A DNA stretch of 46,478 bases from a virus. The position numbers and the translations under genes were made by a program. Positions 1 through 46,478 of this stretch are shown here, piece by piece. The stretch lies in the IMG/VR virus record IMGVR_UViG_3300044695_000631, positions 1 through 46,478 of that record. One strand, given 5' to 3'. The notes beneath the pieces were generated by a model. The model worked only from the letters and a program-made list of their open reading frames with translations, was not told the DNA's origin and did not search any database. Numbering within the stretch: position 1 is the stretch's first letter; each line of letters starts with the position of its first letter.

Positions 1-1
1 G

Positions 2-589
2 ACGTACACAACACCGGGTGAGAAGCAGTGCCGCTTCTGCAAGGCCAAGGCGACCTGCCCAGCCTTGCGTACCGCGATCGCCGAGATCGTTGACGGGACA
101 TCGGCGGCCACTATCGACGAGTTTGCGGACCTCGTTCCAGAGGTGCCAAGCATGGAGACCGGCGACAACTATCTGTCGGTCGCGATGGCCAAGGTCGGTC
201 TGGTCGAGGACTGGTGCAAGGGCGTCCGCGCCGAGGTCGAGCGCCGGTTGTTAGCTGGGCAGAAGATCGATGGCTTCAAGCTTGTGGAGGGCCGCAGGGG
301 CAACCGCAAGTGGTCGGACGAGGCCGAGGTCGAGGCCCTGCTCAAGTCTTTCCGCATGCGTCAGGACGAGATGTATGATATGAACTTGATCTCCCCGACG
401 AAGGCGGAGAAGCTGTTCAAGAGTAACCCCAAGCGGTGGGAGAAGGTCGAAGCACTGACCTCCCGCAGCGACGGTAAGCCATCTGTGGCATTTGCCTCGG
501 ATAAGCGGTCAGAGATGACCGTTCAATCGGTTGCGGACGATTTCCGTGACCTCTTTCAAACTGCTAATAGCGAAAAGGATAAGTCATAA
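2..589 (+). CDS. DUF2800 family protein (Cas4/RecB-like nuclease), C-terminal part
   Basis: The reading frame is open from the first bases, so the 5' part lies outside the window; 195 residues remain, about half of the usual family length. Near the start is C-x2-C-x5-C (residues 10, 13 and 19 of the visible part), the cysteine pattern that ends the PD-(D/E)XK/iron-sulphur module of DUF2800 and Cas4-like proteins. The nuclease core itself is not in the window. The rest is charged and helical. In phages this family sits directly before a DUF2815 protein, as here, in replication or recombination modules. The stop overlaps the next start (TAATG). Family assignment is from the Cys signature and neighbourhood; enzymatic activity is inferred. 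Confidence 0.75.
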   Translation, partial: TYTTPGEKQCRFCKAKATCPALRTAIAEIVDGTSAATIDEFADLVPEVPSMETGDNYLSVAMAKVGLVEDWCKGVRAEVERRLLAGQKIDGFKLVEGRRGNRKWSDEAEVEALLKSFRMRQDEMYDMNLISPTKAEKLFKSNPKRWEKVEALTSRSDGKPSVAFASDKRSEMTVQSVADDFRDLFQTANSEKDKS

Positions 590-1179
590 TGGCTACTAAT
601 AAACAAATCAGGATCAAGAACGTCGTCCTGTGCTTCCCCAACATTGCGGAGCCACAAAGCTTTGGTGACACCGATCCAGCGTATGGAGCTAAGTTCCCCA
701 TCGTACCCAACAGCGAAAACCACAAGGCAATCGAAGCCGCAATGCTGGAAGTCGCCAAGGAAGAGTGGAAGGACCGTGGAGCCAGCGTTTACGAAGACCT
801 TGTCTCCAAGGAAAAGACCGCCTTTGTTAAGCGTGTTTACAAGGACAAGGACAGCGAGCCGTATCAAGGCTTCGCGGGCATGCACTATCTTTCGGTGCGG
901 AACTCGAAGACGCAACCTACCGTCTACAACCAGTACAACGAGAAGGTCGACAGCAACGCTGAAATCGAGCGCATTGCGCACAGCGGTGCCATCGTGCACG
1001 CCTCGCTTGAGATCTGGGCACAAGACAACCCCAAATACGGGCGTCGTCTGAACTGCTCCTTGCGCGGCATTCTGGTGACAGGCGAAGGCGAGAACTTGGG
1101 CGGCGGCGGTTCGACTGCCAGTGCCGATGACTTCGCTGACGTGGCGAAGGCCAAGGCGGACGCGGACGATCTCCTGTGA
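589..1179 (+). CDS. DUF2815 family protein, probable ssDNA-binding protein
   Basis: A 196-residue protein with the DUF2815 N-terminal pattern (IRIKNVVLCFPNIAEP followed by F-G-D-x-D-P-A-Y-G-A-K-F). DUF2815 proteins are regarded as phage single-stranded DNA-binding proteins related to T7 gp2.5-type OB folds and accompany DUF2800 and a family A polymerase. The tail is Gly/Ser-rich and then acidic (DDFADVAKAKADADDLL), the type of acidic C-terminus that SSB proteins use for partner contacts. AAGGA lies ahead of the ATG, and the start shares one base with the previous stop. The role in coating ssDNA at the replication fork is inferred from the family. Confidence 0.78.
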   Translation: MATNKQIRIKNVVLCFPNIAEPQSFGDTDPAYGAKFPIVPNSENHKAIEAAMLEVAKEEWKDRGASVYEDLVSKEKTAFVKRVYKDKDSEPYQGFAGMHYLSVRNSKTQPTVYNQYNEKVDSNAEIERIAHSGAIVHASLEIWAQDNPKYGRRLNCSLRGILVTGEGENLGGGGSTASADDFADVAKAKADADDLL

Positions 1180-1430
1180 GCGACGTAGGACACAACAGTG
1201 CGGGCGATCCGCTCCGGCTTCTGATCGAGCGCATTGAGCGTCTCGAAGAGGAGAAGAAGGGTGTCGCGGAGGATATAAGGGACGTGTACAGCGAGGCTAA
1301 GGCCCGTGGGTATGTGCCGAAGATCATCCGCGAGATCATCCGCATTCGCAAGATGTCGAAGGACGACAGGGACGAGCATTTCGCGATACTCGACACTTAT
1401 GCCTCGGCTATTGGCTTAGACTTACTTTAA
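1176..1430 (+). CDS. DUF2312 (GapR-like) DNA-binding protein
   Basis: An 84-residue helical protein with the DUF2312 pattern: an opening GHNSAGDPLRLLIERIERLEEEK, then a long coiled-coil helix, then a second helical part with VPKIIREIIRIRKM. GapR, the characterised member in Caulobacter, wraps overtwisted AT-rich DNA and helps topoisomerases ahead of replication and transcription. The family is concentrated in alphaproteobacteria and their phages, which makes this gene the best host clue in the window. It starts with GTG, overlapping the preceding TGA (GTGA), so it is probably translationally coupled. It is the last gene before a strong terminator. A role in managing supercoiling of phage DNA is inferred. 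Confidence 0.82.
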   Translation: MSDVGHNSAGDPLRLLIERIERLEEEKKGVAEDIRDVYSEAKARGYVPKIIREIIRIRKMSKDDRDEHFAILDTYASAIGLDLL

Positions 1431-1442
1431 GTCTATAGTCAC

Positions 1443-1490
1443 GGTGTGCCCGCCCCCTATCCACCCTTCAGGGCGGGCACACCTTCTTTC
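1443..1490 (+). terminator. Rho-independent terminator after the GapR-like gene
   Basis: A perfect 13-bp GC-rich stem (1443-1455 paired with 1471-1483, GGTGTGCCCGCCC and its complement) with a 15-nt loop, followed by TTCTTTC. It begins 12 bases after the DUF2312 stop codon. The tail is T-rich but interrupted by C, so termination may be partial, allowing some read-through to the polymerase genes. The T-rich tail is also part of the 5' arm of the next hairpin. Confidence 0.8.
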
Positions 1491-1564
1491 TGGCGAGCCG
1501 CGCGCGGGTGCGGGTTGCTCCTGCGTTGCTGATACACGAAGCGCGCGGCTCACCCGAAAGAAGG
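1482..1564 (+). promoter_or_regulatory. Long hairpin leader covering the ribosome binding site of the HTH gene
   Basis: Bases 1482-1505 pair with 1541-1564: 22 of 24 positions are Watson-Crick pairs, with mismatches only at 1491/1555 and 1494/1552. The 35-base loop spans 1506-1540. The 3' arm ends in GAAAGAAGG, which contains most of the AAGGAG Shine-Dalgarno sequence for the ATG at 1574. Folded RNA would therefore hide the ribosome binding site. It sits immediately downstream of the terminator stem, sharing only two bases with it. Translational control, a processing site, or a DNA-level protein site are all possible; the pairing itself is directly visible. Confidence 0.7.
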
Positions 1565-1573
1565 AGTATCAGC

Positions 1574-1867
1574 ATGAAACTTACAATCCCACAAATCCGC
1601 GAAGAAGTGCAGCAGCTCACGGCTGAAAGCACAAGGCTGGCCTACCGGCAGCACAAGATCAACGCACGCATAGACGCGTTGATGCAGGAGACGTACCGCC
1701 GCAGCTACACACGCGCGCCTGTCACCAGCCGCCGCATCACCGCTGGCGTTCGTGCGTCGGTGCGCCACATGGCTGCCAACAATCCAGACGCATCGCATCA
1801 AGAGATTGCCGAAGCACACAACATCAACATCGGGCGCGTCAGCGAGATCCTGCACGGCAAGCGATGA
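1574..1867 (+). CDS. Small helix-turn-helix DNA-binding protein
   Basis: A 97-residue basic protein. The first half is helical with coiled-coil character (IREEVQQLTAESTRLAYRQ). The second half reads as a helix-turn-helix: residues near 60-97 include ASVRHMAANNPDASHQEIAE and then HNINIGRVSEILHGKR, the spacing of a homeodomain-like or resolvase-type HTH. The ATG at 1574 was chosen over an upstream GTG at 1508 because AAGGAG lies 8 bases before it and because the longer version would be encoded by the hairpin leader. Its stop overlaps the DNA polymerase start (ATGA). A likely role is regulation of this module, perhaps including its own leader; no target is known. Confidence 0.7.
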   Translation: MKLTIPQIREEVQQLTAESTRLAYRQHKINARIDALMQETYRRSYTRAPVTSRRITAGVRASVRHMAANNPDASHQEIAEAHNINIGRVSEILHGKR

Positions 1868-3828
1868 GCGTCCTGTATCTCGATCTGGAAACATACTGCA
1901 CTGTCAACATCAGGCACGGCGCGTATCGCTATGCCGAAGAGGCAGAGGTGCTGCTCGTTGCGCTGGCGGTCGACAACGACCCTGTGGACGTGTGGGAGAC
2001 GCAAGACAAGCCCGACTGGCGAGAGGCGCTGCGTGAGGTCATTGAAGCTGCTGACACCGTCGTGATCCACAACAGCAACTTTGACCGCACGGTGCTGCGC
2101 GAGCAGGGCATCAACATCCCCGTCGAGAAGATCGTCGACACTATGGTGTTGGCCCTTCAGCACAGCCTGCCGGGCGCTCTGGGCCAGCTCTGCGACGTGT
2201 TAAATGTGCCGCAAGATAAAGCTAAAGACAAAGCAGGTAAAAAGCTGATACATTTGTTCACCAAGCCGTGCCCCAAGAATTGGAAACTGCGGCGCGCAAC
2301 ACGGGAGACGCACCCAAATGACTGGACAGCCTTCATCGAATACGCCCGACTTGATGTGGACGCGATGCGAGACATACATGGACGAATGCCGCATTGGAAC
2401 GATAATGATTATGAGCGCAACCTTTGGTACGTCGACCAAAGAATTAATGACCGTGGCATCGCCGTCGACCTCGATTTCGCACGATCCGCTCTCCGAGCTT
2501 TTGACCGAGCTTCAAGAACTCTGGCCTCTCGTGCTGCCCATCTGACCGGCGGCAGCGTCACCTCGGCCACGCAGCGGCAACGGCTGCTCGACTACTTCGA
2601 TGACACTCTGGACTTCGTGCCCGAAGACCTAACGCGCACCACGCTTGGCAACCTGCTCGGTGGGAAGCTCGACCCGAAGGTGCGTGAGCTGCTAGAGATC
2701 CGGCAGCAGGCCGCCGCGACGTCACCGGCCAAATACACTGTGCTGCTCAACGGCGCGTCACGCGACGGTCGCCTGCGCGGCCTGATCCAGTTCTGCGGCG
2801 CGGCGCGCACAGGGCGCGATGCGGGTCGGCTGTTTCAGCCCCAAAACTTGCCCCGATCGCCTGACTGGTTCGACGACGTCGTTCAGGAGACGACCGTCGC
2901 TGCGTTCAAGGCGGACTGCGAAGACATCATCTGGGACAATGTCAGCGAGCGTTGCGCCTTCGGCGTGCGCGGCGCGCTGGTCGCGCCTGTGGGCAAGAAG
3001 CTCGTCATCGCCGATCTGTCGAACATAGAGGGCCGCGTGCTGGCGTGGCTGGCGAACGAGGAGTGGAAGATCGCTGCCTTCAAGGTGTATGATCGCGGCG
3101 AGGGGCACGACCTGTACAAGGTGACCGCTGGACGCATCCTCGGCAAAGATCCGGGCGACATCACGAAGACCGAGCGGCAGCTCCAAGGCAAGGTGCCTGA
3201 GCTCGCTGGGGGCTATCAGGGCGGCGTTGGCGCGTACCGGAAGATGGGTGGCGCGGTCTTCGACGCGATGACCGACGAGGCCATTCAAAAGATTGTCACG
3301 GCGTGGCGTAAGGCGCACCCGCGCACCAAGAGCCTGTGGTACGACATGGAGGCCGCCGCGCGTGAGGCAATCAACAATCTGGGTGAGAGCTTCGGCGTGC
3401 GCGGCCTGATTGCGTTCGACGTCAAGGCGGACACGCAGGGCATCGCGTGGCTGCGCATGCGGCTGCCGAGCGGTCGCTATTTGTGCTATCCGTCCCCAGA
3501 GGTGTCGGACGGCGGCAGCGTAACGCACGAGGGTATGAACCAGTACACCCGCAAGTGGGAGCGCCTCGACACCTACGGCGGCAAGCTGACGGAGAACGCG
3601 GTGCAGGCGATCGCCCGCGACGTCTTCATGTCGGGCATGCTCCGCGCCGAGATCGACGGCTTCGAGGTCTGCATCCGCGTCCATGACGAACTCGTGTGCG
3701 AGACGCCGGACAACCCGACATACACGAGTGACGGGCTGGCCGCGCTCATGTCGACCAACCCAAGCTGGTCTGGGGGACTGCCCTTGTCGGCGGCTGGGTT
3801 CGAAACTCTGAGATATAGAAAGGACTGA
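1864..3828 (+). CDS. Family A DNA polymerase with 3'-5' exonuclease domain
   Basis: 654 residues. The N-terminal DnaQ-like exonuclease shows Exo I (LDLETY, Asp7/Glu9), Exo II (IHNSNFD, Asp74) and Exo III (EYARLDVDAMRD). The polymerase domain has motif A near 381 (IADLSNIEGR, catalytic Asp384), motif B near 438 (RQLQGK then YQGG) and motif C near 607 (VHDE, Asp608). Motif A carries DLSNIEGR rather than the usual DYSQIELR, and motif B has four residues between Arg and Lys, where three are usual. There is no 5'-nuclease domain, as in most phage replicative Pol A enzymes. It replicates the phage genome with the neighbouring ssDNA-binding protein, nuclease and helicase. The start overlaps the previous gene by ATGA. 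Confidence 0.95.
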   Translation: MSVLYLDLETYCTVNIRHGAYRYAEEAEVLLVALAVDNDPVDVWETQDKPDWREALREVIEAADTVVIHNSNFDRTVLREQGINIPVEKIVDTMVLALQHSLPGALGQLCDVLNVPQDKAKDKAGKKLIHLFTKPCPKNWKLRRATRETHPNDWTAFIEYARLDVDAMRDIHGRMPHWNDNDYERNLWYVDQRINDRGIAVDLDFARSALRAFDRASRTLASRAAHLTGGSVTSATQRQRLLDYFDDTLDFVPEDLTRTTLGNLLGGKLDPKVRELLEIRQQAAATSPAKYTVLLNGASRDGRLRGLIQFCGAARTGRDAGRLFQPQNLPRSPDWFDDVVQETTVAAFKADCEDIIWDNVSERCAFGVRGALVAPVGKKLVIADLSNIEGRVLAWLANEEWKIAAFKVYDRGEGHDLYKVTAGRILGKDPGDITKTERQLQGKVPELAGGYQGGVGAYRKMGGAVFDAMTDEAIQKIVTAWRKAHPRTKSLWYDMEAAAREAINNLGESFGVRGLIAFDVKADTQGIAWLRMRLPSGRYLCYPSPEVSDGGSVTHEGMNQYTRKWERLDTYGGKLTENAVQAIARDVFMSGMLRAEIDGFEVCIRVHDELVCETPDNPTYTSDGLAALMSTNPSWSGGLPLSAAGFETLRYRKD

Positions 3829-3832
3829 GATT

Positions 3833-4111
3833 ATGGCGGTCGAATACAACGAATACAACATCACATTTCTGTACGGGTTTATGGAGCCGGACGGTGGCGC
3901 ATCGTTCAGTTTCAACGCCGACACGCCCCGCAAGCTGATCCTGACCAAGGAGCGGTGTTTCGAGGCCGCCAACGCCGACATGGCGACTGTGCTGGTCAAG
4001 GACGGAAGGCCCAAGGCTAAGTGCGATGCCGATCGCGCGTACCTGCACTACATCATCGACTGTTGGCTTGACGGCAAGTCAGTCGACTTGCAGCCGAGTG
4101 AATTGGACTGA
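3833..4111 (+). CDS. Hypothetical protein in the replication module
   Basis: A 92-residue, mildly acidic protein that I do not recognise. It begins MAVEYNEYNITFLYGF, has a central segment with single cysteines (KERCFEA and KAKCDADRAYL) and ends in LQPSELD. There is no membrane segment or clear motif. AAAGGA precedes the ATG, and it lies 5 bases after the polymerase stop and 4 before the VRR-NUC gene, so it is co-transcribed with replication genes. Its position between polymerase and nuclease suggests an accessory role in DNA metabolism, but nothing in the sequence shows this directly. Confidence 0.7.
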   Translation: MAVEYNEYNITFLYGFMEPDGGASFSFNADTPRKLILTKERCFEAANADMATVLVKDGRPKAKCDADRAYLHYIIDCWLDGKSVDLQPSELD

Positions 4112-4114
4112 GGA

Positions 4115-4393
4115 ATGACGCCCGCAGGACGCCTACAGGACCACCTCAAGCACGTTGTGCAGAAGAGTGGGGGTCAGTACCGCAAGGTGCGCTGGGAGGG
4201 CCGTAACGGCTGCCCTGACTGCTTTGTGTGGTGGCAGTGGCCACACATCGCCTTCATCGAGATTAAGGCTCCGGGCGACCGCTACAGCAAGCTTCAGGAG
4301 CGCGAGATCGCGCGCATGAAGGACGCTGGCATCCCGGTCTATACTGTGTCGACGATCGAGGGCATCGACTTTGTGGTGTCGGAGATCCGCTGA
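4115..4393 (+). CDS. VRR-NUC domain nuclease
   Basis: A 92-residue, single-domain VRR-NUC protein. The PD-(D/E)XK core is visible as G-C-P-D (Asp35), then IEIKAPG (Glu49 and Lys51), then LQ (Gln61) followed by a helix and the C-terminal strand pair (GIPVYTVSTIEGIDFVVSE). Stand-alone VRR-NUC proteins of phages are thought to act as structure-specific nucleases, possibly Holliday-junction-resolving, and usually sit beside a SNF2-type helicase, as here. The stop overlaps the helicase start (TGATG). The family call is firm; the exact DNA substrate is inferred. Confidence 0.88.
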   Translation: MTPAGRLQDHLKHVVQKSGGQYRKVRWEGRNGCPDCFVWWQWPHIAFIEIKAPGDRYSKLQEREIARMKDAGIPVYTVSTIEGIDFVVSEIR

Positions 4394-5757
4394 TGGCTAA
4401 GACTTTCACGCCCCACGACTATCAGGAAGAGGCCCTCGCGCACCTATACAAGGAGCGCAGGGCAGCCCTGTGGATGCCAATGGGCGGCGGGAAGACCGTA
4501 ACCACCCTGACGGCTCTGGAGGCCTTGTCCGTGGTCGAGGAGGTCTACCCAGTCCTTGTGCTTGCCCCGCTGCGCGTCGCGAAGACGACGTGGCCTGACG
4601 AGGTCGAGAAGTGGCCTCACCTGTCGCACCTACGCGTCAGCGCCATTACAGGGACGCCGAAGCAGCGCGAGCGCGCGTTGGCCAAGGAGGCCGACATCTA
4701 CACGACCAACTACGACAACCTTGTCTGGCTGCGCAAAGAGCTGGGCGACGCGTGGCCCTTCAAGACCGTGATCGCGGATGAGTTCACTCGGCTGAAGTCC
4801 TTCCGGCTGCGGCAGGGCGGATCTCGCGCCCGCGCCTTGGGCGAAGTGGCGCACACGCAAGTCAGCCGCTTCATCGGCCTGACAGGGACGCCAGCGCCGA
4901 ACGGCGTCAAGGATCTGTGGGGCCAGATCTGGTTTCTCGATCAGGGCGAGCGGCTGGGCCGCACGTTCAGCGCCTTCGAGCAGCGGTGGTTCCGCAAGGG
5001 GTATGACGGCTACAGCCTCATGCCTTACGATCACACGCAGAGCGAAGTGGAAGAGCGGCTTAGGGACATCTGCCTGACCGTGCGCGGGCTGCCAGTCGAC
5101 GAGCCGATCAACAACCCGATCTACGTTGACCTGCCGCCTATGGCGCGCAAGGTCTATGACGACATGGAGACCGAGATGTACGCCGTCCTGAACGACGAAG
5201 GCGTCGAGGCGGCCAACGCGGCTGTGCGGACGCAGAAGTGCTTGCAGCTCGCCAACGGTGCGCTGTATATTGATGACGAAGGAAACTGGGAGGCGGTTCA
5301 CGATGCCAAGCTGGACGCGCTGGATAGTATCATTGAGGAAGCTAACGGCGCGCCCGTGCTGGTGGCCTACAATTTCAAGCACGACTTGGCCCGGCTACAG
5401 AAGCGTTACCCTAAAGGCCGTGTCTTGGACACTAACCCTGACACGGTCCGGCAGTGGAACCGAGGGGAAATTGGGTTACTATTCGCTCACCCTGCGTCTG
5501 CGGGGCACGGATTGAACCTTGCCGACGGCGGGAACATTCTCGCCTTCTTCGGCGTTAACTGGAACTTAGAAGAGCACATGCAGATCATCGAGCGCATCGG
5601 CCCTATGCGTCAGAAACAGGCAGGCTACGATCGCCCTGTCTTCATCTACCCGATCCTCGCCCGCGACACGGTCGACAGCCTCGTTATGTACCGCCTCACG
5701 TCTAAGAAGAGCGTGCAGGAGGTTCTACTGGAAGCGTTAAAAAGGAAAAAGAAATGA
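4393..5757 (+). CDS. SNF2-type superfamily 2 DNA helicase/translocase
   Basis: 454 residues with ordered SF2 motifs: a Q-motif-like HDYQEEAL, Walker A MGGGKT (residues 30-35), motif Ia-like VLVLAPLRVAKTTW, motif II IADEFTRLKS (Asp129-Glu130, DEF in place of DEAH), motif III LTGTPAPNG (163-171), motif V SAGHGLNLADG and motif VI QIIERIGPMRQKQ. The compact size and lack of other domains match phage SNF2-like translocases paired with VRR-NUC nucleases. It probably remodels or unwinds DNA during replication and recombination. It starts on the stop of the nuclease gene and its own stop overlaps the next start (ATGA). I see no separate DnaB-type helicase or primase in the window. Confidence 0.92.
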   Translation: MAKTFTPHDYQEEALAHLYKERRAALWMPMGGGKTVTTLTALEALSVVEEVYPVLVLAPLRVAKTTWPDEVEKWPHLSHLRVSAITGTPKQRERALAKEADIYTTNYDNLVWLRKELGDAWPFKTVIADEFTRLKSFRLRQGGSRARALGEVAHTQVSRFIGLTGTPAPNGVKDLWGQIWFLDQGERLGRTFSAFEQRWFRKGYDGYSLMPYDHTQSEVEERLRDICLTVRGLPVDEPINNPIYVDLPPMARKVYDDMETEMYAVLNDEGVEAANAAVRTQKCLQLANGALYIDDEGNWEAVHDAKLDALDSIIEEANGAPVLVAYNFKHDLARLQKRYPKGRVLDTNPDTVRQWNRGEIGLLFAHPASAGHGLNLADGGNILAFFGVNWNLEEHMQIIERIGPMRQKQAGYDRPVFIYPILARDTVDSLVMYRLTSKKSVQEVLLEALKRKKK

Positions 5758-6086
5758 ACATTATCAAAGAAATCAACGAAGAGATCAATGAGGCGGCAAA
5801 GATGCCAGAGCCAAAGGCCGCCGAGTTGCTTGGGCGCGCTGCGGCGCACATGCACGAGCGATCGGCAACCTATGACGATCTGGACGGCGAGCGGTCAATG
5901 AGCAAGATCGTGACGGCCTTCAACGCCATCACAGGCCGCGACCTGACCGAGAGCGAGGGCTGGATGTTCATGCAGCAGGTCAAGCTGGTGCGTCTGTTCA
6001 CGCGCAGCGAATACCACGCCGACAGTGCGGAGGATAACATAGCCTATGCCGCGTTGCTGGCCGAAGCGAAGGGGGATGGACGATGA
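5754..6086 (+). CDS. DUF6378-like phage protein
   Basis: A 110-residue protein matching the DUF6378 layout: a stretch with ERSATYDDLDGERSMSKIVTAFNAI, then a helix with MFMQQVKLVRLFTRSEYHADSAEDNIAYAALLAEA. The spaced K-x2-R and H-x-DS-x2-D elements are typical of this widespread phage family, whose function is unknown to me. Some workers compare the fold with all-alpha NTP pyrophosphohydrolases, but I cannot confirm that here. The start overlaps the helicase stop and the stop overlaps the next start (ATGA), so it belongs to the replication operon. Confidence 0.7.
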   Translation: MNIIKEINEEINEAAKMPEPKAAELLGRAAAHMHERSATYDDLDGERSMSKIVTAFNAITGRDLTESEGWMFMQQVKLVRLFTRSEYHADSAEDNIAYAALLAEAKGDGR

Positions 6087-6331
6087 CGCACGATGCACGA
6101 CGGAAACTGGAACAGGACATGTGCGTTGACGCAGATGCGTGGGCAAAAGCTTTTATGGGGATAAAAAAAGAGGCTGACCCCCATGAAGTCAGCCTCTGGT
6201 TCTCTTCTTGCCTATCGACCGCGTTTATGCACGGACAGCAAAGTCCTCGTTATGCTTCTTTACAGCAAGGCCACCTTCCGAAAAATAACGAAACCTCTTA
6301 TAGTCCCCCGCCTTCGTCGGTTGCAGCCTAA
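6083..6331 (+). CDS. Small hypothetical protein at the end of the early operon
   Basis: An 82-residue frame starting at an ATGA overlap with the DUF6378 gene. The first 50 residues look protein-like (EQDMCVDADAWAKAFM, then DPHEVSLWFSSCLSTAFMHG). The last 30 (HLPKNNETSYSPPPSSVAA) look less so and overlap the 3' end of the convergent virion gene by 107 bases. The terminator hairpin of the leftward operon lies inside this frame. The gene may be a real short protein whose end has drifted, or the ancestral stop may have been lost. Coupling to the upstream gene supports translation; no function is known. Confidence 0.5.
   Translation: MTHDARRKLEQDMCVDADAWAKAFMGIKKEADPHEVSLWFSSCLSTAFMHGQQSPRYASLQQGHLPKNNETSYSPPPSSVAA
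6163..6197 (-). terminator. Terminator of the leftward late operon
   Basis: A perfect 10-bp stem, 6169-6178 (AGAGGCTGAC) with 6188-6197 (GTCAGCCTCT), and a 9-base loop. Read on the minus strand it is followed by a run of seven T (A-run at 6163-6169, the last base shared with the stem). It starts 28 bases past the stop of the last late gene. On the plus strand the stem is followed only by a mixed pyrimidine tract, so any termination of the early operon here would be weaker. Confidence 0.9.
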
Positions 6332-8354
6332 ACTCACTGTCTTTGCTGTAGTTTTTGTGTCCGGTCAGCCCGTGGGCCGCATCCACAGCACGCATCTGTT
6401 CAACGCTAAGCCTTGGGATCTTCTCAAGGCCGGGGAACATGTTTTCGTGTGGTTCGAGGCGTTGTCTGATACGGTCCCAGATATTCCACTGGTTGCCAAA
6501 TAGATGCAAGCCTGATCCCGCCATAGCAGCCTCATTGGCTCCGACCACATCTTTGTATGTCTGCCCCATCAATTCAGCTTTTTGCGGTTCAGAAATCCAA
6601 TCAACGTCCGCAAGGTATTCAGGAACCGCTGGGTTTACATCACCGGATTTGACGCGAAACTTTGGTGAAGGGGAGTTACCGACTTCCGACAAGAGTAACT
6701 CTTGTATCAAACCCTTGTTCAGGTCTTCGAAAGAAGTAGGAGCTTCTTTTCCCTCTTTTGCCGCCCGCATAGCCGCAAGGTTAAGCGCTCGTTTTTGGAA
6801 AGCCTCGCGTTTAACGGGATCAGCAAGAATTGTGTCCATGTACCTGTTGGCCATGTGACGATCAATCGCAGAAACACCTGCATCGGGCTGCCACGCAACG
6901 CCAAACGACCCTGTTTTGTTTGATAGGCCCGGAACCTGCGTTGCCATACGTTCAACAAGGCCGGTCCAGTCCTCCCCCTCTTTCCGGTGGAAGAAAGCTG
7001 GATCACGCCGAAACAGATCGAGGAAATCCGTGTAACCAGAATAGTCAACGCTGCCCCGTGCGCCGATACCACCCTTCGAAGCGGCACCCAATCCCATCCG
7101 ATTAGCAAGCGTGTCGCTAAAGGCTTCTCTCTGTTCTTTCGTGACTGCGTCCGTAAGTTCCCACGGCCTGCTGTTTATGACGCGATCCAGATCTTCCATC
7201 GAGTTCATGCGAAGACGGGATGTGGCAAGTTGATTTGGTGTGAGCGGGTTGTTGGGAGATGTATATCCAAAGGTCAGACCTGAAAGCACCTTGGCGTCGG
7301 AGAGACCTTGCGGCTCGTCCATCGACAGCATCAGTTTCCTTTGGATGCCACGGTGCAGTTCGGGGTCGATCTTTGATGGATCAATCCCCGAAGCCTTCAT
7401 CTTCGCCATATCTTCGTATGTGAACTTGCCTTCAAGCCCACCGGGTATTTCAAAACGCTCGCCGCCTCCCATTTCGTAAGGGAAGGAGACAGGTTCGTTC
7501 AACGGGCCAAGGTTCTCGACGCCCAATGTATCGCCGAGATCAGCCATCTGGCTGCTAGTCAGTTCCCAAGGCTGCAAACCCTTAAACGTAAGAGGTACAT
7601 TTTCCTCAGCATTAAAAGAGCCAGACACGGATGCGGGTAAAGAAGGCGCTGTTTCAGGCAACGGGGTCCGCGTTTGAGCAAGTGGCTTTTGGTTGGCGCT
7701 AGGACCAGAGCGGGCAGCACTGAAGCGCTGTATCGCCCTTGATGGTTTGGCCTCTGGTGTAACCTTCAGTTCCGAGGCCTTCGTCGCTGCCTTCTTCGCG
7801 CCTTTAATGGCTGTCTTCTCTGCGGCCTTAATCGCATTGCGGACAGCAACCCCTGCGGGCCGCCCAATAATAGGCAGCGCGGACAGAATAGCAGTTCCGG
7901 CCATCGCCTCCATCGCCTCTGCCTCGTCCTTGCGGCCCTGCGCACGGAGCTTGCGTGCGGTCTCGCGGACGTCGCCGAAATCACGAATGCCTGCGGGTAT
8001 AGATGCGATGGCGTCTTCAATAAACGCGTTCGGGTTTTCCACCGCCGCGTCGATCGTGGATTTAGCGATGCCCTTGACGTCACGCGCCACGCTTGAGGGC
8101 GACGACGACTTGATGTAGTTCACCACGCGGCTCGGTATCGACGCAATCCCGCTGCCGAGTTTGTCTACGTTCGCCATCGCCGCTTCATTGGCGCGGCGTC
8201 TCTCGGCCTGCTTCGCCTCAAAGCGACGCTTCTGAGTTGCCTTCGGGCTTTGCTTGCGCACGGCAAGAGGTTTTGCCGACGGGTCAGGCACGACCACGTA
8301 CCGACCCAACTCGTCGTCAAATACTTCAAGCCCAAACGTGTCGCCAGCAGCCAT
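6225..8354 (-). CDS. Large virion-associated protein, probable internal/ejection protein
   Basis: 709 residues, the last gene of the leftward operon. The first 120 residues are basic and helical (QKRRFEAKQAERRRANEAAM). Residues about 145-210 are Ala/Lys-rich with a hydrophobic patch (AILSALPIIGRPAGVAV). The C-terminal half is a soluble domain with SAIDRHMANRYM and GLTGHKNYSK, ending in YFSEGGLAVKK. I do not recognise an enzyme. Its size, Ala-rich amphipathic helices and position after the tail hub and other large structural genes fit an internal protein ejected with the DNA. The Gly-Gly tail motif recurs in other virion proteins here. The role is inferred from context. Confidence 0.6.
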   Translation of the reverse strand: MAAGDTFGLEVFDDELGRYVVVPDPSAKPLAVRKQSPKATQKRRFEAKQAERRRANEAAMANVDKLGSGIASIPSRVVNYIKSSSPSSVARDVKGIAKSTIDAAVENPNAFIEDAIASIPAGIRDFGDVRETARKLRAQGRKDEAEAMEAMAGTAILSALPIIGRPAGVAVRNAIKAAEKTAIKGAKKAATKASELKVTPEAKPSRAIQRFSAARSGPSANQKPLAQTRTPLPETAPSLPASVSGSFNAEENVPLTFKGLQPWELTSSQMADLGDTLGVENLGPLNEPVSFPYEMGGGERFEIPGGLEGKFTYEDMAKMKASGIDPSKIDPELHRGIQRKLMLSMDEPQGLSDAKVLSGLTFGYTSPNNPLTPNQLATSRLRMNSMEDLDRVINSRPWELTDAVTKEQREAFSDTLANRMGLGAASKGGIGARGSVDYSGYTDFLDLFRRDPAFFHRKEGEDWTGLVERMATQVPGLSNKTGSFGVAWQPDAGVSAIDRHMANRYMDTILADPVKREAFQKRALNLAAMRAAKEGKEAPTSFEDLNKGLIQELLLSEVGNSPSPKFRVKSGDVNPAVPEYLADVDWISEPQKAELMGQTYKDVVGANEAAMAGSGLHLFGNQWNIWDRIRQRLEPHENMFPGLEKIPRLSVEQMRAVDAAHGLTGHKNYSKDSEFRLQPTKAGDYKRFRYFSEGGLAVKKHNEDFAVRA

Positions 8355-8369
8355 TAACGTAAACTCCTC

Positions 8370-11144
8370 TTAGCGGCGCATGCCGTAGTGTCGTGCCATA
8401 TCGGCGATGGTTGCCCTGCCGCCGTTGCGGAACGCCTGCACGTGGCCGCCACGGCGCATGCCCATTGAGATGCCGTCGGCGGGTGTATTGTCGTCCGTGT
8501 AATAGAAACGGCCATCTTCGCCCATTTGGGCGTCGCGGCCATTTATCGTAACCGTACCCGTCTCTGGCACTTGCTCTTCGGCGGCCAGACCTTCTTGCAT
8601 CGCCGCCTCATCCGCAGCAGCCCCGTCGCCTATGGCGGTACCGAGGCCGCCTGAAGCCAACTCGTTCGCAAGCAGGGTCTCAGGGTCTTGCTCCAACCCA
8701 GCGGGTGGCGGCGGAATAAAACTACGGTCATCAAACATTGAAGGCAGTGTAGCGCCAGAAACTGCGGCAACCCTACCGGCGGCGGCATTCTTGACCGATG
8801 TCATGTAGTCGGTGTAGCTCTGGGAGCGGCGCAGCATGTCGAGGACTTCGCCCAGCTCTTCTGGCTTCCGAGCGGAAAGGGCGCGGCTCAACTTCGAGTA
8901 CACCTGTTCACCAAACTCCTTGCGTGGGTTCATCTTTGCGACAAATCGACCAAAAGCCGGAAGTACGCCTGTCGGGCCCGCCAATAATAAGTTTACGACC
9001 TCGCCTAAATTTCCTTTTTGGATCATGTCGTCAAGTGCATCCAAGCCCTGCGCGAGGGGTGTCGTACGCGACCCGCCAGTGATTTTGCTGGTGCGCTCGT
9101 ACAGTTGTTTTTCTTGCGCAATGATGCGCTTAAAAAACTTCGCCTCTTCTGGCCCCATAAGGGCCTCAAATTTCTCAATGTTTGCCTTTGCGCCAGCCAA
9201 ACGATTGGCAAGGTTTCCGCCCTTTGACCCGTCTATGTTGCGAGTTACAGCTTCCAATGCCCCAGTCTTGAAGGCTTCTTTTTCGGCGTCAGACATAGCC
9301 GTAAAGGATTTTCGAAGTTGCTTGGCCTGCACCGTGCTCGACAGTATTTTCAAACCATCGTCCATAGCCTTGCGCACTTCTAAGTCGCCACGGTACTTTC
9401 CTCTAGCTATTTTGTAGTCGGGCACCACTTCATCTAGGCGATCCACCATTTGATCACGCAGTTTTTTCAACGATGTGCCCTCGTCACCAGCGCCCCTTCG
9501 GAACGCGGCGGTGATGGCTGTGTCAAGTTGGCGCTTGAAAGAGTGAAGTGTCTCAACGTCAGGAATTACATCCCCCGTTGGGCGGGAGCCGATCAGCGCT
9601 CCGCCCTCATCAAAAACTGGCTCAAGGGCTACTTTTAGCTCGCGCTTGTCCAACCGAGCTTGTCGTTGCGCCTCTTTCCATATGTTGGCGAGTTCGGGGT
9701 TAAAGATAACCTCGTCAATCTTTGGATCACGCACATCACCAAACTTAAACGCTTGCTGATATTCGTCGTTGCCAATGGCGCGCAGGCGATCAGTGATAGC
9801 CTGTTGCTCGTCAAAGAAATCCCCTGCGCCGGGCAGCGCTTCCTTGAACGTCGCACTCATGCGGTCTGGCGTTGCAATGCGTGTCTCTACCAAATCTTGT
9901 ACCAGTTGCTCTTGCCCCGAACTTGGTCTCGCAGCCACCCTTTCGGTAAGCGCAGTTAGTTCACGGTTAGCTGTGCCCAAGGTCAACGGTACACGTTGTT
10001 GGTTTGCCAAATCAGTGTCGATGATTGACCGTTCTATGCCGCCCTCGCCACTCGCGTCGGTAAGTATCTCTGCCGCCCTACGGTCTGCCCTTGTCAACGG
10101 TATTTCAGGCACGCGGATGAATTGACCAGATATGTCGTCATAAACCTCAATGCCCGGTCCGTATTTCTCAAGAAACTTTTGTTTGGCGATGGATGCGCCT
10201 CGACCTGTGTATTCCGCGCCTTTACCAAGAACACCGCCAAAGGCTGCGCCCATAGCCGCGTTCTCAAGGACGGACTGCGGTATGTCGCCAAGCGTCTTCG
10301 CCTGACCGAGACCTGACACCGCGCCGGACACCAAACCAGAGGCCGCTGCACGCGCGCCGACACCAGATAACCTAGAGCCTACTTGGAACCCCTTACCCAC
10401 AACACCAATGCCGGGGATGAACGATCCGGCAACACCGCCAGCCAATTCCAACGGCAGAGCCTCTTCTGGGTTAGCCTTGGCCCACGCGTTGTAGTCGTTG
10501 TTGATCTGCTCTTTGAGCCGGTAGTACTCGTCGGAAGACATCTCGCCCGCCATGAACATGCGTGCGGCTGCTTCAATTTCGTCGTTAAAGTCAAACGCCA
10601 AACCCTTGGCGAACGCGCGGGTGCGTTGCGTGTTCTCACTGCCTTGCGGCACCGTGCCTATGATCTCGTCTTGCTTGACGGGGTCGGGCAGTGGCGCGTC
10701 TGGCGCGACGGAGACCAGCGATGGGTTTAGCGTGCCGTACTGTTTAAAAAACTCTTCGATTTCGGGTATATTGGATATACGCCCACGCAAGTTGTATTTG
10801 CTCGCCAAATCCTCTATGTCCGCGCCCGCAAACGGTCGTTTCTTCTCGCTGTACTGTTGGTACAAATCACGCAGACCAGCCTCGTAACCCGCGATGTCCT
10901 CTTGTGGCTCTGTCGGAGCGACCCCATCCATCGGTACGGCGTCAGTGGTTGTGGGCACGCCGTCGGCAGGTGCATCACCAGCGGGCGAAGTTGGGCGTTG
11001 CCCGCCGTCGATAGACACAACGGTAGCGCCGCCGCTTTCGCTTTCAGCACGCGCTTGTATTTGGTCCGGCGTGACGTCATCAGGCACGTTGGCAAACTGG
11101 AGCGCCTCACCACTGCTAAGGGTAACGGTTACATTTCTTGGCAT
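8370..11144 (-). CDS. Large internal virion (ejection-type) protein
   Basis: 924 residues from the ATG at 11144, which lies one base past the previous stop; a longer open frame upstream would run into the preceding gene. The start MPRNVTVTLSSGEAL, then FANVPDDVTPDQIQARAE, resembles the small N-terminal domain seen in phage internal and transglycosylase-like virion proteins. Residues about 225-330 form a Gly/Ala-rich hydrophobic region (ELAGGVAGSFIPGIGVVG) that could insert in a membrane. The middle is long and helical; the C-terminus is basic (AFRNGGRATIADMARHYGMR). No lysozyme motif is evident. DNA ejection or channel formation across the envelope is inferred. Confidence 0.6.
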   Translation of the reverse strand: MPRNVTVTLSSGEALQFANVPDDVTPDQIQARAESESGGATVVSIDGGQRPTSPAGDAPADGVPTTTDAVPMDGVAPTEPQEDIAGYEAGLRDLYQQYSEKKRPFAGADIEDLASKYNLRGRISNIPEIEEFFKQYGTLNPSLVSVAPDAPLPDPVKQDEIIGTVPQGSENTQRTRAFAKGLAFDFNDEIEAAARMFMAGEMSSDEYYRLKEQINNDYNAWAKANPEEALPLELAGGVAGSFIPGIGVVGKGFQVGSRLSGVGARAAASGLVSGAVSGLGQAKTLGDIPQSVLENAAMGAAFGGVLGKGAEYTGRGASIAKQKFLEKYGPGIEVYDDISGQFIRVPEIPLTRADRRAAEILTDASGEGGIERSIIDTDLANQQRVPLTLGTANRELTALTERVAARPSSGQEQLVQDLVETRIATPDRMSATFKEALPGAGDFFDEQQAITDRLRAIGNDEYQQAFKFGDVRDPKIDEVIFNPELANIWKEAQRQARLDKRELKVALEPVFDEGGALIGSRPTGDVIPDVETLHSFKRQLDTAITAAFRRGAGDEGTSLKKLRDQMVDRLDEVVPDYKIARGKYRGDLEVRKAMDDGLKILSSTVQAKQLRKSFTAMSDAEKEAFKTGALEAVTRNIDGSKGGNLANRLAGAKANIEKFEALMGPEEAKFFKRIIAQEKQLYERTSKITGGSRTTPLAQGLDALDDMIQKGNLGEVVNLLLAGPTGVLPAFGRFVAKMNPRKEFGEQVYSKLSRALSARKPEELGEVLDMLRRSQSYTDYMTSVKNAAAGRVAAVSGATLPSMFDDRSFIPPPPAGLEQDPETLLANELASGGLGTAIGDGAAADEAAMQEGLAAEEQVPETGTVTINGRDAQMGEDGRFYYTDDNTPADGISMGMRRGGHVQAFRNGGRATIADMARHYGMRR

Positions 11145-11145
11145 G

Positions 11146-12378
11146 TTATTTGTTCCAATTAATGACGCGTGCTTTACCTGCCTCTGGTTTAGCTGGCGAT
11201 GTCCGTTCGGTGTAGTACCCCGATTTAGTTCTCTCTGCGCGCTCTTTGGCTCTAGCCGCAACCGTTTGCGCCGCTTCAAAGGCGTTCCGGTATACGCGAT
11301 CACGCGCTGCACGAGGGAGGCTACTGCTCGTAACTAGGGCCGATAAGGCTTTACGTTCACCGTCGGATATCGCGCCGGGGAAGGTAGACTTTAGCATGGA
11401 GAGTGCCATAGACTGTAGCGTGTTGTCCAACTCTTCAGTCGCCACATACACTGGATCGTCGCTGGAGAATAGCGAGCCTACCTGTTTGCGCCAGCCGGTC
11501 AGGCTTCCCTCAAGCGCCTTTGGATTGAGTTCCATAGCGCGCCGAAGTTTTGTCAGTGTATCGGTTGCGCTGTTAAAGACATCCTCGGACTGTATCAGTA
11601 TTCTTTGCTCGCCGCTTGTCAAGGTGCGAGGTTTCGGCGCAACGCCCGGTTTGAACAAGCCTGTCAGGTTCGAGATTTGACCTGTCGCCGCGCCTTGTGC
11701 CGCCGCCTCTTCAGGCGTAGCAGCGCGGAAAGTTTCTTGTGTCTGGCGTTGTGGAAGCGGCGTCCAAATACGCTTCTCGTTGTAGTATCCTTCGACGTCA
11801 CCACGGGTTTCCATAGTGCCGGGAGATTTTAACTCCGGCGCACCCGCCGCACCAACAGGGGCTGGTGTGATCTCGTCCATATATTCTTTTACACCAGTGA
11901 CGGGGTTAAACCCAATCGGCCTGCGTTTGTTGGCAAGTTTGGCAAGTTCAACTTCAGTGTCCACGGCTTGCTCGGCAAGCCCTTCGCTCTGGGCCAACTG
12001 GGCGGCGGCCAACGCACTGAGTGCATCCTCGCGCTTAATTTCGCCCTCGCGCTGGGCCTTCTGTTGCGACGCTAAGACAGGCAGGACGTTACCCGCAACA
12101 CCGCTGAAGCCGCGCGTCGATGTCGGCGCAAAAAACGCCGACGACAGTTCGTACATGCGCTCGCTGAACGAGGGGCCAGCCTGCCTAGCCGCAAGTTTTG
12201 CGGTCAGGTCGTCGTAATACTTTTGACGCGCCTTTGCGGCTTCCTTACGCGCAGTCATGGCCGTGCGGACGGCGGCATACGGCAGCGCGCCAGCATCTTC
12301 CTCTTCTTCAGGAGCCGCGCTACCGAGGGTGAGGCCGCCTTGCAGATTTTCGTCCGTTGTGTCTGTTTCCAAAGCCAT
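11146..12378 (-). CDS. Putative internal virion protein
   Basis: 410 residues. After an acidic N-terminus (APEEEEDAGALPY) it is strongly helical: a Lys/Ala-rich coiled coil near 45-70, another near 105-150 (QREGEIKREDALSALAAAQL), a Pro-rich linker, and a C-terminal helical domain with AMELNPKALEGSLTGWRKQV and SLPRAARDRVYRNAF. I do not recognise a family. It lies between two other large virion-type genes with TAATG and 1-base junctions, so it is co-translated with them. A place in the internal core or ejection complex is likely from size, composition and position only. Confidence 0.55.
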   Translation of the reverse strand: MALETDTTDENLQGGLTLGSAAPEEEEDAGALPYAAVRTAMTARKEAAKARQKYYDDLTAKLAARQAGPSFSERMYELSSAFFAPTSTRGFSGVAGNVLPVLASQQKAQREGEIKREDALSALAAAQLAQSEGLAEQAVDTEVELAKLANKRRPIGFNPVTGVKEYMDEITPAPVGAAGAPELKSPGTMETRGDVEGYYNEKRIWTPLPQRQTQETFRAATPEEAAAQGAATGQISNLTGLFKPGVAPKPRTLTSGEQRILIQSEDVFNSATDTLTKLRRAMELNPKALEGSLTGWRKQVGSLFSSDDPVYVATEELDNTLQSMALSMLKSTFPGAISDGERKALSALVTSSSLPRAARDRVYRNAFEAAQTVAARAKERAERTKSGYYTERTSPAKPEAGKARVINWNK

Positions 12379-13436
12379 TAGATAACTCCCGCCTTCTTCA
12401 AGTCGGCTATTATGCCTGCCGCGCCGGTAAGAGCACCGCCGATTTGCGAGGCCGTAGTCGCAGGGTATTCCTGCTTTACGCTAGACGGTGAAATACCATA
12501 ATCCATCGTTGCACTCGGCACACCAGAGGCAACGCCCTTGAATGCGTTTACCATGTTGTTGATCTGCTCTTGCGGGTAGCCCTGCTGACGCAGGAAGTCG
12601 CCGTAGGCCACGTCGAGGTTCTTCTGGCCCTGCTGCTGTTGCAGCGTGCCAACGCCAGCAATCGCATTCGCGCCAGTGAGACCAAGGTCTTGCGCCCGTG
12701 CGCCGAGGTTCGACAGAGCGCCAGAGGCGGCGAGCTGCTGTTGCTGCTGTGTCTGCGCCAAGCCGCCAGCCGTATTTGCAAGAGTGCCGAAGCGCGACAA
12801 GTCGGTGCCTGCAAGCCCTGCGGCCTGATTGTATCCAGATTGCAGCGCTGCGGTCTGTTGTGCGAGAATATCGGCGCTGACGTCGCGGACGGCGCGTGAC
12901 GTGTCGGTCATCATGCCCGACGGCGTGCCGCCCAAGCCACCACGTCCGCCGAAGCCAAGCTGACCGGCCTTGATGTAGCGGCCTTCAACTTCAGGCAAGA
13001 TGTTTTCAGTAAGGTTGCGGGTGCCCAACTCGGCAATGCGGTTGGTGACGGCCTCATTGTACGGGTTCATGTACGACCCGATGTTCGACACGGATGTCTG
13101 GCCCGCCTGCGTCAAGTAAGGCTGCGCTACGTTCAACGCGCCCGGAGCGGCTGCGGCGGCCTGCGCGGCAGTCGTGGCTTCTCCGAGGAGAGGCTGGTAC
13201 GCGCCAGCCGCAGTCTCGGTCTGACCGAACGCTTTTTGTTGCGTTGGTGTGAAGTCCGCAATACGCGGTCCTTGGTAGGTCGCATACGGGTTCGTGGACA
13301 CCGCCCGCTGGTTCGCAAGGATGTCCATCGCGTAGTTGGTGTACCAATCAGGTAGCACCGTCTGCTTGGTCGTGTCTGAGAGGGCTGAGCCTTGCGGGAT
13401 TTCCATCCCTTCAGCTAAAAATGAACTGACAGCCAT
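12378..13436 (-). CDS. Gln/Ala/Gly-rich virion protein, probable internal component
   Basis: 352 residues. The N-terminus has PDWYTNYAMDILANQ and YQGPRIADFTPTQQKAFG, a pattern I associate with phage internal proteins. The middle is low-complexity, rich in Ala, Gln and Gly (QTQQQQQLAASGALSNLG and LQQQQGQKNLDVAYGDF). A Gly patch (GFGGRGGLGGTPSG) divides two helical parts. The C-terminus is hydrophobic (IGGALTGAAGIIADLKKAGVI) and could contact membrane. Both ends are TAATG overlaps with neighbours. Probably a small internal/ejection protein or scaffold of that complex; no enzymatic motif. Confidence 0.55.
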   Translation of the reverse strand: MAVSSFLAEGMEIPQGSALSDTTKQTVLPDWYTNYAMDILANQRAVSTNPYATYQGPRIADFTPTQQKAFGQTETAAGAYQPLLGEATTAAQAAAAAPGALNVAQPYLTQAGQTSVSNIGSYMNPYNEAVTNRIAELGTRNLTENILPEVEGRYIKAGQLGFGGRGGLGGTPSGMMTDTSRAVRDVSADILAQQTAALQSGYNQAAGLAGTDLSRFGTLANTAGGLAQTQQQQQLAASGALSNLGARAQDLGLTGANAIAGVGTLQQQQGQKNLDVAYGDFLRQQGYPQEQINNMVNAFKGVASGVPSATMDYGISPSSVKQEYPATTASQIGGALTGAAGIIADLKKAGVI

Positions 13437-16108
13437 TAAACTCGTCCTCCAGACAGGTATGCTTCGGGGTTCTTGGCCTTAGCACTAAAGCGGCCCTTTG
13501 CCAACTTCTGACCCTTGTGTTTACGAACTTTGACCCGCAGGTCGTCTAACTTCTTTGCGCCAGCCTTGTTCGACCCGTCACCCAACAGGGCGACAGTCTC
13601 GGCGTCGATCACATATTCGCCGTCGGACAGCACCGCAGGGATGTCATCGCTACGGCCAGTGCCCGCGCCGTTGACTGCAAATTCAGTGCGACGTGACGAG
13701 CCACCGCGCTTTGCGGCGAATGCGCCACCTTCGGCGAAGCGCCTGTCGTCGGGAACGTACATCGACGGATTAGAGGTGCCAGAATTCGGTGAACCCCCAA
13801 GAAGCTGCACAAGCGCTTGTTGCCCTTTTGGGGTTTTGGTGTAGAACTCGATTTCTTGCGGCGTGGCGTTCAATAACAGTGCGTCGAGTACGTCTTCAAT
13901 CGGTGCGCCGATAGCGAGTTGACGAAGTGCGTCTTGGCGCAGGGCTTCTGGGTCGTACATAGCCGACAGTGGCAGCGATGATGGACGGAACTCGTTGGCC
14001 AGCCTGTCGCGCTCGCCTGCGCTAGTGGGCACGTTCTGGAAGAACGATTTCTCAGGGCCGTAACCGTAACGCAGGAAGTCGGTGCCGCTCATATCACGCG
14101 GAGCGAGGTTCTTCGAACTGAAGATACCAGAGGCGCTTGGCAGACGGGCACTGAACACATTTTGGAGACCCCCACCACCGGAGGCATACGAGCCAGTCCG
14201 ACGGCCACCGGCTGCACCTCCGATGAGGCCAGACGCAAGACCCGCGATGCGCAAGGCCTCTTCAAGACCGATTTTCTTCTTTTTCTCCGCCTCTTCTGCC
14301 GCCTTCTTGTCAACGTCAGAAACCGTATCTGGCGACAAGGTAAGGCCACCGCCCGGAGTAGTCCTCGTAGTAGCGTTTACAACAATGGCATTTGGCGAAA
14401 CCGCAGGGGTGGTTGTTGTTGTTGTGCCTCCAACCGTTACGTTAGTTCCGGGGATGGTCCTTCTACCTGTTACCTTGATGAGGTCTTCATCACCGAGCTC
14501 TGCCGTTTCTGGCGGAAGAAGCCGGTCCACCGCTGGGTTTCCTGTGAAACCGCCGGTAACCGCGCCGGGGAGTTGGCCCGAAACTACAATCTCGTCGCCT
14601 CTGTTTGCCGCAGGGTCCGCTATGAAACGATCTAAGTTTAAGCCTCCAGTAACCGCACCGGGAACTGAGCCAGTGACTTTAATGAGATCACCATCATACC
14701 CAGTGTTGTAAGGCGTGCGCGTTTCGGGGTTGATTACGTCGTCTGCGGCGGCGTCTCTCAAATACTGTTGCGTTGGTGTTTTGAACCCACCGAGCTTTAT
14801 GTTTGGCGTCGAAAAGCTGGGAGCGTTGACTACGATGTCTGCATTTGGCCCACCGTATACGGCAGCGTCGCCACCAGTTCCGGCAGCCGCGTCCGCGCCA
14901 GTGCTTGCGCTGGTGTTGCCGCCACGGAATATACTACCAGACTTGGTGCTTATACCTAACTCATCTTGGATATTAGGCGCAACGTAACTGAGCGCACCGG
15001 AAGCAACGCCGCCGAGCAGCGAACTCTTCAGGCTCTGGCCCGTAGCCAAGCCGCCAGCCGTTGATCCGAGGCCCGTACCTAGCGCAGTGGCCGCCTTAGC
15101 CCCAACACCCGCGCCCTGTAAAGCTGGGCCGAGTATTTCACCACCACCAGCGCTAAGGCCGCCCATGATCGCGCCCTTGACTGGATCGCGGCCAGCCATA
15201 GCGGCACCCGCGCCACCAGCGATGGCGGCGGAGAGAACAGGCCCGGCAAATTGAAGGCCGGGGACGAGGCTAACTACAATAGGCAGCGCCGTGCCGACAA
15301 TCTGCCCGAGTGCGCCCAGCGTGCTCTTGTTCTTCTTCTCGTTGGCTACGGTTACATACGCACCCGACGGGTCTGCCGTTTGGATGTCGTATGATGCCTT
15401 GCGGCCCATTGTGTTGGTTAGGTTCTGGCCTACTTCGGTCGCCTTGCGTGCAGCGTCAGCACCTGTGCCCTCAAACACAATCGTATTGGTGTTGAGGTCA
15501 ACAAGGCGCACTGGCTGCTCAGGCGTCACTGCAAATACATTGCCGCCCATCTTTCCGGTGGGGTTGCCTTTGTTAGATACCGGCGCGGTGATGTACTGTA
15601 TGTTTGGGTCTTGAATGACACCGCCCATCCGACCGCCGCCAAAGCCGCCTAGACCGCTTAGGTCCAAACCAGCCAAACTGCTCAGGTCGTAAGGCGCAGC
15701 AGCTTCCTGTGTCATCGGCTGCACGGCGGGAAGGGGTTGGTACGGCGCGACATAAGGCGCTGCGGCAGGCACAGCCTCTCGCGTCATAGGCTGCGCGGTG
15801 GGGAGGGGTTGGTACGGCTCGGCGTAAGGCGTGGCAGGCTGTTGCATTATCGGCTGTGCAGGCGACGTGTACTGGCCCGTGTCGTAGCCGCCATAGAGGC
15901 CACTGAAGTCAAGACCGCCTAGTCCGCCCATGTCGTAGGGCGCGACCTCTTGCGTCATCGGCATAACCGCTGCCTCACGGGGCATGTCCATGATTGGCGC
16001 GGCGTCGCCAAGATACATCACGTCCTCGTTGAACCGCGCGGGGCCACCTTTGGCGTAGCGCGGCACAGACGCTTGCAGATAGTTGCTGAAGCCGGGGATG
16101 TAGTTCAT
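13436..16108 (-). CDS. Large repeat-containing virion protein
   Basis: 890 residues in four parts. Residues about 10-160 hold Pro/Gln-rich repeats (PYQPLP followed by QPMTREA or QPMTQEA, and GLDFSGL/GLDLSGL). Residues about 270-390 are Gly/Ala-rich and hydrophobic (LPIVVSLVPGLQFAGPVLSA). Residues about 430-600 repeat D-x-I-x-V-x-G followed by PGAVTGG. The C-terminus has SDDIPAVLSDGEYVIDAETV and basic KHKGQKLAKGR, a signature I know from other phage structural proteins. The protein likely belongs to the internal core or ejection machinery. It starts by ATGA overlap with the preceding small gene and ends by TAATG with the next. Confidence 0.6.
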   Translation of the reverse strand: MNYIPGFSNYLQASVPRYAKGGPARFNEDVMYLGDAAPIMDMPREAAVMPMTQEVAPYDMGGLGGLDFSGLYGGYDTGQYTSPAQPIMQQPATPYAEPYQPLPTAQPMTREAVPAAAPYVAPYQPLPAVQPMTQEAAAPYDLSSLAGLDLSGLGGFGGGRMGGVIQDPNIQYITAPVSNKGNPTGKMGGNVFAVTPEQPVRLVDLNTNTIVFEGTGADAARKATEVGQNLTNTMGRKASYDIQTADPSGAYVTVANEKKNKSTLGALGQIVGTALPIVVSLVPGLQFAGPVLSAAIAGGAGAAMAGRDPVKGAIMGGLSAGGGEILGPALQGAGVGAKAATALGTGLGSTAGGLATGQSLKSSLLGGVASGALSYVAPNIQDELGISTKSGSIFRGGNTSASTGADAAAGTGGDAAVYGGPNADIVVNAPSFSTPNIKLGGFKTPTQQYLRDAAADDVINPETRTPYNTGYDGDLIKVTGSVPGAVTGGLNLDRFIADPAANRGDEIVVSGQLPGAVTGGFTGNPAVDRLLPPETAELGDEDLIKVTGRRTIPGTNVTVGGTTTTTTPAVSPNAIVVNATTRTTPGGGLTLSPDTVSDVDKKAAEEAEKKKKIGLEEALRIAGLASGLIGGAAGGRRTGSYASGGGGLQNVFSARLPSASGIFSSKNLAPRDMSGTDFLRYGYGPEKSFFQNVPTSAGERDRLANEFRPSSLPLSAMYDPEALRQDALRQLAIGAPIEDVLDALLLNATPQEIEFYTKTPKGQQALVQLLGGSPNSGTSNPSMYVPDDRRFAEGGAFAAKRGGSSRRTEFAVNGAGTGRSDDIPAVLSDGEYVIDAETVALLGDGSNKAGAKKLDDLRVKVRKHKGQKLAKGRFSAKAKNPEAYLSGGRV

Positions 16109-16341
16109 GAGCTTTTACCTTCGAGCATTGGATATACACGCATTCCCCACTCTCGCCAATCAGAGAACTGATATGGATCGGGAATAATTTGTTGCGTAAA
16201 TGGCGAGGCACGCAACAGCCCTATAGCCCAGCCTTGCCACTGGGCCTCTTCGGGAGGCGTGCCGAACGACCACGCGTCGTTGACGGACAGTATAACTGAA
16301 CAGGCCCAGTCGTTCCATGTCATGTTGCGCGGGTCGATCAT
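16105..16341 (-). CDS. Small hypothetical protein beside the tail hub gene
   Basis: A 78-residue protein rich in Trp and Pro (MTWNDWACSVILSVNDAWSF, and FSDWREWGMRV). There is no signal peptide or membrane helix. It overlaps the tail hub gene by 4 bases and the next gene by ATGA, so it is tightly coupled to both. The many aromatic residues suggest a compact virion or assembly protein. I do not recognise a family. Confidence 0.65.
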   Translation of the reverse strand: MIDPRNMTWNDWACSVILSVNDAWSFGTPPEEAQWQGWAIGLLRASPFTQQIIPDPYQFSDWREWGMRVYPMLEGKSS

Positions 16342-18113
16342 CCCAGAGTGGTCCCGTCACCGGGTTGAACATGCGCAAGCACGAGGCCCATCTGATAGTC
16401 ACCGCCGAGGGTGTTGCTCTCAAAGTGAAAGCGCAGCTCGCGGCGCTGTGTCTTCAGGAAGACAACCTGATCCTGCGGCGTCTGCGGGTCTGCCACAAAC
16501 GTCATTGTAATGCCGTTGACTTCAGGCGCACGGGCGTTTGCCCGACCGCGCACGGAGACCGTCATGTCGCCGCTCTGCACGAAGTCAGGCTCAAGCATCA
16601 GCACTTGAAGCGACTTGTTGACTTGCTCCGTGACAGGCAGCGATAGGTCGGCGGTCTCGAAGTACGACTGTATCGGGTTGAGCGTCAGGCCGTCGATCTC
16701 GTCGGTGCCGACCTCGTGAACCCAGAACTTGTACGGATTGTCAAATGTAATAGTAAATGTGGCGGCAGAGCCAGCACCGCCGGTCACGCTGACTGGGTTG
16801 GTTGGGGTGGTGCTATACTGCCCCGCGTTGGTGATTGTGACGCCAGTGATGCCGCCTGAGCCGTCGACCGTGGACACCGTCAACTCTGTCGTAATCAGAC
16901 CGATGCCGCCCACGACGGCGAGTGTGTTGCCCACAACGTAGCCAGTGCCAGCCGCAGTCACGGTGACGCTAAAGGCTTCAGCCTCTTGCGGCGCAACGCC
17001 AGACAGGAGCGGCTTGCTGAACACGGCAGGAAAGAGACCCGCGCCGCGCCCGCCGTTGGGCAGTTCGGTGTCGTACCACGTATTCTCGCGGACGTTGTAG
17101 ATGACGGCGTGATTTGGTTCGATGCTGTCGCCAAACGGGAAGCACCACCATATCTCGCCAAAACGTGGAACCTTATACGCAAACACCTTCTGGCGTTGCG
17201 CGTAGTTCAGATTGTCGAAGAAGAAGTTGAGGTTCATGTTGTTCTCAACCTCGCGCACGACGCCGTTGAACGACAGGAAGCGGTCGGTCCCGATCCAGTA
17301 GAAGATGCCGTCATACTCAATGACGCTGTTGGACGCCAAGATCGAAGATTGTGTGCTGATTGTGTCGAATTGGAAAACCGCCGTGCCGCCGACATACGTG
17401 CCGCGAATGAGGCTGTCCGCCGACCAGAACAGACCCGAGGGGCTGTTGCCGGGGCCGCCGCGCAGTGGCATGGCCCTGACGATCTTCTGGCCTGTGATGT
17501 ACGCGTTGCCCGCGCCAGAGCTGGTGAAATCATCCGGCGTGTTGGGCACGGACCACGCCGCGTAGCCGTCGTTGCCGAAGGCGAACGTGTAGGGCGGCAG
17601 CGTCGCAACGCCGCCTGTGACGCTGAAGTTGGCGGGCACCGTGGTGACTTGCGTCAGTACAGATGTGCCGAGGAGGTCGCCGATGAAGAGCGCGCCGCCG
17701 TCACTGTTACATATGCAGTTGAGGTTCGGCGCGACTTGCGCAACGAGTTGATTGCCGTTGGTCGTGTCATACGACGTGGCAAACTGCCACATGTTCCCGT
17801 CGTCTACGGTAAAACCCGACGTGGGTGTGCGGTCGGTGATGACACTCGTGTTGAACGTGCTGTCGATGAAGAAACGCTCAAGGCGGTCGGACGACCCTGC
17901 GTGGACGTATGTCAGCAAATCCTGCGTATACTCGGCGAGCGCACGCGGCAGTCCGCGCAGGAACTTGTTGATCGAGCGGTAGCCGCCGATCTTACGCGGC
18001 AGGCCACGCTGGAAGCGGACCCACTGCCCGTCAACATACTGGTCGCCCTCAAACTTCGTCCCGTCCCGCTTAATGCCGGGCGCGGAGCGTATCTGAACAA
18101 TCTGTTCGGCCAT
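16338..18113 (-). CDS. P22 gp10-like tail hub/DNA stabilisation protein
   Basis: 591 residues. The N-terminus (RSAPGIKRDGTKFEGDQYVD, then VRFQRGLPRKIGGYRSI) and the following beta-rich repeats (IEYDGIFYWIGTDRFLSFNG; YKVPRFGEIWWCFPFGDS) match tail hub or nozzle proteins of the P22 gp10 type, which close the portal channel after packaging and hold the tail needle or fibres. Residues near 380-450 form an inserted Val/Thr/Gly-rich beta domain (AAGTGYVVGNTLAVVGGIG). The adjoining adaptor gene (217 residues) fits the same head-tail machine. The family call is by pattern recognition and could also be read as a general podovirus nozzle. Confidence 0.72.
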   Translation of the reverse strand: MAEQIVQIRSAPGIKRDGTKFEGDQYVDGQWVRFQRGLPRKIGGYRSINKFLRGLPRALAEYTQDLLTYVHAGSSDRLERFFIDSTFNTSVITDRTPTSGFTVDDGNMWQFATSYDTTNGNQLVAQVAPNLNCICNSDGGALFIGDLLGTSVLTQVTTVPANFSVTGGVATLPPYTFAFGNDGYAAWSVPNTPDDFTSSGAGNAYITGQKIVRAMPLRGGPGNSPSGLFWSADSLIRGTYVGGTAVFQFDTISTQSSILASNSVIEYDGIFYWIGTDRFLSFNGVVREVENNMNLNFFFDNLNYAQRQKVFAYKVPRFGEIWWCFPFGDSIEPNHAVIYNVRENTWYDTELPNGGRGAGLFPAVFSKPLLSGVAPQEAEAFSVTVTAAGTGYVVGNTLAVVGGIGLITTELTVSTVDGSGGITGVTITNAGQYSTTPTNPVSVTGGAGSAATFTITFDNPYKFWVHEVGTDEIDGLTLNPIQSYFETADLSLPVTEQVNKSLQVLMLEPDFVQSGDMTVSVRGRANARAPEVNGITMTFVADPQTPQDQVVFLKTQRRELRFHFESNTLGGDYQMGLVLAHVQPGDGTTLG

Positions 18114-19321
18114 TAAAATGCGCCGCCGTCAACATTCCCAGATTGTGCTGGGCCCAAGGCAGTCCATACGTTTGCCGTTCCAGCCGCAGTAAAAATGGAA
18201 ATTCCAAGAGACGTGCCGCCGAGGTTGATACGCGCGGCACTGGCCGTTGTCGCACCCGTGCCGCCGTCGGCAATGGCGATCGGCACAGAAACACCGCCCG
18301 TCTCTGCGTCAACGACTTCAGTGCCGTTAGAGTACAGGATGGCGCGGCTGCCGCGAGCAACCAGCACGCCCGGTGTCTGGGGGCTGGTCCGAACGCGTAG
18401 GGTAAAAGAGCCGCCCGTTGTGTTGTTGTATACCCAGTATTGCTGCACCGTACTCGGGACAATAACCTCAATGTTACCCGTAATCGCGCCAGTGAACTCA
18501 TAGGCGATGCGGTTAAGTTCAGCGCCAGCAAGCGTGTAGTTACCGGTCAGGCCGCCTAAGTTGATTGCTGTGTAGTCAAAGGCGAAGACCGCGCTCTGAC
18601 CGAGGCCGATGGTGAACCAGCTCAAGCCGTCTGTGATCAGCGTCGCACTGTCACCGGGTTGCAGTACCAGCGAAGCGCCGCCGTTAATGGTCTCGGCCCC
18701 CTGCGGCGTGGCAGTTAAGTCACCAGTACCACCGTTGCGTAGCGAGACAAACCAGTCATTCCCCGCCGTCACGGCGGAGGGTAAAGTGAACGTGCCAACG
18801 CCGCCGTTCCACACATACGCCTCGGCGCGGTCTGCGGCACCGGCAGTGTAGTTCGAGTTGAAGAGTGAGACTGGCGTTGACTGCGACAGCGTCGAGCCGG
18901 TCGCGGTGAGGCCGTAGCCAGCAAGGGCCGAGGCCTGAGCCTGCGCCGTTGCGGCACCGTAGCGGAACACACGCCACGTACCGGCAGCCGTAGTGTTGCT
19001 GGTGAGGTATATCTGCCACTGCTCGCCCTGCGCCATCGACAGGAGCGTAGCGCCCACACTGTTCTTAACGGTGACAGTATTCGGCCCGAGGTTGTTGAAC
19101 AGAACCGTCTGGCCGGTGCCGGTCTGATCGGCGGGCGGCATGATAATCGAGAATGTGCCCGTCGGTGTCACGTCGATGATACGAGCGACGGGGTACTCAG
19201 CCGTGCTGCTCTCAAGCGGCCACTCAAGTGTGATGTCGGCGGTGAGCGCAAGCGACAAATAGGAGACGTCCGACGGGTAGATCGTCGTGCCTCCAAAAAC
19301 CTGTGTAAATGTGTTGGTCAT
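18113..19321 (-). CDS. Fibre-like virion protein
   Basis: 402 residues from the ATG at 19321, which shares a base with the upstream stop (TAATG); the longer frame with an Arg-rich extension would be encoded inside the adaptor gene and is rejected. The protein is beta-rich, Thr/Gly/Asn-rich and without charged coils, with an N-terminal YPSDVSYLSLALTADITLEW and a C-terminal DGGTGATTASAARINLGG, the repeat typical of phage tail fibres. It may be a fibre or tail appendage attached to the hub encoded next. No host-binding specificity can be read from it. Confidence 0.65.
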   Translation of the reverse strand: MTNTFTQVFGGTTIYPSDVSYLSLALTADITLEWPLESSTAEYPVARIIDVTPTGTFSIIMPPADQTGTGQTVLFNNLGPNTVTVKNSVGATLLSMAQGEQWQIYLTSNTTAAGTWRVFRYGAATAQAQASALAGYGLTATGSTLSQSTPVSLFNSNYTAGAADRAEAYVWNGGVGTFTLPSAVTAGNDWFVSLRNGGTGDLTATPQGAETINGGASLVLQPGDSATLITDGLSWFTIGLGQSAVFAFDYTAINLGGLTGNYTLAGAELNRIAYEFTGAITGNIEVIVPSTVQQYWVYNNTTGGSFTLRVRTSPQTPGVLVARGSRAILYSNGTEVVDAETGGVSVPIAIADGGTGATTASAARINLGGTSLGISIFTAAGTANVWTALGPAQSGNVDGGAF

Positions 19322-19974
19322 TACGCCTCCTTGCGCACGGCGGATCGGTCTAGGATTTTGGCGAGGTCTTCGCCGTTCAACATTGCCGCCGCGCGGTCGT
19401 ACATGCTCTGCCAAACTGGGATGCGTTCGTCGTTCTTCAGGAACGGCGTTGCCTCAACCAGCGTGCCGTAAAGCAGAAGCTGCGGGGCGTATTCTGTAAT
19501 CCAGTTCGTCTGCACCGTGTCGTCGAGCAGCGGCGGCAGTTCATAATACAGGATTTCGAATGGGTACTCTGCGTCCGGTGTCGGCGCGAATAGCCAGTGG
19601 CTGTAGTCATAGTCGCTGTAGAAGAGGGGCGTGTCCGTCTGCGAGGCGTCTGGCCAATAGGACCGCAGATATTCGTACACGCGGGCGAATATGATTTTGC
19701 GGTTGTTGAACGTAGCGCCTGTGCCGATGTTGATCGACACTGTGTCGCGCCAGCGGTCGGGCTTGGGGTAGACAGACTGACCTTCAGCGAGCGTGCCAGT
19801 CACGACGTTGATGAAGCCCTCGACTTTAAGCTCGCGGGCGATGCGACGCTCTGCGAGGTTGATCAGACGCGGGATTTGCTCAAAGACTATAGGGTCCGAC
19901 GCAAGCGTGTTTCCGCGCTCAAGGTAGCGCTGCACGTCCTGTTTCAACGTCGTGAATGTCATTGTCGTGGCCAT
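19321..19974 (-). CDS. Head-tail adaptor protein
   Basis: 217 residues. The pattern FTTLKQDVQRYLERG, IPRLINLAERRIARELKVEG, GQSVYPKPDRWRDTVS and the C-terminal helix EYAPQLLLYGTLVEATPFLK is that of phage adaptor (SU10 adaptor/P22 gp4-like) proteins, which bind under the portal and dock the hub. It is encoded just before the fibre-like and gp10-like hub genes. A second adaptor-like protein lies at 33016-34002. AGGGG precedes the ATG. Confidence in a head-tail connection role is good; the exact family is less sure. Confidence 0.72.
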   Translation of the reverse strand: MATTMTFTTLKQDVQRYLERGNTLASDPIVFEQIPRLINLAERRIARELKVEGFINVVTGTLAEGQSVYPKPDRWRDTVSINIGTGATFNNRKIIFARVYEYLRSYWPDASQTDTPLFYSDYDYSHWLFAPTPDAEYPFEILYYELPPLLDDTVQTNWITEYAPQLLLYGTLVEATPFLKNDERIPVWQSMYDRAAAMLNGEDLAKILDRSAVRKEA

Positions 19975-20028
19975 AACGCGCCCCTATATCAGTTTTTTAC
20001 GTTTTGCGCACCAGAAAACCCGCTTTCG

Positions 20029-20373
20029 TCATTTTACAGCTACTGCGTCTGCCCATGCTTTAACCGTCAAGCGGTGCTTTACACTACAGTCCGTATACTT
20101 TGCAATGATGTCAGCTTCCCAAAGCGCGCGCTCAGGGTCAATCAGTACGACTGGCGGGTCCTGAAGCGTCGGGCACTTCGCCGCTAGGTTTGCCGGTGGT
20201 AGCGGCATTGGCGTCACGGACACCGCCTTCGAGCACCCTGCGCAGAGCATCAGAACCAGCGCAATCAACAGGAACGGCAGGAGCCGTCTTATATATTTCA
20301 CGTATGGTGTTGGTGCGTTCGGTTGCCACCACATTGGCTTGATCTCGTTCAACTTCGTAGGTTTGCGAAACAT
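20029..20373 (-). CDS. Outer-membrane spanin (Rz1-like lipoprotein)
   Basis: 114 residues, out of frame with and partly inside the inner spanin gene, then extending 109 bases past it. A basic start is followed by a hydrophobic segment (LLPFLLIALVLML) and CAGC, with Cys47 as likely lipid-modified residue; the -3 residue is Cys rather than the usual Leu. After that comes a Pro-rich part (SVTPMPLPP) and a short soluble domain. Embedded or overlapping Rz/Rz1 pairs are the classic architecture of Gram-negative phage spanins, which fuse inner and outer membranes at the end of lysis. The lipobox is imperfect, so the start and processing site remain open. Confidence 0.7.
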   Translation of the reverse strand: MFRKPTKLNEIKPMWWQPNAPTPYVKYIRRLLPFLLIALVLMLCAGCSKAVSVTPMPLPPANLAAKCPTLQDPPVVLIDPERALWEADIIAKYTDCSVKHRLTVKAWADAVAVK

Positions 20374-20536
20374 TGTCTACTACCTCTTGTTTTTTGACCC
20401 GTAGCTTTTCAGCCTTCTCCAATGCCTTTGCGAACGCGGCGTCGCACTGCCAGTCACGGACTTTATACCCAGAAGCTGCGCCAATAATCAAAGCGCCTGC
20501 TAATCCGTATATCATGATTGGGTTTATTAAAGCCAC
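20138..20536 (-). CDS. Inner-membrane spanin (Rz-like)
   Basis: 132 residues with one N-terminal membrane anchor (residues about 5-22, PIMIYGLAGALIIGAASG) followed by a long helical periplasmic part (FAKALEKAEKLRVKKQEVVD, then QTYEVERDQANVVATERTN) and a Pro/Ser tail. This is the standard i-spanin layout. It overlaps the endolysin gene by 10 bases upstream and contains the start of the Rz1-like gene. Together the two proteins should form the spanin complex that disrupts the outer membrane after endolysin action. Confidence 0.8.
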   Translation of the reverse strand: MALINPIMIYGLAGALIIGAASGYKVRDWQCDAAFAKALEKAEKLRVKKQEVVDNVSQTYEVERDQANVVATERTNTIREIYKTAPAVPVDCAGSDALRRVLEGGVRDANAATTGKPSGEVPDASGPASRTD

Positions 20537-21138
20537 GTTGCGTACTTCTTTGTCTTGGCCTTGCGATCGTCAAGGCCATGCGTGCCACCGTTAATGCGCT
20601 TTGTCAGCGCGAGGATGGCAGCATCGCCTGTGCCTTGATCGCAGATCGACCAGAGCTTGTTCTTGTCGAAGAACCACAGGGCGCTCTCGAAGGCCAGTTC
20701 CGTAGCAACCAAGTCGGGGTTGGTCATTACGTCCGGCCTACCGATATAATCGGAGAACGCCTTGAAATTAAATTTGCCCGTTAATTGGAGACTGCCTCGT
20801 CCGCGAAAAAGCCAGCCCTCGCCGCTGCTTTCAGGCCCATTACCCATGCGGTTGGCGTAGACGCGGTTGGCTATTTTCTGCGGCTGACGTTCGTATGCTC
20901 TAGCCATTGCATCAGTCGGGAAATATTTACCAAAGATGCCGCGAAGCCCTTTGGCTCCGTAGTTGAGGTTTTCGCTGAACGCCTTGAAGCCGCCGCTTTC
21001 ATGCGCCGTTTGAGCAAAGAAATGCGCTGCACGATCAGGTGATAACTTATAGAAAGCCGCAGCCTTCTTAAATGTGCCCGGGCCGAACGCGCCATCTGCC
21101 GTTACTCCTATTTTCTGTTGAAGGTTAATTAGGCTCAT
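20527..21138 (-). CDS. Endolysin, glycoside hydrolase family 19 (chitinase-like)
   Basis: 203 residues. A short N-terminal stretch resembling a degenerate peptidoglycan-binding repeat (LQQKIGVTADGAFGPGTFKK) leads into a GH19 lysozyme domain: FFAQTAHESGGF with probable catalytic Glu47, SENLNYGAKGL, then GWLFRGRGSLQLTG, the conserved substrate-cleft motif of phage GH19 endolysins. It cleaves the glycan backbone of peptidoglycan. There is no signal peptide or membrane segment, so a holin is needed for release; several candidates lie just upstream in the operon. The start overlaps the stop of the 56-residue membrane gene (ATGA). Confidence 0.92.
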   Translation of the reverse strand: MSLINLQQKIGVTADGAFGPGTFKKAAAFYKLSPDRAAHFFAQTAHESGGFKAFSENLNYGAKGLRGIFGKYFPTDAMARAYERQPQKIANRVYANRMGNGPESSGEGWLFRGRGSLQLTGKFNFKAFSDYIGRPDVMTNPDLVATELAFESALWFFDKNKLWSICDQGTGDAAILALTKRINGGTHGLDDRKAKTKKYATWL

Positions 21139-21305
21139 TTATCGTCCTTCCGATTATTCCATAGCTCAAAGAGCGTCTTGATCTTCTCTTCCGCCACACC
21201 CAGCCGCACATCCATCTTGGCGAGGATGATCGTCAAAGTGATGAATGCAAGAACGATGGGCCAAAGTTGGCCAATCATCTCAACGGTGGAGAGTTCACCT
21301 GCCAT
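21135..21305 (-). CDS. Small single-pass membrane protein in the lysis cassette
   Basis: A 56-residue protein read from the ATG at 21305. It has one transmembrane helix (IGQLWPIVLAFITLTIILA) followed by a charged helix (KMDVRLGVAEEKIKTLFELW) and a polar tail. Its start shares a base with the upstream stop (TAATG) and its TGA overlaps the endolysin start, so it is locked between two lysis genes. The layout, one membrane helix plus amphipathic helix next to an endolysin, fits a small holin or holin regulator. Function is inferred from position and topology. Confidence 0.72.
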   Translation of the reverse strand: MAGELSTVEMIGQLWPIVLAFITLTIILAKMDVRLGVAEEKIKTLFELWNNRKDDK

Positions 21306-21814
21306 TATACTGCTGGGTTGCGCCAGTCAGGAAAGTCAGCCTCATCAACCACGCCATCGCCATTGGCGTCATAGCGCAGGTCGTTACGGTACTTTTCCCA
21401 AGGCTCCATGTCGTCGTCTTCGTCATCTTCAATGTCGTCTTTAGGGAAGATCGTCCCAGCAGGGCGGACCAACGGCACGGGATTATACTCACCGACTTCC
21501 ATTTCTGGTGTAAGCTCAAGCGGCGCTTCTGGTGTAGGCGCTTCAGGCTCGCCCTTATCCCGTGCATTGGCATTGAGGCTTAGGCCACCAAGCAGGCCCA
21601 CAAAGGCACCAATGATGGTCTGGAAGGCTGGATTTACTGTTTCAAGGATAGCTGCGCTGCTTACGACATCGTTCGCCACAAAAAGACCAACGGCAAGCGC
21701 CAAAACAACCACAAGGATAACGGCAGACAGCGTGACGATGGCCACGCGAATAACAAATTCAACGGTGTCGTTAACGCCGTCTTTATTACTTTCAAAACTA
21801 TTTAGGAAGTTCAT
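21305..21814 (-). CDS. Two-pass membrane protein with a C-terminal EF-hand-like loop
   Basis: 169 residues from the ATG at 21814, with AAGGAG 6 bases upstream; a GTG one codon earlier is less likely. Two membrane segments are visible: about 20-47 (VEFVIRVAIVTLSAVILVVV and onward) and about 64-80 (FQTIIGAFVGLLGGLSL). The soluble tail is Pro/Glu-rich, then acidic (DDIEDDEDDD), then contains DANGDGVVDEAD (149-160), which matches a 12-residue EF-hand calcium loop at positions 1, 3, 5, 6, 8 and 12. It lies in the lysis cassette and could be a holin or antiholin. Calcium binding is a prediction from the motif. Confidence 0.7.
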   Translation of the reverse strand: MNFLNSFESNKDGVNDTVEFVIRVAIVTLSAVILVVVLALAVGLFVANDVVSSAAILETVNPAFQTIIGAFVGLLGGLSLNANARDKGEPEAPTPEAPLELTPEMEVGEYNPVPLVRPAGTIFPKDDIEDDEDDDMEPWEKYRNDLRYDANGDGVVDEADFPDWRNPAV

Positions 21815-22085
21815 CACATTCTCCTTTTTCTGGCGGTTTTTTCTTCATGCCGCCGCTGCCTTGCCCTGCCATAAGCCCTGCCAATGCGCCCACGATAAAC
21901 GTAGCGATAGGGTTAATCAGCTTAAAAAACTCTGCGTCATTCGGGGACTGCCCCTCCATTGGCTGCGATACAAACACCAGCGAGTATAGCACAGTTGCCA
22001 CAATAAAGGTAAGCGTCAGCGACAGTACGATGCCAACGATGAAACGCAGCAGTTCCTCCGGTGACCATTCGTTAGTCGGCTTCAT
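21798..22085 (-). CDS. Small two-pass membrane protein
   Basis: 95 residues with membrane segments at about 14-40 (RFIVGIVLSLTLTFIVATVL and onward) and 56-74 (LINPIATFIVGALAGLMAG), a short polar loop and a basic C-terminus (GGMKKKPPEKGE). The short N-terminus, two membrane spans and charged tail are holin-like. The second segment resembles the second span of its downstream neighbour (NPAFQTIIGAFVGLLGG), suggesting related genes. It overlaps that neighbour by 17 bases and the upstream lipoprotein gene by 14 bases. Confidence 0.68.
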   Translation of the reverse strand: MKPTNEWSPEELLRFIVGIVLSLTLTFIVATVLYSLVFVSQPMEGQSPNDAEFFKLINPIATFIVGALAGLMAGQGSGGMKKKPPEKGECDELPK

Positions 22086-22254
22086 CTTCTTCGCCCGTAT
22101 TTATCAACCACTCGGTGCAGTAGCCCATAGCGATACACTTAGGCTTCTTGCAGATTTCCTCCTGCCAGTTCGCAGGGTCTTGGCAGTCATACCGATAGCG
22201 GTCTTTGCAGCCAATCAGCGCCAGAGCCGCGAGAGGTAGCAGGAACCACTTCAT
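22072..22254 (-). CDS. Small Cys-rich lipoprotein
   Basis: 60 residues with a lipoprotein signal peptide: MKWFLLPLAALALIGC, lipobox LIGC with Cys16. The mature part has four further cysteines (YRYDCQDPANWQEEICKKPK, then C-IAMGY-C) and an acidic end (GEEDEAD). Similar short lipoproteins with a DCQDPANWQ segment occur in other environmental phages. It may sit in the inner or outer membrane, perhaps in lysis or superinfection exclusion. Upstream and downstream overlaps tie it to the lysis cassette. Confidence 0.72.
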   Translation of the reverse strand: MKWFLLPLAALALIGCKDRYRYDCQDPANWQEEICKKPKCIAMGYCTEWLINTGEEDEAD

Positions 22255-22466
22255 TAACGATCAGCCTTGTTATCCAATTTATCTTCAATCCGACGGAGGT
22301 GCATCATGACCTCGTCAAACTTCTTGTCGATAGCGTTGAACTTCTCATCACCAAAACCAAGGCGCGCCTCAAGCAACGTCAGTCTGCTGTTGAGGTTCAC
22401 CCACACCGTGATCAGGCCGCCAATGAAGCCGATGACAGTGATTATGGTGTTGATGTCGATTTCCAT
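22254..22466 (-). CDS. Small membrane protein with coiled coil (holin-like)
   Basis: 70 residues: one N-terminal membrane helix (residues about 5-24, INTIITVIGFIGGLITVWVN) followed by a coiled coil (LTLLEARLGFGDEKF, then MMHLRRIEDKLDNKADR). This topology resembles haemolysin XhlA-type or other small holin-associated proteins, though these often carry the membrane segment at the other end. It is joined to both neighbours by TAATG overlaps. Its exact lysis role is inferred. Confidence 0.68.
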   Translation of the reverse strand: MEIDINTIITVIGFIGGLITVWVNLNSRLTLLEARLGFGDEKFNAIDKKFDEVMMHLRRIEDKLDNKADR

Positions 22467-22828
22467 TATTTCAGGTTCCGCAGCTTATACACAGTGGTCA
22501 GATACACTTCCGTGACACCGTCGACCAAGTTGGCCACAGCGCGGTTGCCCTTGCAGATGTCCTCGTGATGCTCCTCGATCCACTCGGCGTCGGCCTCTAG
22601 GAGCTTCAGCACGTCACGCTCAGTCACGCTGGGGGCTGGTATGTTGCCGATGAGGCTGAACGCACCCTGATAGGCCTCCACGAGCTTGTCGATGGCGTCG
22701 ATGACGTCGTCGTAGAACTCGCCCAGTGACATGTGCTTTGCGAAGCTGCCTTCGCCCTTGGCGCGCCAGTGCTCGAAGTGGGCTACGTTGCGTGCATAGA
22801 ACACGCGGCTGATAAGTTGCTCGATCAT
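22466..22828 (-). CDS. DUF5856-like helical protein (ferritin/Dps-like fold suspected)
   Basis: 120 residues from the ATG at 22828, which has AGAAGGAA upstream; a GTG 12 codons earlier lacks a ribosome binding site. The helical pattern LISRVFYARNVAHFEHWRAK, then FAKHMSLGEFYDDVIDAIDK and LVEAYQG, is that of the phage DUF5856 family, whose His/Glu/Asp spacing resembles Dps and ferritin-like helices. The last helix has EADAEWIEEHHEDICKGNRA. A four-helix fold that binds metal is possible but not shown. Its role in the virion or in lysis is unknown. Confidence 0.6.
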   Translation of the reverse strand: MIEQLISRVFYARNVAHFEHWRAKGEGSFAKHMSLGEFYDDVIDAIDKLVEAYQGAFSLIGNIPAPSVTERDVLKLLEADAEWIEEHHEDICKGNRAVANLVDGVTEVYLTTVYKLRNLK

Positions 22829-22867
22829 ACTGTGTAGTTCCTTCTGCGGCTTTTTAGGCGGCACCTT

Positions 22868-23095
22868 TCACAAAGGGCGGATAACCGCCGTGTCCGTGTC
22901 TTTATAAAACTCCATACACCCTTTGCACGCAATATTCCAGTCCGGACCGTCAGCTTCTGACCAACTAGGCACCAGTATGCGGACGTGACGCGCCAAGTGT
23001 TCTTTGTCATCTTCAAATACGCGCCAGACATGCTCGGACGAACCGCGCCCCGGTTGCCCTGCGGACTTGTTAAATCGGATGCGGAAGTGGCTCAC
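22868..23095 (-). CDS. Hypothetical protein
   Basis: A 75-residue protein with FRIRFNKSAGQPGRGSSEHV, then WRVFEDDKEHLARHVRI, and a C-C pair (IACKGCMEFYKD). The His and Cys residues (H42-R-x-H-type spacing and C-x2-C) could bind metal but no known finger is recognised. The ATG overlaps the stop of the preceding gene by ATGA. Oxygenase genes lie just upstream in the operon; no function can be assigned. Confidence 0.6.
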   Translation of the reverse strand: MSHFRIRFNKSAGQPGRGSSEHVWRVFEDDKEHLARHVRILVPSWSEADGPDWNIACKGCMEFYKDTDTAVIRPL

Positions 23096-23484
23096 TCCGG
23101 TGGGTTAGGTAGTTTGAAGTTATCTGGGAACGCCGTTGAGGCGTGCACGCGACGAAGCTCGCGGCGATATTCAATCCACTCTGCGCGCTTACCGGCAGTG
23201 ATGGGTTCATCAGGCAGAACGCGGTAGTCGCACTCACGCAGCCGATCCCAAGTCTCTTGGCGGATTAGGTCCTCGCGGCTGGCGGGTTCTGGAGGTGGAG
23301 GCTTATCCCCAACGTAGAACCAACCTGTACCAACGTGCTCAGGGCCAATCCACGACAGATCGCCCAGCTTGTCTTCGAAGTTAGCAAGACCGAATACTGG
23401 CCCCCAATTCTCAGGAAGCTCCTGCGGCTCCGTCAGCGTCTCGCCCGTTGCTAAGTTTTTCAACTGCCACAGCTTGTTCGGCAT
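23092..23484 (-). CDS. Tail-fibre-associated chaperone-like protein
   Basis: 130 residues. The C-terminal half, IRQETWDRLRECDYRVLPDE followed by AGKRAEWIEYRRELRRVH and a Pro/Asn end, matches the W-x2-L/R...D-x-R-V-L-P-D...W-x2-Y-R-x2-L-R pattern of phage tail fibre or tail assembly chaperones that follow fibre genes. The N-terminal half (WQLKNLATGETLTEPQELPE) is specific to this phage. AAGGA lies ahead of the ATG even though the gene overlaps the upstream frame by 74 bases. It probably helps fold or trimerise the glycine-rich fibre protein encoded two genes upstream. Confidence 0.65.
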   Translation of the reverse strand: MPNKLWQLKNLATGETLTEPQELPENWGPVFGLANFEDKLGDLSWIGPEHVGTGWFYVGDKPPPPEPASREDLIRQETWDRLRECDYRVLPDEPITAGKRAEWIEYRRELRRVHASTAFPDNFKLPNPPE

Positions 23485-23908
23485 ATTCTTCGTTCCTTAG
23501 CACGGGAGTGTCACCGGGTAGGTTTTCGTATCCAATCTGCTTTCCTACCCCCATGTGCAAGGCCATGTCATTTGGGAAAGGCGCGTGGCCGTTTAGGTGT
23601 AATCGCTCTTCTTCCGAAACTCGCCAGTCACGCCACGAGGAAAAGTCACGGCGCGGTGCGAGGTTTATATGGCAACCCACATTCGCCGCGAGTTGGTGGA
23701 TAAGCTCAATGACCTCCACAGGCTGCATGAGAGACCACACAAAACGTCCATCGTTGCAGCGCATACCAATCTCGGTCGTGCCGCCAAAGGCAGTCCCTAC
23801 GGTAATAGATCGAGCACGGTTGAGGTCACCCATCCGGCTCTCTTCGCTCATGCGGCGATCTATCTTCAGCATCTCTTCTTCATGCTGCTTGTCTATACCT
23901 TCAGACAT
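23411..23908 (-). CDS. Hypothetical protein between fibre and chaperone genes
   Basis: 165 residues from the ATG at 23908, which overlaps the stop of the glycine-rich gene (TAATG). The protein is soluble with a helical start (MSEGIDKQHEEEMLKIDRRM), a beta-like middle (TAFGGTTEIGMRCNDGRF, VWSLMQPVEVIELIHQLA) and a polar C-terminus with PNDMALHMGVGKQIGYENLP. I do not recognise it. Its last 24 codons overlap the next gene in another frame. A role in fibre assembly is suggested only by the neighbours. Confidence 0.6.
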   Translation of the reverse strand: MSEGIDKQHEEEMLKIDRRMSEESRMGDLNRARSITVGTAFGGTTEIGMRCNDGRFVWSLMQPVEVIELIHQLAANVGCHINLAPRRDFSSWRDWRVSEEERLHLNGHAPFPNDMALHMGVGKQIGYENLPGDTPVLRNEEYAEQAVAVEKLSNGRDADGAAGAS

Positions 23909-24909
23909 TACTGCGGGTTCCACGATATTACAACTTGTCCGCCCGGAGATCCGACAGTAATCGGGAAAGACCCTCCGGGTGTTACAGGGCGGGAATTAAC
24001 AGTCGAGGGGTTTGGAGATGTACCGGGGTTACCGGGGTTGGCTGGCGTAGCTACGCCGCCACGACCGCCGCCACCGCCGCCGCCGCCATAGACAGGAACA
24101 CAAGTGGCGGTGCAAAAAAGACCGCCTCCTCCTCCTCCACCAGAACGCGCTACAAAAAGACTAGCAGCAGTGCCGCTACCGGCGCACGAAATGCCTCCGG
24201 GTCCACCTCCGGAACAACCCCCACTACCGGGTGTAGCCCCGGAGGCGGCACTTCCTGAGTTAACGTCCCCCGCACCGCCGCCGCCAGCCAAACACCCCCT
24301 GCCGCCGCTGGGAGACCCACCCGGACCCCCGCTGCCGGGTGAATTATTGCATACTACGCTGTAACAACCACAGACAAAGAATAGAGTGCCACGGTTTCCC
24401 CCATTCCCACCAGTTCCGCCCGCGCCTTGCGTCCCGCCTGTACCGGCGTTACCTTGTGCCCCACCGGGGAATGTCTGACTTAGGCCGGTAGATGGGTTCC
24501 CCGCGCTACCTGCCGTGCCGGGATTGCCCGATGACCCAGAGAACCCTGTACCACCGGCGCTACCGTTCCCCCCACAAGCCGAACCACCTCCTACAGCGGT
24601 AGGAATGCTGCCGCCGCCAGTGCCGCCATTGCCACCAGCCCCATTATTAACGGCTCCGGAAACGGGGTGGAACCATCGCGTCCCACCACCACCGCCGCCA
24701 CCGCCGCCTTTGCCGGGACCCGGGGAGGCGCAAGGCGCAGGGTTTCCTGCATTGCCGGGGTTACCATTACCGCCTTTGCCGGTGATGTTTACCACCGATA
24801 TACCTGTGGGCACAACGAAAGTACCCGGCGAGTTAAACGTCGAAGTGCCGCCCGGCGTTAACGACACGCCGCCGCCAAACAACGTAACTTTGGATGTTCC
24901 TGTAGGCAT
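23908..24909 (-). CDS. Glycine-rich adhesin-like fibre protein with collagen-like motifs
   Basis: 333 residues from the ATG at 24909 (TAATG with the upstream oxygenase gene). A short beta N-terminus (TFNSPGTFVVPTGISVVNIT) is followed by about 240 residues dominated by Gly, with runs such as GKGGGGGGGGGT, and many Gly-x-Pro elements (GNPGNAGNP, SGNPGTAGSAGNP, NPGNPG). This composition resembles polyglycine-helix adhesins of phage fibre tips (T-even gp38 type) and glycine-rich fibre domains. Pro at collagen Y positions is what prolyl hydroxylases modify, and four oxygenase genes lie directly upstream. Host recognition is the likely role; modification is a hypothesis. Confidence 0.72.
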   Translation of the reverse strand: MPTGTSKVTLFGGGVSLTPGGTSTFNSPGTFVVPTGISVVNITGKGGNGNPGNAGNPAPCASPGPGKGGGGGGGGGTRWFHPVSGAVNNGAGGNGGTGGGSIPTAVGGGSACGGNGSAGGTGFSGSSGNPGTAGSAGNPSTGLSQTFPGGAQGNAGTGGTQGAGGTGGNGGNRGTLFFVCGCYSVVCNNSPGSGGPGGSPSGGRGCLAGGGGAGDVNSGSAASGATPGSGGCSGGGPGGISCAGSGTAASLFVARSGGGGGGGLFCTATCVPVYGGGGGGGGRGGVATPANPGNPGTSPNPSTVNSRPVTPGGSFPITVGSPGGQVVISWNPQ

Positions 24910-25499
24910 TACGATCTCCAAACGCTAGGGTGGCCCGCGCCGGAGCGCTTATCCCAATGGTACTCAGTAAACAGGCCGTTCTTTTCAACATAGTGTAACA
25001 TAAACTGGGCGTTCACTTTAGCATGTATCATCTTGTTACGCCAGTGGTAGACCTCGCAACCTTTATATATCACAGCGTCGCCGGGATTAAGGGTAACCTT
25101 CGTAGGTTCGGCGTCCCCGTACTGCATCCAGATTGGCCACGGCTCGCCATCGCAAGCAACATTAACAGTAACAGAATACTCGCACGATGGTCTGTCCACA
25201 TGCCTCTCAAGCTCATCGCCCTCAACATACACACGGCTGTAGGAATACGTGGGTAGCAACTCCTTACCGACTATGGCCTCCACAGCTTCTCGGCTATTTA
25301 CCAGCATAACCTCCATCAATGGGTCCGCATACCGTGCGTACTGACTGGGGTTATTCGACGACGGTCCCGTGCCTTCACCCCTATCCGTGTATAGCGTGTC
25401 TTTCAGCGCGTACTCCATGTACCGAGACACTACACTGGCGTCTTCGGGCGACATGAAGTTAGGGACTACTTGGTAAGTGAAAGCGGTCTCATTACTCAT
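24909..25499 (-). CDS. 2-oxoglutarate/Fe(II) oxygenase 1
   Basis: 196 residues with the double-stranded beta-helix signature: ERHVDRPSCEYSVTVNV gives His100-x-Asp102, LNPGDAVIYKGCEVYHW gives distal His152, and a nearby basic residue (Lys161) could bind the 2OG carboxylate. The family couples decarboxylation of 2-oxoglutarate to hydroxylation of proteins, lipids, small molecules or nucleic acids. The substrate is unknown. It overlaps the next oxygenase gene by 8 bases and abuts the glycine-rich fibre gene. It differs in length and motifs from its three neighbours, so the four are not simple recent copies. Confidence 0.85.
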   Translation of the reverse strand: MSNETAFTYQVVPNFMSPEDASVVSRYMEYALKDTLYTDRGEGTGPSSNNPSQYARYADPLMEVMLVNSREAVEAIVGKELLPTYSYSRVYVEGDELERHVDRPSCEYSVTVNVACDGEPWPIWMQYGDAEPTKVTLNPGDAVIYKGCEVYHWRNKMIHAKVNAQFMLHYVEKNGLFTEYHWDKRSGAGHPSVWRS

Positions 25500-26085
25500 A
25501 GTAGAACCATCCGGTGACTATGTACTTGCTCCGGTCACACAAGACAGGGTTACCTCTGTGCGCGTGGGTAAACGTAGCGGGCCATAACAGCATAGTGTTA
25601 GCTTCGGGGTTTATGCGCCTGCGCTGGTAAAGGAACTCGGTCTCGCCGCCATCGCCATCGCTAAGTGTGTTTAGATATAGCATGTAGACCAGCACCCGGT
25701 CGGCATGCTCACCGTTACCTTGCTCGCCGTGCCAGACGTGGTAGCCGCCGCCGGGATCGGTGCGTTGCATTTTCATGTGCGTGGCTCGAATGCGACCATT
25801 CTTTAGCACCGAGAAATGCTCTGCGTAATCTTCGTAGCAGTTCTGCAAGCCTTTAAAGAACATATTCTCTACCGAAGCGTCTTCAAACGGCGTAGCGGTA
25901 TGCACGCCCATGTTCAACCCGAGTTGCATATCATCTTTGACGTGACGCGCAGCACCTTCGCCGTTTTGCCTATTAGTCCCAGCGCCACTCTGCGTCAGAC
26001 GTTCAAACTCCGCAATCAAGTGCTCGCAATACCCGTCAGGATACACGTCGGGGTACAACTTAATAAAGTCTTCTTGATTGCTCAT
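25492..26085 (-). CDS. 2-oxoglutarate/Fe(II) oxygenase 2 (prolyl-hydroxylase-like)
   Basis: 197 residues from the ATG at 26085 (ATGA with the upstream gene). The core reads GGGYHVWHGEQGNGEHADR, with His119-x-Glu121 as a likely facial-triad pair, then MLYLNTLSDGDGGETEF, the P4H-like strand, then TFTHAHRGNPV with His176 and KYIVTGW with Lys187 for 2OG binding. The Y-L-N...G-G-x-T-x-F and H-x-G-x-P-V...K-Y-I elements are classic for prolyl-4-hydroxylase-type enzymes. The iron ligand is Glu instead of the usual Asp. A protein substrate is plausible; it is the best candidate for a prolyl hydroxylase here. Confidence 0.88.
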   Translation of the reverse strand: MSNQEDFIKLYPDVYPDGYCEHLIAEFERLTQSGAGTNRQNGEGAARHVKDDMQLGLNMGVHTATPFEDASVENMFFKGLQNCYEDYAEHFSVLKNGRIRATHMKMQRTDPGGGYHVWHGEQGNGEHADRVLVYMLYLNTLSDGDGGETEFLYQRRRINPEANTMLLWPATFTHAHRGNPVLCDRSKYIVTGWFYYE

Positions 26086-26669
26086 CGGAAAGGTGGTCCT
26101 GAAATCCATGCCACGAGAGACTGACGTGTCCCTTGCGTGACGGGTGTGACTTGATGGAGAGTGTACGCCGGAAACACAGCTATAAGCCCCCGCTGTTTGC
26201 GGACGTTCTTTGGCTCGCCGCCCGTCATGACTTGGAGGTTGCCGCCTTCATATTGCGCTGGGTCTGTCAACTGAAGTACGAGGCTCAACTTGCGGCTCGG
26301 CGCGTTATTCCCACCGTAGTCTTGGTGCCAGCCATACATGCCATGCTCGGACTGATTGTAGTTGGTTAGCTGTATAGCCTCGCCAAACCCCGTCAGATCA
26401 AAACGATAACACTCGGCGTTCAAAGAAGACGCGGCATGTGCCAGCTTCTCAAACACCCAAGCGGTTTCGGGTGTTTTGTTGATCCATGAAACTTGCGAAC
26501 GGCGGATGTTGTTAAGCTCGTCACCACTTGGATTTCCGCCCACCTGCGCTCGCTGATCGGCGTTCTTGGCCTGCTGCTGCAACCAATCAAGCTCTTGCTC
26601 CGTGAACGCGCCTTCCCACCAGACGAAGGGTTCGGTCGGCATGGCGTAGGGTGTTAGCAAGTGCTGCAT
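26082..26669 (-). CDS. 2-oxoglutarate/Fe(II) oxygenase 3 (PKHD type)
   Basis: 195 residues from the ATG at 26669, chosen because AAGGA precedes it; a longer frame would be encoded inside the upstream gene. YGWHQDYGG gives His115-x-Asp117, LHQVTPVTQGTRQS gives His172 and Arg182, and EGGNLQV lies between, the full PKHD-hydroxylase pattern. The N-terminal helical part has FTEQELDWLQQQAKNADQ. All canonical residues are present, so activity is likely. The substrate is unknown. It overlaps the fourth oxygenase gene upstream by 16 bases and the second by ATGA. Confidence 0.9.
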   Translation of the reverse strand: MQHLLTPYAMPTEPFVWWEGAFTEQELDWLQQQAKNADQRAQVGGNPSGDELNNIRRSQVSWINKTPETAWVFEKLAHAASSLNAECYRFDLTGFGEAIQLTNYNQSEHGMYGWHQDYGGNNAPSRKLSLVLQLTDPAQYEGGNLQVMTGGEPKNVRKQRGLIAVFPAYTLHQVTPVTQGTRQSLVAWISGPPFR

Positions 26670-27247
26670 GGGCGATCCTTGTGGGATATGATGAAGTGCA
26701 GGCACCGCGTCGGTGTCTCGGCGTTCCCGCCTACAAGCTGGTGCTGCATCCATGAGTTGGCGAGGAGAACAGTCCCCGGCTGCATATTATTAAAATGGAT
26801 GCTGTTTGTAGCGTTCGTCACTTCGTCGCTAGATGCGAAGTCAAGCTCAACCATCGCCTTGTTCATACGCGTGTCGTGGTAGATTGGGTACGCACCACCT
26901 TCAGGGGCGTCCATAAAAAACCAGCCAGCAACCTGACTGTTCTTATGCACGTGGACGTTAGTCCCTGCCCCCTTCTTCACCTCCTGCGCCCAGAGGCCGG
27001 AAATATAAAAGTCGTAGCGCTCAACTGCGTACCCCTGCCCTCGCAGGATTTCTACGGCTGAGACTAGCAAATAGTCAGATAGCTCACGGAGCGCAGGCTC
27101 GTGAGCGAGAAATGCCGACTGGCACATGAGCGATGCCTCATCACGCACCTTGTCCAACTGCTCTAAACATGTCGGAAGGACGCGCTCTATGAGATCAGGC
27201 CGCTCGTCCCTGTACACAATGGCAGGGAAATAGGCAAAACCCTGCAT
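26654..27247 (-). CDS. 2-oxoglutarate/Fe(II) oxygenase 4 (TIGR02466-like)
   Basis: 197 residues. The core NVHVHKNSQVAGWFFMDAPE supplies His99 and/or His101, and LLANSWMQHQLVGGN gives His169 with Arg181 in ETPTRCLHFIISH. This follows the H-x-H...S/A-G-x-x-Y/F...P-S-W-x-x-H...R pattern of a 2OG-Fe(II) family (TIGR02466) common in marine and cyanobacterial phages. The N-terminal 80 residues are helical. Start and stop overlap both neighbours. As in other members, the reaction is assumed to be hydroxylation; the substrate is not known. Confidence 0.82.
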   Translation of the reverse strand: MQGFAYFPAIVYRDERPDLIERVLPTCLEQLDKVRDEASLMCQSAFLAHEPALRELSDYLLVSAVEILRGQGYAVERYDFYISGLWAQEVKKGAGTNVHVHKNSQVAGWFFMDAPEGGAYPIYHDTRMNKAMVELDFASSDEVTNATNSIHFNNMQPGTVLLANSWMQHQLVGGNAETPTRCLHFIISHKDRPCSTC

Positions 27248-27492
27248 TACTCACCAATGTAGTTAGTAAGCTCTTGAGCAAACGCGGAAATTTCTGCGGC
27301 AGTAATGGCCGCGTCGCCAACGGGCTTATTACGGGCGTTTTCGATAAGGGTCTCCTTCGCCAAGCGGATAAGCTCCAGCTTTGCGCGGCGTGCCTCCATC
27401 TCCTGCTCATGTTCCCGACGGGCTTTTTCAGCCTCCAGATGCATGGCCTGCTGCGCGGCCTGTTGTGCCTGCATTTCTTCCGTTAAAGCCAT
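27247..27492 (-). CDS. Small coiled-coil protein
   Basis: 81 residues, almost entirely one charged helix (MQAQQAAQQAMHLEAEKARR, EHEQEMEARRAKLELIRLAK) with a short C-terminal helix (AAEISAFAQELTNYIGE). It sits between a fibre-like gene and the oxygenase group and shares a base with the next start (TAATG). Possibly an assembly factor or adaptor; not recognised. Confidence 0.65.
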   Translation of the reverse strand: MALTEEMQAQQAAQQAMHLEAEKARREHEQEMEARRAKLELIRLAKETLIENARNKPVGDAAITAAEISAFAQELTNYIGE

Positions 27493-27508
27493 TGGGTGCT
27501 CCTTCCGC

Positions 27509-28402
27509 TTAGGCTATCATGTTCTTCATCGAGATATTGCCATAATATGTCGTGCCGTTATCTGGCGTAAAGAATACCCAAATGTCAACAGCATTCGCAG
27601 TTGTCGTGCGAGAAAGCGCCGCAGCACCTCCGGGGAAGCGGAACGTACCGCCAGCCCATGCGACTGTTCTGCTCGCCGTTGCGTCGTTCGTCAGGATCAA
27701 CGTGAAAGACGAGCCACGGCTTGCGTTGGCGTTTGAGTTTGCCAACGTGAAGGTGCAGTTGCCGGTGAGCGTAGCGGTAAAGACGTTACCCTGATTAAGA
27801 TTGATTGTGGTGGCTGTGCCCGAGTTACCCAGCGCAACGACCTCATCTGAGTAAACTGCTTCGAGGTAGCCAGCACTGGTGAGCCTAGCAACTTCTGCGC
27901 CATTAGTGCTGAACGCAAGCGTGTCAGCCGCTGGAGACCACATGCCGGTGTTAAGGTCACCCGTGAACGTGTGGGACGGCGTGCCTACCGCCCCGAGTGC
28001 GGTGGCAACGCTTGTAGCACTCGCAGCGCCAAGGGTCGGGGTAATGAGTGTTGGTGAACTGTTAAGTACGACGGAGCCAGTTCCGGTCGAGGCGGTGACG
28101 CCTGTACCGCCGTTAGCAACGGCAAGCGTGCCAGCAAGCGTGATAGTTCCGCTACTGGTGATTGGGCCGCCCGATGTAGTAAGACCAGTCGTTCCGCCGC
28201 TAACATCAACCGAAGTGACAGAGCCTGCCGATCCGCTGTTAGATGCAAGCAGTTTGACGGTACCAGCCGCATTTTTAAAATACAGCTTTTCGTCGGTCAG
28301 GTTAATGGCAAGCTCACCCGCAGCAAGGTCGCCCGCGACGGGGGCAGCAGCCGCCGTGCTTGTTCTGTAAAGTTGGATTGGCGTGAAATTCGATTGCGCC
28401 AT
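27509..28402 (-). CDS. Tail fibre-like protein
   Basis: 297 residues. The N-terminus (MAQSNFTPIQLYRTSTAAAA, then GDLAAGELAINLTDEKLYFK) is the common phage fibre start domain. Then come fibre repeats (SVDVSGGTTGLTTSGGPITS and GTLAVANGGTG), a 65-residue unit (116-180) that is also in the 1072-residue fibre, and a C-terminal beta domain with TATLTGNCTFTLAN and DIWVFFTPDNGTTYYGNISM. The stop is followed by the small coiled-coil gene; the start overlaps the previous stop (TAATG). It is probably a receptor-binding or side fibre. Confidence 0.75.
   Translation of the reverse strand: MAQSNFTPIQLYRTSTAAAAPVAGDLAAGELAINLTDEKLYFKNAAGTVKLLASNSGSAGSVTSVDVSGGTTGLTTSGGPITSSGTITLAGTLAVANGGTGVTASTGTGSVVLNSSPTLITPTLGAASATSVATALGAVGTPSHTFTGDLNTGMWSPAADTLAFSTNGAEVARLTSAGYLEAVYSDEVVALGNSGTATTINLNQGNVFTATLTGNCTFTLANSNANASRGSSFTLILTNDATASRTVAWAGGTFRFPGGAAALSRTTTANAVDIWVFFTPDNGTTYYGNISMKNMIA
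27863..28057 (-). repeat. Copy A of a 65-codon unit shared by two fibre genes
   Basis: It encodes residues 116-180 of the 297-residue fibre, from SPTLITPTLGAASATSVATA to SAGYL, including FTGDLNTGMWSPAADTLAF. By my count 45 of 65 residues match copy B at 29828-30022. The unit ends before an unrelated C-terminal domain in each protein. Confidence 0.8.
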
Positions 28403-28632
28403 TAGAAAGTACCTCCGTCGATGCCGCCAAACGACGGTGTAGATGCGCCATTAGATAACAGAACTTGACCAGTAGTTCCAGCAGAAGTGAATGCGTATGC
28501 CGTTCCCGTGCCATATGCAACAGCGCCCGCAGTGGGAGCGGCGGTTCCGTTCGTCCCGCCATTACCAACAGGCAACGTGCCTGTGGCCGTTGATACGTTT
28601 GCCGGGGGAAGAATACTTGAAAGAGTGGCCAT
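28402..28632 (-). CDS. Short fibre-repeat protein
   Basis: 76 residues from the ATG at 28632 (TAATG with the previous stop). It contains only fibre-type repeat sequence: TGTLPVGNGGTNGTAAPTAG, then GTTGQVLLSNGASTPSFGG, ending DGGTF. The same VGTTGQVL element is in the 1072-residue fibre, and the 402-residue fibre-like protein ends similarly (DGGAF). It may be a structural spacer, or the remnant of a longer fibre split from the following gene; each has its own start, so I annotate it as a gene. Confidence 0.62.
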   Translation of the reverse strand: MATLSSILPPANVSTATGTLPVGNGGTNGTAAPTAGAVAYGTGTAYAFTSAGTTGQVLLSNGASTPSFGGIDGGTF

Positions 28633-29492
28633 TAAACATTCCCTGTACTTGTTGATGGGAAGGCGCGACCAGCGCCCCAAATAATTCTTACTGCACCACC
28701 AGCGCCCGGACCGTTTTCATCAGCAACTTCAGCACCGCCACCGCCGCCGCCATATGCGCCACCTGTTGACGGCGTTGCGGTAGATCCGGGGCTTGCCGAG
28801 CCATCCGCTCCGCCAGAACCACCAAAACCAGAAGTGCCATTGCTCCCGTTATACGTCCCACCGGCACCGTTAGAACCTTGGCCAAGTATTCCTACACCCC
28901 CGCCAGCACCCGCAGCATCAGCAGTACCGCCAGAACCACCACCACCACCGCCGCCACCGGAACCAGTTCCTGCGTTGTCAGTATCGATGTTGCCAGCGGC
29001 ACCACCATTTCCTGAATACCCGGCAGCGCCACCTCCACCAGTAGCATCAGAGGCCGAACCATGTGAGGGAACATTACCACCGTTTCCGCCACCGTCCCCA
29101 GTATAAGTTCCGCCAGTTGCGCCCGAGTTAAGTACTCCTCCCCCACCACCAAAACCAGCAACGGTTGCAGTACTTACAAAATAACTATCACCGCCGTTCC
29201 CTGCCGAAGTATTTGTTGCCCTAACTCCCCCGGCTCCTACGACTACAGTATAGCTTGTTCCGGGGCTGACAGATATATTATTTTTCCAACCAAGGCCGCC
29301 ACCAGCGCCACCCCAACCACCAGAGCCGTTCTGACTTTGCCCACCACCGCCACCGCCAACAGCAACGACGCACACACTCGTAACCCCCGCAGGGCAGACC
29401 CATGAGTAGGTTCCGGGTGTAGTGTAGGCGTCTTGACCCGGCGGAGCGACAAAGGCGTTTACTCCAGCCAGAGCGCAGAGAACACCCGTCAT
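28632..29492 (-). CDS. Glycine-rich domain fibre/adhesin protein
   Basis: 286 residues from the ATG at 29492 (ATGA with the previous stop). The N-terminus resembles a secretion signal (MTGVLCALAGVNAFVAPPG) but is probably just hydrophobic. Next is YTTPGTYSWVCPAGVTSVCV, then VAVGGGGGG, the beginning of the glycine-rich (Gly_rich_2) domain common in phage fibres, then about 190 residues of Gly-rich repeats, and the closing AGGAVRIIWG, typical of this domain. It is a second glycine-rich protein besides the one at 23908-24909 and likely forms or caps a fibre tip. Confidence 0.75.
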   Translation of the reverse strand: MTGVLCALAGVNAFVAPPGQDAYTTPGTYSWVCPAGVTSVCVVAVGGGGGGQSQNGSGGWGGAGGGLGWKNNISVSPGTSYTVVVGAGGVRATNTSAGNGGDSYFVSTATVAGFGGGGGVLNSGATGGTYTGDGGGNGGNVPSHGSASDATGGGGAAGYSGNGGAAGNIDTDNAGTGSGGGGGGGGSGGTADAAGAGGGVGILGQGSNGAGGTYNGSNGTSGFGGSGGADGSASPGSTATPSTGGAYGGGGGGAEVADENGPGAGGAVRIIWGAGRAFPSTSTGNV

Positions 29493-32400
29493 GTCACGTT
29501 CCCTGTAGCCACCCACACCGTCGAAGTGACCTTAACCAGTGTCGCAAGGCCGTATTGAGCCAAAGTGCGTGAGCCAGTTGTGGCTGTACCTGCCAACCGC
29601 AACGTGTCAGTCGTGATACTAATTGTCTGGCTGCTGCCGCTATTGTTAAAGACCACAATCGTTGCGCCGATAGGGAACGCCACAGAAGCGTTTGCGGGGA
29701 TCACCACACCGCCAGTCGTGATGCTGATGTGTTTGCCCATATCGGACAACGCCAGCGTGTATGCCGATACTTGGCTGTTCTGCGGCAGACCCTTGTAGCC
29801 AACCGCATCAGCGAGATCGGGGGATGTGATGCCGCCTGTGCTGAGAAGACGCAGGGCCTCGACGCCGCCTTCTACAAACGCAAGGGTGTCGGCTGCGGGG
29901 GAGTATATCCCCGTGTTTGTGTCACCTGTGAAGGTATAGCTTGGTGCGCTCACAGAGCCAAGTGCGGCTGCAATGCTTGTGGCCGAAGCCGCGCCGAGGG
30001 TAGGTGTGACAAGGGTTGGGCTGTTTGACAGCACAACATCGACAGTACCTGTTGAAGTAGTTACGCCTGTACCGCCGTTGGCCACAGGCAATGTGCCGGT
30101 GACTTCAGATGTAAGGCTAACGGTTCCAGCAGTGAAAGCCGAGGTACCATTACCTTTAACAATACCCGTGAGCGTCGTAGCGCCTGTGCCGCCGTTGGCC
30201 ACGGCAAGCGTCCCCGTCAGGTCGCTCGTTGGGATCGTAGCTGAAGCAGTGAAAGGCGAAGTGCCGCTACCCTTAACGTAACCAGTCAACGTAGCCACAC
30301 CCGTGCCGCCACCCGTCACTTGGGTAACGCCCGATCCGCCTGCGCCGCCAGTTTGCGCAAACACGTTCCAAGTCGTGCCGCTATAAACAAGCTGGATGCT
30401 GACGTTGGAGAGGTCGCAGACGAGATTTTCAGCCAAGCCCTCGATGGTGGAGCCATTGCGGCCAACCGTGAGGTTGTTTGTGGCCCACGAACTAGATGTA
30501 TCGACAACGATAACCTGATCGCCAACAGCCGGAGTGGCTGGAAGCGTAACCGTGAAGGCTCCGCCGGAAGTGTCAGTCTGCACACCCTCGCTGTCGGTGG
30601 CGGTATAGCTAGACGTTTTGACCGTAGTGTACGTTATGCCACCGGATGAGGGGGGTTGCGATGACCACACCGTGCCATCGCTGGTCAGGACGTTCCCTGC
30701 GGTGCCTACCGAGGATATGCCCGTGCCGCCGAGGCTAACAGCTACAGGAGCGGTTAGGCTGAATTGCGTGCCGGTCAGTGTCAAGCCCGCGCCAGCCGAG
30801 TAAATCTGCGCGGATGAAATCTGCGCAAAGGTGATGTTTGTCGTGCCAAACGTAATCGTACCCACAGTATTGCAGGTATAGGTCTCACCTGCGCCGGTCG
30901 TGCCCTGTTGGACAAAGACGGTCGAGCCTTCGCTCAGACCGTTTGGACTAGCGTTGACGTAAGTGTCCGCGTCACTGGAACGCGTCAGTACCCAGTTGGT
31001 CGAGACGCTACCTACGGTTGTCACGACATAGATGCCGTTCTGCGTCTGATCGGTCTGCTCATAAACTAAAACGCGGTCAGCGGCGCTAACCGTCACGCCA
31101 TCAATAACCAGTGCGGCCTGAGTGCCAGCATTGGTCAGCGTTGCGCCGACCCCAGCAGTCCCGTTGTTGTACGTTGCGTTCAGGTTGAGTGGTGCCTCAA
31201 CCCGGACCGGCGCGTGGAAGTGGATACCAGAGGACACCTGAGTATCCACGTACTGCTTATTGACAAGGTCATTGTTGCTCGCTGGTGCCGTGCTGATCGT
31301 GCCCGTGGTCAGTGCGATAGACGTGATGTCGGTGTTTGCGCCAGAGGCTGCTGCACTGAGGTTAGTTCTCGCCGTAGCCGCCACGGTTGCGCCAGTGCCG
31401 CCGTTGGCCACAGCAAGTGTGCCTGCAAGGCTTACCGCGCCGGTTGTGGCTGTGGATGGCGTGAGGCCCGTCGTGCCCGCGCTGAAAGAGGTTACGGCAA
31501 CTGATGCGAGTGTGGCCCAAGATGGAGCTGCGGCTGTGTTACCAACCAACACCTGACCCGTTGTGCCGACAGCAGTTGCGGCAATCGCCGAAGTGCCATT
31601 ACCGTACAGGACACCGCTTGCTCCAAGGGTCGTTGCGCCAGTGCCGCCATTGGCAACAGCAAGCGTGCCGCCAAGGGTCAGCGTGCCCGATGATGTGATC
31701 GGGCCGCCAGTGAACGAAAGCCCAGTCGTGCCGCCGCTGGCATCAACGGATGTGACCGTGCCGGGGTTGGTGGTCGAGGTAATGGTGAAGTTGGGGTACG
31801 TGCCGCTAATGGACGTGCCACCCGCGCCAGTCAGCGCCACAACTTGGTCGGGTGCCGTGTTGACCACTGTGATAGAGCCAGAGGTCGTGATAGGGCCGCC
31901 CGAGACACTGATGCCCGTGCTTGCCGTCAAGTTAATGCTGGTGACTGTGCCGCCGCCGATAGGTGCCTGCCACTCTGGCGGAGCCACGCCGCCAGCCGAT
32001 ACCAGTACATCGCCTACGTTACCAGACGTGGGCGTCAGATAAAGCGCGTTGTTGCTGGAATACACAACGGCACCGACAACAGGAGACAGACTGTTGCCGG
32101 TGCCTCCACGGGACAAGGGGAGCACGCCTTGAGTTTCCGTGGTGTCGCTCAGGTCCACCGCTGGGTGGACGTGATCTTCACGCGCGGCAACAGTCGAGAC
32201 ACCGGGGGTTCCGGGACCGAGAGGCTCAGGCGTTGTAGTCGAAAAGTTTACGGCGAAGGAACGGTTGACGGAGAGGTCTCCACCGCCCGTAAGACCGTCG
32301 CCAGCCGTGATTGTGCGGTTGATGGGGACGTAATCCGGAAGCACGATGAGTGTCGAGGTCGCAGCCGTGATACGCCCCTGTGCGTTGACCGTGAGGACCG

Positions 32401-32707
32401 GCACGCTGTTGCCATTCCCGTAGGTGCCAGCCGCGACACCCGAGGTGGTTAGCATGCTGTCGTCGACACCGCCCGGCAGTATGAAGAGGGTGCGGTTGGC
32501 AGACAAGTCTCCGCCACCGCTCAGGCCGCTGCCTGTGTTGATTTGACGCGTCGATGGCACCGCGCCAACGGCGGCGATGTTTGTGAACTGAACCTTGTAC
32601 GTAAGGCCGTCAATTACATACGGCAGGTAGCCGAGTGTACTCGCGCCCAGATACTCTGGCAGACCCGTGATGCGGGTTGGAATGAGGTTGCTAGGTACAT
32701 CACTCAT
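29489..32707 (-). CDS. Long tail fibre protein
   Basis: 1072 residues, the longest protein in the window. The N-terminus (LIPTRITGLPEYLGASTLGY) probably attaches to the tail. The shaft has many copies of L-A-V-A-N-G-G-T-G and of SGGGDLSANR/TGGGDLSVNR and GGPITTSGSIT elements. Near 490-650 is a domain with NDLVNKQYVDTQVSSGIHFH and VTVSADRVLVYEQTDQTQNG, a unit common in phage fibres. Near the C-terminus is copy B of the 65-residue unit, then a final beta domain with GKHISITTGGVVIPANASVA. It is most likely the main receptor-binding fibre. Confidence 0.85.
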   Translation of the reverse strand: MSDVPSNLIPTRITGLPEYLGASTLGYLPYVIDGLTYKVQFTNIAAVGAVPSTRQINTGSGLSGGGDLSANRTLFILPGGVDDSMLTTSGVAAGTYGNGNSVPVLTVNAQGRITAATSTLIVLPDYVPINRTITAGDGLTGGGDLSVNRSFAVNFSTTTPEPLGPGTPGVSTVAAREDHVHPAVDLSDTTETQGVLPLSRGGTGNSLSPVVGAVVYSSNNALYLTPTSGNVGDVLVSAGGVAPPEWQAPIGGGTVTSINLTASTGISVSGGPITTSGSITVVNTAPDQVVALTGAGGTSISGTYPNFTITSTTNPGTVTSVDASGGTTGLSFTGGPITSSGTLTLGGTLAVANGGTGATTLGASGVLYGNGTSAIAATAVGTTGQVLVGNTAAAPSWATLASVAVTSFSAGTTGLTPSTATTGAVSLAGTLAVANGGTGATVAATARTNLSAAASGANTDITSIALTTGTISTAPASNNDLVNKQYVDTQVSSGIHFHAPVRVEAPLNLNATYNNGTAGVGATLTNAGTQAALVIDGVTVSAADRVLVYEQTDQTQNGIYVVTTVGSVSTNWVLTRSSDADTYVNASPNGLSEGSTVFVQQGTTGAGETYTCNTVGTITFGTTNITFAQISSAQIYSAGAGLTLTGTQFSLTAPVAVSLGGTGISSVGTAGNVLTSDGTVWSSQPPSSGGITYTTVKTSSYTATDSEGVQTDTSGGAFTVTLPATPAVGDQVIVVDTSSSWATNNLTVGRNGSTIEGLAENLVCDLSNVSIQLVYSGTTWNVFAQTGGAGGSGVTQVTGGGTGVATLTGYVKGSGTSPFTASATIPTSDLTGTLAVANGGTGATTLTGIVKGNGTSAFTAGTVSLTSEVTGTLPVANGGTGVTTSTGTVDVVLSNSPTLVTPTLGAASATSIAAALGSVSAPSYTFTGDTNTGIYSPAADTLAFVEGGVEALRLLSTGGITSPDLADAVGYKGLPQNSQVSAYTLALSDMGKHISITTGGVVIPANASVAFPIGATIVVFNNSGSSQTISITTDTLRLAGTATTGSRTLAQYGLATLVKVTSTVWVATGNVT
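29828..30022 (-). repeat. Copy B of the 65-codon unit shared by two fibre genes
   Basis: It encodes the stretch from SPTLVTPTLGAASATSIAAA to STGGI in the 1072-residue fibre, including FTGDTNTGIYSPAADTLAF. It corresponds to 27863-28057, with 45 of 65 residues identical by manual alignment. Upstream fibre repeats in both genes also match, so recombination between them is possible. Confidence 0.8.
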
Positions 32708-33006
32708 GGCTCAAGGTAATCCTCTCCGTCCTCAGTGATGAGGAAGTAGTTATCGTCCTGCGTTATAACACCAGCGGGATCGGTTCCGATAGGTGTGTCT
32801 GGGCGGGCGAATGGTAGCACAATATTGTCTGGCTGGCGAGCGGGAAGGCGATATGGGTCATATTGGTCCAAATCCACTTTGCAAACCATCAAACCCGGTG
32901 AGTTGGGGTCTGAATACAAATCATCGAGCGAAAACTTGCGGCTGCACCGACCGCAAATGCCGATGCCCAGTGTGGTCTTGCCGCGAGTGCTGAGATATAC
33001 AGGCAT
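32704..33006 (-). CDS. Small protein with zinc-finger-like CxxC motif
   Basis: 100 residues. It begins MPVYLSTRGKTTLGIGICGR with C-G-R-C (ICGRCSRKFSLDDLYSDPNS) and a later single Cys (GLMVCKVDLDQYDPYRLPAR). Related proteins next to adaptor genes in other phages have a second C-x2-C pair, here reduced to C-x-V, so zinc binding may be lost or incomplete. The acidic C-terminus is TEDGEDYLEP. Encoded between the long fibre (ATGA overlap) and the adaptor-like protein; probably a small connector or assembly factor. Confidence 0.65.
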   Translation of the reverse strand: MPVYLSTRGKTTLGIGICGRCSRKFSLDDLYSDPNSPGLMVCKVDLDQYDPYRLPARQPDNIVLPFARPDTPIGTDPAGVITQDDNYFLITEDGEDYLEP

Positions 33007-33015
33007 ATCCCTACA

Positions 33016-34002
33016 TTACCTCGTGTATGGCGAAATATTGGGGGCAATCATCATCGGGCTGTTGTCGCGCTCTTCCATTTGCGCGATATTCAGTGAAATT
33101 GCCGCCTTTTGGTCCAAAATTGCGATCAAATTGACGTCAACTTCGACCAATTCAAGCGCCATCTTGGCCGCCAGACCCGCAACGATGGCCTCAAGCCAGC
33201 GCTGGGGCACTTCAACGTCCTGCGTCATGGTGCCGACGTCCATAATGTAGCGCTGACGCCACACAACGATCTGGCAGACAGTGGCCGCGTCGTTTGGAAC
33301 GGGCCACATGTGCATAATTGGGTTGTTAACCTGACGATCAAACCAAAATTGCAGCGGGCGGTTGTTCTGAAACGCCTTATTCGGCAAATTCGTGTAGTCG
33401 TCGCGGTTCATGCGCGCCAACGGGATCTCGGTTGGCGTGTTTGCCAGATAAATTTGGCTGAAACTGAGCGTTCCTGACGTTGCGCGGACGCGGAAGTACT
33501 GAGCTGCCACGCTGCTGTCCAAATCGTACCACGTCCACTGCCCTGCGGTCGCCGTTGGCGTCTCGGTTTGGATCGTGACCCACGTCACGTTGTCGTCTGA
33601 GCGCTCGAGGGCGATGGGCACGGAGGCAGCGGTCCAGTAGATGCCGACGTTGGCCACAAAAATGTCTGTGGTGAAGCTAACTGTGCGCGTTGTTGACGTA
33701 TCGACGTTGGTGCCAGTCACTGGCTGAAGCGTGCGGAAGTTGCTGTTCAGGATGTCAACGGTTCCGTCGGTCATCGTGATGTCGCCCACGCCTTCGTACA
33801 GCGGGTAAATCTGCTTCTCGATGCACCACAGCGGCGCGCCTTGGTTGGCCAAGTCGGAGAGGAACAGATATAGCTGGTCGTTGGCTATGTCGATGTGTTC
33901 GGCGGTGATCTGTTGTGCCGTCAGTTTACAGCGACGGATCGCGTTGTCGATGACGCGCCGTGTATTAAAATTCGTCTGTGAAACTGTGTTAGAAAACGCC
34001 AT
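33016..34002 (-). CDS. Adaptor-like virion protein with inserted beta-sandwich
   Basis: 328 residues. The two ends look like a head-tail adaptor: helices RRVIDNAIRRCKLTAQQITA and ANDQLYLFLSDLANQGAPLW at the start, and FWFDRQVNNPIMHMWPVPND, then VPQRWLEAIVAGLAAKMALE at the end. Between them (about 105-190) is a discoidin-like beta domain (SVPIALERSDDNVTWVTIQT; QYFRVRATSGTLSFSQIYLA). It follows a terminator and precedes the fibre genes. It may link tail to fibres or be a second connector ring protein beside the one at 19321-19974. Family assignment is by pattern only. Confidence 0.65.
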   Translation of the reverse strand: MAFSNTVSQTNFNTRRVIDNAIRRCKLTAQQITAEHIDIANDQLYLFLSDLANQGAPLWCIEKQIYPLYEGVGDITMTDGTVDILNSNFRTLQPVTGTNVDTSTTRTVSFTTDIFVANVGIYWTAASVPIALERSDDNVTWVTIQTETPTATAGQWTWYDLDSSVAAQYFRVRATSGTLSFSQIYLANTPTEIPLARMNRDDYTNLPNKAFQNNRPLQFWFDRQVNNPIMHMWPVPNDAATVCQIVVWRQRYIMDVGTMTQDVEVPQRWLEAIVAGLAAKMALELVEVDVNLIAILDQKAAISLNIAQMEERDNSPMMIAPNISPYTR

Positions 34003-34119
34003 GTGGGTGTGCTCGCATTGTTATCGCAGCAGCAAGCCGATGACAGCAAGCACCTCTAGCGTTGGTGGTATAGCGCAAAAACTGCCCGCCAGCAAGGCGA
34101 GCAGTTCATTTGCGTAATA
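34003..34119. other. Intergenic region between head and tail/fibre modules
   Basis: 117 bases without a gene. It holds the leftward terminator at 34077-34106. The remainder is the leader of the adaptor-like gene, with no strong promoter that I can defend; a weak leftward TTGCTG/GATAAC pair with 18-base spacing (near 34018-34050) is possible. It separates the capsid gene group from the fibre and tail group. Confidence 0.5.
34077..34106 (-). terminator. Terminator between head genes and tail genes
   Basis: Stem 34080-34090 with 34096-34106 (minus strand AACTGCTCGCC, 5-base loop, GGCGGGCAGTT), one G-U pair, followed on the minus strand by five T. It begins 14 bases past the stop of the basic protein gene at 34120. 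It should reduce transcription from the capsid operon into the fibre and tail genes, giving graded expression. Confidence 0.85.
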
Positions 34120-34968
34120 TTAGCACTTTCCCTTTGGCATTGCGGTCAGACCGCCCTTGCTGCGACGGATCATTGGGCGATCGCTGTAAGACGGTACAGC
34201 CTTCTTCGTTGCAGCTTCCAGCATGCGTCGCTCGCCTTCGGTTATCTGACCGCCGAAGCGAGTAGCAGCGGCACGGGCAGCGGCACGAGCGGCAGCCATA
34301 ACACCGGCACCCGCAGCGGCTCCAGCAGCACCTTTTGTTACTGGCTTCTTTGCCGCAGTTTTTAGCATCTGCGCTTCGGCGGCAGTTAGTTGGCCCATGC
34401 CAAGGTCCGCGTTCGACGCGCGGCGACCAGAGGCGTCGGTCGGGCGTGAAGATACGCCCTCGGATGGACGGCCAGCCATGCGGCGATCTTCGGCTTCCAT
34501 CTCGGCCAGCGTGGCGCGCTTGCCCTTCTCGTTGAACGTGCCGCCTTTAGCCATCTTCACGGCACCGCCCTTTTTCATGCCGCCCATGTTGGGCATATTT
34601 GGTATTACATCAAAATCCGGATATAACTTTTTAGCCCTAAGCGGCCCCGTACCCTTTAGCCCACGGTCAGCAATTCTACTTCCCGCAGTACCAAGGCTCT
34701 GATCTCCTATTGTGGCGTTTGGATTATAGGTCGTTGAGTACATCGGCGTGCCGCGAACAGGCGCAGCGCCCATAACCGCACCGCCACGAACAGGCGCAAC
34801 GCCCTTCGCCTTACCGCCCTTGGCGTACTTAGCCACCAGAGCGGGCTTGTTCATTGGGCCTTGACCGCCCGGCATGTCATTACGGCTGACAATCATACCG
34901 CCGCTGGCAAACTTGCGGCCAGATGTCGTGTCATAGCTGGTTTTGGTCGTGTTCTTAAAGCCGTCCAT
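34120..34968 (-). CDS. Basic, low-complexity virion protein
   Basis: 282 residues from the ATG at 34968, with AAAGG upstream. It is Lys/Arg/Ala/Gly-rich, with repeats of VRGGAVMGAAPVRGT type, several Gly-Gly elements (KFASGGMIV, KYAKGGKAK, KMAKGGTFN, RRSKGGLTAMPKGKC) and an Ala-rich helix (GAAAGAGVMAAARAAARAAA). LTAAEAQMLKTA and ITEGERRMLEAATKK are two related helices. The high positive charge suggests binding to packaged DNA or inner capsid. It is not a recognised family; related Lys-rich, GG-motif proteins are encoded next to it. Confidence 0.65.
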   Translation of the reverse strand: MDGFKNTTKTSYDTTSGRKFASGGMIVSRNDMPGGQGPMNKPALVAKYAKGGKAKGVAPVRGGAVMGAAPVRGTPMYSTTYNPNATIGDQSLGTAGSRIADRGLKGTGPLRAKKLYPDFDVIPNMPNMGGMKKGGAVKMAKGGTFNEKGKRATLAEMEAEDRRMAGRPSEGVSSRPTDASGRRASNADLGMGQLTAAEAQMLKTAAKKPVTKGAAGAAAGAGVMAAARAAARAAATRFGGQITEGERRMLEAATKKAVPSYSDRPMIRRSKGGLTAMPKGKC

Positions 34969-34969
34969 G

Positions 34970-35146
34970 TTACTTACCTTTCTTGCGGGCCGCAGCCATA
35001 TTATCAACGAGATTTGGATAGGGTCGTCCAGCCGCCTTGGCGCGAGCCTTGGCTGCTTTCTTACGTTTGACCGACAAGTCTTTCGGCTTGCCGAGGTCTT
35101 TCGGGCGTTTCTTATCCCAGACAGGTTTTACTGCAAAGTCGCTCAT
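34970..35146 (-). CDS. Small basic protein
   Basis: 58 residues from the ATG at 35146; the long open frame upstream is antisense-like shadow inside the preceding gene and was rejected. The sequence is mostly Lys/Arg/Ala (KKRPKDLGKPKDLSVKRKKA, then KARAKAAGRPYPNLVDNMAA, RKKGK). Very basic short proteins of this kind near capsid genes often associate with DNA or RNA. It lies one base from both neighbours. Function unknown. Confidence 0.7.
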   Translation of the reverse strand: MSDFAVKPVWDKKRPKDLGKPKDLSVKRKKAAKARAKAAGRPYPNLVDNMAAARKKGK

Positions 35147-35147
35147 G

Positions 35148-35870
35148 TCAACAATCCCATTTGCGTAGTGAAAGTGCCTTGCGTGTCGGACGACCCTTGT
35201 CGTCCTCCATCGGCCCCGGCATACCTGACATGCGTGCGCAGAAGCTCTTGCGACGTGCGGCTGCCTTTGGTGATTTCTTCGCTTGCTTGGCGCTGACGGG
35301 AGGCTTGATGTCCTTGCCCTGAGCGCGCAGCGATGCGCGGCCCTTGGCATTGAGGCCGCCCTCGGGGTTCTGCCCCTCCTTGCGGGTCCACGCGCCGCCC
35401 TCGGCCATTGCGAGGCCGCCTTTGGCGAACGCCTTGCGGTACCCAACGCTGCCAGAGACGCCAGCGCCCGGCTGGTACTGTGCGCCTACGCTGAACGGCC
35501 CGCGTTGGTATTGTGCTTGCATCTGGGCCATCTTCATGCGCGGGTCCATCGACGCGCCGACATTAAGCTGACCGCCTGCGGCAGGTACGCTGTAGTTTGC
35601 ACCAGCGCCGCCAAAGCCTTGCGGGCTAACCATCGCGCCGCCGCTAACCATGCCGGGGCCGACTTGCTGTTGGCCAGACACGGCCATACCCTGCGGGGTG
35701 AGCTGCGGGTTGCCCGGTATCTGCATCGGTCGCTGGTTAGGCACTGGTCCAGTGTATGGCATGCGCGGGTCAGGCATCGGCTGCTGCGCCTTCGGACGCA
35801 CGCCCAGCGCGTCGTCTATGTGGTTCTTGGCCTTAAACTGCCGAAGGTCGAAGGCGTTGTCCATCATCAA
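35148..35870 (-). CDS. Pro/Gly/Gln-rich virion protein with conserved basic C-terminus
   Basis: 240 residues. The N-terminal 150 are low-complexity (Pro, Gln, Met, Gly). The C-terminal 80 form a recurring phage module: GAWTRKEGQNPEGGLNAKGR, KKSFCARMSGMPGPMEDDKG, ending ALSLRKWDC. I know this ending from other phages, where its function is unknown; the two Cys and many Lys/Arg suggest nucleic acid or metal binding. FAKGGLAMAEGG precedes the module. Start is one of the first three Met codons, overlapping the upstream stop. Confidence 0.68.
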   Translation of the reverse strand: MMMDNAFDLRQFKAKNHIDDALGVRPKAQQPMPDPRMPYTGPVPNQRPMQIPGNPQLTPQGMAVSGQQQVGPGMVSGGAMVSPQGFGGAGANYSVPAAGGQLNVGASMDPRMKMAQMQAQYQRGPFSVGAQYQPGAGVSGSVGYRKAFAKGGLAMAEGGAWTRKEGQNPEGGLNAKGRASLRAQGKDIKPPVSAKQAKKSPKAAARRKSFCARMSGMPGPMEDDKGRPTRKALSLRKWDC

Positions 35871-36274
35871 TCTGCGTAGGACTTAACCATCTCAAGGATG
35901 ATAGTGTACGTATCACCAGCGGTCTGATCGAGTGTTGAAAACTGAATGTCGCCTGTCTTGCCCGCGCCTGCGTTGTTCCACAGACCGCCGAAACTTTCGT
36001 AATCGGACACATAGTTGTTGTTCTGCGGTATCACGGTGACCAACACGTCGGTGGTCGCGTCCCAGTATATGGCAACTTCCATGCCGTGCGTCATGGCGTA
36101 AATCTTGGTGATTGTAACGCCGTCGCAAGCCTTGCTGAAAGAGCTAGGGTTAAGCGTGGAAACATCAACCTTGGTCACTTTGGTCTCGCCGGTGCCATCG
36201 GATATGCTGGTGAACTTCATAATGGCTTTGCGTTCGCCATCAAATAAAATCTGTGTTGCTACTGCATCTGCCAT
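35867..36274 (-). CDS. Small virion structural protein
   Basis: 135 residues, beta-rich, with ERKAIMKFTSISDGTGETKV, MTHGMEVAIYWDATTDVLVT and GKTGDIQFSTLDQTAGDTYT. It has no signal peptide. This layout is common for phage head decoration or head-closure proteins, encoded here between another small head protein and the basic proteins. AAGGA lies ahead of the ATG and follows a stable hairpin. The exact role is inferred. Confidence 0.65.
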   Translation of the reverse strand: MADAVATQILFDGERKAIMKFTSISDGTGETKVTKVDVSTLNPSSFSKACDGVTITKIYAMTHGMEVAIYWDATTDVLVTVIPQNNNYVSDYESFGGLWNNAGAGKTGDIQFSTLDQTAGDTYTIILEMVKSYAD

Positions 36275-36295
36275 CTGTGTATTCCTTGATAATCA

Positions 36296-36317
36296 GGGGC
36301 CACCCGAAGGCGACCCC
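36296..36317 (-). promoter_or_regulatory. UUCG-capped hairpin between head genes
   Basis: On the minus strand, GGGGTCGCC-TTCG-GGTGGCCCC: a 9-bp stem with two G-U pairs and a C(UUCG)G tetraloop. No T-run follows, so it is more likely an RNA stabiliser or processing barrier than a strong terminator. A smaller inverted repeat (GACTAA-GCG-TTAGTC) lies just upstream at the end of the previous gene. Confidence 0.65.
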
Positions 36318-36340
36318 CTTTTATAACATAAGACTAACGC

Positions 36341-36784
36341 TTAGTCATTAGCCGTTGTCTGCACGTAACAGTACGTGACGCGGACTTGTCCAACCGTAGG
36401 CTGGCCAACGGACGTCACTGTCGCAACGACAGTTCCGTTTGTTCCGATGTTGTCCATTGCAGCAAGCTGTGCCGCAGTGAACGTAGGCAGAACGCGCACG
36501 CCGGTCTTGGCGTTGACGCCACTGGCGTAGGTCGTACCAGCAGAAGCTGTGCCGACTGTCAGTGTTGCCGAAGTGGCGCTGTCGTACTGCGTAAGCACGT
36601 CAACGATGATGTCCACAATCTGCGAGCCGAAAGGCAAGTAGACTGTGCCGTTTTGCACGAGTGTGGCGTTGACGTCGATCAACACGGTCTGTGAAAGAAC
36701 CGCGAGACCGATGTTTGGGCCGCCTGCTTTACCGGCGTTAATGTCGCCGGAGGCAAGTGGGCCGCTCCAAGTAGTTTGTGACAT
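36341..36784 (-). CDS. Small virion protein next to the major capsid gene
   Basis: 147 residues, rich in Thr, Val, Ala and Gly: AVLSQTVLIDVNATLVQNGT, VYLPFGSQIVDIIVDVLTQY, then TAAQLAAMDNIGTNGTVVAT. All-beta and compact, with few charges, like head decoration or minor capsid proteins. A strong AAAGGAG lies 7 bases before the ATG, and it is located between two UUCG hairpins, consistent with high expression. Role inferred from position beside the capsid gene. Confidence 0.68.
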   Translation of the reverse strand: MSQTTWSGPLASGDINAGKAGGPNIGLAVLSQTVLIDVNATLVQNGTVYLPFGSQIVDIIVDVLTQYDSATSATLTVGTASAGTTYASGVNAKTGVRVLPTFTAAQLAAMDNIGTNGTVVATVTSVGQPTVGQVRVTYCYVQTTAND

Positions 36785-36808
36785 TTAGTTTCTCCTTTAG
36801 AGAAGGGA

Positions 36809-36826
36809 GGGGAGCCGAAGCCCCCC
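36809..36826 (-). promoter_or_regulatory. UUCG-capped hairpin after the major capsid gene
   Basis: On the minus strand, GGGGGGC-TTCG-GCTCCCC: a 7-bp stem (one G-U pair) with a C(UUCG)G tetraloop, starting 7 bases after the capsid stop. The following bases are TCCCTTCTC, not a T-run. Such hairpins commonly protect 3' ends of abundant phage capsid mRNA; partial termination is an alternative. Confidence 0.68.
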
Positions 36827-36833
36827 AACCCAA

Positions 36834-37748
36834 TTAGATGCCAGCCGTACCGTATACGCCACGTGGATCGGTCCAACCGAACGCATAACGCTCGGTAGCC
36901 TTGTAGCGCATGCTGTCGGTTTCGAAGTCGCCTTCCATGCTCTTCTCAAGACCACGACGCATAGCGAGCTTCAAGCCTTCTGGCGCGTCGGTCTGCACCC
37001 ACCATGCGGTGGTTGAAGTAATACGCGACAAGTTGGCTTGGCCATCGCTGAGCAATCCGAGGCTCTGGACGGGGTTGACGTCGTTGTTTGCAGTGCCTGC
37101 ACGCAATACCGACTTCAGCAATACTTCAGCTTGGAACACGTTCGAAGGACCGGAAACGATCTTCTTAGGTGTCAAGCGGATGCGCTTGCCGTTGTTGTCT
37201 ACTGCGTTGCGGATCTGAATGAGGATCTGCTCAAGCGAGGTCTGCGACAAGTTAGCTGCCGTCGTAAGCTGGTTCGAGAACGTACCAGTTGCGATTGGGT
37301 GAGCCGTGTTGACCAACGATACGCCGTCGCCGCCTGCATACGCGCTGTTGAAGGCACGGTTCAGGATGTTGGCACCAAGGGTTTCCTTGGTTTCGATCAG
37401 CGACTGTGCAAGGTGACGAGCATAGGTCTGACCGATACGGATGTGATCGCCATCTTCCACCAGAACCTTTGTCAATGCAAAGGCAAGGCCGTAGACGCGA
37501 TACACGTAGCGCTGAATGAACAGCACGCCGCCGGATTGATACGTGACAGGCATGCCGTCTGGCAATTCTGGCGCGGCACCAAAGCCGAACAGGACAGGCT
37601 CTTCGTGGTAGTTACGGGGAATGCCCTTAAACTCTTTGAAGACCTGCGCCCACTCATCAGCGCGTTGATCGTAAATTCCGTTGAACTCTTCGTTAAGGAT
37701 CGGTTCAACGATCGAGCGGAAGTCTGTACTTCTCATTGGGGTAGCCAT
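36834..37748 (-). CDS. Major capsid protein
   Basis: 304 residues. The protein matches HK97-fold capsid proteins of environmental podoviruses: N-terminal MRSTDFRSIVEPILNEEFNG, a region with YRVYGLAFALTKVLVEDGDH and RHLAQSLIETKETLGANILN (spine helix), LTPKKIVSGPSNVFQAEVLL, AWWVQTDAPEGLKLAMRRGL and the ending MRYKATERYAFGWTDPRGVY. It forms the icosahedral shell. The gene sits between decoration genes and the scaffold, followed by a stable hairpin. Assignment rests on pattern and the classic gene order of portal, scaffold and capsid. Confidence 0.88.
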   Translation of the reverse strand: MATPMRSTDFRSIVEPILNEEFNGIYDQRADEWAQVFKEFKGIPRNYHEEPVLFGFGAAPELPDGMPVTYQSGGVLFIQRYVYRVYGLAFALTKVLVEDGDHIRIGQTYARHLAQSLIETKETLGANILNRAFNSAYAGGDGVSLVNTAHPIATGTFSNQLTTAANLSQTSLEQILIQIRNAVDNNGKRIRLTPKKIVSGPSNVFQAEVLLKSVLRAGTANNDVNPVQSLGLLSDGQANLSRITSTTAWWVQTDAPEGLKLAMRRGLEKSMEGDFETDSMRYKATERYAFGWTDPRGVYGTAGI

Positions 37749-37762
37749 TGTTCAAGCCCTCC

Positions 37763-38338
37763 TTAGTACGCGGCCTTATCAGCGACGTTTTGATGTTCGC
37801 TGATTTGGACCTGAGCGATGACATACGTGTCACCCCAGTTGTTGTCGGGACCGGGAGTGATCCCGATGAGGCGCATTTGAGCGTTCGCAGCAGCAGTCGA
37901 GACGCCCAACATCATCTGGCTGATGCCGACGACAGTCGAACCAGTACCGATAGTGGTGGTGTCATACTGCTTACCAATGTCGGCTATGTTCAGAGCGGCG
38001 TCGCTCTGGATTTCATAGACGATGGTTGGATCAAGCGTAGCGTAAGCAATGATGTCAGTCGCTGCGAGCGATGCAGTCCACTTGTTGGACACGCGACGGC
38101 GACCGTCACTGTCCGTGAACTCAACGCCTTGGAAGGTGCCGATGAAAGCGGCACCGACAGCGGCTGCAACAATAGTACCTTCCGTTTCGCCACCAGATGT
38201 TGCTGGCGCGATGCGGACGGGTTGGTTCTGTAGTATGTTAACGGCGTAGCCTGTCTGGATCGTGAAGGCGGTAGGACGAACCACACCGCTTGGCGAGTAG
38301 ACAGGACGTAGGCCGAACGGTTGTGATACCGAAGACAT
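37763..38338 (-). CDS. Head decoration/stabilisation protein
   Basis: 191 residues. The opening QPFGLRPVYSPSGVVRPTAF is shared by a widespread set of phage head proteins encoded next to the capsid gene. The rest is beta-rich (GTFQGVEFTDSDGRRRVSNK, IIAYATLDPTIVYEIQSDAA, AQMRLIGITPGPDNNWGDTY). It is probably a decoration or cement protein of the capsid. Separated from the capsid start by 14 bases carrying its ribosome binding site (AAGGAGG). Confidence 0.75.
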   Translation of the reverse strand: MSSVSQPFGLRPVYSPSGVVRPTAFTIQTGYAVNILQNQPVRIAPATSGGETEGTIVAAAVGAAFIGTFQGVEFTDSDGRRRVSNKWTASLAATDIIAYATLDPTIVYEIQSDAALNIADIGKQYDTTTIGTGSTVVGISQMMLGVSTAAANAQMRLIGITPGPDNNWGDTYVIAQVQISEHQNVADKAAY

Positions 38339-38374
38339 AGCCTTAATCCTCTTGTTAGTTAGATGGACCCGCGA

Positions 38375-38914
38375 CTAGTCAAAGCGACCAAGCCGGGGAT
38401 TGTTGTCACGCATTTCCATCAAACCGTCGCCTTCGAACAACGTGCTTCCAGAACCCTCCGCCTGTTGCCGCATGATCTCTGCGGTTTCAGCCAGCTTGTT
38501 CTCCTCACGTAACGGAGCATCGTGGTGAGCTTCCTGCATAAACCTTTGATACAAGGTTTCGGGCAGCTTAAACGCGATCATCTCGTTGACACCAATCAAT
38601 CCAGCCCATTCGCCTGTCTTGACTGAGGCGAACTCCATGCCCGGTACATCTGATGCCTTGATCGGCTCGTAACCGAGCTGAATGCGGCGATGTATCGGAT
38701 CACGAGGGTTCGTCGTCGTGAGCCAGCACATGTGATATCCGGGCATGTCCGGTAGATCAGGTAGTGCGTCATTAAATAACTGCGCCCGGAACATCTCGAG
38801 CCGGTCGTCATCAGTTACTTCGCGATTTTCGGTGACCTGTCGGTCCTCCATTTCGCGTAACTGCCGTCCTACACCGAGTTCCTTCTTCAAACGCTCATCA
38901 GTACTATTTGTCAT
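38375..38914 (-). CDS. Hypothetical head-region protein
   Basis: 179 residues, acidic and helical at both ends (RLKKELGVGRQLREMEDRQV; ENKLAETAEIMRQQAEGSGS), with a central part containing LPDMPGYHMCWLTTTNPRDP and RRIQLGYEPIKASDVPGMEF. It is conserved in this location (between scaffold and capsid) in related phages as far as I recall. It may help prohead assembly. There is no enzymatic motif. It follows an 18-base gap after the scaffold gene. Confidence 0.68.
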   Translation of the reverse strand: MTNSTDERLKKELGVGRQLREMEDRQVTENREVTDDDRLEMFRAQLFNDALPDLPDMPGYHMCWLTTTNPRDPIHRRIQLGYEPIKASDVPGMEFASVKTGEWAGLIGVNEMIAFKLPETLYQRFMQEAHHDAPLREENKLAETAEIMRQQAEGSGSTLFEGDGLMEMRDNNPRLGRFD

Positions 38915-38932
38915 GTTGTCTCACTCCAGTTT

Positions 38933-39871
38933 TCAGCGAGCCGAACTTTTGTCGTAAGCCTGATAAGCCTTGAGCATTTGGTTGCGACGTGGAACGTCAT
39001 CCCAAATACCTGCGTCTATCATAGCTTGCTTCCGTTCGGGTGTCACGTATATTTCTTTCTTAGTTGAAACGGGCGCGTGCTCACGCGTCGTTCCAGTCGG
39101 GGGTGCCTTGCGTTTGCTAGGACTTTGGCGGGTTTCCACCTCGTCGTCGCCAATGCGTGAGGCCACGCGGCGGGTCAGCTCGTGCCAGTAATCGGCGTCC
39201 TTGGGGTTGTACCCCTCGGCGGCGAGCTGGTTGTCGATGACCTTCGTAATGGCGCTATCCTCGTCACGGCCACGCGGGTCGTACCAAGGGTTCGCATCCA
39301 TCCATTCCTTGGCGTAGTTTACTACACGCGGGTCAGGGCCGGGGTTGGCGTGCTGCTGGCGGACTTGCTCCACCTGCTGCTTCTGCTGCCACAGTTGCTG
39401 CGCCTCGTACTGCGCCTCGTCACGCAGACGCATCGCCGTTGCCACGTCGTCACCGTTACCGGCCTCGACTGCGCGGGCGATGATGCTCTCGGCCTGCTTC
39501 ACGTCGGCCTGAGCCTGCGCAATGCGTTGGTCGATGGCGTTTACATTGCTGGCAAGCGTGTTGCCCTCAATGGCGGAGACGCGACGCAGTAGCGTATCGT
39601 TCTGCGCACGCAACTCGGCAAGCTCGCGATCTGCGTGCTCCTTGGCGCGTTTCTGCCGCTCGCGCTGCTTCACGCGCTTGACGTTGCTACGGCTCTTGCG
39701 GGCGATCTCCTCGTCACTGTCGTCTTCGCTATCGCCAAGCCGCTCGTCACCATCATCGTCGTCATCATCGCTATCGTCAGCATCTTCGGTCGCGGCCTCC
39801 TCAACGGGTTCCTCGCCTTCGATGATTACGATGTCGTCTTCATCATTTTCTGTAATTTGGTTGTCAGCCAT
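38933..39871 (-). CDS. Scaffolding protein
   Basis: 312 residues from the ATG at 39871, which has AGGAG upstream; the longer frame lacks a ribosome binding site. The first 60 residues are extremely acidic (Asp/Glu runs such as DDSDDDDDDGDE). Then follows a long coiled coil (about 65-185, including QRERQKRAKEHADRELAELR and AQADVKQAESIIARAVEAGN) and a compact basic C-terminal domain (EIYVTPERKQAMIDAGIWDD, ending KSSAR). This is the layout of phage scaffolds, where the C-terminus binds coat protein. Position between portal and capsid agrees. Confidence 0.82.
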   Translation of the reverse strand: MADNQITENDEDDIVIIEGEEPVEEAATEDADDSDDDDDDGDERLGDSEDDSDEEIARKSRSNVKRVKQRERQKRAKEHADRELAELRAQNDTLLRRVSAIEGNTLASNVNAIDQRIAQAQADVKQAESIIARAVEAGNGDDVATAMRLRDEAQYEAQQLWQQKQQVEQVRQQHANPGPDPRVVNYAKEWMDANPWYDPRGRDEDSAITKVIDNQLAAEGYNPKDADYWHELTRRVASRIGDDEVETRQSPSKRKAPPTGTTREHAPVSTKKEIYVTPERKQAMIDAGIWDDVPRRNQMLKAYQAYDKSSAR

Positions 39872-39881
39872 ATCTATGCTC

Positions 39882-40307
39882 CTAGAGGAATGCCTTGACG
39901 GCAAGCGGGTCACCAGTGACCTTGCCTACCAAATCAAGATCGTTGAAGATTACGACGATGGCCTCTTCTCCATCATCGGTCTTTACCGACCAACGGTCGC
40001 CGCCGTAGCGGGGCACGCGCACGAAGTCTCCGACTTCACACCACGACCCTTCAGGCCAGCTTTCCATTGTGCTGCGGTTCTTGAACGCGAGGCTGCCGAC
40101 GTCGATGACCTTGGCGACCTGCGTGTTGTAATGCTCCGTCTCGCGGACGTCGCCTGTCAGGATGATGCCACCCTTCGTCTTTGTCTTGGGTGTCCGTATC
40201 TGGCACAGGACGCGCGAGCCGAATGGCCGCACGCCTGCGTCACAGGGTGGGAATGCTTCATCAAGTCCGTCGTAACTAAACTCGACGCTGTTTCCATTTA
40301 TCTGCAT
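39882..40307 (-). CDS. GroES-like co-chaperonin (Cpn10 fold)
   Basis: 141 residues. The core PFGSRVLCQIRTPKTKTKGG, then IILTGDVRETEHYNTQVAKV and IDVGSLAFKN, and EVGDFVRVPRYGGDRW, follow the GroES beta-barrel order; KTKTKGGIIL corresponds to the region of the mobile loop that contacts GroEL. It is longer than bacterial GroES (about 97 residues), with an N-terminal extension and a C-terminal tail (FNDLDLVGKVTGDPLAVK). T4 gp31 shows that phage co-chaperonins can replace GroES to fold capsid protein; placement beside the scaffold and capsid fits. TAGGAG precedes the ATG. Confidence 0.8.
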   Translation of the reverse strand: MQINGNSVEFSYDGLDEAFPPCDAGVRPFGSRVLCQIRTPKTKTKGGIILTGDVRETEHYNTQVAKVIDVGSLAFKNRSTMESWPEGSWCEVGDFVRVPRYGGDRWSVKTDDGEEAIVVIFNDLDLVGKVTGDPLAVKAFL

Positions 40308-40315
40308 GTGTGCTC

Positions 40316-40504
40316 CTAAAATTCACGTTTGTCGTCCTCCGCCACCGTGTTGATAAGGATTTCCTTGGCCCGCTGCAATCCAGCGTACAGGCCAATGGCG
40401 CGTCCATAATCAAACTCGGTCTTGCCAGACGGCCTCTCCAGCGCCTCAACAGCCATTGCTGACTGCTCTGTCTCGAGACGCTGAAGGAGGGTCTCTATTC
40501 TCAT
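40316..40504 (-). CDS. Small helical protein
   Basis: 62 residues, helical: RIETLLQRLETEQSAMAVEA and YGRAIGLYAGLQRAKEILIN. Short proteins with a Y/F-x-G-x-x-x-G-L-x-x-A-x-E-x-L pattern are common among phage head genes, with unknown role. The ATG overlaps the stop of the 44-residue gene upstream (ATGA). Possibly an assembly factor. Confidence 0.65.
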   Translation of the reverse strand: MRIETLLQRLETEQSAMAVEALERPSGKTEFDYGRAIGLYAGLQRAKEILINTVAEDDKREF

Positions 40505-40635
40505 GCTGGTGTCTTGGGTGACTTACCAACAGGAGGCATGATGCCCATTGCCATTTTCTTGTGCATGGGCATGTACTTGTCGCCTGCCTTCGGGCTGGTG
40601 CCCTTCGGTGTCGCGGTCTTTGCATTGTCGGCCAT
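40501..40635 (-). CDS. Very small basic protein
   Basis: 44 residues from the ATG at 40635: MADNAKTATPKGTSPKAGDK, then YMPMHKKMAMGIMPPVGKSP, KTPA. It is rich in Lys, Pro and Met and has no hydrophobic segment. The stop overlaps the next start (ATGA), and it follows the portal stop by 10 bases, so it sits in a coupled gene chain. The short length makes the call less certain; a head minor component is possible. Confidence 0.6.
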   Translation of the reverse strand: MADNAKTATPKGTSPKAGDKYMPMHKKMAMGIMPPVGKSPKTPA

Positions 40636-40645
40636 AGTGAGTTCC

Positions 40646-43207
40646 TTATGGGTTCGGATTTATCCCAGTGCCGGTTGACACTGCGATGCGTTCGCCAGAC
40701 ATGATCTCGGCCTGCGCAAGCTGCATGGCCGTCTGGTTGTCTTGCTGGTTCATGGTCATGCGGGCGTTCAGCTCCGCCGACTTGCGGGCGTCCTCGCGGT
40801 CCTGCTTCATCTGCTCAAGCTGCTGCTCGATCTGTAGCTTCTGTGCCTGAAGCTGCATCTCTGCTTGGCTCTGCATTGCCTCGGCCTGCATCTTCTGACC
40901 CTCGATCTGCATGGCAGTCTGATCCTTCTGGGTCTGTATCTGTAGCTTCTGACCTTCAAGCTGCATCTGCGCCTGATCGCGCTGCGCCTGTGCCTGTAGC
41001 TTCTGGCCCTCTATGGCGGTGCGCGGGTCTTGCGGCGGCTGCGGCGCGAGTTGCTGCATCATCTGCATGGCCTGCGCGATGACAGGCGGCAGCGATGAGA
41101 ACACCTCAGTCGCGTCGGCGACCACAGTCTGAGACGCCTCGGCCAACATGCGATCGAACGCACGGCGCGCCTCGTCGTCCTTGAGGTTCTTCATGTCCTC
41201 GGCGATGTCGATGCCCGACGTATCTTCGGCCAGCTCAAGCACGGTCGACGCGTACCACAGCGCAAGGTGCTCCTTGATGTGGCCCAGTATCACTGGCAAA
41301 TAGGCTGGCGCGATGAGCTGGCTTGCGCCGAGCGCTGGGTTCGTCATGTACGCCAAGTGCGTCTTGAGGTGGGCGATGTGGTCCTGCTCAGGGAAGGCGA
41401 CGATCGGTCGGCCCATCGTGGCCGCGACGTTCTCGTTGACCGCGTTCTGCTGCTTCGGCTCCAGCGGCGGGTTGAGCAACTCCTTCGGGTTCGGCACGCG
41501 CAGCGTGTCAAGCAGACGCTCCTCGACCTTGCGCAAGTTATACAGTTGCGGCAGCGCAGCGGCGCGCTGCGACACGGCCTGCACCTGCGCGAAGCGTTGC
41601 GCCTCGCTGAAGATCGCGGGGTCGGACACAGGCACGACGTCCATCGGGCCTTCGAAGTCTGCGCGTGTGGCCAGCACTTCGCCGACCTCATGCTTGACGT
41701 CCGCGTCATCGAGATACATCGCGTTGAGGCGATGCAGGATACGCAGCGTGCGGGCCATCGCGGCATGCAGACGTGCGTGGATCGACGAGAAGACGGTCAT
41801 GCCCTCTTGGATCAATGCAAGTGTCGTGCCGACTGGCGCGTTCGGGTTCTGGTCGGCGAGGTTGTCCATCGATGTGCGGACGACGCCCTTGCCTGCGTCG
41901 ACCACAAAGCCGAGCAGTTGGAACAATGTCGGCGATGGCGGGTTGAACGGTATCGGCATGGCCAGCTTGCGGACGTCATCGACGTTGAGGCCGCCCTCGA
42001 TCTCTTCGACCTGCGTCGGCTGGATGTTCAGCGACTGGCCGCCGCGTGTGCCGCCCTTCAGCTTGAGCATCGTCGGCACGTTCTGGATGTGCGCGCTGTC
42101 CATCAGTGCGCGCAGCGCGCCGGTCGCGGCAGCGGATAGGCCGCCGATCATGTGCGGCAGGCCAATCGGGTAGGCACCGCGCCACGGGATGAACGGGAAC
42201 TCGACGAACCAGTCGAGTGGCTCGCGGCTGTCGTCCTCCTCGTCCCAGTTGCGGTAGATCGCAAGCACCTTGCTCGACGGCTTGTCGATGGTGATGATGT
42301 ACGGCGCGTTGCCCTCACCCTCGACGTCGGCGATGACGTGGCACTCGAACACGGTGCGCAGGCCATCCTCGTTGTAGCTGGTGTCTGACCGGCCCTCGAT
42401 CTTGTCGTTGGCCACGTCGGCGCTTGAGCGCTCAGGCTCAAGGCCCGGAGGCGTCAGGTCGACGTCGCGGTACATGCCGCTCTCGACGCGCATCTCATAG
42501 TCGAGCTGCGTCAGGTACTGGACGTGCGTCTTGCGCTGCGCGGTGTAGAAGTTGGTCGCAGCGAAGGGCAGGTACATGTCGTCGATCATGACGGCAAGGA
42601 AGCCGGGGCGATTGCGCGCCTCGTCCCATGACATCTTCAGGTACTGCGCGCCGCCGAGTGGCACCTGCGTCAGTAGCTGCTCAAGCTCCGAGCGGAACTC
42701 TTGGCTCTGCACCGTGAGCTGCCAGTTCATGAGCGACGTCTTGCGCTTCGCCTTCTGGATCTTCTTCATCGTGACTTCGCCCTCGATCAGGTCCTTTGCT
42801 GGACCCTGCGGAGGTAGAAGCTCTTTGATGGCGCGCGACGCGAAGTCGATGCACGCCTCGGTCATCATCGGGTGGACGACCTTCGATGCGCCGTTGAACT
42901 GTGCGCCGCCGGGCGCGTCGTCACCGAGACCGGTGCGGCGGATGCCCTCCTCGTACTGCTCGTCGCGCTTCTTGCGCGCCTCCTTGTCGCGGGTGATCAG
43001 TTCGAGGAACTTCGATGCCAGTGACTTTAGGTCCGGCTCGGGCATAGTCTCGGCTAGGTTGTCGTAGAACTCGCTCTCGCCTGCGGCTGGTCCGTTCTCG
43101 TCGAGCGTGACGATAGCGCCACCGTCCTCGGTGTCCTCAACGTCGGTCACGTCCTCGCCGTCGAACTCAACGGTCTCGCCCTCGATGATGTCTTCGTCTT
43201 CGATCAT
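40646..43207 (-). CDS. Portal protein (P22 gp1-like)
   Basis: 853 residues. An acidic N-terminus (IEGETVEFDGEDVTDVEDTE) is followed by the portal core: FLELITRDKEARKKRDEQYE, QFNGASKVVHPMMTEACIDF, NWQLTVQSQEFRSELEQLLT, AFPFAATNFYTAQRK-type segments and FNPPSPTLFQLLGFVVDAGK with VRTSMDNLADQNPNAPVGTT. Large P22-type portals share this size and order. The last 130 residues are a Gln-rich coiled coil with heptad repeats (QLEGQKLQIQTQKDQ and close copies), comparable to the P22 barrel helix. It forms the dodecameric channel for packaging and ejection. Confidence 0.88.
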   Translation of the reverse strand: MIEDEDIIEGETVEFDGEDVTDVEDTEDGGAIVTLDENGPAAGESEFYDNLAETMPEPDLKSLASKFLELITRDKEARKKRDEQYEEGIRRTGLGDDAPGGAQFNGASKVVHPMMTEACIDFASRAIKELLPPQGPAKDLIEGEVTMKKIQKAKRKTSLMNWQLTVQSQEFRSELEQLLTQVPLGGAQYLKMSWDEARNRPGFLAVMIDDMYLPFAATNFYTAQRKTHVQYLTQLDYEMRVESGMYRDVDLTPPGLEPERSSADVANDKIEGRSDTSYNEDGLRTVFECHVIADVEGEGNAPYIITIDKPSSKVLAIYRNWDEEDDSREPLDWFVEFPFIPWRGAYPIGLPHMIGGLSAAATGALRALMDSAHIQNVPTMLKLKGGTRGGQSLNIQPTQVEEIEGGLNVDDVRKLAMPIPFNPPSPTLFQLLGFVVDAGKGVVRTSMDNLADQNPNAPVGTTLALIQEGMTVFSSIHARLHAAMARTLRILHRLNAMYLDDADVKHEVGEVLATRADFEGPMDVVPVSDPAIFSEAQRFAQVQAVSQRAAALPQLYNLRKVEERLLDTLRVPNPKELLNPPLEPKQQNAVNENVAATMGRPIVAFPEQDHIAHLKTHLAYMTNPALGASQLIAPAYLPVILGHIKEHLALWYASTVLELAEDTSGIDIAEDMKNLKDDEARRAFDRMLAEASQTVVADATEVFSSLPPVIAQAMQMMQQLAPQPPQDPRTAIEGQKLQAQAQRDQAQMQLEGQKLQIQTQKDQTAMQIEGQKMQAEAMQSQAEMQLQAQKLQIEQQLEQMKQDREDARKSAELNARMTMNQQDNQTAMQLAQAEIMSGERIAVSTGTGINPNP

Positions 43208-43217
43208 TGCCTAATCC

Positions 43218-44672
43218 TTATTGCCCATACGGGTTCTGTATCACCTTCGGCGGTGGTTTATCAATCTCTTGCGGCTTCTTGTCGACCAGCGAGCCGAGCA
43301 TGCCCTTGTCCATCATGAGCCGCATCGCCTGCGTTGTGCTGTCGACGAAGTCGTCGTGCTTGATGCTGCCCTTGCCGCTGAACGAGCAGAGCTGCGCCAC
43401 CAGCGGGTCGGCCCAGACGCGCGGCTTGCCGGGGAACTTGTCGCTCTCCGGCAGGAACACCCTGCGCCGTGCGAACACGGGACTGACCACATGCAGGCGC
43501 GCCAGCTTGTCTGCTCTGCCGGGGTTGTAGGCGTGTGCCAGTATACCCTCGCGGTCGAGCATCTGTCTCAAGCTGATGCCGCTCCCCTTGTCCTCGATCA
43601 ACAGGATGTCTGGCTTGCGCCCAGATGTCAGCGGCTTTGAGCTACCGTACATGGGCTTGATCAACGCGACGTCTTGGTCGTCGCCATACGCCGTGTTCAT
43701 CTCTTTCTTCACGCGCTTGATCAGGTCGGGCATGCCGAGCTGCTCCTGCCAGCAATCGAGCAGGATGGTGTAGCCCTTCTCGTCGTGTTGGAACACGCCC
43801 CAGACGCTGCACGCCGTGTAGTCGGCGTCGCCGCTCTTCGTGTCGCGGGTCGCCTCAGTGAACGCAGTGTCGAGTGACATGATGATCCAGTCGAACGCGG
43901 GCAGCGGCTTCTTCGCGGGCCACAACTTGAGCCAGCTCTTCTTGATGATAGCATTTTCGGACGGGTCCAGCAGCTCGCCAAAGATCTCTTGACGCCCAAG
44001 CGTTGTGCCCTCGTAGGCCTCAAGGCTCTCGAAGAACCGATCGGGCAGGTTGGCGCGGTTGTCGAACGTCGAGCCGGTGACCACGGTGCGTCCCGCCTTC
44101 GGGATGATCAGCTTGCGCACCAGCTCGACTGGCCGAGGCGTCGTCGTCCACAGCACCTGCGGCTTCGCGCCGAGACGCAGCCCCATCATGGCCATGTCCC
44201 ACGTCTCTTCGGCGTTCTGCCATGCGGCCAGCTCGTCGCACCAGATGAACTGATGCTGCGGACCGCGCAGACGCGCAGGCTTCTCTGACGTAAAGCCACG
44301 GATCTTCGTGCCGTTCTTCATCTCGAGGAGAAGATCTGTGCTGTTGTACTTCTTGATCAACGCCTCGGGGATGACGTTGAGCAGGCCGCTCTCACCCTGA
44401 AAGCAGACCTTGTCGACGTCGGCATAGGTCGGCGCGATCACGGCGCAGTATGTATTGCGGTACAGGGCGGCTTTGGCACCCAGCCATTCTGCGCCTATCC
44501 GGGTCTTGCCGAAACCGCGTCCGGCCATGTAGCCGTACTCGCTAAAGTCTGCGTCGGGGATCTGGTTCGGTCGCGCCATCTTCGCCCAGCGCACCTGCCA
44601 ATCGACAAGGATGCGCGCCTCGGGTTTCATGGCGCGCGCCTGCGCTACCTCGAGTTCGATCACGTCATCCAT
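43218..44672 (-). CDS. Terminase large subunit
   Basis: 484 residues. The ATPase part has Walker A AGRGFGKT (50-57), Walker B FIWCDE (142-147) with catalytic Glu147, and motif III TTTPRP (176-181). The nuclease part has SLDTAF (Asp268), GDADYTA and, near the C-terminus, KHDDFVDSTTQAM, the three acidic positions of the RNase H-like fold. The protein cuts concatemers and drives DNA through the portal. Adjacent genes encode the small subunit and portal in the usual order. The closest type from the motifs is the headful group that includes Sf6/P22-like enzymes, but the packaging mode is not proven. Confidence 0.93.
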   Translation of the reverse strand: MDDVIELEVAQARAMKPEARILVDWQVRWAKMARPNQIPDADFSEYGYMAGRGFGKTRIGAEWLGAKAALYRNTYCAVIAPTYADVDKVCFQGESGLLNVIPEALIKKYNSTDLLLEMKNGTKIRGFTSEKPARLRGPQHQFIWCDELAAWQNAEETWDMAMMGLRLGAKPQVLWTTTPRPVELVRKLIIPKAGRTVVTGSTFDNRANLPDRFFESLEAYEGTTLGRQEIFGELLDPSENAIIKKSWLKLWPAKKPLPAFDWIIMSLDTAFTEATRDTKSGDADYTACSVWGVFQHDEKGYTILLDCWQEQLGMPDLIKRVKKEMNTAYGDDQDVALIKPMYGSSKPLTSGRKPDILLIEDKGSGISLRQMLDREGILAHAYNPGRADKLARLHVVSPVFARRRVFLPESDKFPGKPRVWADPLVAQLCSFSGKGSIKHDDFVDSTTQAMRLMMDKGMLGSLVDKKPQEIDKPPPKVIQNPYGQ

Positions 44673-44853
44673 TGTTGCGGTACAGCGTCAGCGTTTCGCG
44701 CAGCTCATGATTGGCTGCGCGGATCTTGTCGTAACGCTCGTTGGCCAGATGCAGTGCGTGATTGAGCGCGTACTGCTCAGTCGCGTGGTGATCGGCAGCC
44801 GCCTCCAATTCGCGGATGCGACGCCACGGGTTGGTGAACAGGCGCGGGATCAT
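44665..44853 (-). CDS. Small coiled-coil protein between terminase subunits
   Basis: 62 residues: PWRRIRELEAAADHHATEQY, then HLANERYDKIRAANHELRET and LTLYRNNG, one long amphipathic helix. It overlaps the large terminase gene by 8 bases and the small terminase gene by ATGA. It is often seen in this position in related phages without known function; an accessory to packaging is plausible. Confidence 0.7.
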   Translation of the reverse strand: MIPRLFTNPWRRIRELEAAADHHATEQYALNHALHLANERYDKIRAANHELRETLTLYRNNG

Positions 44854-45275
44854 TTGCTGTTGCGCTTCGCGGCCAATATGGTCTCGGCGAAGAACGCGGC
44901 CAAGGCGTCTGCTTCAGGTGCCTCGATTTCGTCGTCCTTGACTTTGTCTTTTTGCGGAACGTCGCCATAGCGCGACGGCTTGAGCTTGCCCATTGCCCAC
45001 TTGCGCGTGTCGATGCGCACGCGCTTGTCCTGCACCTCGATCTCTGGGTTGTCGGCGATCTCGAAGATCTCCTCCAGCATGTCCTCGGTGGCGGCCTCCC
45101 GCGCGCGCATGTAGCGCTCGGCGAAGGAGGGGAAGCGATCGAGCCACACGTACACTGTCGATGCGTTTGGAAACTCGTCGGACTTGCACAGCTTGCGCAG
45201 ACTGATGCCCTCGGTGAGCTTATCACAGATGAGGTTACCCATCTCCTCAGTGTATGTGCTAGGTCGGCCAGTCAT
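44850..45275 (-). CDS. Terminase small subunit (Sf6 gp1-like)
   Basis: 141 residues. The N-terminal helix-turn-helix GRPSTYTEEMGNLICDKLTE, SLRKLCKSDEFPNASTVYVW, then LDRFPSFAERYMRAREAATE, matches Sf6-type small terminase. MLEEIFEIADNPEI and RIDTRKWAMGKLKPSRYGD follow, the oligomerisation and linker part. It recognises the packaging site on phage DNA and activates the large subunit. It is the first gene of the packaging block; a 151-base leader lies upstream. Confidence 0.9.
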   Translation of the reverse strand: MTGRPSTYTEEMGNLICDKLTEGISLRKLCKSDEFPNASTVYVWLDRFPSFAERYMRAREAATEDMLEEIFEIADNPEIEVQDKRVRIDTRKWAMGKLKPSRYGDVPQKDKVKDDEIEAPEADALAAFFAETILAAKRNSK

Positions 45276-45426
45276 CTCGTCTGCATGCTCCGTTCGGTTA
45301 CACAGTGCTACCAGTTACGGCCCCTAGATAACCGCATTCTCACCCACATGCAAGAGGCAGCTCGACTGAGCTATTCCAAATCACCCAGCCGAGCCTACCC
45401 CATCAACGCCAAACAGGCTCTCGCTG
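45276..45426. other. Leader of the packaging operon, no gene
   Basis: 151 bases with no convincing gene. On the minus strand it contains AGCTCAGTCGAGCT, a short hairpin reminiscent of a tRNA D-arm, but no full cloverleaf. A packaging (pac) recognition region could lie here or inside the small terminase gene, as in P22-like phages; no specific site is visible. Confidence 0.4.
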
Positions 45427-45726
45427 TCAAAGCAAATCGGAGCCATCCGCTGGGCCCTTCAGCATATCCTCCACGGCTCTAGCCAATGCACTGCGGATGA
45501 GCAGTCGCGGCAGATCCGCATGGCGGCTGCTGAACCGCTGGCCATTCCAACCCAGCCAATAGTTCGCTTTACGCGGTGCCCTGCCATCCGCCACGACTTT
45601 GACCGACGTCCACTCGGTCAGCGGATCAGGCCTGATGTACACAAACCAATTACCGTCAGCCTCTATCGACCCGAGGGAATTCCAGTCATCGGTTTTCGGT
45701 TTGTTTCCGAGGTACCTCTTTTCCAT
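45427..45726 (-). CDS. Hypothetical protein, first gene of the leftward transcript
   Basis: 99 residues: MEKRYLGNKPKTDDWNSLGS, EADGNWFVYIRPDPLTEWTS, VKVVADGRAPRKANYWLGWN and a helical C-terminus RHADLPRLLIRSALARAVED. AGGGG precedes the ATG. It is divergently placed against the early gene at 46074 across the control region, a position often used by small regulatory or host-takeover genes. It has no recognised DNA-binding motif. Function unknown. Confidence 0.62.
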   Translation of the reverse strand: MEKRYLGNKPKTDDWNSLGSIEADGNWFVYIRPDPLTEWTSVKVVADGRAPRKANYWLGWNGQRFSSRHADLPRLLIRSALARAVEDMLKGPADGSDLL

Positions 45727-45771
45727 TTTTCTAAACCCCTAGTGAATAACGTCTGATCGACTAACACACCA

Positions 45772-45801
45772 CATCACGCAGCGCAACGCATCATGCAGCG
45801 C
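45772..45801 (+). repeat. Direct repeat in the control region
   Basis: CATCACGCAGCGC (45772-45784) and CATCATGCAGCGC (45789-45801), 17-base period, one mismatch. A partial third copy starts at 45838 (CATCACAGCATC). They precede the ATGCTGCA box cluster and could be binding sites for a replication or regulatory protein. Confidence 0.55.
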
Positions 45802-45856
45802 GAGAGACTTCCGGGGCAACACGAAAAAAGCACAGCGCATCACAGCATCTGCTCGG

Positions 45857-45983
45857 TGCAGCATTTGCAGCAGGTGGGGGCCTTCTCTTAGAAGGCTCCC
45901 CTTGATGCTGCATAAATGCTGCATTTCTCCGAGCTGCACCATTTGCAGCATGAGGCTTAATGCTGCAAATGATGCATGCTGCA
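45857..45983 (+). repeat. Cluster of ATGCTGCA boxes (iteron-like)
   Basis: Six full 8-base boxes and one 7-base copy in 127 bases: TGCAGCAT at 45857 and 45944, TGCAGCA at 45866, and ATGCTGCA at 45905, 45916, 45960 and 45976. Both orientations occur and spacing varies between 9 and 44 bases. A hairpin lies inside the cluster and an AT-rich tract follows. The region lies between divergent genes. Iteron arrays beside AT-rich DNA are typical of replication origins, and clusters of operators are typical of regulatory switches; either fits. Confidence 0.7.
45876..45901 (+). other. Hairpin inside the box cluster
   Basis: GCCTTCT (45880-45886) pairs with AGAAGGC (45890-45896), extended by GGGG (45876-45879) with CCCC (45898-45901) around one bulged T; the loop is three bases. 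Stable in DNA or RNA. No T-run follows on either strand, so it is not a plain terminator; it may be an origin or operator structure. Confidence 0.65.
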
Positions 45984-46073
45984 ATTAATTAAATAAAAAT
46001 GCATTTTGTGTATTGCAATGCCGGATTGCATCGTCTAGGGACTGTTTATCAGCAACGCAAATGGAGTAAAAAA
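45984..46073 (+). promoter_or_regulatory. AT-rich early promoter/operator region
   Basis: The first 25 bases are A/T-rich (ATTAATTAAATAAAAAT and onward). AAAATGCATTTT (45996-46007) is a perfect 12-base palindrome, and TGCAAT-GCCGG-ATTGCA (46014-46030) is an inverted repeat. The early gene ATG follows at 46074, with GGAG about 10 bases before it. A promoter must lie in this area but I cannot pick a single -35/-10 pair with confidence. The palindromes are likely protein-binding sites. Confidence 0.5.
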
Positions 46074-46400
46074 ATGACCGACCTAGCCACCATCGACACC
46101 GAAATGAACGCACTCGACGCCCTACTTGCAGAGTTCGCGGCAGCGACCGTTGAGATCTCGCTTGACGATCTGAACCCAGCCCAGCGCCGCGCAGCCGACA
46201 ACTTGATCAGCTCGATCACCTTTTTAGATTTTGAGCTCAAGACGCTAACGGTCACGCGCTTCAATAACCGCAGCCGCGTCACCATCTACGCCGAGGCTGG
46301 CCTTGTCGGCGACGAAGGCACGATGGCTTCAATCTTCGGACGCAGCAAGCGTCACGTCACCATCGGCCCACGCGGTGCCGTAAAGAACATCAGCCGTTAA
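46074..46400 (+). CDS. Hypothetical early protein
   Basis: 108 residues from the ATG at 46074; the open frame extends further upstream through the operator region but lacks a ribosome binding site there. The N-terminal half is acidic and helical (TEMNALDALLAEFAAATVEI), with LDDLNPAQRRAADNLISS; the C-terminal half is beta-like and basic (TVTRFNNRSRVTIYAEAGLV, FGRSKRHVTIGPRGAVKNI). It is the first gene of the rightward early transcript, so a regulatory or host-takeover role is possible. It is not recognised. Confidence 0.65.
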   Translation: MTDLATIDTEMNALDALLAEFAAATVEISLDDLNPAQRRAADNLISSITFLDFELKTLTVTRFNNRSRVTIYAEAGLVGDEGTMASIFGRSKRHVTIGPRGAVKNISR

Positions 46401-46418
46401 TTAACAGGAGCATACAAC

Positions 46419-46478
46419 ATGACCAACTACACCACCCGCATCCGCCCTATGTCCTGCCACAAGGGTGTCAAAGGCTAC
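46419..46478 (+). CDS. Early protein, cut by the window end
   Basis: Only the first 20 codons are present: MTNYTTRIRPMSCHKGVKGY. AGGAG lies 8 bases ahead of the ATG, in the short gap after the previous gene, which supports it as a real start. It continues beyond the window; too little remains to name it. It does not join in frame with the partial DUF2800 gene at the other end of the window. Confidence 0.6.
   Translation, partial: MTNYTTRIRPMSCHKGVKGY

Follow-up and report, generated by a model that had tools for sequence, protein, structure and literature searches.

Four oxygenase-type genes linked to a glycine-rich protein gene in a podovirus-like phage: a candidate system for hydroxylation of collagen-like phage proteins

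2OG-Fe(II) oxygenases are frequent in marine phages and are usually called metabolic genes. One cyanophage carries 24 of them (PMC9602691), and they are enriched in seasonal viruses (PMC11561400). Roles in host metabolism have been proposed for the enzymes of cyanophages and pelagiphages (PMC3037559, PMC9602691, PMC9599517), and DNA repair was suggested earlier (PMC3037559). A specific substrate encoded nearby would change this reading. Does such a substrate exist? The question is raised by a viral sequence of 46,478 nucleotides (IMG/VR record IMGVR_UViG_3300044695_000631; the whole stretch is called the window here), in which four oxygenase-type genes (A–D) at 24909-27247 on the minus strand adjoin the gene of a glycine-rich protein (E). 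A preliminary description of this DNA proposed that the four enzymes are a fibre-modifying set.

Table 1. Features of the oxygenase locus in the window
Feature	Position	Strand	Basis
Oxygenase A	26654..27247	-	PF13759 / phrog_81 family, HxH...H metal-site motif
Oxygenase B	26082..26669 (longer ORF to 26753)	-	PF13640 / phrog_61, PKHD/P4H-like, HxD...H...R
Oxygenase C	25492..26085 (longer ORF to 26109)	-	PF13640 / phrog_61, prolyl-4-hydroxylase-like, HxE...H...K
Oxygenase D	24909..25499	-	phrog_2954 ('ferrochelatase' label), HxD...H, DSBH fold
E, glycine-rich with Pro-Gly / Asn-Pro-Gly elements, proposed substrate	23908..24909	-	composition, place 3' of D
F, also glycine-rich; has a Gly_rich_2 domain and no Gly-x-Pro	28632..29516	-	PF21722 3.9e-12
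G, small 81-aa protein just upstream of A	27247..27492	-	same place in most related loci
H, tail-fibre protein encoded upstream of the oxygenases	27509..28402	-	phrog_7760 tail fiber 1e-10; nearby in most related loci
K, conserved protein, follows E	23411..23908	-	conserved in related contigs
L, conserved protein, follows K	23092..23484	-	conserved in related contigs

The four consecutive reading frames were present as described before, and their metal-ligand motif residues are invariant in relatives. Consecutive oxygenase genes overlap by 16 (A/B), 4 (B/C) and 8 bases (C/D), in line with the 4–16 bases given previously, and D and E (which starts at 24909) share 1 base. Since most late genes of the window are tightly packed, gene overlap by itself is not special. 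A–D are four intact, different oxygenase-type genes under strong purifying selection, with dN/dS values of 0.06-0.16 against close relatives (0.13-0.16 for A). As the preliminary description had argued, they did not arise by simple tandem duplication, because they represent four distant families.

When the proteins were subjected to the profile searches and structure prediction suggested earlier, A, B and C fell into Pfam oxygenase families and D was predicted to adopt a DSBH fold. Oxygenase A matched PF13759 (1.4e-9, above the curated cut-off) and PHROGs family phrog_81. Its residues H99, H101 and H169 are invariant among aligned relatives, in which the canonical HxD/E...H metal triad is absent and HxH...H is found instead; HxH also occurs in the solved PF13759 homologues 3bvc and 2rg4. 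A is a member of this Pfam family, and canonical 2OG chemistry is only putative for it. B and C both matched PF13640 above the curated cut-off (5e-15 and 1.6e-13, respectively) and phrog_61, and their motifs (H115xD117/H172/R182 in B, H119xE121/H176/K187 in C) are invariant among aligned relatives. In PDB profile searches B matched PKHD-type hydroxylases (4e-12) and prolyl 4-hydroxylases (P4Hs; 2e-5), and P4Hs were the sole significant matches of C (5c5t, 3e-4; 3itq/5hv0, 4e-3). Of these P4H structures, 5c5t comes from PBCV-1 and 3itq/5hv0 from Bacillus anthracis. Compared with these enzymes C carries HxE instead of HxD, and it is encoded in a tailed-phage operon together with a proposed substrate and three other oxygenases. 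The profile similarity of C to solved P4Hs is a weak match (E 3e-4), and prolyl hydroxylation is its predicted reaction.

D matched phrog_2954 (1e-50), a family labelled ferrochelatase in PHROGs. A Pfam search of D gave no domain match. H100, D102 and H152 are invariant in 39 sequences. R154, Q165 and H169 are invariant as well, and there is no invariant R/K about 10 residues past the distal His, the usual 2OG-binding position. Sequence profile-profile comparison revealed no relationship of D to B and C, but the AlphaFold model (pLDDT 87) settled the fold as DSBH, and Foldseek matched this model to structures of EctD, P4H, PF13759 proteins, PHD2 and AlkB at 1e-7 to 1e-6. Judged by the fold of this model, D is a 2OG oxygenase. 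With an oxygenase fold and no Pfam match, we reject D as a ferrochelatase; the label, which serves ecological arguments, is probably wrong. A TET-like sequence match of D was insignificant.

The protein encoded directly downstream of D contains the Gly-x-Pro-Gly elements that had been reported for it. E has 333 aa, of which 34% are Gly and 9% Pro; Pro-Gly occurs 15 times, Gly-Pro 3 times and NPG 4 times, and the longest GXY run has 9 triplets. The Gly-X-Pro context of this oxygenase neighbour resembles that of collagen-type substrates. Comparison with close relatives indicated that E is fast-evolving. No match to the Pfam collagen family (PF01391) was obtained for E of the window, AlphaFold left its glycine-rich parts unresolved (pLDDT 56; model without PDB match), and tblastn against GenBank phages with the low-complexity filter on yielded no match. 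E of the window is only weakly collagen-like; the collagen case rests on its relatives. Near B, some E-like relatives reach 1400-1600 aa and contain 98-114 GXY triplets without interruption, and the two such giant proteins tested by Pfam matched Collagen at 4e-61 and 1e-42. F, which had been pointed out before as a second glycine-rich protein, also contains 34% Gly, but with GxP and NPG counts of 0 it is not a matching second substrate. Together with glycine-rich neighbours of pelagiphages it belongs to Gly_rich_2 (PF21722), a family that E and the tested E-like proteins, which are richer in Pro-Gly, did not match. F of the window is identical to F of locus L002, whereas A–D are only 78-94% identical.

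The gene order A-B-C-D-E-K-L is kept in related viral contigs. A-B-C-D followed by a glycine-rich E is found down to 36-50% identity, and E lies immediately 3' of D wherever related contigs reach that far. The survey of co-occurrence that had been proposed covered pattern-selected viral contigs, and glycine-rich ORFs with GNPGNPG were compared with control glycine-rich ORFs with GGGGGGG. Here, an A–D type oxygenase was present in the fetched stretch of 52/72 GNPGNPG ORFs, a set not thinned by kinship (an unfiltered BLAST with E-like termini matched nearly every glycine-rich protein), and of 7/51 controls (Fisher p=6e-11). Oxygenase and Gly-Asn-Pro genes are thus not independent of each other. 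When both flanks were visible, the corresponding numbers were 18/21 and 0/10 (Fisher 6e-6). Pro-Gly exceeded twice Gly-Pro in 68 of 73 glycine-rich ORFs at most 300 bp from an oxygenase versus 6 of 28 beyond 1 kb, and 113/115 oxygenase genes were co-directional with the glycine-rich gene. Proline that precedes glycine occupies the Y position of collagen, which is where animal collagen is hydroxylated. A glycine-rich ORF lay within 3 kb of each of the 23 ABC and ABCD modules whose flanks were visible, and for 22 of them it was of the Y-proline type. The arrangement varies among phages: in one type the oxygenases lie upstream of E, and in another they follow a giant E-like protein. One N-terminal type is shared by 57/73 oxygenase-adjacent glycine-rich proteins, and the loci are therefore not independent. 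There are exceptions: some B-A-D loci (e.g. L097) have no such glycine-rich neighbour, an X-proline collagen adjoins B in L155, and L496 encodes a Y-proline collagen with no oxygenase within the visible part. A scan for (GxP)5 versus (GPx)5, meant to discriminate directly between Y- and X-proline, failed to distinguish proteins with a linked oxygenase from those with none (3/34 vs 7/58), though many of the (GxP)5 ORFs looked like off-target high-GC frames. The linkage of A–D to E is conserved, and the linked proteins are biased towards proline in the Y-position. On sequence grounds this linkage suggests that collagen-like proteins encoded by phages are hydroxylated by enzymes of the phage itself.

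Among GenBank isolates, oxygenase runs of at least four genes are present, and those of S-SCSM1 and Mosig adjoin tail-fibre genes; the earlier view of a four-gene run as unusual was thus only partly right. What stands out is the genome-context link between oxygenases and a Y-proline protein; four-gene runs themselves are not unique. The oxygenases of S-SCSM1, HTVC023P and Mosig belong to the same families as here (phrog_61, phrog_81, phrog_2954) and likewise form runs, often near tail genes; in the literature found, such marine phage enzymes are described as auxiliary metabolic genes with no substrate or collagen link. HTVC023P, HTVC033P and Mosig have glycine-rich proteins close upstream of their oxygenase runs. 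Caulobacter phage RW, a core-gene relative, has neither oxygenases nor the glycine-rich protein in the 42 kb covered.

We consider it somewhat probable that A–D hydroxylate the co-made collagen-like protein E, chiefly at prolines. A-B-C-D-E would form a single operon in a podovirus-like phage, whose Fe(II)/2OG-type oxygenases would modify the glycine-rich product made with them. Most likely, C and probably B would hydroxylate prolines in Gly-X-Pro (Y-position) triplets; A and D may target other sites or residues within E. This would stabilise polyproline-II or triple-helical segments of E or, alternatively, provide a rapidly changing surface protein engaged in host contact with hydroxyl groups. 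Catalysis, the target residue, an effect on adsorption and the presence of E in the virion, to which its place beside tail fibres would point, are what we infer. Of the fibre-modifying set proposed before, action on the glycine-rich neighbour is supported by the non-independent gene occurrence and by the P4H likeness of C; F as a substrate is not.

It is unlikely that the enzymes modify E at asparagine (or Thr/Ser) of Gly-Asn-Pro-Gly instead of proline, although Asn precedes Pro-Gly more often than any other residue (790 of about 1450), GNxG triplets are abundant, linkage follows GNP repeats and not GxP generally, and four enzyme types suggest several residues. Against this, the profile matches of C and B include P4Hs, and B also lies 9 bp from a separate collagen-like family that has Thr/Gln-Pro-Gly and little Asn, an argument for proline rather than asparagine. 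Little probability is likewise left for the reading that the oxygenases are auxiliary metabolic genes which target host metabolism (2OG level, lipids, other host proteins) and stand beside E by chance. This is the published view cited above, and many cyanophages carry oxygenases away from glycine-rich genes (cyanomyoviruses such as S-CAM3, S-T4 and P-SSM4), but general metabolic genes would not be expected to be linked so strongly, and in different arrangements, to a single kind of protein. We regard as improbable that oxygenases and E have no functional link and were both merely carried into a hypervariable tail-gene region that serves as an insertion hot-spot. The region beside the tail fibres is exchanged, as the comparison with L002 indicates, and control glycine-rich genes sometimes lie near oxygenases too; however, linkage was five-fold lower for these controls, which were selected the same way, and the Y-proline bias depends on adjacency. 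Action on nucleic acid (AlkB/TET-like repair or base modification), to which the AlkB resemblance of the D fold and the earlier repair proposal would point, is very improbable, as A–D lie in a structural block and not among replication genes, and the profiles of C and B match protein or amino-acid hydroxylases.

Hydroxylation of E by A–D, the reading we prefer, bears on published views of phage collagens. Collagens of phages and bacteria were said not to favour proline at the Y position, on the ground that prolyl hydroxylase is absent from these organisms (PMC3368898); the proteins linked to oxygenases show the opposite bias. Collagen-like proteins of E. coli prophages share GXY repeats with the proteins described here but have no Y-proline preference and no hydroxylase (PMC3368898), whereas strong Y-proline bias and an adjacent oxygenase are found here. 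A literature search on phage tail-protein hydroxylation, or on phage prolyl hydroxylase plus collagen, returned nothing direct. We tentatively suggest, at rather less than even probability, that tailed phages run their own collagen maturation, in which a co-encoded set of different 2OG oxygenases would hydroxylate several residues of a phage-encoded collagen-like or glycine-rich surface protein, and that many 2OG oxygenases of aquatic phages now called 'auxiliary metabolic' may have this as a main role. If true, this would run counter to the published view that collagen hydroxylation is absent from bacteria and their viruses, and small enzyme/substrate pairs would become available for hydroxylated collagen-like proteins.

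The window spans an entire virus record of 46,478 bases. Among its products are DNA polymerase, helicase, terminase, portal, an internal virion protein and tail fibre; it represents a podovirus-like phage, and its portal shares 64% identity with that of Caulobacter phage RW. When we rechecked the four oxygenase genes A-D on the sequence, in Pfam and PHROGs and in the alignments of relatives, the coordinates, motifs and mutual overlaps put forward in the preliminary description were reproduced. It is suggestive that RW (20 kb onward) and CRP-902 (in the part covered) lack both the oxygenases and the E-type glycine-rich gene.

Features of the window, with H, G, A, B, C, D, E, K and L forming one minus-strand series, and of related viral loci (L with number)
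Feature	Coordinates	Strand	Description
H	27509-28402	minus	tail fibre
G	27247-27492	minus	81 aa
A	26654-27247	minus	oxygenase, PF13759
B	26082-26669	minus	oxygenase, PF13640
C	25492-26085	minus	oxygenase, PF13640
D	24909-25499	minus	oxygenase
E	23908-24909	minus	glycine-rich, proposed substrate
K	23411-23908	minus	
L	23092-23484	minus	
F	28632-29516	minus	second glycine-rich protein
L002	3488-4369		counterpart of F
L155	943-7509		two X-proline collagen-like proteins, about 1,100 aa each
L496	1-6900		2299-aa Y-proline collagen-like ORF, 5'-cut
L197	10412-14100		three E-like glycine-rich genes behind an A-B-C module, then X-proline glycine-rich ORFs
L472	8118-9617		in a contig with phage block B-C-E-K-L and a tryptophan halogenase
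L470	8651-9163		ORF labelled DNA endonuclease V
L016	5242-5724		ORF labelled DNA endonuclease V

The metal-site motif of A (HxH...H) is also found in solved, uncharacterised homologues. Profile comparison with solved structures placed B closest to PKHD-type hydroxylases, with prolyl 4-hydroxylases (P4Hs) next, and C closest to P4Hs, although this match was weak; the P4Hs nearest to C are the PBCV-1 and Bacillus anthracis enzymes. D had no Pfam match and is labelled ferrochelatase in PHROGs and GenBank. Its AlphaFold model (pLDDT 87) resembles the 2OG oxygenases EctD, P. putida P4H, PHD2 and AlkB, its HxD...H is invariant across 39 sequences and, judged by the modelled fold, D is a double-stranded beta-helix oxygenase. 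The 'ferrochelatase' genes of pelagiphages and cyanophages (phrog_2954 relatives) fall into this family, and ecological arguments on ferrochelatase partners (PMC9599517, PMC11561400) may depend on a mislabel. Among the close relatives compared, dN/dS of A-D was 0.06-0.16.

A D-based search yielded 12 related loci. Here, an E homologue (E <= 1e-4) followed A-B-C-D wherever contigs extend, except in L013, where a glycine-rich ORF above this threshold still comes after the run; K and L were usually present after E. The A-B-C-D-E arrangement persists at A-D amino-acid identities as low as 36-50%. When profiles of B, C and D were searched, >200 loci emerged, with the module types ABCD-E, ABC-E, C-E-B-D, giant-E-B and B-A-D. 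Where 3 kb were visible on both sides, a glycine-rich ORF lay within 3 kb of all ABC and ABCD modules (23/23), and one with Y-type proline (Pro before Gly, PG) in 22/23; C alone (0/7) and D alone (0/4) had no Y-type glycine-rich ORF. The L472 contig, binned in a Verrucomicrobiales MAG, also encodes a tryptophan halogenase (PF04820, 3.5e-102) and a weakly sulfotransferase-like neighbour. The endonuclease V labels within the oxygenase runs of L470 and L016 are doubtful, since neither ORF has a Pfam match.

The preliminary description had proposed surveying whether oxygenases and glycine-rich genes co-occur. Because our first survey was seeded with oxygenases, we also drew a set of glycine-rich genes irrespective of any oxygenase nearby, using DNA encoding GNPGNPG or, as control, GGGGGGG within glycine-rich ORFs of fetched loci. 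Among the matches listed, A-D type oxygenases accompanied 52/72 GNPGNPG loci vs 7/51 controls (Fisher 6e-11, a P value overstating independence because many linked proteins have one N-terminal type in common). These pattern scans follow the order of the sequence collection and are not random samples; only oxygenases resembling A-D were counted, and loci were cut. The 72% linkage is probably an underestimate, because several unlinked loci are short pieces of larger contigs. Cyanomyoviruses often carry these oxygenases without a glycine-rich Y-proline neighbour.

In collagen, the hydroxylated proline occupies the Y position of the GXY triplet, before glycine. In the oxygenase-seeded survey, PG exceeded GP (X-proline) more than twofold in 68/73 glycine-rich ORFs lying no more than 300 bp from an oxygenase vs 6/28 beyond 1 kb (Fisher 2e-12, again overstating independence), and the median NPG content per 100 aa was 1.45 vs 0. 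In giant E relatives, GXY triplets with Y-proline run on without a break for about 100 repeats, and the two tested matched Pfam Collagen (4e-61, 1e-42). Oxygenase B is likewise found 9 bp from a distinct collagen-like family of Thr/Gln-Pro-Gly type. A study of collagens from E. coli prophages described bacterial and viral collagens as lacking a Y preference, which was explained by the absence of prolyl hydroxylase (PMC3368898). Our scan for Y- vs X-proline collagens did not separate them by oxygenase linkage (3/34 vs 7/58 among the matches listed), in part since many of the (GxP)5 ORFs resembled high-GC frames hit off target. L155 is an exception to the Y-proline rule; its downstream protein has a Peptidase_S74 chaperone domain near the end, and oxygenase B is nearby. 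The L496 ORF has 375 PG vs 3 GP; the visible part of this locus contains no oxygenase.

Of the genes that keep their position, E diverges most (62-67% identity, indels, dN about 0.32), the pattern expected of an exposed protein. F is essentially identical to its L002 counterpart and 36-42% identical in two other relatives; A-D share 78-94% identity with L002. From these sequence comparisons, part of the fibre region, F included, looks recently exchanged.

Oxygenase runs near tail genes also occur in the isolates Mosig, HTVC023P and HTVC033P and, immediately before the tail-fibre genes, in S-SCSM1 (ORFs 240-243), which has 24 oxygenases in total (PMC9602691). Phage oxygenases have been viewed as metabolic genes, their functions not specifically investigated (PMC9602691, PMC3037559, PMC9599517), and we found no link to collagen-like proteins in the open-access papers searched. 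Taken together, the four-oxygenase run is real and conserved, and functionally the data are suggestive: the likeliest role is hydroxylation of E-type proteins, chiefly at Y-position proline, which at least the predicted hydroxylases C and B would carry out.
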